In this document: positions 1 to 42,945 of the stretch, one piece after another
Position numbering within the stretch: the stretch's first letter is position 1
How the letters are laid out: every line of letters begins with the position of its first letter
Source: an uncultured Eubacteriales bacterium
GTDB lineage: Bacteria > Bacillota > Clostridia > Christensenellales > Aristaeellaceae
DNA: 42,945 nt
Direction: 5' to 3'
NCBI GenBank assembly: GCA_902798105.1
Contig: CADBVG010000037.1
Span: forward strand, 1 to 42,945
Made by a program: the position numbers and the translations under genes
The notes under the pieces: generated by a model
What the model saw: the letters and a program-made list of their open reading frames with translations, nothing else
What the model was told of the DNA's origin: nothing
The model's database searches: none

Positions 1-43
1 TTACGCCTGCTCCCGTCTGATTCATAACCGCTAGAGTGTTCCC

Positions 44-64
44 GGGCATTGGTATGCCCTTTTT
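44..64 (+). terminator. Rho-independent terminator of a gene lying left of the window
   Basis: A 6-bp stem (GGGCAT/ATGCCC) with a TGGT loop is followed by five T residues. It points rightward, so it should end a plus-strand gene whose body lies before position 1. All three plus frames meet a stop within the first 34 bases, so the upstream gene's frame and identity cannot be told. Confidence 0.6.
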
Positions 65-205
65 CAGAGCCCTTGGCAGTTTTGTTTCACAGTAAATTCG
101 CCAGGATGCATTGGGTTGGAAACGCCGTTGCAGTTACGGCGTCTTTGCCTGCATTTCTGGGTTGATTTCCCTTGACTTAGCGTCCGAGGGGCTACCGACC
201 CGTTC

Positions 206-313
206 GACGGGGAACTCCGCCCCGTTCTTACTGAAAGCGCTCCACCGGAGCGTTTTCCGGGCGCTCGAACCACTGAAAACAGTCCACTGGACTGTTTTTC
301 GGGCGCTTGACCC
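206..313. repeat. Tandem hairpin repeat, 42-nt unit
   Basis: Two adjacent 42-nt units (230-271 and 272-313) share their outer sequence, from ACTGAAA to CGGGCGCT(C/T)GA. In the centre they carry different but self-complementary stems: CGCTCC/GGAGCG in the first and AAAACAGTCC/GGACTGTTTT in the second. A third hairpin (ACGGGG/CCCCGT, 207-225) lies just before. The stem changes compensate each other, which suggests selection for structure in RNA or single-stranded DNA. The rest of 65-423 shows no credible gene; the translations there are low-complexity shadows of the repeat. Confidence 0.7.
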
Positions 314-423
314 CACTAAGCCTGCGGAAAATCGCCTTGAAATGCAGGCAAATCCGCTCGAAACTGCATCTCCAAGCATTTAGAAACACCCCCTAATGCC
401 TTTGCCCTGAGATGTTTTGGGGG

Positions 424-452
424 TTGCCCGATGATCGGTTTTCCTATATAAT
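424..452 (+). promoter_or_regulatory. Sigma-A-type promoter of the sugar ABC operon
   Basis: A TTGCCC -35 element, a 17-bp spacer and a perfect TATAAT -10 element lie about 98 bp before the solute-binding protein start. This implies a 5' leader of roughly 90 nt. An AAGGAGG ribosome-binding site follows near 538. Confidence 0.6.
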
Positions 453-550
453 AGACAGTAATGATCTGCTTTATATTGCGGAAATACCCGGAATGAAATA
501 GCTGTATAACCGCGTTGCCGGCTGGCAACGGGATATAAGGAGGCAAGACT

Positions 551-2014
551 ATGAAGCGTTTTCTCATGGCATTTTTGACGGCTCTTGTATGCATGACCCT
601 GTTGTCCCTCTCCGTAGCTGCCTGCGCCGAGGAGCCGATACACCTGATCTGGTGGACGTACTCCGCCAGCGGGGATGCTCCGGCGGCCTTACAGGAGGTG
701 CTTGAACGGGCAAACGCCATCAGCGCAGAGGAGATAGGCGTCACTGTCGATCTTCTGATGAAGACGGACAGCCAAGTCAGCCTTGACCTGAACACGGGCG
801 AGTACTACGACATGATTTTCACCTGTGATTGGTACAACGACTTTGACGGCAATGCGCAATTGGGTTACTATTATGATCTTACCGACCTGATTCAAACGGA
901 GGCGCCCGCCCTGTACGCCGCCGTTGACCCCTGGTGGGATATCGGCACGCTGAATGGCAGGGTCTACGGCGTGCCAATGCTGAAGGATCTCGGCGCGGAG
1001 GTCTTTTTCCGGCTCAACAGCGACTATTTTGAGGGGGAGAAGGGCCTCGTCCTGCCGGAGGAGATGTCCTTTGCCGATCTGGAGCCGCTGCTGAAGATGT
1101 ACAAGGAGGACCACCCATCCGAATATCCTTTCTATCTGACCGGCAGCGGACCGCTGGGCATGTTCCAGACCCATGAGCGCATCGTCGGCAATTATCTGGT
1201 CATTCCCTACAGCAAGGCGGGAACCCCGGACGGCACAAAAATCATTCCCGTATGGGAAGACGAGGCATACATGGAAAAGCTCCGCTGCCTGCATCGCTGG
1301 TATAAACTGGGCTACATCAACCCGGATGCCGCCACGACCGATGACATGCCCTATTCGCTGGGCAACCCGGTTCGAACCGGCACCGCGTGGACCGGCTATA
1401 AGGGATGGTCGAACCCGGAAATCGTCGGCTTCAATGTCAAGCTGGTGCGCTTCATCGGGCCGAATATGTCGCGCAGCACGCAGCAGGGCGCGCTCATCGC
1501 CGTCAACGCCGCCGCGTCGGAGGCGCATGTGAAGGCGTGCCTCAAGTACATGGAGCTCCTGTATACCAACAGGCAGCTGAGGGATACCCTGGCCTACGGC
1601 ATCGAGGGCCGCCATTTCAACTATTACAAGGATACCGTCATCCGCACGGAGCTGGGCAGCGAGGAATACACCCTGGATAATTTCCAGACCGGCCCCGCCG
1701 TCAGCGCGTCGGTGGTTTCGGCCAATGAAGCGGTGCTCGCGGACCCGGACCAGTGGCAAAAGGTCTATGAGGGCTACCGGCACGCGAAGCTCAGCGATAC
1801 CCAGGGTTTCAGCTTCGGCAAGGAAACCATGGAAGCGGAGCGCTCCGTCCTGAGCGCCATATGGAGCAACCGCCTCGCCGAGCTGGTGACGGGAACCATC
1901 GACCCGGATGAGGCCATCGCGTCGATCCGCCAGGAGATGGAAGCCGCCGGGCTGGACCAGGTGCGTCAAGAGGCGCAGCGTCAGCTGGACGCCTATCTGG
2001 AGACGCGGCAATGA
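551..2014 (+). CDS. ABC transporter solute-binding lipoprotein (DUF3502/LipO-like)
   Basis: This is probably the extracytoplasmic receptor of a carbohydrate or glycoside importer of the LplABC/YtcPQ type. The first 24 residues form a signal peptide ending in a VAAC lipobox, so Cys25 is the likely lipid anchor. The mature 460-residue chain is rich in aromatics, as expected for a family 1 sugar binder. A stretch around residue 350 (GIEGRHFNYY) is typical of DUF3502-bearing lipoproteins. Start choice: AAGGAGG sits about 7 nt before this ATG. The stop overlaps the next ATG by four bases (ATGA), so the genes are translationally coupled. The ligand cannot be read from the sequence. Confidence 0.85.
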   Translation: MKRFLMAFLTALVCMTLLSLSVAACAEEPIHLIWWTYSASGDAPAALQEVLERANAISAEEIGVTVDLLMKTDSQVSLDLNTGEYYDMIFTCDWYNDFDGNAQLGYYYDLTDLIQTEAPALYAAVDPWWDIGTLNGRVYGVPMLKDLGAEVFFRLNSDYFEGEKGLVLPEEMSFADLEPLLKMYKEDHPSEYPFYLTGSGPLGMFQTHERIVGNYLVIPYSKAGTPDGTKIIPVWEDEAYMEKLRCLHRWYKLGYINPDAATTDDMPYSLGNPVRTGTAWTGYKGWSNPEIVGFNVKLVRFIGPNMSRSTQQGALIAVNAAASEAHVKACLKYMELLYTNRQLRDTLAYGIEGRHFNYYKDTVIRTELGSEEYTLDNFQTGPAVSASVVSANEAVLADPDQWQKVYEGYRHAKLSDTQGFSFGKETMEAERSVLSAIWSNRLAELVTGTIDPDEAIASIRQEMEAAGLDQVRQEAQRQLDAYLETRQ

Positions 2015-4101
2015 AATGGAAGTGGAAGCTGGACAACGACAGCATCGGCAAGGCCGTTGCCCAGGCTGAAAAAGAAGCGGAAAAGGTCGGCGTGGAGGGC
2101 GGACAAAGGCTGCGCTTCGCGCTTTCGCTCGAGGAGAGCCTGCTCATTTGCAGGGAGCGGTGCGGGGAAAACGCAACCGTTTCCCTGCGAATGTTTCAGC
2201 GGAGGCGGCGGTTGAATGTGGAGATCGTTCTCCCGACGGGGTTTACCGGCGCGTTCGCCAGGGAAGATTCGCCGCTGATCGATCTGATGAATGAATGGGA
2301 AAGCGTAACCCGGAACGGGAAAGCGTGTCGGGTATACACGTTTGAGCTCGAAAGGACCAGGGGCGACCTCCTTCGCTTTGTCTGGCAATACACGCAGCCC
2401 CATAAGTGGTGGTTTATACTGGGTGTGACGACGCAGGCCATACTTGTCGCGATTCAGGTCGCGGCCCCGCTGATCAGCGCAAGGGTCATCGTCGCACTGA
2501 CCCAGGGGGTAGCCGAGCAGATCATGATTGCCGCGGCAGCGCTGCTGGCGATCAACGCCGTCTCGGACGTGGTCGCCATAGCCTGCAACCGGGCGTACAA
2601 TGTGGTTTATAACAAGACGCTGACGCTGCTGGAAACGGATCTGGTGCATCACGCGCTGAGAATAACCAGCCAATGCCTGGATCAGAAGGGAACGGGGCTC
2701 TTCATACAGCGCCTCACCCAGGACACCGCCCAGCTGGCGACGGGCTTCAATACGCTGGCGGATTTGATCTCCCAGTCTGTCGAGAAGATTGGAATACTGG
2801 TCGCGGTGCTGATCCTGAACCGCACTGCGTTTGCGGTGATGATCGGCATTCTGGCGGTGCAGACCGTGATCGAGACCATCCGTACCCGCCGCCTGAAGGC
2901 GGACGATCATGTCTATCGCAACGCCAATGAACGCTACACCGGTTTTGTCAGCGAGATGATCCGCGGCGCGAAGGATGTGAAGCTGACCCACAGCGAGGAC
3001 ACCTTTGAAACAGAGCTCGTCCGCCGAATCGTGGACGCCAACAGCAAGCGGATGAGGATGCAGAATCGATCCGCCGTATTCCAGCTGTTTCGCATGGAAA
3101 TTGGCTCCTTCGGCACCTACGGCTTTATCGCCCTGCTGGCCCTTTTGATCTCACAAAAGCAGATCGAGCCCGCCGAAGCGCTGGTGTTGTTCAACTATCG
3201 CTCCAACATCGGCATCACCGCCATACAGTTGATCGGCTCCCTGATGGAGTTTGTGAAGGGGCTGGAGCTTTCCGCCGAGCGGGTAATCGCCATCATCAGC
3301 AGCCCGGAATTTCCCAAGGACCGGTTCGGCCAGCGGCACCTGGATAACGTCAGGGGAGAGATACGCTTTGAACACGTCTGCTTTTCCTATGGCAGGCGGT
3401 GGCGCAAGGCCTCGGCAGGCTGGGTGCTGAATGACATGAGCTTTGTCATTCATCCCGGGGAATCCGTGGCGCTGGTCGGCGCCAGCGGCTGCGGGAAGAG
3501 CACGGTGTTCAACCTGATTAGCAAGCTGTATGAAGCGGGGGAGGGAACCGTCAGGATCGACGGCGAGGACATACGGGAGTTGGACGAGGAATCCATACGG
3601 GGAAGCCTGTCCGTCGTCAGCCAAAATCCGTACCTGTTCCAGCTCAGCATACGGGAGAACCTTCGCCTGGTTAAGCCGGATATGACGGAAGCGGAGATGC
3701 TCGCGGCATGCAGGATGGCCTGCATAGACCGGGATATAGAGGCGATGCCCGAGGGCTACGATACCCACATCGACGAAAATGGCGTGAATCTCTCCGGCGG
3801 CCAGCGGCAGCGGCTCGCCATCGCCAGGGCTTTGTTGAAGGATTCCAGAGTGCTGATGCTGGACGAGGCAACCAGCGCCCTGGACAACATGACACAGGCG
3901 AAGATCCAGCAGGCCATCGCCAATATTCGCGGGGAGAGAACCATCATTACGATTGCCCATCGCCTGTCCACCGTGGTGCATTCGGACAGGATCATGGTCA
4001 TCGAGAATGGCCGCGTTCTGGACCAGGGCACACACCGGGAATTGCTGGAACGGTGCACAACCTACAGAAAGCTGTATGAAGCGGAGCTGGGGAAGGCATG
4101 A
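2011..4101 (+). CDS. ABC exporter-type half-transporter with unusual N-terminal domain
   Basis: This 696-residue protein fuses three parts. Residues 1-115 have no membrane segment and look loosely like a HATPase/anti-sigma fold (an LRFALSLEES helix followed by beta strands), without clear ATP-binding boxes. Residues 120-430 form an exporter-type transmembrane domain. Residues 448-696 form a complete nucleotide-binding domain: Walker A GASGCGKST near 490, signature LSGGQ near 595, Walker B VLMLDEA near 618 and a His-containing switch (IAHRLS). The gene overlaps both neighbours by ATGA. Finding an exporter-type ATPase inside a sugar-import operon is odd, because LplB/YtcP permeases normally borrow an MsmK-like ATPase encoded elsewhere. 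It may export something, or it may be a dedicated partner; the sequence does not decide. Confidence 0.85.
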   Translation: MKWKWKLDNDSIGKAVAQAEKEAEKVGVEGGQRLRFALSLEESLLICRERCGENATVSLRMFQRRRRLNVEIVLPTGFTGAFAREDSPLIDLMNEWESVTRNGKACRVYTFELERTRGDLLRFVWQYTQPHKWWFILGVTTQAILVAIQVAAPLISARVIVALTQGVAEQIMIAAAALLAINAVSDVVAIACNRAYNVVYNKTLTLLETDLVHHALRITSQCLDQKGTGLFIQRLTQDTAQLATGFNTLADLISQSVEKIGILVAVLILNRTAFAVMIGILAVQTVIETIRTRRLKADDHVYRNANERYTGFVSEMIRGAKDVKLTHSEDTFETELVRRIVDANSKRMRMQNRSAVFQLFRMEIGSFGTYGFIALLALLISQKQIEPAEALVLFNYRSNIGITAIQLIGSLMEFVKGLELSAERVIAIISSPEFPKDRFGQRHLDNVRGEIRFEHVCFSYGRRWRKASAGWVLNDMSFVIHPGESVALVGASGCGKSTVFNLISKLYEAGEGTVRIDGEDIRELDEESIRGSLSVVSQNPYLFQLSIRENLRLVKPDMTEAEMLAACRMACIDRDIEAMPEGYDTHIDENGVNLSGGQRQRLAIARALLKDSRVLMLDEATSALDNMTQAKIQQAIANIRGERTIITIAHRLSTVVHSDRIMVIENGRVLDQGTHRELLERCTTYRKLYEAELGKA

Positions 4102-5042
4102 AGAAGCGGGAATACGTCAAAAGGAAACTCCGGCATTCCGACCGGTCGCTGATGCTCCTCTCGCTGCCGACCGTGTTGTGGTATATCTGCTTTTGTTATC
4201 TGCCTTTGTTTGGCATCATCATGGCGTTCAAGAAGTACCGCCTCGTGCCGGGCAAGGGCTTTTTGTACAGCCTGTTCGCGGGGAGCAGGTGGGTCGGGCT
4301 GGATAACTTCCGGTATCTGTTCATGAACCCCCAGATGGGGACAGTGATACGCAACACCGTGCTGTATAATCTGGCGTTTTTGGCGCTGGATCTGGCTTTG
4401 CCGGTGGCGCTCGCGATTGCGCTGTCCTACCTGCGGTCCGGGCGTCTGCGGTCCGCGGTGCAGACGGCCTCCATGTTCCCGCATTTTATGTCCTGGATGA
4501 TCGTAAGCTACTTCGCCTTTGCCTTCCTCTCAACGGACAGGGGCCTGCTGAATTCCCTTCTGAGGATCTTTGGAAAGCAGGCCGTGTCATGGTATCAGAC
4601 GCCGGGCGCCTGGCCCTGGCTGCTGACGCTGATCCACGTGTGGAAGGGCTTTGGCTATGCCATGGTGCTGTACTATTCCTATGTGATCGGGATCGACCAA
4701 TCGCTGTATGAGAGCGCGGCGATCGACGGGGCCGGAACGGCGGGGATGATCCGCTATATCACCCTGCCGCAGCTGAAGGGCGTCATCGTGACGATGGGCC
4801 TGCTCAGCCTGGGTGGCATCTTCACCAGCGACTTTGGGCTGTTTTATCAGGTTCCGCGCAATTCCGGGGCGATCCTGTCCACCACGCAGACGGTAGATGT
4901 GTATATCTACAAAGCGCTCATGGATCAGGCCAATTACGGCTTCAGCGCGGCGGGAAGCCTTTTGCAGAACGGAATTGGCTGCGTGCTTCTGCTGCTGGCC
5001 GATTTCGCGGTCCGGCATGTGGACCAGGAGGTGGGCCTGTGA
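4098..5042 (+). CDS. Sugar ABC transporter permease, LplB-like
   Basis: This 314-residue integral membrane protein is one of the two permease subunits of the importer that uses the upstream lipoprotein. It has about six hydrophobic segments, and a cytoplasmic EAA-type coupling loop lies near residues 205-228 (ESAAIDGAGTAGMIRYITLP), where the ATPase docks. The N-terminus is basic and short. The start ATG overlaps the stop of the ABC gene and the stop overlaps the next start, so all four genes appear to be on one transcript. The family usually carries oligosaccharides or modified sugars; the substrate is not identifiable here. Confidence 0.88.
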   Translation: MKKREYVKRKLRHSDRSLMLLSLPTVLWYICFCYLPLFGIIMAFKKYRLVPGKGFLYSLFAGSRWVGLDNFRYLFMNPQMGTVIRNTVLYNLAFLALDLALPVALAIALSYLRSGRLRSAVQTASMFPHFMSWMIVSYFAFAFLSTDRGLLNSLLRIFGKQAVSWYQTPGAWPWLLTLIHVWKGFGYAMVLYYSYVIGIDQSLYESAAIDGAGTAGMIRYITLPQLKGVIVTMGLLSLGGIFTSDFGLFYQVPRNSGAILSTTQTVDVYIYKALMDQANYGFSAAGSLLQNGIGCVLLLLADFAVRHVDQEVGL

Positions 5043-5929
5043 AGAAATGGAACCAGGCCGGGCCGATTGCCCATGCCCTGCTCGTCGCACTGTTTGTGCT
5101 GGTGAGTATTTCGGCGCTGCTGCCGTTGGTCTTTGTGGCGATCATCTCCCTTTCGTCGACAGAGTCCATTGCGGTGAAGGGTTACAGCTTTTTCCCGATG
5201 GAGTGGTCCCTGGACGCATATCGGTATATGTGGACGAGGCTCGAATACATCGGCCACTCATTCTTGGTCAGCTGCCTGATTACGCTGGTGGGTACGGCGC
5301 TGTCCCTTGGTTTGATCAGCACCATGGCCTTCGCGCTGAGCCGGCGTGAATTCCGGCTGCGAAAGCTGTACACGGCGATTGTGGTCATTCCCATGTTCTT
5401 CGGGGGCGGACTCGCCGCCGGATATGTGGTGAATACGCAGTTGTTTCACCTGAAGGATTCCCTTTGGGCGCTGATCCTTCCGGGCGCCTGCTCCAGCTGG
5501 TATATACTGGTGATGCGAAACTATTTCCGCCAGAATATCCCCGGTGAGATGCTGGAATCGGCTCAACTGGATGGCGCTTCCATATTCCAGGTCTTTTGGC
5601 GGTTTGTAGCGCCGGTTTCCGCGCCGGTGATGATTACGGTCGGGGTCTTTGAAGCGTTTGGATACTGGAACAGCTGGTATTATGCCATGCTGTACCTGGG
5701 GTCAAACCATCAGGAGCTCTTTCCGCTTCAGTATGTCCTCTATCATTTGCAGAAAAACGTGGAATTCATGGCCTCCAACGAAAATATCTCCGGGGCCGTG
5801 ATGCGCAGCCTGCCTACGGAGAGCTTTCGCATGGCGATGGTGGTGATCACCATACTGCCGATCCTCGTCAGCTATCCGTTTTTCCGCAGATACTTTTTGA
5901 AGGGTTTGACCGTTGGGGCGATCCGATGA
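5039..5929 (+). CDS. Sugar ABC transporter permease, YtcP/LplC-like
   Basis: This is the second permease subunit (296 residues), with six predicted membrane segments and the EAA-type loop near residues 173-196 (ESAQLDGASIFQVF). It starts at GTG, overlapping the stop of the preceding permease by four bases (GTGA). Its C-terminus (FFRRYFLKGLTVGAIR) is typical of the family. It is the last gene of the operon. No clear terminator follows before the decayed transposase region. Confidence 0.88.
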   Translation: MKKWNQAGPIAHALLVALFVLVSISALLPLVFVAIISLSSTESIAVKGYSFFPMEWSLDAYRYMWTRLEYIGHSFLVSCLITLVGTALSLGLISTMAFALSRREFRLRKLYTAIVVIPMFFGGGLAAGYVVNTQLFHLKDSLWALILPGACSSWYILVMRNYFRQNIPGEMLESAQLDGASIFQVFWRFVAPVSAPVMITVGVFEAFGYWNSWYYAMLYLGSNHQELFPLQYVLYHLQKNVEFMASNENISGAVMRSLPTESFRMAMVVITILPILVSYPFFRRYFLKGLTVGAIR

Positions 5930-5957
5930 TAGTCCGGACAGAAAGGAAAGAGCTCGC

Positions 5958-6200
5958 GTGGTTGGAAACGGAGCGGTGGCCCGTTTTTCGGTCGTATCCC
6001 CGGGACCGCCTGTACCGTCGGAGCTGTTAAGCCGTGGCAGCGCAGGGGCCGCCACCACTACATTGTCGTTTTCTCATGCAAGGTGTACCATATCGTGGGG
6101 TGTCCATTCAGAAACACACCCTGGGGGACAAAGGTATTGCTTTTTCGCTATGACGCGGTACGTCCTGGGTTTCTTGCCGTCCGTGAGACCTGCAGCGTGA
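5958..6200 (+). other. Possible truncated ORF after the sugar operon
   Basis: A GTG at 5958 has an upstream AAAGGAAAG that could serve as a ribosome-binding site, and it opens an 80-codon frame. The first 35 or so codons are unlike any family I recognise. The remainder reads antisense through the truncated transposase. It could be the head of a gene cut by the insertion sequence, or chance. I see no stronger coding signal in 5930-6073. Confidence 0.15.
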
Positions 6201-6826
6201 AGGGAATCTATGATCCCTTCGGTGTTTCGCCGTGCTTCGTTCAAAAGTGAGGTATCGGTCGGGAAGCGAATCGCCTGCGGCGCGCATGTGGCATCCAGAA
6301 TCAGCGTGCCTTCATTGGGCGCTTCTTCCGCTTCAGGCTCTTGGCAGGCATCACCTCCGCCACCCGGGGAATTATCCCCGGAGTCGTCATCGTGGTCCTC
6401 TGACTCGTTCGCAATCTGCTCCGCGGTCTTGCGTCCAATGATCACGTCGTTGACATCCTGCATCATCTCCGGCGTCAGTCGCTGCCGGAACCGCGACATC
6501 ATACTCGGATCAAACGGCGCCCTCTGCCGGTACTCCGTCATTCCGATGAAGTATTGCAGATACGGGTTCATCGCGATGTGCTCTGCCGTCATCTCGTCGG
6601 AAAACCGGTACCGTTCCTTGATGAGCTGCGACCCCAGCGCCATCCGCAGACTGCACGCCGGCTGCCCGGTGCCCGACGGAAACTGCTCCGCGTATTTCTC
6701 CTCGAATACCCATCAGAGGATGATCCCTGCCAGCTTCACCCACTCGTTCTTTGGGTCAAGCGCTATGCCTCCGAACATTGCCGGATTCTCAAACAGACTG
6801 ACCTGATTCAGCTTTCGCTTGTACAT
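6074..6826 (-). pseudogene. Truncated IS1182-like/DUF772 transposase with internal stop
   Basis: Read leftward from ATG 6826 (with AGAGGG before it), the frame gives a typical DUF772 transposase N-terminus (MYKRKLNQVSLFENPAMFGG). It then meets an in-frame TGA about 38 codons in, where the family has Trp or another residue, and resumes with WVFEEKYAEQF. The later part carries the family motif TLILDATCAPQAIRFPTD and an acidic, Gly-rich linker. Homology fades after KPRTYRVIAKK, at roughly 250 of the expected 450-500 residues, so the catalytic C-terminal half is missing. The element is inactive both by nonsense mutation and by truncation. Confidence 0.8.
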
Positions 6827-6880
6827 TTCGCCCTCTAGATGCATGGTTTTTCGCGGTTCTTTGTCATTTCCCTTGCATCT

Positions 6881-6886
6881 ATTATA
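6881..6886 (-). promoter_or_regulatory. -10 element for the transposase remnant
   Basis: On the minus strand a TATAAT hexamer sits about 55 bp before the transposase ATG, with no convincing -35 element. The rest of 6887-7014 shows no gene. Confidence 0.35.
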
Positions 6887-7006
6887 CCACATTTCAGGCT
6901 GGATGCACTGCTTTTACAGTGTATTGTGGCATGGAAGTAGACACTAAGTACATGATATACTTTTGCCATGTTTTTATTGCCCATCTGCGTGTAATTATCA
7001 AATGCG

Positions 7007-7037
7007 GGCAAAAAGAAAAGCGGCATGACGCCGCTTT
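7007..7037 (-). terminator. Terminator for the minus-strand flavodoxin/EamA remnants
   Basis: AAAGCGGC/GCCGCTTT (7017-7037) forms an 8-bp stem with a 5-nt loop. On the minus strand it is followed by TTCTTTTTG. It lies about 137 nt downstream of the flavodoxin remnant. Confidence 0.5.
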
Positions 7038-7173
7038 GTCTCCCGGTCCAGTTACTTGTGCATTGAGGTGTATGTTTAATAATTGTTTGAGAATTACTAA
7101 TGAAACACAAAGTCCTGCCGGCTTCCGTGTATCACGAAGCTGACAGGGAGATCAATAGCCGTCAAATTCACGA

Positions 7174-7427
7174 TCAATTCAATCCTGTTTCGCGCAGCCA
7201 ATCGGCAAGCACCTCGCCGGTGCGTTCTGAGCTACTTTGCCCTGGATGGCGATGCCTTCCAGCATTTCAGCGTTCGGTGCGGAGGCTGCGATTTCGGAAA
7301 CCGTGCTGCTCTGGCCGCTGCCCTCGTGGATATTGAAGGGGATGAGCTTCTTGCCGGACAGGTCGTAGCTCTCTAGAAAGGTGGGCACCGGGCGGGGTAT
7401 CGCACCGTGCCAGATGGGATAGTGATG
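7174..7427 (-). pseudogene. Flavodoxin C-terminal remnant, frameshifted
   Basis: The minus strand encodes the second half of a flavodoxin_4-type protein: YPIWHGAIPRPVPTFLESYD, then a segment with IPFNIHEGSG. The N-terminal FMN-phosphate loop is absent. Near 7228 the frame breaks. One frame ends with an unrelated ARCLPIGCAKQD tail, whereas the neighbouring frame gives the expected RTGEVLADWLRETGLN ending at 7174. The gene is therefore both N-truncated and frameshifted. Confidence 0.7.
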
Positions 7428-7465
7428 GGACGATAGGTATTGCGAGAACAGTAATAATGAATTCA

Positions 7466-8351
7466 TTAACCGGGTCTGTGGTCCATCACCAGGAGCAGTG
7501 TAGACAGAAGTATCAACACGATCCCCGCAATGGTGCGCGGCATGAGCGTTTCATGGAATACGAGGACGCCGAGGATCACCCCGGTCAGCGGTTCAAAGGT
7601 GCTGAGCAAAGACGCTTTCACGTCGCCGCACAGGAACACGCCGAGCTGGAACAGCGCGAGGGCCAGCACCGTAGCAAACAGCCCAAGCCCCACGATGGCC
7701 AGCCAGCCCTGCCACGGGATGAAGAGTATGAGCTTGCCTCCCACCAGCGCTGCCAGCCCGATCTCCGTTGCGGACAGCAGGGAGATCCAGAATGTGACCA
7801 CCATGACATGGAGCCGCTGCAAACCACTCCGTCCGAGAAAGAGGATATAGAGCGCGTAGGTGAAACCCGACGCGACGGCAAGCACCATGCCAGAAGCGCT
7901 CTCAGCCTGCCCCGGCTTGTAGAAACAGGCGATTCCCGCGATGCAGATGAAGAGGCAGATGATCTGCCTTGCGTGGAGCCGGTTGCGAAAGACGACCGCC
8001 CCGATCATCATCACGATGATGGGATAGGTGAAGTGGAGCGTGGTCGCAAGGCCCGTGCTGATGCCCCGGTAGGCTTCATAGAGCAGAACAGGCGTCGCGG
8101 CATAAAAGACGGAGAGCCCCGCCAGCTTTTGAAACTCAGACCGCGTAATACGGAAGCTGATATCGTGCAGTATTGTGATGACAACCCCACTCCCCAGCGC
8201 GCCGATCAGGAAATCTGCCAAATGCCACCGTATAAGCGTTGCAGCCATAGGCATAGGCGGTCTTTGTAAAAAGCGGCATGGTGCCGAAGAACACCGCGGA
8301 GAGAATGGCGAACACCATTCCAAGCCTTCTGTCGATCTTATCCAGATTCAT
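7466..8351 (-). pseudogene. EamA/DMT-family exporter disrupted by one frameshift
   Basis: A start at 8351 gives MNLDKIDRRLGMVFAILSAV and continues to AFGRF; the remaining nine or so membrane segments continue in the next frame from FLIGALGS onward to 7466. Joining the frames at 8211-8220 (a single extra T in the coding strand) restores a normal DMT protein of about 295 residues with ten membrane segments, a drug/metabolite transporter fold. The defect is either a true mutation, consistent with the decaying neighbourhood, or an assembly error. No strong ribosome-binding site precedes the start. Confidence 0.75.
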
Positions 8352-8360
8352 TGCTTTTGA

Positions 8361-8395
8361 TGAAATGCCGCAGGGGACATACGCTACCCTGCGGC
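8361..8395 (-). terminator. Terminator after the secreted repeat protein
   Basis: A perfect 9-bp stem (GCCGCAGGG/CCCTGCGGC) with an 11-nt loop lies just downstream of the minus-strand gene ending at 8408. Only a weak T-rich tail follows (ATTTCATC), so termination may be partial. Confidence 0.5.
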
Positions 8396-8407
8396 GTCGG
8401 TCGAATC

Positions 8408-9178
8408 TTACTTCTCGGGCTTGGCGAAGGCGACAGGCGTCGCGCCAGCCACGGCGTCCGCGCCGGTCAGGTAGAGCACCTCGAACAAGTCCTCCACGTG
8501 CAGCGTCCGGATGCTGTAGGTGTTGACGAACTTCTCGCCCTCGGTGGTGTACTCGACGGTGTACAGCGTCTCGTTGGGGGTATGCAGGTAGTAGCCGAAC
8601 ACCTCGGCCTGCACCTGCTCGCCGGGCTGGAGGCCGTCGGGCACCAGGTTTTCGCCGCGGGACTTGTAGACGTACAGCTCGGTGATCTCTTTGTCCATGG
8701 CGTTCTCCAGCGTGTAGGTCCGGGTGACGATCTCGTCCTCGCCGGGCGCTTCCACTTCCGCCACCTGCTGAGCACTGCCGTCAGGATTGGTGAAGGAGAC
8801 GGCCGTCGCGCCGGAGACCGCGTCCGTGCCCTTCAGGTACAGCACGTTGAACAGGTCCTCCACATGCAGCGTGCGGATGGCGTAGGTCTCGCCGTCTGCC
8901 ACGAACTCCACGGTGTACAGGGTCTGGTTCGGGGTGCGGAGGTAGCGTCCGGAGACGTTCACCTGGATCTGCTCGCCGGGCTTCAAGCCGTCGGGCACCA
9001 GGTTCTGTCCCCTGGATTCGTAGACATACAGCGAAGTGATGGGCGTCTCCATGGCGTTCTCCAGGGTGTAGATGCAGTCCACAATCTCATCGTCGGCATG
9101 CGTCTCTTCCGCCAGAGCCGCGAAGGCACAGGCCAGGAGCATGAGGGAAAGCAGGATGGCAAGAAACTTTTTGAGCAT
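8408..9178 (-). CDS. Secreted protein with two tandem ~105-residue repeats
   Basis: A 256-residue protein with a signal peptide (about 23 residues, hydrophobic core then ALA-EE) and no other membrane segment or lipobox. The mature part is two copies of one domain. Each begins with YTLENAM, passes through SLYVYESRG or ELYVYKSRG, a LVPDGL(K/Q)PGEQ(I/V)Q motif and a TLYTVE strand, and ends IRTLHVEDLF then VLYL. The pattern suggests small beta-sandwich domains. I do not recognise a named family. AAGGAGGTAAC precedes the ATG. It is divergent from a LysR gene, so it may be that regulator's target; its role in the envelope is unknown. Confidence 0.8.
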   Translation of the reverse strand: MLKKFLAILLSLMLLACAFAALAEETHADDEIVDCIYTLENAMETPITSLYVYESRGQNLVPDGLKPGEQIQVNVSGRYLRTPNQTLYTVEFVADGETYAIRTLHVEDLFNVLYLKGTDAVSGATAVSFTNPDGSAQQVAEVEAPGEDEIVTRTYTLENAMDKEITELYVYKSRGENLVPDGLQPGEQVQAEVFGYYLHTPNETLYTVEYTTEGEKFVNTYSIRTLHVEDLFEVLYLTGADAVAGATPVAFAKPEK

Positions 9179-9210
9179 GGATGTTACCTCCTTGATTATT
9201 TTATAGCTTG

Positions 9211-9259
9211 ATTATATCAGCCTTTTGGCATAAAATAAACTACGAGATTTATTATTTTA
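9211..9259. promoter_or_regulatory. Divergent promoter region with AT-rich inverted repeat
   Basis: On the minus strand TATAAT (9211-9216) is a good -10 for the secreted protein. TAAAATAAA (9231-9239) and TTTATTATTTTA (9248-9259) form an imperfect inverted repeat between the two divergent genes, the usual place for a LysR-type operator. Binding is inferred from position only. Confidence 0.4.
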
Positions 9260-9295
9260 GTATCTGTATTTTATATACTTTAGGGGGTGGCATTC

Positions 9296-10168
9296 ATGGA
9301 TCTTCAAAGCATGCGCTTCTTTGTGAAGACGGCGGATACGGGCAGCTTTTCCGCAGCGGCGGAAGAACTGAGCTACGCCCAGTCCAACCTTTCCAGCCGT
9401 GTGAAGCAGCTGGAGGAAGAGCTGGGGGAGCCTCTCTTTTACCGGCACAGGAAGGGAGTCACCCTGACCGTCAAGGGAAAGCTGTTTTACGATTACGCGG
9501 TGAGGCTTCTGAGGCTTTCGGAAGAAGCCGTGAATATGGTCAAAAACATGGATGAGCCGAAGGGTGAATTAAAGATCGGTTCACTGGAGGCCATGGTACT
9601 GGAGGACCTGCCCGAGCTGCTGTCCGCCTATCATGGCATGTATGGCGAGGTCAAGCTGTCCCTGCACACGGATATGAACGCCCAGCTCGGCGAGCTTGTG
9701 CTCAACCGTGAACTGGACGGCGCCTTTATCGCTGGACCAACATTGAACGCCGAACTCATGGAAGTCCCCTTTTGCACAAAGCACCTGGTGCTGGTGGGCA
9801 GTTCAAAGGGAGAAGCACTTCCAGTCGATACGATTCTCTCCGAAGCGCCCATCATCACCTTCCCCGAAGGCAGTGTTTTTCGCAACCGACTGGAACTGCT
9901 GCTCGCATCCCGCTCCCTGACCTTCCATAATCGCATTCACGAGATGAATTCTTTGAGCGCAAATATCGCCAATATATGTGCCGGAATCGGGTATGGGTAT
10001 CTACCAAGGAGCGCGGTGAGCGCCTACATTGCGCAAGGGCTGATGCGGGAATACGAGATTTATGACCCATACTCCAAATTGAACGTGGTTTTCGTCTACA
10101 GGCGTGACAGGATAATGGACGCTGCTTTCCTCAGATTTCTGGATACGCTTCAGGCCTATCGGAGGTAG
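9296..10168 (+). CDS. LysR-family transcriptional regulator
   Basis: A 290-residue protein with an N-terminal winged helix-turn-helix (residues 1-60; SFSAAAEELSYAQSNLSSRV is the recognition region) and a C-terminal periplasmic-binding-like co-inducer domain (about 90-285). Start choice: ATG 9296 lies about 9 nt after AGGGGG; an upstream in-frame GTG lies inside that ribosome-binding site. It is divergent from the secreted repeat protein, a classical LysR arrangement, and probably controls it and itself. The effector is not identifiable. Confidence 0.9.
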   Translation: MDLQSMRFFVKTADTGSFSAAAEELSYAQSNLSSRVKQLEEELGEPLFYRHRKGVTLTVKGKLFYDYAVRLLRLSEEAVNMVKNMDEPKGELKIGSLEAMVLEDLPELLSAYHGMYGEVKLSLHTDMNAQLGELVLNRELDGAFIAGPTLNAELMEVPFCTKHLVLVGSSKGEALPVDTILSEAPIITFPEGSVFRNRLELLLASRSLTFHNRIHEMNSLSANIANICAGIGYGYLPRSAVSAYIAQGLMREYEIYDPYSKLNVVFVYRRDRIMDAAFLRFLDTLQAYRR

Positions 10169-10177
10169 TCGTTTTTT

Positions 10178-11089
10178 TTGAAACGATACGAACGCCTGAA
10201 AGCAGCGGGCATCCGCATCCCGCAGATGCTGGCCATCGACATAGACGACGAGCGCATCGCAAAGACGTACATCGAGGGCCCGACCATCTTTGAACTGGTG
10301 CGGGACGGAATATCCGTCTCACCTTACCTGCCGCAGGTGCGCGACATGGCCGAAAAGGCGAAGGCTGCCGGGCTGAACATCGACTGGTTTCCCACCAATT
10401 TCGTGGTGAGGGACGGGCTGATCTGGTATGTGGATTACGAGTGCAATGCGTACATGGACGAGTGGAGCTTTGAAAGCTGGGGCGTCCGGTACTGGAGCCG
10501 GACGCCGGAGTTTGAATCGTATCTTAAAGACCACGATCCCACAATCACGATCCGGGAAGAGCGTCTCACAGCGGGGGAATACATCAACTTTCTCAAGCGC
10601 AGCGATTTGGGCTCCCAGTATCCCAGAGAGCGGTTTGAGGAGAGAATATCCCGGCTGGTAAAGACAGTATCCATCAGCCTTGCAGCCCGCAATGCGCAGA
10701 ACCTGCTGGTAGGCGTACTGTTCGGACTGACAGATTACGCCTACTGGCTGTACATCACCGATCTGGGGGTGGACAGGGATTATACCCGCCAGGGCATCGG
10801 CAGCCGCCTGATGGAAATCGCTCATCAGCTGGCTGGCGGAGAAAAGGACATCGCGGTGTATCTTATTGCGAATGAAAAAGCCATCCCATTTTATAAAAAG
10901 CTCGGCATGAAAAAGGCGGAGGATGTCATGCGGATCCTGGGGCTGACCGCTTCTCCTGCGCCGGACACAGGCAGGCCCGAAGTTGGCCGGCAGCGGTATG
11001 ACAGACTGGATTTTATAGAGCGGGAAAAAAGAGACAGGCGTTTGACCTGTTTTCGGGATGGGACAACCCAGTGTGTCGATATAATTTAA
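10178..11089 (+). CDS. Kinase C-lobe remnant fused to a GNAT acetyltransferase
   Basis: The frame opens at TTG 10178, nine bases after the LysR stop, with no ribosome-binding site. Residues 1-120 resemble the C-lobe of a small RIO/aminoglycoside-type kinase: a catalytic-loop-like LNIDWFPTNFVV near 65-77 and a metal-binding DYE near 86. The whole N-lobe (Gly-rich loop and Lys) is absent, so it cannot phosphorylate in the normal way. Residues 125-265 form a GNAT domain with the acetyl-CoA loop TRQGIGSRLM and an AIPFYKKLGMKKAE tail. The upstream part was probably lost in a deletion that ended next to the LysR gene. The GNAT part may still work if translated. Confidence 0.6.
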   Translation: MKRYERLKAAGIRIPQMLAIDIDDERIAKTYIEGPTIFELVRDGISVSPYLPQVRDMAEKAKAAGLNIDWFPTNFVVRDGLIWYVDYECNAYMDEWSFESWGVRYWSRTPEFESYLKDHDPTITIREERLTAGEYINFLKRSDLGSQYPRERFEERISRLVKTVSISLAARNAQNLLVGVLFGLTDYAYWLYITDLGVDRDYTRQGIGSRLMEIAHQLAGGEKDIAVYLIANEKAIPFYKKLGMKKAEDVMRILGLTASPAPDTGRPEVGRQRYDRLDFIEREKRDRRLTCFRDGTTQCVDII

Positions 11090-11101
11090 CGTGATAAAGA
11101 G

Positions 11102-11130
11102 TTGACACAACATTGGGAACACGGTATAAT
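11102..11130 (+). promoter_or_regulatory. Consensus sigma-A promoter of the T-box operon
   Basis: TTGACA, exactly 17 bp, then TATAAT. This is the best promoter in the window. Transcription should begin near 11137, immediately before the T-box stem I. Confidence 0.85.
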
Positions 11131-11136
11131 ATGCAA

Positions 11137-11401
11137 AACCAATGAGAAAGAGTAAGTAATCGCCGTTGAGTCCTTTGCAGAGAGCCGTCGATGGTGGAAG
11201 CACGGCAGGACGATAGCGATGAATGGTCTTTCGAGGGCGAACAGAAAGCCGTCGGGCGAGTATGCGAGACGGAGCGGGCACTTCGTTAACAAGGCCGGCA
11301 TATGGAATGTATGCGCAGAGCGGGCGCTTATGCGCCAAGCCGGGTGGTACCGCAGGAATATTACGTCCTGTCCCAGCAATGATTTGTTGGGGCAGTTTTT
11401 T
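11137..11401 (+). ncRNA. T-box riboswitch, apparent Trp (TGG) specifier
   Basis: The leader has the hallmarks of a tRNA-sensing T-box: an AGTAA internal loop near 11151, the apical AGAGAG (11179-11184) and GGTGGAAGC (11193-11201) of stem I, and the conserved T-box sequence GGGTGGTACCGC (11342-11353), which pairs with the tRNA acceptor end. An intrinsic terminator (11368-11401) follows. On the 3' side of stem I, GAA is followed by TGG (11224-11226) and then TCTTTCGAG, the usual position of the specifier codon, so uncharged tRNA-Trp should promote read-through. The downstream TrpXYZ-type importer fits that reading. The T-box is certain; the codon assignment is less so. Confidence 0.9.
11368..11401 (+). 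terminator. T-box-controlled intrinsic terminator
   Basis: CTGTCCCA/TGGGGCAG, an 8-bp stem with one G-U pair, is followed by six T residues. It competes with the antiterminator formed around the T-box sequence at 11342. Confidence 0.8.
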
Positions 11402-11520
11402 ATTGGAATTGTACACGATCAGGAAAACGAAACGATCTCCGGGTTGGCGGGTTCTGTTGCCGCAGGCCTGGCGAAGCGTTCAGGGATACGTTGACAATCA
11501 TTCGAAAGGGAGGCAGACCA

Positions 11521-12453
11521 ATGCACGCGAAAATCGCGATTTTAGGCGCAGGACATGTCGGGTCCCACGTTGGACGTGCGCTGGCGGCGGGAAGCGTCTG
11601 TGACGAGATCGTACTGATCGACAAGCTGCCGGAAAAGGCGTCGGCGCAGGCCATGGACATCGCCGACGCGCTGAGCTTTCCACCGTATGATACGCGGGTT
11701 TACACCGGGGATTACGCCGATTGCGCCGATGCGGATATCACCGTGGTGGCCATCGGCAAGGCCAGGGCGCCGGGGCAGACGCGACTGGATCTGCTGGGAG
11801 ATTCCGTGCGCATGGCGCATGAGCTGGCGGGCCAGCTTCGCGCAGGCGGCGTCGGCGGACTGCTCATCAGCATCACCAATCCCTGCGACATCATCTCGGG
11901 ATGCCTGAGGGCGCTGTTGGGCCTGGATCGCCTGCGGGCGTTCGGCACGGGCACGCTGCTGGATACGGCGCGGCTGATCCGCGTGCTCTCCGAACAGACC
12001 GGCGTGGCGCGGCATGACGTGGGAGCTTGCGTGCTGGGCGAGCACGGCGATTCCTCAATGATTCCCTTTTCAGCGCTGCGCATCGGGGGAAGGGCTGCCC
12101 CCGATGTGCCCGGCTTCGACCCCGGGCAGGCACTTGAACGCACCCACGGCATCGGCATGGACATCATCGAGGGCAAGGACTCCACGGAATTTGGCATCGG
12201 TCAGGCGACGGCCTGGCTGTGCCAGGCGATCCTGACCGACGCCGGGGCAGTGCTTCCGCTCTCGGTCGGGTTGGAGGGGGAGTACGGCCTGGGTGGCATC
12301 AACTGCGGCGTGCCCTGCGTCGTCGGACGTCGGGGCATCGAGCGCATCGTCGAGCTGCCGCTGACGGAGACGGAGCACCAAGCCCTGCTGGCCTCGGCAG
12401 CCGTCCTGGAAAAGCACACGCGCCTCGCGAATCAGATTCTCGCGGGCCTGTGA
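11521..12453 (+). CDS. L-2-hydroxyacid (lactate/malate-type) dehydrogenase
   Basis: A 310-residue NAD-dependent dehydrogenase of the LDH/MDH family. It has the Rossmann loop GAGHVGSH (8-15), the ITNPCDII strand, DTAR with the substrate-binding Arg, and the catalytic His175 in GEHGDS. At the active-site loop the family's specificity position (Gln102 in LDH, Arg102 in MDH) is Arg82 in ARAPGQTR, which argues against plain pyruvate as substrate. Start: ATG 11521 after AAAGGGAGG. It is the first gene behind the Trp T-box and sits 28 bp before a Trp-type importer, so a role on an aromatic or related 2-oxoacid is possible. Malate and other 2-hydroxyacids remain open. Confidence 0.85.
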   Translation: MHAKIAILGAGHVGSHVGRALAAGSVCDEIVLIDKLPEKASAQAMDIADALSFPPYDTRVYTGDYADCADADITVVAIGKARAPGQTRLDLLGDSVRMAHELAGQLRAGGVGGLLISITNPCDIISGCLRALLGLDRLRAFGTGTLLDTARLIRVLSEQTGVARHDVGACVLGEHGDSSMIPFSALRIGGRAAPDVPGFDPGQALERTHGIGMDIIEGKDSTEFGIGQATAWLCQAILTDAGAVLPLSVGLEGEYGLGGINCGVPCVVGRRGIERIVELPLTETEHQALLASAAVLEKHTRLANQILAGL

Positions 12454-12481
12454 TATATCGACCCATCAAGGAGGTAGCATC

Positions 12482-13477
12482 ATGTTCCATCACAACATCT
12501 TCCGCCGCATCCTCTGCACCGCCTTCATCCTGACGCTTGTTCTATCCGCCCTCGGCGCCGCGCTTGCCGACACCGTGCGCGTGGCCGTTGTCCAGCCGCT
12601 GAGCCACACCTCCCTCAACCAGATCCGGGACACCATCGTCTCCGAGCTGGAAGCCAGCGACATCGACTTTGAGATCGTCACCCGAAACGCCGAGGGCGAT
12701 TCCGCGGCGCTTTCCACGATCCTGGAAAACGTGAAGTCGGACGGGGTGGACATCCTGGTGCCCATCGCCACCAATACCGCCCAGTCCGCCAAGATGGTGT
12801 TTGAAGACACCGGCATCCCGGTGGTGTTCGCGGCGGTGTCCGATCCCGTGGCCGCCGGCCTGACTGGCGACGACTGTGGGTTCATCACCGGCGTCTCGAA
12901 CAACATCCCCGCCGCTGAGATCGTGAACCTGATCTCGGACTTCCAGCCGGATTACAGGCTCATCGGCTTTCTGTACACGTCCTCGGAGACCAACTCCGTC
13001 TCCACCATCAACGCGGCGAAGGCTTATTGTGACGCGAACGGCATCGCCTACGAGGAGGTCTCCATCGCCAACCTGTCGGAATTGCAGACGGCGGTCGAGA
13101 CGCTGATCTCCAGGGGCGTGGACGCGCTGTACACCGGCAACGACAACTCCATCGCCTCCGCCATGTCCACCTACATCGACGCGGCTTACGAATACGGCGT
13201 CCCCGTGTACTGCGGGGCGGATTCCATGGTGGCGGACGGCGGCTTTGCCACCATCGGCGTGGACTATGTGCAGCTGGGCAGGCAGGTGGCGTCCATCGTG
13301 GCGCGCATCGCGGGCGGCGAACAGCCGGAGGACATCCCCTATGAGACGCTGGCGGACTACGCCCGCTTCGTGAACCTTCAGGCGGCTGAGCGCATCGGCA
13401 TCGAGGTGTCCGACGACATCCTGGCTGCCTACAACGTGCTCGTCGAAGCCGACGGCACCAGCCATTTCGGAGAATAA
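12482..13477 (+). CDS. trpX: TrpX-type ABC substrate-binding protein
   Basis: A 331-residue secreted protein of the ABC_sub_bind (DUF534) family, the receptor of an importer whose T-box-linked members are assigned to tryptophan or tyrosine. It has a cleavable signal peptide ending ALA-D near residue 29 and no clear lipobox. The body has two Rossmann-like lobes, with VAVVQPLSHTSLNQ at the start and VVFAAVSDPVAAGL near 120. AAGGAGG precedes the ATG. The Trp specificity rests on the TGG specifier upstream, not on recognised binding residues. Confidence 0.82.
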   Translation: MFHHNIFRRILCTAFILTLVLSALGAALADTVRVAVVQPLSHTSLNQIRDTIVSELEASDIDFEIVTRNAEGDSAALSTILENVKSDGVDILVPIATNTAQSAKMVFEDTGIPVVFAAVSDPVAAGLTGDDCGFITGVSNNIPAAEIVNLISDFQPDYRLIGFLYTSSETNSVSTINAAKAYCDANGIAYEEVSIANLSELQTAVETLISRGVDALYTGNDNSIASAMSTYIDAAYEYGVPVYCGADSMVADGGFATIGVDYVQLGRQVASIVARIAGGEQPEDIPYETLADYARFVNLQAAERIGIEVSDDILAAYNVLVEADGTSHFGE

Positions 13478-13489
13478 CAGGACGAATCA

Positions 13490-13521
13490 GCGGGACGGGG
13501 AGCCCTTTCCCCCTGTCCCGC
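13490..13521 (+). other. Intercistronic GC-rich hairpin between trpX and trpY
   Basis: GCGGGACGGGG pairs with CCCCCTGTCCCGC across a short loop and is not followed by a T run. Such hairpins after a binding-protein gene often stabilise the upstream message and so raise the receptor:permease ratio; that role is inferred. Confidence 0.6.
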
Positions 13522-13548
13522 GCCCATCGACAGAATGGAAGGCGCTCT

Positions 13549-14514
13549 ATGAACACTTTGAGTTTGCTGGTATCCGCCCTCAGCCAGGGCATGATCTACG
13601 CGCCCATGGCGCTGGGCGTATTTGTGGCGTTTCGGATATTGAACACGCCGGACCTGACCATCGACGGCAGCTTCGTGGCCGGAATGTGCGTTTGCGCCGT
13701 GGTCGCCATCGCAGGACATCCATATGCGGCGCTGGCGTGCGGGCTGCTGGCCGGCGCGCTGGCAGGGCTGGTGACGGGTCTCTTGCAGACGAAGCTGGAG
13801 ATCAACCCGATTCTCTCCGGCATACTGACCATGACGGGCCTCTACACCGTCAACTTCATGCTGTTGGGCGGCCAGTCCAACCTGTACTTGCAGCGTACGG
13901 AACTGAACAGCGCCGGGACGGAGACGCAGGTGGCCAGCGAAACGCTTTACAAATCGTTCAGGAGCTTCATGGCTGCGCTGACCGGCGACAGGAAGTTCAA
14001 CAGCAACCTGAGCGCCCTGATCGTGACGGCGCTGATCGTGGTCGTCACCGTCATCCTGCTGGCGGTGTTCTTCCGCACGCGCACAGGCATCGCCATTCGG
14101 GCCACGGGCGACAATGAGGAGATGGTGCGGTCCTCCTCCATCAACGCCGACCGGTCCCGGGTGCTGGGCATCATGATCTCCAACGCGCTGGTGGCGTTCT
14201 CCGGGGCGCTGCTCTGTGAGCAGCAGCGCTATGCCGATCTCAACTTCGGCTCGGGCATGCTGGTGGTGGGGCTGGCCTCGGTGATCATCGGCCAGGTGTT
14301 TTTCGGGAACCGGGGCGTCACCCTGGGCATTATCTCCGCGGTGGCGGGCTCGCTGGTCTATCGGGTGATCCTCCAGGTCGCCTACAAGGTGGATATGCCC
14401 AGCTACGCGGTGAAGCTGCTCAGCGCGATTATCGTCGTGATTGCCCTGACCATCCCCCGCCTCCGGCGGCTGGCCGCCCAGCGGCGCGCGGACAGGGAGG
14501 AGGAGACGGTATGA
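13549..14514 (+). CDS. trpY: TrpY-type ABC transporter permease
   Basis: A 321-residue integral membrane protein of the BPD_transp_2 (LivH/RbsC-like) class, with about eight or nine hydrophobic segments. It shows the family signatures (DLTIDGSFVAG near the N-terminus; AIRATGDNEEM in the cytoplasmic coupling region). GGAAGG stands before the ATG. Its stop overlaps the ATPase start (ATGA). It forms the channel for the substrate delivered by the upstream receptor. Confidence 0.85.
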   Translation: MNTLSLLVSALSQGMIYAPMALGVFVAFRILNTPDLTIDGSFVAGMCVCAVVAIAGHPYAALACGLLAGALAGLVTGLLQTKLEINPILSGILTMTGLYTVNFMLLGGQSNLYLQRTELNSAGTETQVASETLYKSFRSFMAALTGDRKFNSNLSALIVTALIVVVTVILLAVFFRTRTGIAIRATGDNEEMVRSSSINADRSRVLGIMISNALVAFSGALLCEQQRYADLNFGSGMLVVGLASVIIGQVFFGNRGVTLGIISAVAGSLVYRVILQVAYKVDMPSYAVKLLSAIIVVIALTIPRLRRLAAQRRADREEETV

Positions 14515-15308
14515 AGGGACTCAAACTCATCGGCATGAAAAAGACCTTTGAGCGCGGCACGCCCAACGAGAAGGTGGCGCTCAATGGGGTGGACCTCGAG
14601 GTCGCCGGGGGCGATTTCATCACCGTGCTGGGGTCCAATGGCGCGGGAAAATCGACACTGTTCAACGCCATACTGGGCAAATTCAGGCTGGACCGGGGAA
14701 AGATTTGGCTGGACGGCGAGGACATCACCCGGCAGAAGGACTACCAGCGCGCGTTGAACATCGGCTGCCTGTACCAGAATCCCTTGCGGGGCACCGCGCC
14801 GAACATGACCATCGAGGAGAACCTGGCGCTGGCGTACACGCGCAAGGCCAGCCGCAGCTTCTTCGCGGTAAATAGGAGAGACAGCGCTTATTTCCGGGAG
14901 CTGCTGAAGGAACTGGACCTGGGCCTGGAGGATCGCCTGAAGACCCGAATGGGGCTACTCTCCGGCGGCCAGCGACAGGCGGCTTCGCTGCTGATGGCCA
15001 CCATCGCCGAGCCGAAGCTGCTGCTGCTGGACGAACACACCGCTGCCCTGGACCCGGCCACGGCGGAGAAGGTGTTGGCGCTGACGAATACGATCGTGTC
15101 GAAGCGGGGCCTGACCTGCCTGATGATTACCCACAACATGCAGTCCGCGCTGGCCATGGGCAATCGCACCATTGTCATGGACAGCGGCCGCATCGTATTG
15201 GATGTTTCGGGACAGGCACGCGAAAGCATGACTGTTTCCGGCCTTTTGGACCTGTTCCGGGAGCGCTCTGGAAGAGAACTGGACAATGATCGTATGCTGC
15301 TAAGATGA
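14511..15308 (+). CDS. trpZ: TrpZ-type ABC transporter ATP-binding protein
   Basis: A 265-residue nucleotide-binding subunit with Walker A GSNGAGKST (41-49), a Q-loop (YQNPL), signature LSGGQRQ near 150, Walker B LLLLDEH and the switch His in ITHN. It is coupled by a four-base overlap to the permease. It is the last gene of the T-box operon; I see no strong terminator between it and the tRNA promoter, only a weak GCGGGA/TCCCGC pairing at 15414-15442. Confidence 0.88.
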   Translation: MKGLKLIGMKKTFERGTPNEKVALNGVDLEVAGGDFITVLGSNGAGKSTLFNAILGKFRLDRGKIWLDGEDITRQKDYQRALNIGCLYQNPLRGTAPNMTIEENLALAYTRKASRSFFAVNRRDSAYFRELLKELDLGLEDRLKTRMGLLSGGQRQAASLLMATIAEPKLLLLDEHTAALDPATAEKVLALTNTIVSKRGLTCLMITHNMQSALAMGNRTIVMDSGRIVLDVSGQARESMTVSGLLDLFRERSGRELDNDRMLLR

Positions 15309-15448
15309 AACGCGGGTGGAAAGGAGCCATTCGTTTTCAAGCAACGGCTAAAGGTGCGGTGAAAAAGATAGAAACACGCCCTGATACTGTTATGTAGTGT
15401 CCCTTTTATGCGGGAATTCCGAAATTTCCGTTAATCTCCCGCAGGGGG

Positions 15449-15478
15449 TTGACACGCCGATGAATGGCATGATATAAT
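15449..15478 (+). promoter_or_regulatory. Promoter of the tRNA cluster
   Basis: TTGACA, an 18-bp spacer and TATAAT lie 34 bp before the first tRNA. Nothing else is evident in 15309-15448. Confidence 0.75.
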
Positions 15479-15512
15479 TACTCTGTTGCTTGTGAGGCAC
15501 AGCCTCCATTGT

Positions 15513-15589
15513 CGGGGTGTGGCGCAGTTTGGTAGCGCACGTGCTTTGGGAGCATGGGGCCGCAGGTTCGAATCCTGTCACCCCGACCA
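15513..15589 (+). tRNA. tRNA-Pro (TGG)
   Basis: CGGGGTG pairs with CACCCCG. The anticodon loop TTTGGGA carries TGG, which reads Pro codons. The T-loop is GTTCGAATC. Discriminator A and CCA are encoded. Confidence 0.93.
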
Positions 15590-15593
15590 ACGC

Positions 15594-15668
15594 GACCTCT
15601 TGGTCAAGCGGTTAAGACACCGCCCTTTCACGGCGGTAACACGGGTTCGAGTCCCGTAGAGGTCGCCA
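15594..15668 (+). tRNA. tRNA-Glu (TTC)
   Basis: GACCTCT pairs with AGAGGTC. The anticodon is TTC in a CTTTCAC loop, the discriminator is G, and CCA is encoded. Only four bases separate it from tRNA-Pro, so the two are co-transcribed. A T-rich stretch (TCTTTTTTC) follows. Confidence 0.93.
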
Positions 15669-15693
15669 TCTTTTTTCTGCCATTGGGGATTGA

Positions 15694-15766
15694 GGGCCTT
15701 TAGCTCAGTGGTTAGAGCAGTCGGCTCATAACCGATCGGTCCGGGGTTCAAGTCCCTGAAGGCCCA
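15694..15766 (+). tRNA. tRNA-Met (CAT)
   Basis: GGGCCTT pairs with AAGGCCC and the anticodon is CAT. The body matches elongator Met rather than initiator (the first pair is G-C). The 3' end reads A-CTA, so CCA must be added enzymatically, unlike in its three neighbours. A modified Ile-CAT identity is less likely but cannot be excluded. Confidence 0.88.
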
Positions 15767-15772
15767 CTATAT

Positions 15773-15849
15773 GGCGCGGTAGTTCAGTTGGTTAGAATGC
15801 CAGCCTGTCACGCTGGAGGTCGAGGGTTCGAGCCCCTTCCGCGTCGCCA
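15773..15849 (+). tRNA. tRNA-Asp (GTC)
   Basis: GGCGCGG pairs with CCGCGTC (one G-U). The anticodon is GTC, the discriminator is G, and CCA is encoded. It is the last of the four-tRNA cluster. Confidence 0.93.
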
Positions 15850-15850
15850 G

Positions 15851-15886
15851 ACACAGCGGTCCTGTTGTAGGATCGCTGTGTTGTTT
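15851..15886 (+). terminator. Terminator of the tRNA cluster
   Basis: ACACAGCGGTCC pairs with GGATCGCTGTGT (12 bp, one G-U, 7-nt loop), followed by TGTTTTAT. Confidence 0.8.
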
Positions 15887-15900
15887 TATATGGTCAATGA

Positions 15901-15947
15901 TACAGAATGCAACCGGCCGGCGTTTGCCGGCCGGTTGCATTTTGTAA
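15901..15947. terminator. Bidirectional terminator between tRNAs and the GntP gene
   Basis: A near-perfect stem of about 21 bp with a GTTT loop is centred on GCAACCGGCCGGC/GCCGGCCGGTTGC. T-rich sequence flanks it on the plus strand. It lies 7 bp downstream of the minus-strand permease and probably serves that gene. Confidence 0.75.
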
Positions 15948-15953
15948 AACCGC

Positions 15954-17207
15954 TTATCCGAAAATCAGGAACATGACGACGCTGATGAGGGTGGCCGTCA
16001 GGCCCACGCAGGCCTCGAAGGGGATCAGCTTCATCCTGTCGCCGATGGACATGTTCACGCTGCCGCCGGTGGCGTGGAAGAAGGAGCCGTGGGGCAGGGA
16101 GTCTACGACCGTCGCGCCCGCGTGGACCATCGCGCCGGCGGCCAGTGCGGGCACGCCCTGCTCGATCAGGGTGGGGGCGAAGGTCTGGGCGGCGATGGTC
16201 GCGCCTGCGGTGGTGGAGGCGGTGGCCCCGGCCATCAGTATACCGGCCAGCGGGGCCAGCACGAAGGCGGGCATGTTCAGCTTCTCCAGCAGGGCGATCA
16301 CGTCGAGCGCGGAGGCCTTGATGATGCCGGCGATGGTGCCGGTGCCGATCAGCAGTATGGACACGCCGACGACCTTCGACAGGCCGAATTCGGTGATGCC
16401 CACAACGTCCCTGATGTTGCCGGTGACCAGCATGCACATGAGGCCGCCCACGGGCAGGGCGATCAGCGGGTCGATGGAGATGCCGGCGATGGGCCGCAGG
16501 GCCAGCAGCACGATCACCACCAGGGGGCCGACGATGGCGGGCAGGAACCCGGGCAGCGCGTTGTCGCTGGTCTCGATGTCGCCCTGGGCGACCTCGAGGC
16601 CGTTCTTCTTCTTGGACAGCATCGTGGAGAGCAGTATCGCCATGGCCAGCGCGAACACCGCAGGCACCAGGTTCTTGAACATCAGCGACGTCAGGTCAAC
16701 GCCGAAGGCCTCCGAGGCCGCGATGGTGTTGGGGTTGGGGGAGATGATGTTGCCCGCCTTGCCGCCGCCGATCATGGCCAGCAGCAGGCTCTGCTTGTTC
16801 AGCTTCGCCCGCTTGCCGATGGCCAGGGCGATGGGGGCCACGGTGATGACGGAGATGTCGATGAAAACGCCTACCGCGCAGATGATCATCGTCGCCAGCG
16901 CGATAGCTGCCAGTGCCAGCCGCTCGCCCATCCTGTCGACGATGGTCTCGGCGATCTTCTGGGCCGAGCCGGTCTTGATCAGCGCGCCGGCGAGTATGCC
17001 GGAGGTCATGATGCGCAGCACCGAGGACATCATGCTCTGGGCGCCGCTGACCATGGTGTTCACCGTGGTCACCAGTCCGCCGCCGCCGATGATGCCGCCG
17101 ACGAGGGCGCCCAGGATCAGGCTGTAGGCGGGGTGGACCTTTTTGATGATCAGTACGATGGCGATGGCGAGGCCGACCACGGCCCCAAGGGTGGTAAAGT
17201 CATACAT
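15954..17207 (-). CDS. GntP-family glycerate/gluconate permease
   Basis: A 417-residue polytopic membrane protein with roughly twelve hydrophobic segments, a proton-coupled symporter of the GntP family. Family signatures include GGGKAGNIISPNPNTIA in the middle and GATASTTAGATIAAQ near residue 325, followed by VDSLPHGSFFHATGG. GGAGGGCGAC precedes the ATG. It is encoded 13 bp after the glycerate kinase on the same strand, so glycerate is the likely substrate; gluconate-type acids are the alternative. Confidence 0.85.
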   Translation of the reverse strand: MYDFTTLGAVVGLAIAIVLIIKKVHPAYSLILGALVGGIIGGGGLVTTVNTMVSGAQSMMSSVLRIMTSGILAGALIKTGSAQKIAETIVDRMGERLALAAIALATMIICAVGVFIDISVITVAPIALAIGKRAKLNKQSLLLAMIGGGKAGNIISPNPNTIAASEAFGVDLTSLMFKNLVPAVFALAMAILLSTMLSKKKNGLEVAQGDIETSDNALPGFLPAIVGPLVVIVLLALRPIAGISIDPLIALPVGGLMCMLVTGNIRDVVGITEFGLSKVVGVSILLIGTGTIAGIIKASALDVIALLEKLNMPAFVLAPLAGILMAGATASTTAGATIAAQTFAPTLIEQGVPALAAGAMVHAGATVVDSLPHGSFFHATGGSVNMSIGDRMKLIPFEACVGLTATLISVVMFLIFG

Positions 17208-17220
17208 GGTGTCGCCCTCC

Positions 17221-18360
17221 TTATTTCTTCAGGTCCATGCCCGCCTTGATGAAGCGGAACATGCGCACCGCGCCCAGGTAATAGAGTTCCTCGGCCCGGC
17301 CGAGCGCTTCCTCCAGCGGCATCGGCGCGTCCACGGTGGTCATCAGCGAGGCGATGCCGTGGTCGAAGATCTGCGCGGCGCCCCGGCCCAGCGAGCCGCT
17401 CAGGCCCACGGCGATCACGCCCTTCCTTGCGGCGCGCTCGCCCACACCCTGCATCACCTTGCCGAAGCAGCTCTGCCAGTCGGTGCGGCCTTCGCCGGTG
17501 ACCACCAGGTCGGTGCCCTCCAGCCGCTGGTCGAAGCCGATCAGGTCCAGCACTGTGTCGATGCCGGACTTCATCTCGCCGCCCAGGAATACCAGCGCCG
17601 CGCCCAGGCCGCCCGCCGCGCCAGCGCCCTGTATGGCGTCGGGGTCGATGCCAAACTGCTTGCGGAGCACGTCGCGGTAGTTCACCATGCCCGCCTCCAG
17701 CCGCGCCTGCATCTCCGGCGTCGCGCCCTTCTGGGCTCCGAAGGTCCAGGTGGCGCCGTTCTCGCCGCACAGGGGGTTGGTCACGTCGCACATCACCGTG
17801 ATCCTGGCGTTGGCCAGGCGGTGGTCCAGCGTGGATACGTCGATGGCGCTGACCTTCTCCAGGTCCTCGCCCCGGCCCTCCAGCTCGTGGCCGTCGGCAT
17901 CCAGGAAGCGCACGCCCAGCGCCCGGGCGCAGCCCATGCCGCCATCGTTGGTGGCGCTGCCGCCGATGGCGATGGAGATGTCCGTGAAGCCTTGATCCAG
18001 CGCGTGGCGAATCAGCTCGCCGGTGCCGTAGCTGGTGGCCTTCAGCGGGTTGCGCTTGTCCAGCGGCACCAGGGGCAGCCCGGAGGCCGCCGCCATCTCG
18101 ATGACGGCCCGGTGGTCGTCCAGCCTGCCGTAGCGGGCGCGGACGGGCTCCATCATTGGGCCGCAGACCTCGGTCTCGATCCATTCGCCCTTCTCCGCGG
18201 CGACCACCGCGTCCGTGGTGCCTTCGCCGCCGTCGGCCACCGGCACGCCGCTGTACTCGATCTCGCCGAACACCGCTTTCGCCGCCGACGCCAGCAGCTC
18301 GACGGTTTGCTCACTGGTCAGCGTGCCCTTGAAGGAATCCGATGCAAACAGGAACCTCAT
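17221..18360 (-). CDS. Glycerate kinase (GlxK/GarK family)
   Basis: A 379-residue cytosolic kinase that phosphorylates D-glycerate, giving 2- or 3-phosphoglycerate for glycolysis. It carries the family landmarks: N-terminal ASDSFKGTLTS, VADGGEGTTDA near residue 45, GTGELIRHAL near 108, IAIGGSATNDGGMG near 123, and VTGEGRTDWQS near 287. The length is normal. GGGGAGG lies before the ATG. It forms a two-gene operon with the downstream permease and is divergent from a CdaR-type regulator that probably controls both. Confidence 0.93.
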   Translation of the reverse strand: MRFLFASDSFKGTLTSEQTVELLASAAKAVFGEIEYSGVPVADGGEGTTDAVVAAEKGEWIETEVCGPMMEPVRARYGRLDDHRAVIEMAAASGLPLVPLDKRNPLKATSYGTGELIRHALDQGFTDISIAIGGSATNDGGMGCARALGVRFLDADGHELEGRGEDLEKVSAIDVSTLDHRLANARITVMCDVTNPLCGENGATWTFGAQKGATPEMQARLEAGMVNYRDVLRKQFGIDPDAIQGAGAAGGLGAALVFLGGEMKSGIDTVLDLIGFDQRLEGTDLVVTGEGRTDWQSCFGKVMQGVGERAARKGVIAVGLSGSLGRGAAQIFDHGIASLMTTVDAPMPLEEALGRAEELYYLGAVRMFRFIKAGMDLKK

Positions 18361-18409
18361 GTGTATAACCTCCCCGTTGTTTATTTGCTGAGCTTATTGT
18401 AGCATTTTT

Positions 18410-18446
18410 CGCTATATTGTGATATATTATTGATAACAATATAGCG
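18410..18446. promoter_or_regulatory. Large palindrome, candidate CdaR operator
   Basis: CGCTATATTGT (18410-18420) and ACAATATAGCG (18436-18446) are perfect 11-bp inverted half-sites 15 bp apart, in the gap between the divergent kinase and regulator genes. On the minus strand TACAAT near 18398 is a plausible -10 for the kinase with a poor -35, as expected for an activated promoter. The binding protein is inferred from position. Confidence 0.65.
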
Positions 18447-18494
18447 ACGATAATATCAGAATAATATGTCATATAAGACAAGGAGGCGGTGCCC

Positions 18495-19628
18495 ATGCCC
18501 GCGCAGATACGCACCCAGTTGGCACAGCAGATCGTGGATACGTTGAAGACGATTTGCAGCCATGACATCAACTTCATCGACGTACAGGGGCGCATCAGCG
18601 CCAGCACCGACCCGGACCGGGTGGGCGGCTATCACGAGGGCGGCCACGAGGCGGCGAAGGCGGGCCAGATCGTCACCATTCGGCGGGACGATCCGGACCG
18701 GAATGAGCGCCGCGGCATCAACATGCCCATACGCTTCCACGGCAGCACCGTGGCGGTCATCGGCATCACCGGGGACCCTGAAGAGGTGCAGAGGTACGCC
18801 GACCTGGCCCAGCGCCTCACGCTGCTGCTGCTCCGGGAGCACGAGATCGACACCCGAAACTACGACATCCGCACGCAGACGGGCTATTTGGTGCGGGCGT
18901 TGATCGACCGGGAGACGGTGAGCCCCGCGTTTATCGCGGAGGTGCTGGAGAAGAACGGGCTGGCAGATAGGGGCGAGGCCTGGCGGACCATGGTCGTGCA
19001 GCTCCAGGAGGCCCACGCCCACCCGCTGTCTGCCATCGAGGGTGCGGTGCAGGCGGTGGTGGGGACGATGGGCAGGTGCCTGGTGGCCTACCGCTTTCCC
19101 AACGAATACGTACTGCTGGTCCGGGAGCGGGACGGCGCGCGCTGGGCGCAAGCCCTGGAAAAGCTGGCCCTCGACTGGACGGGGGACATCCGCGTGGGCA
19201 TCGGCTCGGCGCGGCGGCTGTCCCGGCAGGATCTTTCCTTCAGGGCGGCGAAGCTGGCACTGCAAAGCCTGGAGGCCGGCGATAATTTCGCCACTTATGA
19301 ATCGGTGCGCCTGGAGATACTGCTCGGCAGCGTCTCCCGGACCGCCGCCGACGCCTACCTGCAAAAGTGCCTTGGGGGTCTGGACGAGGGGGACCGGGCG
19401 CTGCTGAACCTGTACTTCGCGTCGGAAATGTCGCTGAAGGCTACGGCCCAGCGCTGCTATTTGCACATCAACACGGTCCAGTACCGCCTGCGGCGGATCA
19501 GGGACCGCTGCGGCCTGGACCCCCGGCGTTTCCGGGAGGCTTCCATGCTGTACACGGCGCTGCGACTGGAGGCGATGAACGGCGGCGGGAAGGACGCAGG
19601 CGATGCCCCACGCGCGGGGAATTTGTAA
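18495..19628 (+). CDS. CdaR-family sugar-diacid/glycerate regulator
   Basis: A 377-residue transcription factor. Residues 1-130 form the diacid-recognition domain (QIVDTLKTICSHDINFID, then a GRISASTDPDR loop). A middle GGDEF-like scaffold with no catalytic motif follows. The C-terminal PucR-type helix-turn-helix is near 325 (LHINTVQYRLRRIRDRCGLD). Start choice: ATG 18495 is 8 nt after AGGAGG; an in-frame GTG at 18489 is too close. The family activates glucarate, glycerate and related pathways when the acid is present, which fits the divergent permease-kinase pair. Confidence 0.9.
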   Translation: MPAQIRTQLAQQIVDTLKTICSHDINFIDVQGRISASTDPDRVGGYHEGGHEAAKAGQIVTIRRDDPDRNERRGINMPIRFHGSTVAVIGITGDPEEVQRYADLAQRLTLLLLREHEIDTRNYDIRTQTGYLVRALIDRETVSPAFIAEVLEKNGLADRGEAWRTMVVQLQEAHAHPLSAIEGAVQAVVGTMGRCLVAYRFPNEYVLLVRERDGARWAQALEKLALDWTGDIRVGIGSARRLSRQDLSFRAAKLALQSLEAGDNFATYESVRLEILLGSVSRTAADAYLQKCLGGLDEGDRALLNLYFASEMSLKATAQRCYLHINTVQYRLRRIRDRCGLDPRRFREASMLYTALRLEAMNGGGKDAGDAPRAGNL

Positions 19629-19656
19629 ATGAACTATAAATAATTGTTCCTTTTCA

Positions 19657-19685
19657 TTGTGCATTTTCCGGCCGTGTGCTATAAT
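19657..19685 (+). promoter_or_regulatory. Promoter of the parvulin-like foldase gene
   Basis: TTGTGC, 17 bp, TATAAT, about 50 bp before the start at 19735. Confidence 0.6.
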
Positions 19686-19734
19686 TCTTGTCGATGTTCC
19701 GCGATGGCGGAAAAACGAAATGGAGGCAATGTAT

Positions 19735-21171
19735 ATGAATATGAAGAAGCTGCTTAGCCTGGTCCTGGCCATGCTGCTGGCGCTGAGCGCGCCGGCGTTC
19801 GCCGAGGAAGCCCAGGACGATCTCCAGGCCCAGCTGGACGCGGCCAACGCCCGCGTGGCCGAGCTGGAGGCCCTGGTGGAGCTGTACAAGCCCTACTATG
19901 AGAAGCAGGTCGTGGCCGAGTTCGGCGAGGACGGCGTCATCTGGCGCGACGACGCCATGAAGGAGTACGAGGCTGCGGCCAGCGCCTACACCCAGTACGG
20001 CCTGTCCATCGACGACTATGCCGACGGCATCAAGGAGGACATACTGAAGTCCCTGGTGCGCAGCGCCGTGATCGACGCCAAGGCCGAAGCGCTGGGCCTG
20101 AGCGATTTGGACGACGAGACCATCGCCCGTTTGCAGACCGAGGCCGCCGAGACCTTCGAAAACTACGTCGACTCCTACAGGAGCTATTTCGCCGCCGAGG
20201 ACGCCACTGACGAGGAGGCCCGCGAGCAGACCCTGGCCGCCCTGGAATCCTACGGCATGACCCAGGACGCCCTGGCCCAGCAGACCATCGAGGGCTACGT
20301 GGATGAGCAGCTGTACAACTACGTCACCGCCGATGTTGCCGTCACCGACGAGGACATCCAGGCCAAGTATGACGCCATGGTGGCCGAGGCCCAGGAGAGC
20401 TACGCCGACGACTACAGCTACAACAACGCCCGCAACAGCGGCAACGTCATCGTCTGGAACCCCGAAGGCTATCGCGCCGTGAAGCACGTGCTGATCAAGT
20501 TCGACGACGAACAGGCCAAGCAGTACAGCGAGCTGCACAGCACTCTGGACAGCCTGAACGCCGAGTTGGAGGCCCTGGACGCCCCCGCCGAGACCGAAGT
20601 GCCCGTGGAGATCGAGGACGCGAACGTCGAGGTTGAGGAAGCGCCCGTCGAGGAGGCCGAAGCGACTCCCGAAGTGACGCCCGAGCCCACTCCCGAGCCC
20701 CGCAGCCGCGAGGAGATCCAGTCCGACATCGGCAACATCGCCACTGAGATCGAGGCCCTGTACAGCCAGCTGCTGCCCCAGGCCCAGCAGGTGATCGACG
20801 AGTTCAACGGCGGCGCGGACTTCAACAGCCTGATCGAGAAGTACAACGCCGACCCCGGTATGCAGAACGAGCCCACTGCCACCAACGGCTATGCCGTGTC
20901 TGCGAACTCCACCACCTGGGACCCCGCCTTCACCGAGGGTGCCATGTCCATCGCGGCTGTGGGCCAGATCAGCGGCCCGGTCTATGGCCAGAACGGCATT
21001 CACGTGATCTACTACCTCAGCGACATCACCCCCGGCCCGGTGGCCCTCGAGGACATCGCCGACGCCGTGAAGGACGCCGCCCTGCAGGACAAGACCGCCG
21101 AGACCTATGACAACCAGGTCAACGCCTGGGTCGAGGAGGCCAAGCCGGTCTACCACATGGACCGCTTCTGA
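19735..21171 (+). CDS. Secreted PrsA/SurA-like parvulin foldase with split domain
   Basis: A 478-residue exported protein, probably a peptidyl-prolyl isomerase and chaperone for secreted proteins. The signal peptide ends AFA-EE and there is no lipobox Cys, unlike canonical PrsA. A SurA_N-like helical region runs to about 240. The parvulin domain starts AVKHVLIKF near 248. It is then interrupted by about 85 residues of acidic, Pro/Glu-rich low-complexity sequence (E, P, T and V) and resumes near 345 with GADFNSLIEKYNADPGM, ending GQNGIHVIYYL. Start choice: ATG 19735 lies 8 nt after GGAGG. It is a single gene with its own promoter, followed by a palindromic repeat. Confidence 0.82.
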   Translation: MNMKKLLSLVLAMLLALSAPAFAEEAQDDLQAQLDAANARVAELEALVELYKPYYEKQVVAEFGEDGVIWRDDAMKEYEAAASAYTQYGLSIDDYADGIKEDILKSLVRSAVIDAKAEALGLSDLDDETIARLQTEAAETFENYVDSYRSYFAAEDATDEEAREQTLAALESYGMTQDALAQQTIEGYVDEQLYNYVTADVAVTDEDIQAKYDAMVAEAQESYADDYSYNNARNSGNVIVWNPEGYRAVKHVLIKFDDEQAKQYSELHSTLDSLNAELEALDAPAETEVPVEIEDANVEVEEAPVEEAEATPEVTPEPTPEPRSREEIQSDIGNIATEIEALYSQLLPQAQQVIDEFNGGADFNSLIEKYNADPGMQNEPTATNGYAVSANSTTWDPAFTEGAMSIAAVGQISGPVYGQNGIHVIYYLSDITPGPVALEDIADAVKDAALQDKTAETYDNQVNAWVEEAKPVYHMDRF

Positions 21172-21190
21172 TGCCATTGTAGCAGCCTGT

Positions 21191-21291
21191 GAAAGATCCT
21201 TTGACTGCGCCGCTTTCGCGGCTCCGCTCAGTATGACACCGAATGCAGGTCGTCATACTGAGCGAAGCGAAGCGCAGTCGAAGGATCTTTC
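21191..21291. repeat. Dispersed palindrome, copy A
   Basis: GAAAGATCCTT...GACTGCGC and CGCTCAGTATGAC are mirrored by GTCATACTGAGCG and GCGCAGTCGAAGGATCTTTC. The unit resembles the copies at 25615 and 29108. It lies in the gap after the foldase gene and may also end its transcript. Confidence 0.8.
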
Positions 21292-21295
21292 TGTT

Positions 21296-21324
21296 TTGAT
21301 TTTGGTGGATAATCATGGTATACT
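21296..21324 (+). promoter_or_regulatory. Promoter of the two-component operon
   Basis: TTGATT, 17 bp, TATACT, about 65 bp before the response regulator start. Confidence 0.6.
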
Positions 21325-21388
21325 GTTGAACAGGGAAATATGGCGGCGCAGGCGTCGCCGCTACAACCAAGTCGATAAGGAGGCTCCC

Positions 21389-22072
21389 ATGCGCATACTA
21401 CTGGTCGAAGACGAAAAGAACCTTTCCGCGGCGGTGTGCCGGCTGTTGCAGCAGGAGCGCTTCGTGGTGGATCCGGTGTACACCGGGCCGGAGGGGCTGG
21501 ACAGCGCCCTGTCCGGGGCCTACGACGCCGTGATACTGGACGTGATGCTGCCGGGGATGGATGGTTTCACCGTGCTGGAAAAGCTGCGCGCCGAGGGCGT
21601 CAAAACCCCGGTGATGATGCTCACCGCCCGGGGCGATCTCCAGGACCGCATCCGGGGGCTGGAGGGCGGCGCGGACTACTACCTGCCCAAGCCCTTCCAG
21701 ATGGGAGAGCTGGTGGCCTGCCTGCGGGCTATCACCCGCCGGGGGGACGGCGCGCCGGTGATGAACCTGTCATTCGACGGCGTGTCCCTCTCGGAAAAGG
21801 AGGGCAAGCTGCAAAACGATGTCACCGGCCAGTCGGTGAAGCTGGGGGCGAAGGAGTACCAGCTGATGGAGGTGTTCCTGCGCAACCCCGGCCAGATCCT
21901 GCCCAAGGAGATGCTGATCGAGCGGGTGTGGGGCTACGACAGCGACGCCGAATACAACAACCTGGAGGTCTACGTGTCCTTCCTGCGCAAGAAGCTGAGC
22001 TTCATCGGCGCAAAGGTGAAGCTGAAGGCCACCCGGGGGCTGGGCTACAGCCTGGAGGAGAGCCATGATTAA
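21389..22072 (+). CDS. OmpR/PhoB-family response regulator
   Basis: A 227-residue DNA-binding response regulator. The receiver domain (1-115) has acidic residues E7 and D8, the phospho-acceptor Asp51 in VILDVML, and Lys in YLPKPF. A winged-helix domain (130-222) ends with the family tail KATRGLGYSLEE. Start: ATG after AAGGAGG. The stop overlaps the kinase start by eight bases. The target genes are unknown. Confidence 0.93.
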   Translation: MRILLVEDEKNLSAAVCRLLQQERFVVDPVYTGPEGLDSALSGAYDAVILDVMLPGMDGFTVLEKLRAEGVKTPVMMLTARGDLQDRIRGLEGGADYYLPKPFQMGELVACLRAITRRGDGAPVMNLSFDGVSLSEKEGKLQNDVTGQSVKLGAKEYQLMEVFLRNPGQILPKEMLIERVWGYDSDAEYNNLEVYVSFLRKKLSFIGAKVKLKATRGLGYSLEESHD

Positions 22073-23501
22073 GACGCTGCGCCGCCGGCTGACGCTGCTG
22101 GTGGCCTGCGTGCTGGTGCTGGTGACGGTGGGCATCGTGCTGTCCATACGGGCCATCAACCTGCGCAATATCGACACCTCGGCCCGCGCCGCCCTTGCGG
22201 TGCTCAGCGAAAACCGGGGCCAGCGGCCCGGGCAGATGCAGCAGGCGCCGCCCGACCTGCCCGACGGCGAGACGCCGCCGCCGAAGCCCGAGGGGGATAC
22301 AGCGCCTACCGGCGGCAGCCTGCCGCCACAGGCGCCCGCAGACAGCGGGGGCGACGCGGCAGCCGGCAGCGACGGCAGCCTGCCGGCACAGGCGCCCGCC
22401 GATGGCGAAACGCCGCCGCCCAGGCCCGAGGGCGACCAAACCCCGCCCCAGCGGCCCGGCATCGACATGCCCGGGGGCAATTCCCTGGCCAGCCTGTCCA
22501 ATGCCTACACCATCCGCCTGGATGGGGCGGGAAACGTCACCGAATGGAGCAGCGACCGATCGGACCTGTACACCGACGCCCAGGTGCAGGCCATGGCCGG
22601 GGCCGTGCTGGCCGTGGGGGAGACCGAGGGCCGCATAGATACCCAGTACTACCGCCTCATCGACGATGGGGAGGGCGGCGAGGAACGGCTGTTGATCGTG
22701 CTGGATGCCCGGCTGGAGTTCCTGTCCGCCGAGCGGATGCTGCGCGCCGCGGCGCTGGTGGCCGCGCTGGCCGGGCTGCTGCTGGGCGCGGGGGCCTGGC
22801 TGCTGATCCGTCGGATGCTCCAGCCGGTGCAGGCGTCCTTCGATCGGCAGAAGCAATTCGTATGGGACGCCAGCCACGAGTTCAAGACGCCCCTGGCGGT
22901 GATTTCCGCCAACGCCGAGCTGCTTTCCCGGCAGGTGGGGCCCAACGAATACCTGGGCTACATACAGTCTGAGGTGAAGCGCACCGACAACCTGGTGCAG
23001 GGCCTTTTGACCCTGGCCCGCATGGACAAGGGCACGGTCACCGCCGAGATGAAGCGCTTCGACCTGTCCCAGGCGCTGCTGGGGGTGGCGCTGCCCTTCG
23101 AGAGCACCGTGTTCGAAGCAGGCAGGACGCTGGAGACGGACGTGCCCGAAGGCGTGTTCATTCGCGGGGACGAGGCCATGCTGCAACAGCTGGCGGTGAT
23201 TCTGCTGAGCAACGCCCTGAAGTATTCGGGCGAGGGCGGCCTGATTCGCCTGTCCCTGGTCCAAAAGGGCCGGGGCGCGGTGATCACCGTGTACAACACC
23301 GGCGCGGGCATCGCCCCGGAGAACCTGGAAAGGATATTCGACCGCTTTTACCGGGAGGACCTGTCCCACAACAGCGCCGTCGCCGGGAACGGCCTGGGGT
23401 TGGCCATCGCCCGTACCATCGCCGAGGCCCACAAGGGCCATATTCGCGCCGAGAGCGAACAAGGCAGCAGCGCCACGTTTATCGTTACGCTGCCGGGATG
23501 A
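22065..23501 (+). CDS. Sensor histidine kinase with Pro-rich extracellular domain
   Basis: A 478-residue membrane kinase, partner of the overlapping response regulator. A first membrane segment is at 10-30. An extracellular part of about 200 residues opens with a Pro/Gly/Asp-rich stretch containing two near-repeats of the form DGETPPP(K/R)PEGD. A second membrane segment lies near 230-250. The DHp helix carries His271 in DASHEFKTPLAV. The ATPase domain has the N-box (LLSNALKYS), G1-like YNTGAGI and G2 GNGLGLAIA. It has no HAMP domain of normal length. The proline-rich region may span or touch the cell wall. Confidence 0.92.
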   Translation: MIKTLRRRLTLLVACVLVLVTVGIVLSIRAINLRNIDTSARAALAVLSENRGQRPGQMQQAPPDLPDGETPPPKPEGDTAPTGGSLPPQAPADSGGDAAAGSDGSLPAQAPADGETPPPRPEGDQTPPQRPGIDMPGGNSLASLSNAYTIRLDGAGNVTEWSSDRSDLYTDAQVQAMAGAVLAVGETEGRIDTQYYRLIDDGEGGEERLLIVLDARLEFLSAERMLRAAALVAALAGLLLGAGAWLLIRRMLQPVQASFDRQKQFVWDASHEFKTPLAVISANAELLSRQVGPNEYLGYIQSEVKRTDNLVQGLLTLARMDKGTVTAEMKRFDLSQALLGVALPFESTVFEAGRTLETDVPEGVFIRGDEAMLQQLAVILLSNALKYSGEGGLIRLSLVQKGRGAVITVYNTGAGIAPENLERIFDRFYREDLSHNSAVAGNGLGLAIARTIAEAHKGHIRAESEQGSSATFIVTLPG

Positions 23502-23595
23502 CGGTATTTCGGCAAGTCAAGGGGCTTCAACGCCGGCATGGCGGAAAAGGCACCGCAGGATTTTATAGGTTTAGGTTGAATTGGTATCAGCTATT

Positions 23596-23674
23596 TGCAG
23601 CAGCGGCCCCCGGACCGCCATCGTGACGCCCGGGGAGGCACTCTCACGGTGGCGGCACGGGGGCCGCCGCTGCA
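23596..23674. terminator. Long GC-rich hairpin between convergent genes
   Basis: GCGGCCCCCG then CCGCCATCGTGA pairs with TCACGGTGGCGG then CGGGGGCCGC, forming an arm of over 25 bp with a two-base internal mismatch and a 17-nt loop. It lies between the plus-strand kinase gene and the minus-strand LCP gene and probably ends both transcripts. The T-rich tail is weak. Confidence 0.55.
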
Positions 23675-23683
23675 TATTGGGCT

Positions 23684-24763
23684 TTATTCGTAGATGAATG
23701 CGTACAGGGCCTTGGCGTTGGCCTCGAAATCGGGCTTGATGCACCAGGTGTTGCCGTACATGCCGGAATCGTAGGTGCCGTCGGCGGGAATGCGGAACTC
23801 GGACATCTTGTTCAGGTCCATCTTCATGCACACGCCGGCGATGTCCATGATCTCGTTGAAGCCGAGGTTTGTCTCCACGTATTGCAGCATCGTGGTGACG
23901 ATGCCCGCCAGGCGCAGCACGCTGACGCTCTGCATCTTCTTGGCAATGGCCACCAGCACGTTGCGCTGGCGGTTGGTACGGGCGTAGTCGGAATCGCTCT
24001 TGCGGATGCGGGAATAGGCCAGCACCTGCTTGCCGTTCAGCAGAACGTTATCACCGGAGGGCACGGCGTCGGATATGTATTCGCCGGAGCCGTCCTTCGC
24101 GCCCACGCTGGAGGCGTTCAGCCGACGGATCGCGCCGCTTTCGGCAGGGGTGACGTTCAGCTCAATGCCGCCCAGGGTGTCCACGATCTGCACCAGGCAC
24201 TGCATGTTCACCAGCGCGTACTTCTGAATGTTCAGGCCGAAGTATTCGTTGATCGTGCGGATGGTCAGCTCGGGGCCGCCGTATACGCAGGCCGCGTTCA
24301 GCTTTTGCCCGCCGTAGCCGGGAATCTGGACCCAGATGTCGCGCATGATAGAGGTCAGCTTGATCTTGTTGGCCTTGGCGTTGATGGACAACACGATCAT
24401 CGTGTCCGTGCGCAGGTACTTGGTGTTGCCACGGGCATCGGTACCCAGCAGCAGTATGTTCAGCCAGTCTTCGGAGAGGCCCTGGGTGATGGCGAGGTCG
24501 GTGACGTTCACATGCTCGTCCACCACGATCTCCTCTTCCTCTTCATCATCGCCGTCCACCACGTACTGCACGCTGTCGTCCGCGTCCTCGGCCTCATCCG
24601 CGATGATGGTGTCCTCCTCCTCCTTGGTCACGCCAATGAGGTAGCGCAGCAGGTCGCCCACCACGTCCGGATCGTCCTGCTCGGCCAGCGCGCCCAGCGC
24701 GCCGCCCAGCAGCAGGCACAGCGCCAGCAGCGCTGCGACAAGCTTATTTATCCGTTTTTTCAT
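23684..24763 (-). CDS. LytR-CpsA-Psr (LCP) family cell-wall ligase
   Basis: A 359-residue membrane-anchored enzyme of the family that attaches anionic glycopolymers to peptidoglycan from lipid-linked donors. The N-terminal hydrophobic segment is followed by a strongly acidic linker (about 25-85, rich in D and E). The catalytic domain carries LLLGTDARG, SIMRDIWV and YSRIRKSDSDYARTNRQ, with the conserved Asp and Arg residues that bind the pyrophosphate and metal. Start choice: the second ATG, 9 nt after GGAGG; the first, at 24769, is only 3 nt away. It is transcribed alone, convergent with the two-component operon. Confidence 0.9.
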   Translation of the reverse strand: MKKRINKLVAALLALCLLLGGALGALAEQDDPDVVGDLLRYLIGVTKEEEDTIIADEAEDADDSVQYVVDGDDEEEEEIVVDEHVNVTDLAITQGLSEDWLNILLLGTDARGNTKYLRTDTMIVLSINAKANKIKLTSIMRDIWVQIPGYGGQKLNAACVYGGPELTIRTINEYFGLNIQKYALVNMQCLVQIVDTLGGIELNVTPAESGAIRRLNASSVGAKDGSGEYISDAVPSGDNVLLNGKQVLAYSRIRKSDSDYARTNRQRNVLVAIAKKMQSVSVLRLAGIVTTMLQYVETNLGFNEIMDIAGVCMKMDLNKMSEFRIPADGTYDSGMYGNTWCIKPDFEANAKALYAFIYE

Positions 24764-24895
24764 TGTCATTATCCTCCATGTCGGTGATATCAGCTATTTT
24801 ACCAGCGCCGGGCCGCAAAATCAACCCGCCCTTTGAAATTCAAAATTCACTTCAAACCAGCTTCATAATTCAGCCGGTGTGTATACAGGGCGGAA

Positions 24896-25024
24896 ATGGG
24901 CTCTGTGACGGGCGTTTTCGTAGCGCGGCCGGGGACCGGCCTGCCAGCGTTTGCCAGCATAAAGTCATAAATTTCCAGCGTGCAGGATTCCCGGCCACGG
25001 GCGGAGAATAACAGACAGAGCCCA
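24896..25024 (+). other. Leader before the HAD gene closed by an 11-bp inverted repeat
   Basis: ATGGGCTCTGT (about 24896-24906) and ACAGAGCCCAT (about 25014-25024) are perfect inverted repeats enclosing about 107 bases that hold smaller pairings such as GGCCGG/CCGGCC. The sequence matches no riboswitch I know. It could be a structured 5' leader of the HAD gene or a degraded palindromic element. Nothing else is visible in 24770-25044. Confidence 0.35.
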
Positions 25025-25044
25025 TCCGGACGGAGCGTGATTCC

Positions 25045-25599
25045 ATGAACGTATACGATTTTGACAATACCATACTGCGGGGGGACAGCACCGCCCGCTT
25101 TTTTGCCTTCTGCCTGGGTCGCTATCCCCGCATGTGGCGGGACATCCCCGCCCAGGCGGTCAACGGGATGCTGTTTATGTTGCGCCTGCGCAAAAAGCAG
25201 GCATTCAAGCAGCGGATGCTTCACTTCCTGGCCCTCATCGGCGATGTGGATGCCGCCGTGGACGCCTTCTGGCAGAAAAACATGTCCCGGGTCAAGGCCT
25301 GGTATCCGCCCCGCCACCGGGACGACGACGTGGTGATCTCCGCCTCGCCGGAGTTTCTGGTTCGCCCGGCCTGCGCGAAGCTGGGTATCGGCTGCGTGAT
25401 GGGCTCGCCGGTGGACAAGCATACCGGCCACTTCTACGGCCCCAACTGCCACGGGCAGGAGAAGGTCAGGCGCTTCCACGCCCGGTTTCCCGGCGCACGG
25501 ATTGAAGAATTCTATTCCGATTCCCACTCCGACGACCCCCTGGCCGCCCTGGCGGAGCGGGCGTGCCTGGTGAAGGGGGAACGGCTGCTGCCGTGGTGA
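25045..25599 (+). CDS. HAD-IB phosphatase, phosphoserine-phosphatase-like
   Basis: A 184-residue cytosolic hydrolase with all HAD motifs: DFDNT (nucleophile Asp5, acid/base Asp7), SASPEF as motif II, a conserved Lys in GQEKVRRF and the metal-binding SDSHSDDP as motif IV. The helical cap between residues 20 and 85 fits subfamily IB, which hydrolyses small phosphomonoesters. The ribosome-binding site is weak (GGAGCG). The substrate is not identifiable. Confidence 0.88.
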   Translation: MNVYDFDNTILRGDSTARFFAFCLGRYPRMWRDIPAQAVNGMLFMLRLRKKQAFKQRMLHFLALIGDVDAAVDAFWQKNMSRVKAWYPPRHRDDDVVISASPEFLVRPACAKLGIGCVMGSPVDKHTGHFYGPNCHGQEKVRRFHARFPGARIEEFYSDSHSDDPLAALAERACLVKGERLLPW

Positions 25600-25614
25600 A
25601 GGGCGGACGAAACA

Positions 25615-25686
25615 AGATCCTTCGCTGCGCTCAGGATGACAGCCTTTCGGCTCGACCGGTATCATCCTGAGCGCAGCGAAGGATCT
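25615..25686. repeat. Dispersed palindrome, copy B
   Basis: AGATCCTTCGCTGCGCTCAG followed by GATGA is mirrored exactly at 25662-25686, giving a 25-bp perfect stem with a loop of about 22 nt. It is the cleanest of the three copies and sits just after the HAD gene. Confidence 0.85.
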
Positions 25687-25824
25687 GTATGACAGGGTTA
25701 AGGAAATACCGCATAATCGAGTGGTTCAGTAGCGGAGGGAATTTTAGTCGATTGCGAACTGCAAAAAACGAAGGTTACCTGGCGGGTAATCGAGATTAGA
25801 TGGCATACTATGGAGGTATAGACA

Positions 25825-26850
25825 ATGCGTTGGGATATCGGCATTGACCTGGGCACCCAGACCGCGCGCATGGCGGAGCTGAAGCACGGCCCGGTGCTCA
25901 GCGCCCCGGCGGCGCTGGCCTTCCGGGAGGGGAACCCCGCGCCCATCTGCGCCGGGGACATCGCCCGGCGGCTGATCGGCCGCACCTGCGAAGGCGTCAG
26001 CGTGGTGCATCCGCTGCGGGACGGCGTGCTGGAGAACAACCTGTACGCGGCCCGGATGTTCCAGTGGATGTTCAAGCGCTCCGAGGGCGTGAACACCCGG
26101 CGGCGCTTCGGCGCGATGATCACCTGCACGCCCTTCGCCCGGCCGGTACAGAAGGAGGCCATGCTGACCGCCGCCATCGACGCCGGGGCGGCGGAGGCCT
26201 TGCTGGTGCGCTCGGACGCCGCGGCGGCGGTGGGCGCGGGCCTGGACCTGAACAGCCCCGAGGCCAAGCTGCTGGTGGACGTGGGCGCGGGCAAGATCAC
26301 CGCCACGCTGTTCACCTTCGGGAGGGTGGCGGCCTTCGGCTACCTGCCCTACGGCCTGAATCGCATCGACGAGCGGGTGCGGCGGATACTGCGCAGCGAC
26401 TTCGGCTACCGCGTGGGGGTGCTGGCCTCGGAGGAGATCAAGAACACGCTGGGCACGGCCATGCCCGACAAGGCCCCGAAGGACGTGATCATGCACGCCA
26501 CCGGCATCAACCTGGCCAAGCGCATGCCCGTAAACTTCGATGTGGAGACCAAGCCGGTGCTGGACGCCTGCGAGGATGTGGTGGGGGAGCTGGCGCGGCT
26601 GGTGAACACCGTGGTGGACAGCGCCCCGGAGGAGCTTTCCGCCGACCTGACCGATGCCGGCGCGGTGCTGACCGGCGGCGGCGCAGTGATGACCGAGCTG
26701 GACCGCCGGATTGGCCAGGCGCTGGGCATCCCCTGCCGGGTGGCCGACGCTCCCGAGGGCTGCGCCATCCGCGGCCTGTACAGGATCATGGAGAACCCCG
26801 AGGCCTACGGGGCGATGTTTATGGAAAGGCAGAGCAGGCAGGTGTGGTAA
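25825..26850 (+). CDS. MreB-like actin-family ATPase
   Basis: A 341-residue protein with the actin-fold motifs of MreB: phosphate-1 DIGIDLGTQTARMA at the N-terminus, phosphate-2 LLVDVGAGKITATLF near 150, the connect segment VGVLASEEIKNTLGTA near 195 and the adenosine loop AVLTGGGAVMTELD near 290. It also retains VVHPLRDGVLENN. It is divergent from housekeeping MreB (for example GTQTAR in place of GTANTLVY) and is not followed by mreC/mreD, so it may be an Mbl/MreBH-like paralogue. TGGAGG precedes the ATG. Confidence 0.85.
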   Translation: MRWDIGIDLGTQTARMAELKHGPVLSAPAALAFREGNPAPICAGDIARRLIGRTCEGVSVVHPLRDGVLENNLYAARMFQWMFKRSEGVNTRRRFGAMITCTPFARPVQKEAMLTAAIDAGAAEALLVRSDAAAAVGAGLDLNSPEAKLLVDVGAGKITATLFTFGRVAAFGYLPYGLNRIDERVRRILRSDFGYRVGVLASEEIKNTLGTAMPDKAPKDVIMHATGINLAKRMPVNFDVETKPVLDACEDVVGELARLVNTVVDSAPEELSADLTDAGAVLTGGGAVMTELDRRIGQALGIPCRVADAPEGCAIRGLYRIMENPEAYGAMFMERQSRQVW

Positions 26851-26886
26851 ATTCTGATTTGTCGCAACGCGACAAATCAGAATTTA
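26848..26886. repeat. Perfect 18-bp palindrome between mreB-like and ygjP-like genes
   Basis: TAAATTCTGATTTGTCGC, loop AAC, then the exact complement. The element contains the MreB-like stop codon (TAA at 26848-26850). It ends just before the GGAGG of the next gene, so it could act as a transcript terminator or sequester the ribosome-binding site. It shares AAATTCTGA with the larger palindrome at 29029. Confidence 0.8.
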
Positions 26887-26899
26887 CGGAGGTATAATT

Positions 26900-27610
26900 A
26901 TGAAGCGTACCGTAGTCGCCGGCAACCGGCGCATTGAATACACCCTGATCCAGTCCTCCCGGCAGAACGTGCTGTTCCAGGCGCTGCCGGAGGCGGGGCT
27001 GCGGGTGTACGCGCCGAAGTACCTGCGCCTGCGGGACGTGGACGAAATGGTGCGCCAGCGCGCGGACCAGCTGCTGGAGATGCAGCGCCAGACCGAGGCG
27101 CGGCTGGATGCGGACCGCAGGGCTCACCCCGTTACCGACGGCAGTCCGATCCTGATCGAGGGGAAGCACTGTATACTGCGGCTGCGCCGGGGGCCCCGGC
27201 GCTCGGGCAGGCTGGTAGGTGAGGAATACCAGCTGACCCTGCCAAACCCGGACAGCGACCCCGACGTGCGGGCTGCCATACGCTCGACGCTGTCCACCGT
27301 GGCGCTGAAGCGCATCCGTGAGCGGTTGGATTACTTCGCGCCCAGACTTGGCGTGACCCCCGGCCGCGTCGCCATCCGGGAGCAGAAGAGCCGCTGGGGC
27401 AGCTGCTCCCGCAAGGGCAACCTCAACTTTAACTGGAAGCTGATCATGGCGCCTCCCCAGGCGCTGGACTACGTGGTGGTCCACGAGCTTTGCCATCTGC
27501 ACGAGTTCAACCACTCGCCCCGCTTTTGGGCGCTGGTGGAGGCCCAGATGCCGGACTACGAGGTCTGGAAAAAATGGCTGAAGACGCATACTGATGATAT
27601 GTATCTGTAA
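26900..27610 (+). CDS. YgjP-type (DUF45/WLM) zinc metallopeptidase
   Basis: A 236-residue soluble protein whose C-terminal half is the YgjP/SprT-like metallopeptidase domain. HELCH (195-199) with a downstream HSPRFW provides the zinc ligands and catalytic Glu, preceded by the family segment EQKSRWGSCSRKGNLNFNWK. The N-terminal half is a beta-rich region typical of the family. ACGGAGG precedes the ATG. The physiological substrate of the family is unknown. It precedes an aminopeptidase by 14 bp, so the two probably share a transcript. Confidence 0.85.
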   Translation: MKRTVVAGNRRIEYTLIQSSRQNVLFQALPEAGLRVYAPKYLRLRDVDEMVRQRADQLLEMQRQTEARLDADRRAHPVTDGSPILIEGKHCILRLRRGPRRSGRLVGEEYQLTLPNPDSDPDVRAAIRSTLSTVALKRIRERLDYFAPRLGVTPGRVAIREQKSRWGSCSRKGNLNFNWKLIMAPPQALDYVVVHELCHLHEFNHSPRFWALVEAQMPDYEVWKKWLKTHTDDMYL

Positions 27611-27624
27611 ATGGAGGGAAATAT

Positions 27625-29016
27625 ATGTACCGCAAGAACGCATGGGAGCAGTATTCCGCCGAGGAACGGGCGCGGCTTTCCGCCTTCTCTGACGCCTACC
27701 GGGCATTTTTGGACAACGCCAAGACCGAGCGTGAGGCCGCCGCGGAGGCGGAGCGCATCTGCCGGGCCGCGGGCTTTCGCAACCTGGACACGCTGATCAA
27801 GACCGGCGAGCCCCTGGGCCCGGGGGACAGGGTGTACCGCAAGTGGATGAAAAAGAGCTTCATGGCCTTCATCGTGGGTCGCCAGAGCATTGAGAAGGGC
27901 ATGAACATACTGGGCGCCCACATCGACTCCCCCCGCCTGGACGTGAAGCAAAACCCGTTGTTCGAGGACGAGGCCCTGGCCTACCTGGACACCCACTACT
28001 ACGGCGGCATCAAGAAGTACCAGTGGCTGGCCCTGCCCCTGGCGCTGCATGGCGTGATCGTGAAGCGGGATGGCGATACCGTGGAGGTGTCCATCGGCGA
28101 GGCGGACGACGACCCGGTGCTGTGCATCACCGACCTGCTGCCCCACCTGGCCCAGGAGCAGATGGGCAAGGTCGCGTCGAAGTTCGTGGACGGCGAGGCG
28201 CTGAACATACTGATCGGCAGCCAGCCCGAGGGCGGCGCGGACGGCGATTCGAAGAAGGACCCGGTGAAGCGGGCGGTGCTGTCCGTGCTGAAGCGGGACT
28301 GGGGCGTGGAAGAGGAGGACTTCATCTCCGCCGAGCTGGAGGTGGTGCCCGCGGGCCGCGCCCGGGACGCCGGCCTGGACCGCAGCATGATACTGGCCTA
28401 CGGCCACGACGACCGGGTGTGCGCCTATCCCAGCCTGATGGCCCTGGCCGATTTCGAGGACGTACCCGAGCATACCCTCTGCGCGGTGCTGGCGGACAAG
28501 GAGGAGATCGGCAGCGAGGGCGCTTCCGGCATGAATTCCCGATTCTTTGAAAACACCGTGGCCGAGCTGGCTGCGCTGATGGGCTACGAGGGCGATCTGG
28601 TCATGCGCCGGACGCTGCAAAACAGCCGCATGCTCTCCAGCGACGTCAGCGCCGGCTTCGACCCCACCTATGCCAGCGTATTTGAAAAGAAGAACGCCGC
28701 CATGCTGAACCAGGGCGTGTGCTTCAACAAGTACACCGGCTCCCGGGGCAAGAGCGGCGCCAGCGACGCCAACGCCGAGTATATGGCCGCCGTGCGCCGT
28801 GTGATGGACGAGGCGAACGTGTGCTGGCAGACCAGCGAGTTGGGCAAGGTGGATGTCGGCGGCGGCGGGACCATCGCCAAGTTCTGCGCCGAATACGCCA
28901 TGAACGTGATCGACTGCGGGGTGCCCGTGCTGTCCATGCACGCCCCTTGGGAGCTGGTCTCCAAGGCCGACCTGTGGGAGGCCTACAAGGGGTATTGCGC
29001 GTTCCTCAGGTATTGA
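27625..29016 (+). CDS. M18-family aminopeptidase
   Basis: A 463-residue cytosolic zinc aminopeptidase. Metal-binding and catalytic motifs are in place: GAHIDSPRLDVK near residue 98, DKEEIGSEGASGM near 291, and HAPWELVSKADLWEAYKGY at the C-terminus. The family removes N-terminal acidic or hydrophobic residues from peptides. The length is normal for the bacterial type. GGAGGG precedes the ATG. A very long palindrome follows immediately and should end the transcript. Confidence 0.92.
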   Translation: MYRKNAWEQYSAEERARLSAFSDAYRAFLDNAKTEREAAAEAERICRAAGFRNLDTLIKTGEPLGPGDRVYRKWMKKSFMAFIVGRQSIEKGMNILGAHIDSPRLDVKQNPLFEDEALAYLDTHYYGGIKKYQWLALPLALHGVIVKRDGDTVEVSIGEADDDPVLCITDLLPHLAQEQMGKVASKFVDGEALNILIGSQPEGGADGDSKKDPVKRAVLSVLKRDWGVEEEDFISAELEVVPAGRARDAGLDRSMILAYGHDDRVCAYPSLMALADFEDVPEHTLCAVLADKEEIGSEGASGMNSRFFENTVAELAALMGYEGDLVMRRTLQNSRMLSSDVSAGFDPTYASVFEKKNAAMLNQGVCFNKYTGSRGKSGASDANAEYMAAVRRVMDEANVCWQTSELGKVDVGGGGTIAKFCAEYAMNVIDCGVPVLSMHAPWELVSKADLWEAYKGYCAFLRY

Positions 29017-29028
29017 TGTATGGTAATT

Positions 29029-29096
29029 GTTCAGTCGCAGGCAAATTCTGAATTATCGAGTTGTTGCTCGATAATTCAGAATTTGCCCGACTGAAC
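29029..29096. repeat. Long imperfect palindrome after the aminopeptidase gene
   Basis: GTTCAGTC/GACTGAAC forms an outer arm and a 21-bp perfect inner arm (starting GGCAAATTCTGAATTATC) closes on a TTGTTG loop. No T run follows, so it may be a mobile or structural palindrome as much as a terminator. Confidence 0.75.
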
Positions 29097-29107
29097 AGGT
29101 GCAATGA

Positions 29108-29181
29108 AAAAAGATCCTTCACTCCGCTCAGGATGACTGCGTTATGCAATGTGCCATCCTGAGCAGAGCGAAGGATCTTTT
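29108..29181. repeat. Dispersed palindrome, copy C
   Basis: AAAAGATCCTTCACTCCGCTC then AGGATG is mirrored by CATCCTGAGCAGAGCGAAGGATCTTTT with two mismatches. It lies between the convergent aminopeptidase and diguanylate cyclase genes, and both strands end in T runs. Confidence 0.8.
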
Positions 29182-29196
29182 CAATCCCTTTGGGAA

Positions 29197-30357
29197 TTAT
29201 CGCTTGCCCTCGCCGGTCCTTGGCGGGCGGGCGCGCTTGATCTTGTAGAGCTCGCTGTCGGCGGCCTCGATCAGGGCATTGGCGTCCATGCCAGGGTGGT
29301 ATTCGCCCACGCCGATGCTGAAGGCTAGCGTGTAGGGCTTGTGGGATTCTTCGTTCAGGGCTTTCAGGTTCGTGTGGATGTTCTCCAGCAGGCGGTCGGC
29401 CTCCTGCTTGGTAGATTCGATTACCACGATGAACTCGTCGCCGCCGTAGCGGGCGATGTAGGGGCGGCGGCGGAAGTTGTCGCCGCAGGCCATCTTCAGG
29501 GCCTTCGAGGCCCGGATCAGCGCGTCGTCGCCCTCCAGGTGGCCGTAGGTATCGTTGATGGTCTTGAAGTAATCCAGGTCCATCATGAACAGGAACAGCT
29601 TTTCGGAGTGGTTGACGCACTTGTACTCCAGGAAGCTGAGCAGGTTCTGGCGGTTGTTCACCTGGGTCAGCTTGTCCATGGAGATCTGCTGGGTGGAGGT
29701 GCCCATGTACAGGCATAGCAGCTCAATGGTGATGGCCACGCTGATGATCGGGAAGCCCTCGCCCGCCTGGGTCAGCAGCCACGCGATCAGCAGGCACAGC
29801 GGGAAGGACGACACCAGGTGCATGTGGCTGCGCTTGATGGGGTCCGTTTCACTGCGGGAGTGGCTCAGCAGCCTGAAGCTGAAAAAAGCGGTGATCGCCA
29901 CCAGCAGGCCCATTTCCACCTGGAACAGCTTCCCGCGGATATAGCCGTTTTCGTTGATGACGAACAGGGCGTGGGTCCACAGGTTGCTGATGACCAGTAT
30001 TACCATCAGCGCCAGCGGTATGGCGGAGATCATGACCTTCTTGCGGGTGGTGAAAAGGTTGCCCCGGCACTCGGTGTCGGCATAGCCGCACCACGCGAAC
30101 ACGCCGCAGCACAGCATGATGTGGTAGACCGTCTTCAAAAACCACGCGGCATGGCGTGTGAGGAAAAACGGCGGAAATACGCGGGTGACCAGCGTAAACA
30201 GGAAGTTCGCGATAAAGCTGACCAAAAAGCCCACCAGTGCAAAGTGGAGCCAGCGCTCCGACGCGGAATTGGAGGAGCGCTGGTCCGACCAGTATTTGCA
30301 CAGCCAGACAATGATGATACAGAACAGGTATATCTCTGCGTACAGTATAGCTTCCAT
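29197..30357 (-). CDS. Membrane diguanylate cyclase (GGDEF)
   Basis: A 386-residue protein with about seven hydrophobic segments in residues 1-215 acting as a sensor, then a GGDEF domain. The catalytic RYGGDEF lies near 302-308, preceded by DLDYFKTINDTYGHLEGD with the metal- and GTP-binding residues. It should make c-di-GMP from two GTP. No RxxD inhibitory site is seen upstream of the motif, so product feedback may be absent. AAAGGA precedes the ATG. It is divergent from the pilus-like locus; c-di-GMP control of that locus is possible but not shown. Confidence 0.9.
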   Translation of the reverse strand: MEAILYAEIYLFCIIIVWLCKYWSDQRSSNSASERWLHFALVGFLVSFIANFLFTLVTRVFPPFFLTRHAAWFLKTVYHIMLCCGVFAWCGYADTECRGNLFTTRKKVMISAIPLALMVILVISNLWTHALFVINENGYIRGKLFQVEMGLLVAITAFFSFRLLSHSRSETDPIKRSHMHLVSSFPLCLLIAWLLTQAGEGFPIISVAITIELLCLYMGTSTQQISMDKLTQVNNRQNLLSFLEYKCVNHSEKLFLFMMDLDYFKTINDTYGHLEGDDALIRASKALKMACGDNFRRRPYIARYGGDEFIVVIESTKQEADRLLENIHTNLKALNEESHKPYTLAFSIGVGEYHPGMDANALIEAADSELYKIKRARPPRTGEGKR

Positions 30358-30390
30358 CTATGATCCTTTCAGCACTGTCGCTTCGGGTTA

Positions 30391-30413
30391 TAGGGGGCAA
30401 AGCCCCTTTTTTT
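30391..30413 (+). terminator. Orphan rightward terminator-like hairpin
   Basis: GGGGC/GCCCC with an AAA loop is followed by seven T residues. It points right but lies upstream of the minus-strand cyclase start, so it would end antisense or unannotated transcripts. An AT-rich tract without genes follows to 30553. Confidence 0.5.
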
Positions 30414-30553
30414 ACGATGTTATAATTAATTATACTACATAAACGCGGATTTGAAAATACGGTGGAAATGAATTCGGCAAATTTTACTGTAAACTCTATG
30501 TAAAAGCTAATACGTAACCTATACGTGTAACCGTTATTTTTTTACCAAGGCGT

Positions 30554-30581
30554 TGCATTGCAACCATCAACATGCTATAAT
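30554..30581 (+). promoter_or_regulatory. Promoter of the transglutaminase/pilus-like locus
   Basis: TTGCAT, 17 bp, TATAAT, about 33 bp before the start codon at 30615. Confidence 0.7.
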
Positions 30582-30614
30582 TTAAATTGCGAAATTATGA
30601 AAGGAATGAAAGCC

Positions 30615-31430
30615 ATGCGCTGTTCGTATTTGCTTCGTGTGGGATTTGTATTTGTCTTACTGACATTGCTGTTGGGAATAGGCATCGTTGCCCATGCCTC
30701 CTCGGAGGACGCGGTCTGGCCCGAGAGCTCGGGTACCGACGTTCAGACGGACGGCAAGCTGATCATCGATGCCAGCCACATGGACCAGGGCTATGTCATG
30801 TGCTGCGTGTCCGCACCGACGAACCACGGCCTGAAGATGCGCGTGACCTACAACGGCGCGCAGCTGACCTACGACCTGGACAACGCCGGCGACTACGAGG
30901 TCTTCCCGCTGCAGCTGGGCTCGGGCAAATACGAATTCGCCCTGTTCGAGAACGTGAAGGGGTCGAAGTACTCCGCCCAGGGCAAGGTGGTGCTGTCGGC
31001 GAAGCTGGCGGATGAGAACGCGGCCTTCCTGGTGCCGAACCAGTATGTGGATTACGTGCGCACCACCAACGCGGTGATTAAATCCGACGAGTTGGCCACC
31101 CAGGGCGACGTGTACAACGCCGTGCTGGATTTCATGAGGAGTGAGTTTTCCTATGATTTTGTGCGGGCCAAGACCATCCCCGCAGGCACGCTGCCGGAGA
31201 TCGACGAATGCTTCGACAAACGCGCCGGGGTCTGCCAGGACCTGTCGGCCATCATGGTATGCATGCTGCGGGTGCAGGGCATTCCGGCCAAGCTGATGAT
31301 CGGCTACGCTGACAAGTACTATCACGCCTGGACGGTGGCCGTGGTGGACGGCAAGGAGGTCTTCTGCGACCCCACCCACGAGATTGGCTGCATCGACGCG
31401 AAAAAGTACACGATCGAGCGATTCTACTGA
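30615..31430 (+). CDS. Exported transglutaminase-like cysteine protein
   Basis: A 271-residue protein with an N-terminal signal or anchor segment (about 8-30) and a C-terminal transglutaminase-like domain. The catalytic triad is visible: Cys207 in AGVCQDLS, His237 in YYHAW and Asp252 in FCDPTH. Such domains cleave or crosslink proteins at the cell surface. Residues 35-150 look like a beta-rich domain. Start choice: ATG 30615 has AAGGA 9 nt upstream; two earlier in-frame ATGs have no proper spacing. It precedes the GspF gene by 59 bp with no terminator, so co-transcription is likely. Confidence 0.85.
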   Translation: MRCSYLLRVGFVFVLLTLLLGIGIVAHASSEDAVWPESSGTDVQTDGKLIIDASHMDQGYVMCCVSAPTNHGLKMRVTYNGAQLTYDLDNAGDYEVFPLQLGSGKYEFALFENVKGSKYSAQGKVVLSAKLADENAAFLVPNQYVDYVRTTNAVIKSDELATQGDVYNAVLDFMRSEFSYDFVRAKTIPAGTLPEIDECFDKRAGVCQDLSAIMVCMLRVQGIPAKLMIGYADKYYHAWTVAVVDGKEVFCDPTHEIGCIDAKKYTIERFY

Positions 31431-31489
31431 TTTCTACTCCATTTACAATCAATCCAAACCAATACATACAGTAACGGGAGGTTTATCAC

Positions 31490-32539
31490 ATGGCCGGAAA
31501 GAAACGTGGGCTCGAATCTGCGGAGCTGTCCAGCTTCTGCAGCCAGGTAGCGCTGATCCTCAGCGCAGGTTTGCCGCTCTATGACGGCATGGAGACGCTG
31601 GCGGAGACGACCAGGGGCAGCGAGTACGCCGACCTGTACGAAAACGTCAGCAAGGCTGTCAACGAGACCGGATCGCTGTACCAGGCGCTCCAGCGCGACG
31701 ACCGCTGGCCCACCTACCTGGTGGAGATGACGGGCATCGGCGAACAGACCGGCCAGCTGGAGAGCGTAATGAACGACCTGTCGGAATACTACGCCCGCGA
31801 GGACCGCATCCGCTCCTCCGTGATCGGCGCCATCACCTATCCGCTGGTGTTGGGCGTCATGCTGGTGCTGATCATCGCCATCATGCTGTGGAAGGTGCTG
31901 CCTGTGTTCCAGCGGGTGCTCAACAGCATGGGCGCCGAGATGTCCGCCTCTGGCAGTACGCTGATGCGCCTGGGCTCCACCATCGGCTGGGTGGTGCTGG
32001 CCCTGGTGGCCGTGGTGGTGCTGGCCGTGGTGATTTGCGCCCTGCTGATGAAGACCAGCGCTCGGGACAGCGTGCTGAACTTCATCCGCAAGGTCTTCCC
32101 ACCGGTGCGCAACTTGAGCATGAAACTGGCTTCGAGCCGCGTGGCCAGCGTGCTTTCCATGATGCTGCACAGCGGCTTCCCCACCAACGAGGCCTTCCGC
32201 CTGCTGCCCTCCGTGCTGTCCGACGGCGAGGCCGCCGAAAAGGTGCAGGGCATCCGCAGGGACCTGGACAACGGCGCGGCCTTTGCCGACGCGATTTCCA
32301 ATTCCAAGCTGTTTGACCCGCTGCACGACCGCATGATCCGCATGGGCGTGGCCGCCGGCCGCGAGGACCAGGTGATGGCCAAGATCGCCGGCCTGTACGA
32401 AGAGCAGGTCGAGGAAGGCATCGACCGCCTGGTGGCCATCATCGAGCCCACCCTGATCGCCCTCCTGGCGGTGGTCATCGGCGCGGTGCTGCTGTCTGTG
32501 ATGCTGCCCATGGCCGGCATACTGTCCAGCATGCTTTGA
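31490..32539 (+). CDS. GspF/PilC-family inner-membrane platform protein
   Basis: A 349-residue polytopic protein with two T2SSF domains (about 10-135 and 215-340), each carrying the family pattern of helices and the GxPxxEA-like turn (LILSAGLPLYDGME; LHSGFPTNEAF). Membrane segments lie near 120, 170 and the C-terminus. In type II secretion and type IV pilus machines this protein sits in the membrane and couples ATPase to filament assembly. GGGAGG precedes the ATG. It heads the set of pilin-like genes, so it is likely their platform. Confidence 0.9.
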   Translation: MAGKKRGLESAELSSFCSQVALILSAGLPLYDGMETLAETTRGSEYADLYENVSKAVNETGSLYQALQRDDRWPTYLVEMTGIGEQTGQLESVMNDLSEYYAREDRIRSSVIGAITYPLVLGVMLVLIIAIMLWKVLPVFQRVLNSMGAEMSASGSTLMRLGSTIGWVVLALVAVVVLAVVICALLMKTSARDSVLNFIRKVFPPVRNLSMKLASSRVASVLSMMLHSGFPTNEAFRLLPSVLSDGEAAEKVQGIRRDLDNGAAFADAISNSKLFDPLHDRMIRMGVAAGREDQVMAKIAGLYEEQVEEGIDRLVAIIEPTLIALLAVVIGAVLLSVMLPMAGILSSML

Positions 32540-32577
32540 TGGGTTCACTCATAGCTGTTTAAGGAGGCGATGGGCGA

Positions 32578-32886
32578 ATGGCATACAAGCGGGAAATAGC
32601 GATCGTGCTTTTGATGATAGTGCTGCTGGGCGGCGTGTGGATGCTGGTCAACCGCGTGGGCAGCAGCAGCGGCGCGGCCCAGACGGAATTTGTCACCGAA
32701 GCCGTGCACAACGCTGCGCTGACCTGCTATGCGGTGGAGGGGGCCTACCCCACCGACCTGGAATATTTGCGCACCCACTACGGGCTGGCCTACGATCAGT
32801 CGAGATATTTGGTACGGTATGATTCCTTCGGCTCGAATCTGATGCCCGATATTTCTGTAACGGAAGTGGAGGCGAGCGATTCGTGA
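32578..32886 (+). CDS. Small pilin-like membrane protein 1
   Basis: A 102-residue protein: a five-residue head (AYKRE), a hydrophobic helix (about 7-25), then a soluble part with CYAVEGAYPTDLEYLRTHYG, a pattern seen in pseudopilins. The Glu right before the helix could be the Glu5 of a pilin, but there is no classical leader. AAGGAGG lies 9 nt before this ATG. The stop overlaps the next GTG. Confidence 0.65.
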   Translation: MAYKREIAIVLLMIVLLGGVWMLVNRVGSSSGAAQTEFVTEAVHNAALTCYAVEGAYPTDLEYLRTHYGLAYDQSRYLVRYDSFGSNLMPDISVTEVEASDS

Positions 32887-33368
32887 GCGGAAAACACAGG
32901 AAGGTACAGCACAGTATGCAGGGCGTATTTGTGTTCGTGTTGCTGGGGCTGTTTGCGGTGATGTCTACGCTGATGGTGCTTCTGGGCGCACAGATGTACC
33001 GCAATACGGTGGATCATTCCACCGCCAACAATGAAGACCGCGTGTTGAGCGCCTATGTGCGCAGCATGATCCGTGCCGAGGACACCAGCGGCGCCATGGA
33101 AATCGGCGAATACAACGGCGTGAAGACGCTGGCAATGCGGGAGGACTTGGACGGCGAGACCTACGTCACCTGGCTGTACTGCTACGATGGCAATATGTAC
33201 GAGTGGTTTACCAGCGACGACGGCGATTTCAGGCCCGAATCCGGCACGGCCATCTGCCCGGCGCAGAGCTTCGAGCCCAGCCTGGAAAACGGCTTGCTGA
33301 CGGTGAATATGACCAACGCCAAGGGCGTGCGGGAGACCGTGCAGGTGGCCCTGCGCTGTGCGCAATAG
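32883..33368 (+). CDS. Small pilin-like membrane protein 2 (DUF4860-like)
   Basis: A 161-residue protein starting at GTG, with four bases overlapping the preceding gene. A basic head (12 residues) leads into a hydrophobic helix (about 14-36, GVFVFVLLGLFAVMSTLMVL), followed by a soluble domain with DLDGETYVTWLYCYDG. The shape is that of a minor pilin, although no Glu5 is present. I associate it with DUF4860 from memory. Confidence 0.6.
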   Translation: MSGKHRKVQHSMQGVFVFVLLGLFAVMSTLMVLLGAQMYRNTVDHSTANNEDRVLSAYVRSMIRAEDTSGAMEIGEYNGVKTLAMREDLDGETYVTWLYCYDGNMYEWFTSDDGDFRPESGTAICPAQSFEPSLENGLLTVNMTNAKGVRETVQVALRCAQ

Positions 33369-33380
33369 AAGAGGTGCGAG

Positions 33381-33809
33381 ATGAGAAACAGAAATCGATC
33401 CAATGTGCTCCTGGTGGAGATCCTCATCGCGGTGCTCTTCTTCATGCTGTCCGCCACGGTACTGGTGCGGGTATTCGTCACCGCCAGGAACATGACCGTG
33501 CGTTCAGGTGTGGAATCCGTGGCCGTCGCCGACGCCCAGAACGTGGCGGAGTCGCTGTACGCCGCCGGGGACGTCGACCAGGCGCTGGCGGATATGGGCT
33601 TTTACAGCTCCCACGGCGCGTGGACCCTGGACCGGGGCGACTATACCCTGTATGTGGATGGCAAGACTGAGCCCACCGAGGCGGGGGAGCTGTGGTCCGG
33701 CACGGTGAGCGCCTTCTACAAGCTGCGCAATCCAGACGCCGCCCGGGCGGAGGATGAGCAGCTGTTCTCGCTGACCTGTACGCGATACAAGGGGGTGGCG
33801 CAGTCATGA
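33381..33809 (+). CDS. Type IV pilin-like protein (N-methylation-like helix)
   Basis: A 142-residue protein with a short basic leader (MRNRNRSN) followed by VLLVEILIAVLFFMLSATVL, a pilin-type helix with Glu at position 5 of the putative mature chain. The residue before the cleavage point would be Asn rather than Gly or Ala, which is unusual. The C-terminal domain is small. AGAGGTG precedes the ATG and the stop overlaps the next ATG by four bases. Confidence 0.7.
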   Translation: MRNRNRSNVLLVEILIAVLFFMLSATVLVRVFVTARNMTVRSGVESVAVADAQNVAESLYAAGDVDQALADMGFYSSHGAWTLDRGDYTLYVDGKTEPTEAGELWSGTVSAFYKLRNPDAARAEDEQLFSLTCTRYKGVAQS

Positions 33810-34249
33810 GGCGCAAGATGAACGTTTCCTTTGGCCCCGGTGCCGCCTCGCTGATACTGATTATTGTCATACTGAGCATGGGCGTACTGGGCATGCTGGC
33901 GCTGATGAACGCCCGCAACGACGCCAAGCTGAGCGACCGCAGCATCGAAGTGGTAGCCGCCGGATTCGCGCTGAACGACAAGGCGGAGCGCGGCGTGGCC
34001 GAGCTGGACGCGGCGCTGGCCCGGTGCGCGGCATCGACCTTTTCCGACGAGGCCTATTTGGCCGCGGTGCGGGGCAACCTGCCGGACGGCATGCTGATGG
34101 GCCAGGAGGACCGGATCGTCAGCTGGGAGCTTTCCGACGGCCTGCGCACGCTGAGCTGCGCCGTGGAGGTTCTGCCCCTGGGCGATAAGGACAGGCTGCG
34201 CTGGCGCGAGCATCGGTTGACGGCGGTAACGGAGGACATATGGAACTGA
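33806..34249 (+). CDS. Small pilin-like membrane protein 4 (PilX-like)
   Basis: A 147-residue protein with a basic head and a hydrophobic helix (about 13-36, SLILIIVILSMGVLGMLAL), then a soluble helical region with alternating charge. The outline resembles PilX-type minor pilins, but no signature is diagnostic. It overlaps the pilT-like gene by ten bases and the preceding gene by four. Confidence 0.6.
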   Translation: MRRKMNVSFGPGAASLILIIVILSMGVLGMLALMNARNDAKLSDRSIEVVAAGFALNDKAERGVAELDAALARCAASTFSDEAYLAAVRGNLPDGMLMGQEDRIVSWELSDGLRTLSCAVEVLPLGDKDRLRWREHRLTAVTEDIWN

Positions 34250-35292
34250 GAGAGATATTGCGCAAGGCCTATGAGCTGGGCGGTTCGGATATATTCATCA
34301 TACCGGGCGCGCACGTGACCTGCAAGGTCAAGGGCGATATGAAGCCCCTGACCGACGACATCGTAAAGCCCGCGGGCAGCGAGGCGCTGGTGCGCGAGGC
34401 CTATGAGCTGGCCCACCGCGACATCGCCAAGCTGCACGAGGAGGGCGACGACGACTTCTCCTTCGCGCTGGCGGGCCTGAGCCGCTTCCGCTGCAATGCT
34501 TATGTGCAGCGCGGCACCGTGGCGGCCACATGCCGCATGGTGGCCTTCGGCCTGCCCGATCCCCGGTCGCTGGGCATACCGGACCTGGTGATGGAGCTGA
34601 CCAAGAACCTGAACGGCATGATCCTGGTCACCGGCCCCGCAGGCAGCGGCAAGAGCACCACGCTGGCCTGCATGGTGGACCGCATCAACACCGAGCGCCA
34701 CGGCCACATCGTGACCATTGAGGACCCTATCGAGTACATACACAACCACAAGCAGTCGCTGGTCAGCCAGCGCGATGTGCCCAACGACGTGCCAACCTTC
34801 GCCCGCGCGCTGCGCGCGGCGCTGAGGCAGGCGCCGGACGTGATCCTGCTGGGCGAGATGCGCGACCTGGAGTCCATCCGAATCGCCATCACCGCGGCCG
34901 AGACCGGCCATCTGTTGCTGTCCTCGCTGCACACCACAGGCGCGTCCAAGACTGTGGACCGCATACTGGATACCTTCCCCGCCGAACAGCAGGCTCAGGT
35001 GCGTATGCAGCTGTCCATGGTGCTGCGGGCCGTGGTTTCCCAGCGACTGGTGCCCAAGAAGGAGGGCGGCCAGGTGGCGGTTTTCGAGGTCATGACCGTG
35101 AACCCCGCGGTGCAGAACCTGATCCGCGACGGGCGCACCCACCAGATCGACAACGCCATATTCGGCGGCGCCGGACAGGGCATGATCTCCATGGACAGCG
35201 AGCTGCAGCGGCTCTACCGGGCGGGCGACATTACCCGCGAGGTGGCGCTGACCTACGCCGTCAGCCCCGAGACGTTGGCAAAGCGCCTGTGA
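34240..35292 (+). CDS. PilT-family type IV pilus retraction-type ATPase
   Basis: A 350-residue hexameric-type secretion ATPase. It has Walker A GPAGSGKST (132-140), the Asp box TIEDPIEYIH near 162, Walker B VILLGEMRDL near 200 and the His box TGHLLLSSLHTTGA. The PilT-type AIRAGE box reads LLGEMRD. It lacks the N1 domain and zinc-binding Cys of PilB/GspE assembly ATPases, so by family it is PilT-like, a retraction motor. No PilB is encoded nearby; either this ATPase powers both directions or an assembly ATPase is elsewhere. CGGAGG precedes the ATG. Confidence 0.9.
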   Translation: MELREILRKAYELGGSDIFIIPGAHVTCKVKGDMKPLTDDIVKPAGSEALVREAYELAHRDIAKLHEEGDDDFSFALAGLSRFRCNAYVQRGTVAATCRMVAFGLPDPRSLGIPDLVMELTKNLNGMILVTGPAGSGKSTTLACMVDRINTERHGHIVTIEDPIEYIHNHKQSLVSQRDVPNDVPTFARALRAALRQAPDVILLGEMRDLESIRIAITAAETGHLLLSSLHTTGASKTVDRILDTFPAEQQAQVRMQLSMVLRAVVSQRLVPKKEGGQVAVFEVMTVNPAVQNLIRDGRTHQIDNAIFGGAGQGMISMDSELQRLYRAGDITREVALTYAVSPETLAKRL

Positions 35293-35334
35293 TCCCCTGA
35301 AGTATTTGAGACAAACCACCGGAGGTTATACTTT

Positions 35335-35688
35335 ATGTTGACCATCGATTCTTTGAGGGCCTATGGCGCAAACGTGGATGAGGGCCTTGGCCGTTGCATG
35401 AACATGGAGCCGTTTTACCTGAAGGTTGTGGGCATGGTGAAGGATGACGTGGACGGCAGCTTTGCCAGGCTAAAGGCGGCGATGGATGCGCGGGACGCCG
35501 AAAAGACCTTCGAGGCGGCCCATGCGCTGAAGGGCTCCACCGGCAATGTGGCGCTGACGCCGATTTTCAAGCCGGTGTGCGCGCTCAGCGACATGCTGAA
35601 GGGCCATACGGACGCGCCGATGGGCCCCGAGTGCGAGAAGCTGGCAAACGAGGTCTTCGAGCAGTATGACCGCCTGAAGGCGCTATAA
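35335..35688 (+). CDS. Stand-alone HPt phosphotransfer protein
   Basis: A 117-residue helical protein with the HPt motif AAHALKGSTGNV; His63 is the likely phosphorylated residue. HPt proteins relay phosphate between hybrid kinases and response regulators. No receiver or kinase is encoded beside it, so the partners are elsewhere. CGGAGG precedes the ATG, 43 bp after the ATPase gene and 38 bp before the regulator, all on one strand, which suggests that it serves the filament locus. Confidence 0.85.
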   Translation: MLTIDSLRAYGANVDEGLGRCMNMEPFYLKVVGMVKDDVDGSFARLKAAMDARDAEKTFEAAHALKGSTGNVALTPIFKPVCALSDMLKGHTDAPMGPECEKLANEVFEQYDRLKAL

Positions 35689-35725
35689 TAGAAGAAACAC
35701 CCTTATCGATTGGAGGATTGGCCAC

Positions 35726-36952
35726 ATGGCGGATACCGTGCGGATTACAATGATGGGAAGCTTCCTCATCTATATTAACGAACAGCGTATTGAAAACCCG
35801 GTCAGCAAGTCCCGCAAGGGGACCGCGCTGATGGAGTTCCTGGTGCTGCACAGGGGCCGTTCCGTGCCCAATTCTCAGCTGTTGCACGCCCTTTGGCCTG
35901 AGCACAGCGTTTCCAACCCTGAAAACGCCCTCAAGACGTTGGTCAGCCGCATGCGCACGCTGTTGAACCAGATGTCCGAGGGCATGGGCAGCTGCATTGT
36001 GTCCGATCGTGGCGCCTACCATTGGCAGAGCCTTCCGGACATGAAGATTGACGCGCTGGAGCTGATGGACCTGTTTGACGAGGTGCCCCAGGAGCGGAAT
36101 GCCGGGCGACAGCGGGAAATGTACCAGCAGATCCTGGAGTTGTACCAGGGCGACCTTTACCAGACTGGCGATTTGGACGGCGATACGGGCTTTGCCCAGC
36201 AGCTGCACACCCAGTACCTCACGTCGGTATACAATTACATCGAGCTACTGCGCAAGGCGGAGGAATATAACGAAATCTGCGGCGTGTGCCGCACCGCCCT
36301 CGAGGTGGACAGCTTTGATGACCGGCTGCACATAGAGCTGATGAAGGCAATGATCAGCATGAACCGCACCAGCGACGCGCTGGTGCAGTACAAGCACGCT
36401 ACCAACCTGACCTATCGCTACCTGGGCGCGCCGCCCAGCCCCGAAATGGCCGCCTTCTACCAGGAGATGAGCCGCAACCGGCAGACGCTGAAGGAAAACC
36501 TGGAAGCCATTCGCCAGGAGTTGCACAACAGCGGCATGGAGCGCGGCGCCTTCGTGTGCGATTACGAAATGTTCAAGGCCATCTACAACCTGGAAATGCG
36601 CAACCTGGAGCGCCTGGGCACTACAATGTTCCTGGGCATCATCATGGTGGGCGAGTCCGAGGAGGGCAACTACGACAGCATTCGCCAGGAGAACATCATG
36701 AACGGCCTGGTGGACATACTGCGCGACAACCTGCGCAAGGGCGATATTATCACCCACTTCAGCGCCAATGTAATCGCACTGTTGCTGCCTACTGTGAACT
36801 ACAAGACCGGCAACATGGTCATGGAGCGCATTCGCAAGCTTTTCTTCCAGCGCTTCCCGAATTCCGATATCCCCTTCAACTATCGCCTGGGCCTGCTGGG
36901 CAAGGATGCCTTCACCGTGTCCGCACGAGAGGCCGAGGAAGAGGCGAATTGA
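35726..36952 (+). CDS. BTAD/SARP-type regulator with degenerate GGDEF-like C-terminus
   Basis: A 408-residue protein. Residues 1-100 form a winged helix of the OmpR/SARP kind (SKSRKGTALMEFLVLHRGR, ENALKTLVSRMRTLL). Residues 105-250 form a BTAD helical repeat domain. Residues 265-400 have the secondary-structure rhythm of a GGDEF domain, but the active-site loop reads HFSANVIALLLP where RYGGDEF would stand, so it cannot make c-di-GMP and may sense or scaffold. GGAGG precedes the ATG. As the last gene of the pilus-like locus it is a good candidate for the locus regulator. Confidence 0.8.
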   Translation: MADTVRITMMGSFLIYINEQRIENPVSKSRKGTALMEFLVLHRGRSVPNSQLLHALWPEHSVSNPENALKTLVSRMRTLLNQMSEGMGSCIVSDRGAYHWQSLPDMKIDALELMDLFDEVPQERNAGRQREMYQQILELYQGDLYQTGDLDGDTGFAQQLHTQYLTSVYNYIELLRKAEEYNEICGVCRTALEVDSFDDRLHIELMKAMISMNRTSDALVQYKHATNLTYRYLGAPPSPEMAAFYQEMSRNRQTLKENLEAIRQELHNSGMERGAFVCDYEMFKAIYNLEMRNLERLGTTMFLGIIMVGESEEGNYDSIRQENIMNGLVDILRDNLRKGDIITHFSANVIALLLPTVNYKTGNMVMERIRKLFFQRFPNSDIPFNYRLGLLGKDAFTVSAREAEEEAN

Positions 36953-36964
36953 CCAAAGCGACAA

Positions 36965-36995
36965 TGGGGGCCTGCGGCAGATCGGCAGGCCCTCA
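36965..36995 (+). terminator. Hairpin after the BTAD regulator
   Basis: GGGCCTGC/GCAGGCCC with an 8-10-nt loop follows the last gene of the locus. There is no T tract, so termination is only possible. Confidence 0.4.
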
Positions 36996-37050
36996 TATCG
37001 ACCGGAAATGTAAAAAGTTGAGACAGCCCTGTTATTTTGCGGATTACCTA

Positions 37051-37079
37051 TTGCTTTTTCGAATTGACTGTAGTATAAT
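37051..37079 (+). promoter_or_regulatory. Promoter of tRNA-Thr
   Basis: TTGCTT, 17 bp, TATAAT, 35 bp before the tRNA. Confidence 0.65.
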
Positions 37080-37114
37080 AACACTTGCGTTCGACGAAGC
37101 CGAAGCGCGAATGC

Positions 37115-37190
<76 letters not shown>

Positions 37191-37192
37191 TT

Positions 37193-37229
37193 GAAATCCT
37201 GCAAGAGATTGCGGGATTTCGTTTTTTTT
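37193..37229 (+). terminator. Terminator of tRNA-Thr
   Basis: GAAATCCTGCA/TGCGGGATTTC (11 bp with one G-U, 6-nt loop) followed by G and eight T residues. From 37230 to 37388 there is no gene. Two similar blocks (ATCAAGTTATCAATTTTG near 37308, ATCAATTCAGTCATCAATTCC near 37383) may be integrase arm sites. Confidence 0.8.
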
Positions 37230-37388
37230 ATGCCTGTTTTTGCAGGATTCGACATGCTGTTGATGCAATTTGACGACCTCACCGCTTCGAACTATCCCCA
37301 AAATCAATCAAGTTATCAATTTTGAGGCTCTTGCGGGGGCTGAAAACGCCTGCGGCACAGGGGCTTTTGGGCATTTGTGCCGATCAAT

Positions 37389-38426
37389 TCAGTCATCAAT
37401 TCCATACGCCTTCACGATGGGGGAGGCGGTGTTCTGGCTGGTTTCACGACCCTTGACATAGTATTTCAATGTCATGGCCGCTGTTGTGTGCCCTGCGGCG
37501 GCCTGGGCACTCTTGATGTCTTTGGTGACATCGTAAATGTCAGTGAGAACCGTGGTGCGGAAGCGGCGGGGCTGGATGGGTTCGGGAAAGTTGATTTCCT
37601 TCTGGATTCTCGCACACATCCTGCGGACCTGGATGTAGGACAAGGGCTTCTCCCCGCCCAGCACAAAGTGATGGGGGAGCGTGGGCAGCAGGTATTTTTC
37701 AACCTGCGGCACAAGGGTGATGGTCCGCTTGCTTGCTTCGGTCTTCGGTTCACCCACCATGCCCAGATTTCGGGATGGGTGAGTGACCGTCCGCTGGATG
37801 TGGATGGTGTGAGCATTGAAGTCGAGGTCCTGCCATTGGAGGCCGAGCACTTCTTCGGGGCGAAGCGGATGCAACGCCGCCAGAGCGATGTAAGCCCGGT
37901 CCCTGTCGCCGCTGATGCTGTCGATGTGGGAGATCAGGTATTGCATACTCTCCACGGAATAAGGCACGGTTGCGGTGCTGGCCCTGCCCTTGATGCGAAG
38001 GCTCCGACTGTCAAGCGGGCTTTTTGTGATGAGGCCATCGTCAAGAGCCTGATTGAAAATCATGTTGAGCACACTTCGTGCCTTGTTTTTTGTGGCTTTT
38101 GTGACTTCATCCCCCATGTTGTTGAAGAAGGTCTGAATGTCAGCGGTGGTGATTTCCTCAACCAGTTTGTCTTTGAACAGGGGGAGGATGTGATGTTCAA
38201 GCTGTCGCCGATAAGTCAAACCAGTCACATAGCTGACATTCGGCTTCGAGAAGATGTTATACCAGTTCCAAGCGTATTGCTCAAAATCGTGGCCGATCAC
38301 CTTCGGTGCAGCATTACCGCAACCGAACATCTGCAACAGCTTTTCAGCATACTCTTGTTCAGTGTCAGCGGAAATCCAAGTCTTCACCCCGTTGATCATT
38401 ATGGGTCTGCGGATTTTCTTTAGCAT
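37389..38426 (-). CDS. Tyrosine recombinase/integrase
   Basis: A 345-residue phage-type integrase, the likely agent of insertion at tRNA-Thr. The N-terminal SAM-like domain is followed by the catalytic domain: first Arg in HPLRPEE near 187, Lys-bearing beta hairpin (EPKTEASKRTI), PRRFR where the family has HxxR, GHTTAAMT and Tyr in LKYY near 320. The second-box His appears to be Arg, a known but uncommon variation. Start choice: ATG 38426 lies 9 nt after AAAGGA; in-frame ATGs further out lack ribosome-binding sites. It is transcribed toward the tRNA. Confidence 0.9.
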   Translation of the reverse strand: MLKKIRRPIMINGVKTWISADTEQEYAEKLLQMFGCGNAAPKVIGHDFEQYAWNWYNIFSKPNVSYVTGLTYRRQLEHHILPLFKDKLVEEITTADIQTFFNNMGDEVTKATKNKARSVLNMIFNQALDDGLITKSPLDSRSLRIKGRASTATVPYSVESMQYLISHIDSISGDRDRAYIALAALHPLRPEEVLGLQWQDLDFNAHTIHIQRTVTHPSRNLGMVGEPKTEASKRTITLVPQVEKYLLPTLPHHFVLGGEKPLSYIQVRRMCARIQKEINFPEPIQPRRFRTTVLTDIYDVTKDIKSAQAAAGHTTAAMTLKYYVKGRETSQNTASPIVKAYGIDD

Positions 38427-38587
38427 TGTAAAGTCCTTTCCGCAAGACTTCCTGTTTGATTCCATTTTCAAGGTTCATTGTGCTACCATGAGCATTATAC
38501 CAGAAAAGATGCTTCAAGTCAGTAGATGAATACACATTTTACTACAACCATCTTCAATAATCTACAACTCAACAGAACCATCCACAA

Positions 38588-38617
38588 GACAGTTACAACT
38601 ACCGGCAACTGTCTTTT
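38588..38617 (+). terminator. Terminator-like hairpin left of the triplicated genes
   Basis: GACAGTT/AACTGTC with a 12-nt loop, followed by TTTTT. It lies upstream of the first paralogue with no gene before it on this strand, so it may belong to a short leader RNA or insulate the operon. No gene is seen in 38427-38587. Confidence 0.45.
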
Positions 38618-38627
38618 TATGCGGAGG

Positions 38628-38675
38628 CAGAGGGACGAGGTAACAGAGGGACAAAGCGGCAGAGGGACTGCATAC
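38628..38675. repeat. Three 16-bp direct repeats (iteron-like)
   Basis: CAGAGGGAC recurs at 38628, 38644 and 38660 with exact 16-bp spacing; the other seven bases vary. The array ends 12 bp before the first 55-nt promoter unit, so it may be an operator, or iterons for an element-encoded initiator. Confidence 0.7.
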
Positions 38676-38687
38676 AAGATGCTGTGG

Positions 38688-38742
38688 TGTGGATTTTATT
38701 ACCCACTTTGGCTGGTAGAATATACTCACAAGGTTGAGAGAA
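38688..38742 (+). promoter_or_regulatory. 55-nt promoter/leader unit, copy 1
   Basis: TGTGGATTTTATTACCCAC, eight variable bases, G, TAGAAT as -10, then CACAAGGTTGAGAGAA. Equal in length and layout to copies at 39161 and 39687. No -35 consensus is present; the conserved block stands in its place. Confidence 0.75.
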
Positions 38743-38770
38743 ACACCGACAGCCGCAGGAGGTAAGGAAG

Positions 38771-39160
38771 ATGAACAAGAGCGCAAATTATGAAATCAAC
38801 TTCATTGAAGAGACCATCATTGTCACCAAGAGGTTCTACAAGGCCGCAAGCGTTATCAGCAACCCCGAATACAAAGAGCTGATGGAAGTGCGGCGAGATA
38901 ACCCCACCTTCAAGGTTGCGCTGCGCGAGATCAGGAAGAAGGTTGGCAAGCGGTCCTACCGCAACCTGACCTACGACAACATGCGGGCTTTCATCACGGC
39001 GAAGGAGCAGGACGAGGCCACCCGCACGGCGAGGCTGGCGCAGTTGGAAAGGGTCATCGAACTGTCGAAGGTTCAGCCCGGTCCCTACGCCTATGTCAAG
39101 GTTTGGTTTCTGGACCTCTACGGCAGCGAGTTCCCCACCGATACCAATGAGGTTACATAG
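38771..39160 (+). CDS. Mobile-element paralogue 1, unknown function
   Basis: A 129-residue soluble, basic protein. Together with the next two genes it defines a family: Y-I-F strand, then (I/V)TKxF, an EY/EF helix (NPEYKELMEVRRDNP), a KK-rich turn, LTYxNM(R/K)xFI and a final hydrophobic W-F strand (YVKVWFLDLYGSEFP). I have seen similar proteins on Firmicute plasmids and integrative elements but know no function. GGAGGTAAGG precedes the ATG. Its stop is directly followed by promoter copy 2, so it has its own transcription unit. Confidence 0.75.
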   Translation: MNKSANYEINFIEETIIVTKRFYKAASVISNPEYKELMEVRRDNPTFKVALREIRKKVGKRSYRNLTYDNMRAFITAKEQDEATRTARLAQLERVIELSKVQPGPYAYVKVWFLDLYGSEFPTDTNEVT

Positions 39161-39215
39161 TGTAGAATTTATTCCCCACCACACCAAGTATAATAAAGGC
39201 ACAAGGTTGAGAGAA
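39161..39215 (+). promoter_or_regulatory. 55-nt promoter/leader unit, copy 2
   Basis: TGTAGAATTTATTCCCCAC, eight variable bases, G, TATAAT (39189-39194), then CACAAGGTTGAGAGAA. It begins at the base after the stop of paralogue 1. Confidence 0.8.
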
Positions 39216-39261
39216 GCAAGGCAGCGGGTAAGCCACTAAACCGCAGAAGGGAAAATAGAAC

Positions 39262-39684
39262 ATGAAGAATTACAAGATTGATTTCGCCGCCAACACTGTC
39301 ACCGTAACCAAGACCTTCCTGCGCACCGCCCAGACCGACATCAACAGCGCCGAATTCAAGACCCTGACGCAGTTGCGGGAGATGGGCCTGACCATCATCG
39401 AAAAGCCTGCCCCTTGCCGCAAGAGCACCCACCGCGCCACCTACGCCCAGATGAAGGTTTACATCTCTTGCCTGGCCGATGCCACCCGCTACCTGGCCGA
39501 GTTTGAGACCGTGCGGCTGGCGTCCCTGGAAAAGCCCAATCCCTACCAACATGTTTGCGAGTGGTATGAAAAGACCTTCCCCAACCACAACGATCTTCCC
39601 GAATTTGACGATGACGGCAAGATCATCAACTTCGCTGCCCCCATCGACGAAGAGGACGAAGCCACCATCAAGGAAATTGCGTAA
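39262..39684 (+). CDS. Mobile-element paralogue 2, unknown function
   Basis: A 140-residue protein of the same family as its neighbours: YKIDFAANTVTVTKTFLRTA, then AEFKTLTQLREMG, ATYAQMKVYIS, and PYQHVCEWYEKTFPNHNDLP. It adds a short acidic tail (PIDEEDEATIKEI). AGAAGGG precedes the ATG by about 11 nt. The identity to paralogue 1 is low except at these positions, so the duplication is old or the copies diverged under selection. Confidence 0.75.
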   Translation: MKNYKIDFAANTVTVTKTFLRTAQTDINSAEFKTLTQLREMGLTIIEKPAPCRKSTHRATYAQMKVYISCLADATRYLAEFETVRLASLEKPNPYQHVCEWYEKTFPNHNDLPEFDDDGKIINFAAPIDEEDEATIKEIA

Positions 39685-39686
39685 GG

Positions 39687-39741
39687 TGTAGATTTTATTC
39701 CCCACTATCCACAGTATAATAAAATCACAAGGTTGAGGGAA
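39687..39741 (+). promoter_or_regulatory. 55-nt promoter/leader unit, copy 3
   Basis: TGTAGATTTTATTCCCCAC, eight variable bases, G, TATAAT (39715-39720), then CACAAGGTTGAGGGAA. It starts three bases after the stop of paralogue 2. Confidence 0.8.
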
Positions 39742-40332
39742 CCACCCCAGCCGCAAGAGAGAAGAGGACAAGGAAAAGTCCAAAAAACCAGAAAGGTCAA
39801 GAGAAGGAATAAGACTTACAGCTTCGACGCCATCACCAACACCCTGATCGCCACCGCCACCTTCCTGCGCAAAGCCAGCGTTTTCAACAGTGTGGAATAC
39901 AACATCGTCAAGGGCATTCGCGCCGACTACCCCAATGTTTCCATCGTCAAGGCTGTTGCCAAGAAGAGCAAGGCCCAGCGTGCTATCCACCGCATTCCCC
40001 TGACCGAGATAAAGAACTTTCTTGAACTGTGGGACAAGCAGAACGGCACCAGCTTTAAGGCGAAGTATGACGTGGTGAAGCAGATGTCCAAGATTCAGGC
40101 CAATCCCTACAAATACATCGTGGCTTGGTTCGAGGCCACCTTCCCGAACTGGAAGCAGATGGTGCTTATCGACGATGAGGGCAGGATTCACTACCCCGAA
40201 AAGCTGGCGGCGGCCATCCAGCCCAAGCCGCAGGACAAGCCTAGCACCGTGACGATCCCCAACCCCGAACTGACTGTTGTGCCGCAGACCGGCAAAGAGA
40301 CCGACAAGGGCGAAGAGGTTGCGGCGGCGTAA
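39733..40332 (+). CDS. Mobile-element paralogue 3, no ordinary start codon
   Basis: The open frame ends at 40332 and its core (KTYSFDAITNTL, TFLRKASVFNSVEYNIV, FEATFPNWKQMV) is clearly the third family member, with an added Pro-rich tail of about 50 residues. Between the predicted transcription start (about 39727) and the core there is no in-frame ATG or GTG. The only candidate is TTG 39733 inside the conserved leader, without room for a ribosome-binding site. Translation could be near-leaderless, start at a rare codon around 39805-39830 after AGAAGG, or have been lost. The coordinates give the open frame, not a proven start. Confidence 0.55.
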   Translation: MREPPQPQERRGQGKVQKTRKVKRRNKTYSFDAITNTLIATATFLRKASVFNSVEYNIVKGIRADYPNVSIVKAVAKKSKAQRAIHRIPLTEIKNFLELWDKQNGTSFKAKYDVVKQMSKIQANPYKYIVAWFEATFPNWKQMVLIDDEGRIHYPEKLAAAIQPKPQDKPSTVTIPNPELTVVPQTGKETDKGEEVAAA

Positions 40333-40372
40333 CCTCTTCCTACCCCACAAGCAAAGACAGGAGTGATAAGAA

Positions 40373-41560
40373 ATGGTCGGCAGCAAGTATCTTTCCGAAC
40401 TGGTTACACCCGACATGCTGGTTCGGGACAAGTTAAACATCGTCAAGGCTCCCACCGGCAGCGGAAAGACCTACTTCGCGCTGACCGCCATCCCCGCGAC
40501 CCTGGGGGAAGATGCCGCCTATAAGGTTGTCTATCTGATCGATACCATCAACGGAAGGGAGCAGTTGCTTCAAAACTACAACACGACCAATTATTCCAAG
40601 CTGTGGGACGCCATAGCAACCGATGAAATCCTGTATTGGGAGAGCATGGATAAATCCATCGTAGTCATCACTTACGCCAAGTTCGGCAAGCTGATTGAGC
40701 ATCGTCCCGACTTCCATACCCATTTCAAATACATCATCTGCGACGAATTGCCCAGCCTGATAAAGTATCAGTATTTCGAGAAACGGCCCAACCTCTCCAC
40801 GATTGCCCTTCATGGCCTGGAAGATGCCGTCCGCAACGGCCAGACCAAAGTGGTTGCCCTGACCGCAACGCCCAACCAGATAGAGGGCAACTTCGAGGCA
40901 CCGATCTACACCGTCCCCTTCGACAGCAAAGAACTGATCCGCTATTCTGTTGGCGAGGTAAAGAAATACACCAACTTGGACTATCTCATTACGCAACTGG
41001 ACACAAGCAAAACTGGTTTGTGCTATGTAAGCCGCGTAACGAAGATGAAGGAACTGGAAGAAAAAGCCCGCGCCCATGGCTTCAACCCCATCTCCATTTG
41101 GAGCATCAGGAATACCGACCACATTATGATCGAAGAACAGCTTGCCGCCCGCGACAGCATCTTAAAGGATTTCATCATCCCGCCGCAGTATAACTTCCTG
41201 ATTATCAACGCGGCCAGTGAAACGAGTTTGAAAATCAAATCGCCTGTTGATTTTGTCATCGTTCATAATAATGATATTGATACTCAAAAACAGGTCCGTG
41301 GCCGTGTAAACCATGATATTTCAACGATCTACATTCCCGATTTTGATTTTTCTTCTATTGAAGTCCCAGATGCGTTCCTGAATGATCTGTTGTTCAAGTC
41401 TGACAGAGATAAGTTGTGTGAAATCCTGAACCTGCGGGATGAAAATGGCCGGTTATACAAATGGCCGACAGTCAGCAGAGCATTACAACAGGCAGGGTAT
41501 AAAGTCGAGCCTGGCCGTCGCAATGATTTTCGCGGGTATGTCATCACACTACCTGAATGA
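40373..41560 (+). CDS. SF2 DEAD/DEAH-type helicase of the mobile element
   Basis: A 395-residue helicase-like ATPase. It has Walker A APTGSGKT (25-32), the DE of motif II in IICDELPS near 122, motif III LTATP near 164, and a motif VI relative QVRGRVNHD near 307 where QxxGRxxR is usual. It is compact, with no accessory domain, and probably acts in element replication or transfer. AGGAG lies 9 nt before the ATG. It follows paralogue 3 by 40 bp without its own 55-nt unit, so it likely shares that transcript. Confidence 0.85.
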   Translation: MVGSKYLSELVTPDMLVRDKLNIVKAPTGSGKTYFALTAIPATLGEDAAYKVVYLIDTINGREQLLQNYNTTNYSKLWDAIATDEILYWESMDKSIVVITYAKFGKLIEHRPDFHTHFKYIICDELPSLIKYQYFEKRPNLSTIALHGLEDAVRNGQTKVVALTATPNQIEGNFEAPIYTVPFDSKELIRYSVGEVKKYTNLDYLITQLDTSKTGLCYVSRVTKMKELEEKARAHGFNPISIWSIRNTDHIMIEEQLAARDSILKDFIIPPQYNFLIINAASETSLKIKSPVDFVIVHNNDIDTQKQVRGRVNHDISTIYIPDFDFSSIEVPDAFLNDLLFKSDRDKLCEILNLRDENGRLYKWPTVSRALQQAGYKVEPGRRNDFRGYVITLPE

Positions 41561-41575
41561 AATATCGGTTACATA

Positions 41576-41606
41576 ACAAAAATGGCCGGACGGCCATTTT
41601 TGTTTG
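41576..41606 (+). terminator. Terminator after the helicase gene
   Basis: ACAAAAATGGCC pairs with GGCCATTTTTGT around a tiny loop and is followed by TTGT. It ends the paralogue/helicase transcript. Confidence 0.75.
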
Positions 41607-41650
41607 TAACCTTTAAGGATACCTACAATTTTGGCAGTTTATTTATACTG

Positions 41651-41677
41651 GGAGAGCCTAAATGCTCTTCTTTTTTT
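41651..41677 (+). terminator. Second rightward terminator
   Basis: GGAGAGC/GCTCTTC (7 bp, one G-U, 6-nt loop) followed by seven T residues, 45 bases after the first terminator. Nothing coding lies between; it may back up the first or end a short RNA. Confidence 0.6.
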
Positions 41678-41703
41678 ATTCCCTGCCGCCGCAGGTGGTT
41701 CCG

Positions 41704-41892
41704 TTATTCTACTTCCACATTCTCAACCCCGTGCTTCAAGAGCAGGTTGATAAGTTCATTCCTGGAGTAGTTGGTGTCTGCGGCCAACTTGTCCAGTGCT
41801 TCGAGGGTGTCTTCCTTGATGCGCACTGATATGACTTTGTAGCCATCTTCGCCACGGCGCTTGATTTTGAGGGTATTATTAGACATAGGCAC
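41704..41892 (-). CDS. Ribbon-helix-helix (CopG/Arc-type) DNA-binding protein
   Basis: A 62-residue protein (60 if the inner ATG at 41886 is used). The basic N-terminal strand (GYKVISVRIKEDTLEAL) and the two helices (DKLAADTNYSRNELINLLLK) match the RHH fold, a small dimeric repressor. The GTG at 41892 lies 6 nt after AAAGG and is slightly better placed than ATG 41886. It is divergent from the strong promoter at 41924, so it may repress the rightward genes or control element copy or excision. It has no adjacent toxin. Confidence 0.8.
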   Translation of the reverse strand: MPMSNNTLKIKRRGEDGYKVISVRIKEDTLEALDKLAADTNYSRNELINLLLKHGVENVEVE

Positions 41893-41923
41893 ACCAAACC
41901 TTTCTTAACACTATTATTATATA

Positions 41924-41953
41924 TTGACAGATGACTTTCTGATATGCTATAAT
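41924..41953 (+). promoter_or_regulatory. Strong promoter for the right-end genes
   Basis: TTGACA, 18 bp, TATAAT, about 75 bp before the first start. The DNA around it is very AT-rich compared with the rest of the window. Confidence 0.7.
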
Positions 41954-42027
41954 TCGAAATGTAAATCAATATCAAAAAATATTATATTCTAATATTATGT
42001 ATATGTGCGATGAAGGGGGTGGTAAGA

Positions 42028-42234
42028 TTGATTGAGAAACAATTCAGGGCAAATATCCAGACAGGGACCATTCACTATCTTGGAGCGTGTTGTTCGCAAG
42101 CCACAAAGATAAAGAATGGGAATTGGCAGGATTATTACAGCCTTGTGGAAGCTGAAAGTGAGTTGCGGAACCGCGAGAAATCATTTAAGCTGTGTAAGCG
42201 TTGTAGTTGGCCAAAAGATAAGAAGGAGGATTAA
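42028..42234 (+). CDS. Small Cys-containing protein, unknown
   Basis: A 68-residue protein when started at TTG 42028, which lies 8 nt after AAGGGGG; an in-frame ATG at 42010 lacks a ribosome-binding site. It contains a CC pair (LGACCSQA) and a CxxC (KLCKRCSWP) that could bind zinc, and a charged C-terminus. I recognise no family. It precedes a secreted protein gene by four bases. Confidence 0.55.
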   Translation: MIEKQFRANIQTGTIHYLGACCSQATKIKNGNWQDYYSLVEAESELRNREKSFKLCKRCSWPKDKKED

Positions 42235-42238
42235 GACA

Positions 42239-42859
42239 ATGAAGAAGCTGCTTTGCGTTATAATGGCTGCCCTTATGTTGATGGGAACCGCATTTGCGGA
42301 AGAGGAATTTACCCTTCATAACGGAACCAAATTTGGTATGACGACGGAAGAAGTAAGTGAAATGGAGAGTAGTAACGGAAACTATTTTAATGATAATGGT
42401 TATGGTTCTTTAGTTAGTACTCATAATACCGTTGCAGGTCAGCCTAACACTACAATAAGCTATGTGTTCCGCGACGGAAAACTATTTAGTATGCAATATG
42501 AGTTCGAATTTGATAATGATGACTATACATCACAATACAACACTATAGAAGAAGGGTTGATTAAGAAATATGGCGAAACAACCTATAATTCTATTAGTTC
42601 AATAGTATTACCAATCGACAACGGTCATGATCCAACCATGATGCCACATATGGACAAAATCATTAACAGGTATAGCCCATTATATGGAGATGTTAAAGAT
42701 TACGAAACATCAAATGGCATGTGGAGCCAGAGAATAGTATTCCTTGAAACAGGAGAGGCTGCTTATATTATTCATACTGCTTGGACATATACAAGTTATA
42801 CCGGTGCAGGAGATACTATTGATACAGTTGCAAAAAACCATATATTAGAATGGTGTTAG
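42239..42859 (+). CDS. AT-rich secreted protein, unknown
   Basis: A 206-residue protein with a clear signal peptide (MKKLLCVIMAALMLMGTAFA, then EEE) and a soluble mature part rich in Tyr, Asn, Ser and Thr. The start GTKFGMTTEEV and the YVFRDGKLFSMQYEF strand suggest a small beta-rich fold. AAGGAGG lies 8 nt before the ATG. Base composition and codon use (many A/T third positions) differ sharply from genes left of 37 kb, consistent with recent acquisition within the element. Confidence 0.7.
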   Translation: MKKLLCVIMAALMLMGTAFAEEEFTLHNGTKFGMTTEEVSEMESSNGNYFNDNGYGSLVSTHNTVAGQPNTTISYVFRDGKLFSMQYEFEFDNDDYTSQYNTIEEGLIKKYGETTYNSISSIVLPIDNGHDPTMMPHMDKIINRYSPLYGDVKDYETSNGMWSQRIVFLETGEAAYIIHTAWTYTSYTGAGDTIDTVAKNHILEWC

Positions 42860-42874
42860 TCAGGAAATGGGGTG

Positions 42875-42937
42875 ATGAAGCCCAAGCCGTCTTACAAGGC
42901 CAAAAGACCAGAGGAGACGGTATTCCTGATGGAGTAG
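42875..42937 (+). other. Possible 20-codon ORF at the right edge
   Basis: ATG to TAG encodes 20 residues (MKPKPSYKAKRP then EETVFLME), with GGAAATGGGG upstream. It is too short to judge; it could be a small peptide of the mobile element or chance. Confidence 0.2.
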
Positions 42938-42945
42938 AAACGGTC

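Follow-up and report, generated by a model that had tools for sequence, protein, structure and literature searches.

A tryptophan-type T-box operon that joins a 2-hydroxyacid dehydrogenase to a TrpXYZ-like importer in Clostridia

Introduction

Trp T-boxes control tryptophan synthesis genes and importers. In the window, i.e., the whole stretch of 42,945 nucleotides analysed here, the region 11102–15308 carries a promoter, a T-box leader, a gene of the LDH/MDH family and trpXYZ, all on the plus strand (Table 1). What is a 2-hydroxyacid dehydrogenase doing between such a leader and such an importer? Our literature search has found no description of a dehydrogenase–trpXYZ pairing, in agreement with the sequence-only reading of this DNA, which named no earlier description either. 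The carriers of the pairing are gut and rumen bacteria, and a conserved dehydrogenase under a Trp T-box suggests that tryptophan supply in these anaerobes includes a step not yet described. Taken as a whole, the locus looks to us like an uptake operon that answers tryptophan starvation and includes a 2-hydroxyacid dehydrogenase of the malate type, a tentative reading that falls just short of being probable.

Table 1 Features of the operon region in the window, with the evidence for each.
Feature	Position	Strand	Evidence
Sigma-70-type promoter TTGACA-17-TATAAT	11102–11130	+	Consensus match 12/12
T-box leader (RF00230), antitermination type	11133–11373	+	80.3 bits, E 6.9e-18, full model 1–219
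Specifier triplet TGG (Trp)	11224–11226	+	Directly 3' of specifier-loop GAA (covariance-model alignment)
T-box UGGU, putative partner of tRNA NCCA end	11345–11348	+	
Intrinsic terminator, competing with antiterminator	11368–11401	+	12-pair stem (11368–11395), then TTTTTT
LDH/MDH-superfamily 2-hydroxyacid dehydrogenase, malate-type specificity residue	11521–12453	+	PF00056 and PF02866 above cut-off
Arg82 codon (position 102, LDH numbering)	11764–11766	+	Alignment with LDH Gln and halophilic MDH Arg
trpX-like substrate-binding protein (ABC_sub_bind)	12482–13477	+	PF04392 208.8 bits; 3lft 4.1e-39
Asn140 codon in GVSN (Asp in amino-acid-binding relatives)	12899–12901	+	
GC-rich hairpin without T-run, trpX–trpY gap	13490–13521	+	z -1.2, ordinary for composition
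trpY-like permease	13549–14514	+	PF02653 114.6 bits
trpZ-like ATPase, 4-base overlap with trpY	14511–15308	+	PF00005 100.7 bits

Results and Discussion

The leader and its specifier

The sequence-only reading had described a consensus promoter, a T-box with TGG, an LDH/MDH gene and a three-gene importer on one strand without internal terminator. This layout is confirmed by the 12/12 promoter match, by the leader score and by a terminator scan of the plus strand over 11050–15560, which returned none except the leader's own (z -4.1 for 11349–11402). The score of 80.3 bits is below the RF00230 gathering score of 93, so that the leader is missed at the curated threshold. The same is true of other T-boxes, namely 10 of the 15 in the window's genome and those in three of the five control genomes with matches. 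Structurally, stem I with its specifier loop, the T-box and the competing terminator are all present.

TGG occupies the specifier position in 40/40 readable leaders, the window's among them, and the non-Trp specifier that had been named beforehand as a refuting result did not appear. The T-box sequence over 41 leaders is UGGC in 35 and UGGU in 6; the UGGC form suits the tRNA-Trp of the window's genome, which reads as G73. By its conservation, the TGG supports the prediction of a Trp-type T-box. The triplet alone is not decisive, since an ATG one base upstream overlaps it in 39/40 leaders as read from the strings, and the leader might then sense another amino acid, methionine above all. The window leader departs twice from the others, with T after TGG, where 21 of the 24 GAATGG-form leaders have a purine, and with UGGU instead of UGGC; its two nearest relatives (L046 and L047) do the same. 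The T would be able to lengthen the stem, and UGGU would fit the A73 that tRNA-Met presumably has. However, eight leaders combine the T with UGGC, and L079 reads GTGG, which makes ATG impossible there, though its T-box is UGGU. In addition, the ligands in the solved structures related to the binding protein are aromatic amino acids, as far as the texts on them go. A second T-box in the window's genome (L007), with GAA-TGG and UGGC, lies upstream of a TrpB-like gene. Given this paralogous leader and the predominance of UGGC, we judge a methionine specifier, or any other than Trp, to be very improbable.

From this anatomy and conservation, uncharged tRNA-Trp would base-pair at two sites, the UGG specifier and the T-box, and thereby stabilise the antiterminator, whereupon RNA polymerase would read into the dehydrogenase gene and trpXYZ.

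A lactate dehydrogenase-like enzyme with a malate-type residue

For the dehydrogenase, the ATG at 11521 suits the near relatives better than the listed TTG at 11491. The enzyme clade comprises 61 rows, and the His, Asp, Arg and Asn that we take to be the catalytic residues of the LDH/MDH family are kept in all of them. D34, presumably a sign of NAD use, is invariant (17/17). The structure model has a pLDDT of 90, and fold comparison confirms the LDH/MDH fold. The window protein passes no NCBIfam model, as it scores 270.7 against a cut-off of 303.55 for the L-LDH equivalog and 218 against 283 for the best MDH model.

Known MDHs all have Arg at position 102, where canonical LDHs have Gln, according to the part of the literature consulted (PMC4109310). 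The corresponding R82 aligns with the Gln of solved LDHs and with the Arg of a halophilic MDH. Arg stands there in 60/61 clade members (the exception is Pro, in L081), and the specificity loop has length 10 without insertion in 60/60. The enzyme thus lacks the Gln102 of LDHs and shows the Arg102 and uninserted loop of the LDH-like MDHs. Relatives acting on aromatic oxo acids carry another residue at 102 and/or a loop insertion, as described in the passages available of PMC9299796; neither this extended loop nor a residue other than Arg or Gln, as in HicDH- or FrsC-like enzymes, is found here, the Pro of L081 apart. Overall, the dehydrogenase is lactate dehydrogenase-like with a malate-type specificity residue. 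The earlier suggestion of indolepyruvate and indolelactate as substrates is weakened by Arg102 and the uninserted loop, and the balance leans towards the oxaloacetate activity that had been named as its refutation.

Several traits speak against a malate-type reading. The closest solved structures by both sequence and fold are lactate dehydrogenases, the L-LDH score exceeds the MDH score, and T222 and I226 (positions 246 and 250 in LDH numbering, as we assume) are LDH-like. Furthermore, four of the ten clade members scanned singly pass the L-LDH cut-off (L076, L079, L090 and L115), while none of the ten passes an MDH cut-off.

Conservation of the pairing

The enzyme–importer pairing is conserved, as the sequence-only reading had required. 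trpXYZ lies directly downstream of the enzyme in 42/61 clade rows and convergent to it in 9/61. When 391 genomes of the window's class were drawn evenly, only two others carried this TrpX type, and both (2/2) have the enzyme less than 2 kb away; in 80 genomes the enzyme is linked to five of six close TrpX homologues, the window's own included.

These counts bear on the alternative that the imported solute is ordinary tryptophan and that the enzyme, a malate or lactate dehydrogenase with a housekeeping function, merely rides in the operon. It is the sole Ldh_1_C match in 25/35 carrier genomes, the window's included, as a housekeeping gene would be, although MAG incompleteness weakens this count; the four clade members above the L-LDH cut-off agree with such a role. 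However, the gene occurs in only 4/79 other relatives (3/27 within the genus) and is therefore not a housekeeping gene of the group, and the linkage has been kept or regained in two arrangements and recurs in the even draw. We consider this explanation unlikely.

The genes beside unlinked enzyme copies (L058, L060, L086, L098, L113, L094, L096 and L097), inspected by eye in the ORF lists, show no common theme. A chorismate mutase-like gene adjoins the enzyme of one clade member (L082), and aminotransferase-like genes lie near trpXYZ at two loci (L099 and L101). These neighbours suggest aromatic chemistry, which is a further observation against a malate-type reading.

The importer and its ligand

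The importer gene set is complete (ABC_sub_bind, BPD_transp_2 and ABC_tran), and its assignment to the TrpXYZ family is borne out by the PF04392, PF02653 and PF00005 matches. The binding protein scores 235.6 against a cut-off of 390 for the TrpX equivalog NF041285. Position 140 is Asn in 49/49 enzyme-linked TrpX rows; it is Asp in 23/24 unlinked rows and in 3/3 solved relatives, which are amino-acid binders. In the TrpX tree, the branches of the unlinked rows are oddly long, and the tree was used for grouping only. As far as sequence comparison can tell, the protein belongs to a separate TrpX subfamily with a fixed Asp-to-Asn change, and the ligand may therefore be other than tryptophan. At the pocket position where Gln284 of SP1069 favours Trp, according to the portion consulted of PMC6816091, Tyr rather than Gln is found in 49/49 enzyme-linked and 23/24 unlinked rows. 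The TrpXYZ label deserves caution, as it may stand for importers of more than one kind of ligand.

Such a change would be welcome if the importer and dehydrogenase salvaged an indole 2-hydroxy or 2-oxo acid (indolelactate, indolepyruvate), from which an aminotransferase then makes tryptophan. The Asn in place of Asp would perhaps fit a ligand that lacks an amino group, and in L052 and L066, where both TrpXYZ types stand side by side, as in G008, which carries both, this importer is additional to the other type. The Trp T-box, the action of the enzyme class on 2-oxo acids and the chorismate mutase-like neighbour in L082 fit as well, and an LDH-family enzyme of Bifidobacterium prefers indolepyruvate, by the part seen of PMC8556157. 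Against this, Arg102 (60/61) and the uninserted loop lie right where aromatic-acting relatives differ, by the account in PMC9299796 as far as consulted. Asn140 is only a putative ligand contact, the portions consulted of the texts on the three structures 3LFT, 3LKV and 6HNI naming no residues that hold the amino group, and G023 has a partial Asn-type TrpX without an enzyme match. We regard this salvage as rather unlikely. Its fuller form, in which gut and rumen Clostridia short of tryptophan import the indole acid through a TrpX subfamily switched from an amino acid to its hydroxy or oxo analogue, and a dehydrogenase with a repurposed Arg102 then oxidises it, is in our view unlikely. If it were true, indolelactate, a host-active bacterial metabolite, would be among the possible imports.

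Tryptophan metabolism in the carriers gives the oxaloacetate-draining role considered below no support. The window's genome has an IOR-alpha gene, and a TrpC search of it gave no match. TrpC gave no match in 22/35 carrier genomes examined and IOR-alpha is above cut-off in 26/35, but both features are about as common among the relatives (54/80 each, the 80 including the window's own genome and four other carriers). Tryptophan auxotrophy and indolepyruvate oxidoreductase were thus both rejected as the link.

A possible role of the operon

Returning to the preferred reading of a starvation-controlled uptake operon, the importer would bring in an aromatic compound connected with the supply of tryptophan. 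The dehydrogenase would act on L-2-hydroxy acids with NAD as cofactor, its backbone being LDH-like and its specificity, given by Arg102, of the malate type. Most simply, it would interconvert oxaloacetate, or another 2-oxo acid bearing two negative charges, and the corresponding 2-hydroxy acid; one residue and the loop length point to this substrate. As to why, our first choice is that it drains the oxaloacetate formed by amino transfer from aspartate to indolepyruvate and so pulls the reaction towards tryptophan. This model is drawn from co-occurrence only, and we hold it to be improbable as it stands. We are not aware of any rationale that would connect malate with tryptophan. Either the specificity residue of this enzyme does not have its customary meaning, or the enzyme forms a connection between the two compounds. 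Overall, the T-box, the importer set and the pairing of the sequence-only reading have stood, while its aromatic substrate is not supported.

Comparison with known systems

The aromatic lactate dehydrogenase of Bifidobacterium, compared here by description, is also of the LDH family and tied to the metabolism of aromatic amino acids. Genes for a transaminase and a haloacid dehalogenase belong to its operon, and the part consulted of its account mentions no T-box or importer, unlike the operon described here (PMC8556157). Bacterial L-lactate dehydrogenase is the best match of the window enzyme by sequence and fold; Arg replaces its Gln102, and the score of the window enzyme remains below the L-LDH cut-off. 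The halophilic LDH-like MDHs (e.g., of Haloarcula) share Arg102 and the R.PGQTR.DL loop with it, and 2hlp reaches a fold TM of 0.90 at 34% identity; yet the window enzyme is overall nearer to LDHs and sits under a T-box.

The trpXYZ operon of Streptococcus suis is described in a paper (PMC9382623) that does not once use the word "dehydrogenase", whereas here such a gene is part of the operon. Its T-box is UGGC rather than the UGGU of the window leader, and the binding protein here falls below the NCBIfam TrpX cut-off. Both systems have a UGG specifier, a T-box and genes for a binding protein, a permease and an ATPase, and in S. suis, according to the sections consulted of the same paper, control by tryptophan limitation has been demonstrated.

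Organization of the operon and its leader

We have found a promoter, a T-box leader, an LDH/MDH-family gene and a three-gene importer on the same strand at 11102–15308, as the sequence-only reading had described. The score of the leader lies below the Rfam curated cut-off of 93, so that it is invisible at the default threshold; this genome yielded 15 T-boxes, 5 of which exceed the cut-off. Covariance-model alignment places TGG directly 3' of the specifier-loop GAA, and the Trp specifier proposed earlier is upheld.

Positions of the features, in the window unless a locus of a relative is named
Feature	Location	Strand	Remarks
Promoter	within 11102–15308	+	12/12 consensus positions; start of the unit
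T-box leader	11133–11373	+	80.3 bits, E 6.9e-18, full model
Specifier TGG and following T	11224–11227	+	TGG at 11224–11226
T-box UGGU	11345–11348	+
Intrinsic terminator	11368–11401	+
LDH/MDH-superfamily dehydrogenase	11521–12453	+	first of four genes on one strand
trpX	12482–13477	+	importer set
trpY	13549–14514	+	importer set
trpZ	14511–15308	+	importer set
Promoter and tRNA cluster	15449–15849		second 12/12 promoter, just past the operon, ahead of tRNAs Pro-Glu-Met-Asp
GntP-type permease and glycerate kinase	15954–19628		a sugar-diacid-type regulator diverges from them; possibly a unit for glycerate or a sugar acid
tRNA-Thr, then phage-type integrase	37115–38471		integrase on the opposite strand, helicase-like gene further along; perhaps an element integrated at tRNA-Thr
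Enzyme gene between two importer sets	L052:2971–9792
Enzyme gene between two importer sets	L066:2883–9986
Enzyme and chorismate mutase-like gene	L082:812–2343

Among the 50 enzyme relatives of at least 50% identity (window included), T-box sequence lies upstream of the enzyme in 41. For the other nine, L103 and L107 are interrupted by a contig end; L052 has a different importer set immediately upstream of the enzyme, with T-box sequence preceding that set; L091 is of the convergent form, with trpXYZ on the opposite strand; and no T-box sequence is present in the 0.8–1.2 kb examined at L058, L060, L082, L098 and L113. The specifier is TGG in 40 of the 41 leaders, the remaining one (L073) ending before stem I, and opposite the tRNA discriminator 35 leaders have C and 6 have T; the search strings for these specifier and T-box counts were picked after the leaders had been read. 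Since the tRNA-Trp gene of this genome has G73 by reading, a leader C pairs with it and a leader T wobbles. Antitermination would be driven by tRNA-Trp.

T after TGG and UGGU occur together only in the window and in its two nearest relatives, L046 and L047. These are the two changes required for a shift to tRNA-Met, and a methionine-sensing leader is thus conceivable on paper; however, T after TGG is also seen in 8 leaders of another form, which have UGGC. We regard the methionine shift as unlikely, and weaker Trp sensing as the likelier consequence in these three leaders.

Among the other T-boxes of the same genome, one (L007, contig C54) has the identical GAA-TGG, with UGGC, ahead of a TrpB-like gene (NF009057, 685.6 bits, cut-off 366); as the genome has no TrpC match, this T-box may put the salvage of indole under Trp control as well. 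Two others, L001 (C57) and L003 (C8), with specifier TAC (Tyr) as read by eye, stand ahead of genes resembling an aminotransferase and an acyl-CoA ligase, for which no NCBIfam cut-off is passed among the matches listed. Together with the IOR-alpha gene present in this genome, they could place the making of aromatic amino acids from arylacetates under tyrosine control.

Conservation of the enzyme–importer pairing

A single scan of 84,980 species, one genome each, brought up 131 enzyme relatives, and the 80 best of these were examined. In a tree of 81 rows including the window (quick method, SH-aLRT support only), 61 rows form a single clade with support 99. Within this clade, trpXYZ homologues lie downstream on the same strand in 42 rows (some partial at contig ends) and convergently on the opposite strand in 9; they are not found nearby in another 9, and 1 row is interrupted. 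Judged by record titles, the operon form is found in MAGs of Clostridia from the rumen and elsewhere in the gut, and in Anaeromassilibacillus, Youngiibacter, Anaerobutyricum hallii and further Lachnospiraceae; Syntrophomonas, Herbinix, Fusibacter and Alkalibacter are among the carriers of the convergent form. In all 4 convergent loci inspected of the 9, a T-box-like leader with AAATGGAC stands ahead of trpX rather than ahead of the enzyme; scanning 7 of the 9 at the Rfam cut-off returned no T-box. L086 has T-box and enzyme, with the importer match absent from the 4.6 kb downstream. L082 belongs to the clade but has neither T-box nor importer; the stop of its enzyme gene is overlapped by the start of the next gene, which is chorismate mutase-like (50.9 bits, where the cut-off is 71.2).

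As this sampling began with the enzyme, a second was begun with the binding protein. Close TrpX (at least 87% identity) is found in 6 of the 80 genomes searched, own included, and the enzyme adjoins it in 5 of the 6; in the sixth, G023, the enzyme was not matched at E up to 1e-30, and the first 114 residues of TrpX are missing. In an even draw of 391 genomes of the window's class (own included; type called at E up to 1e-60), this TrpX type occurs in the window's genome and two others, both with the enzyme 1.7–1.8 kb from TrpX in convergent orientation, while 4 further genomes have an enzyme relative (39–43% identity) without this type. Overall, the pairing of enzyme and importer is conserved, in the clade and in both other TrpX-type genomes of the draw.

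Two features of genome context have been rejected as links. No TrpC was found in 22 of 35 carrier genomes, the window's among these 22; the 35 are a chosen set, of which 31 have the operon form, 3 the convergent form and 1 an unlinked enzyme. Of 80 relatives, however, 54 likewise gave no TrpC. Indolepyruvate oxidoreductase alpha passes the cut-off in 26 of the 35 carriers, and again in 54 of the 80 relatives. Ldh_1_C, the enzyme's family domain, has a single match in 25 of the 35, several of those genomes being incomplete.

Ligand of the binding protein

Three proteins of solved structure are relatives of the binding protein; according to PMC6816091 they bind Trp, Phe and Tyr. Two pocket positions named there are Ala and Tyr in 49/49 enzyme-linked binding proteins; the Phe binder has the same pair, whereas the Trp binder differs, with Gln. 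Since most unlinked proteins also have Ala (22/24) and Tyr (23/24), the pair is no marker of the enzyme-linked kind. Asn140, in a GVS-N motif, does distinguish enzyme-linked proteins (49/49), its place being taken by Asp in 23/24 unlinked proteins (from 24 of 30 loci fetched from relatives), 2/2 tandem neighbours and 3/3 solved proteins. The partial TrpX of G023, excluded from these counts, has Asn too, and Asn therefore marks the TrpX type.

At L052 and L066 the two flanking importer sets are of different TrpXYZ types, and genome G008 carries both types, so that in these cases the enzyme-linked importer comes in addition to another. Of all the observations, this one argues most for a ligand that is not tryptophan itself.

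Specificity of the dehydrogenase and comparison with known systems

Both Pfam LDH/MDH domains of the enzyme are over cut-off, and no NCBIfam model is passed (L-LDH 270.7 against 303.55; best MDH 218 against 283). When 10 clade members were scanned singly, 4 passed the L-LDH equivalog (L076, L079, L090, L115) and none passed an MDH model. Among solved structures, lactate dehydrogenases match best, by sequence profile and also by fold. Catalytic residues are conserved in 61/61 clade rows, and Asp34, which presumably suits NAD, in 17/17. At the specificity position (102 of LDH numbering) the window enzyme has Arg82, against Gln in aligned LDHs; Arg is found in 60/61 clade rows with loop length unchanged in 60/60, and halophilic malate dehydrogenases share this loop with the window enzyme. 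According to PMC4109310, position 102 is Arg in all known MDHs and Gln in canonical LDHs, and a single Gln-to-Arg change makes a Bacillus LDH an MDH; since the reverse change was unsuccessful in two other MDHs, the rule is no law. Malate-type activity would be consistent with the Arg.

Indolepyruvate had been proposed as the substrate. According to PMC9299796, in relatives that reduce aromatic oxo acids the loop carries an insertion or the specificity residue is a different one (Ser, Ala), and Ala-to-Arg at this position restores oxaloacetate activity; the Arg and the uninserted loop of the clade speak against the proposal. A Bifidobacterium LDH-family enzyme favouring indolepyruvate does exist (PMC8556157). 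We consider aromatic salvage by importer and dehydrogenase together rather improbable. A Trp-starvation operon with a malate-type 2-hydroxyacid dehydrogenase is our best reading, held tentatively at slightly less than an even chance. The enzyme might then drain oxaloacetate produced by aspartate-driven transamination of indolepyruvate, a role to which we lean weakly.

In the literature searched, with some matches judged by title, we found no description of a Trp T-box together with an LDH or MDH gene; a broader query on trpXYZ with a dehydrogenase matched too many papers to say much. The word "dehydrogenase" occurs 0 times in Wels 2008 (PMC2494555), where Trp T-boxes are listed ahead of ABC importers and a chorismate mutase.
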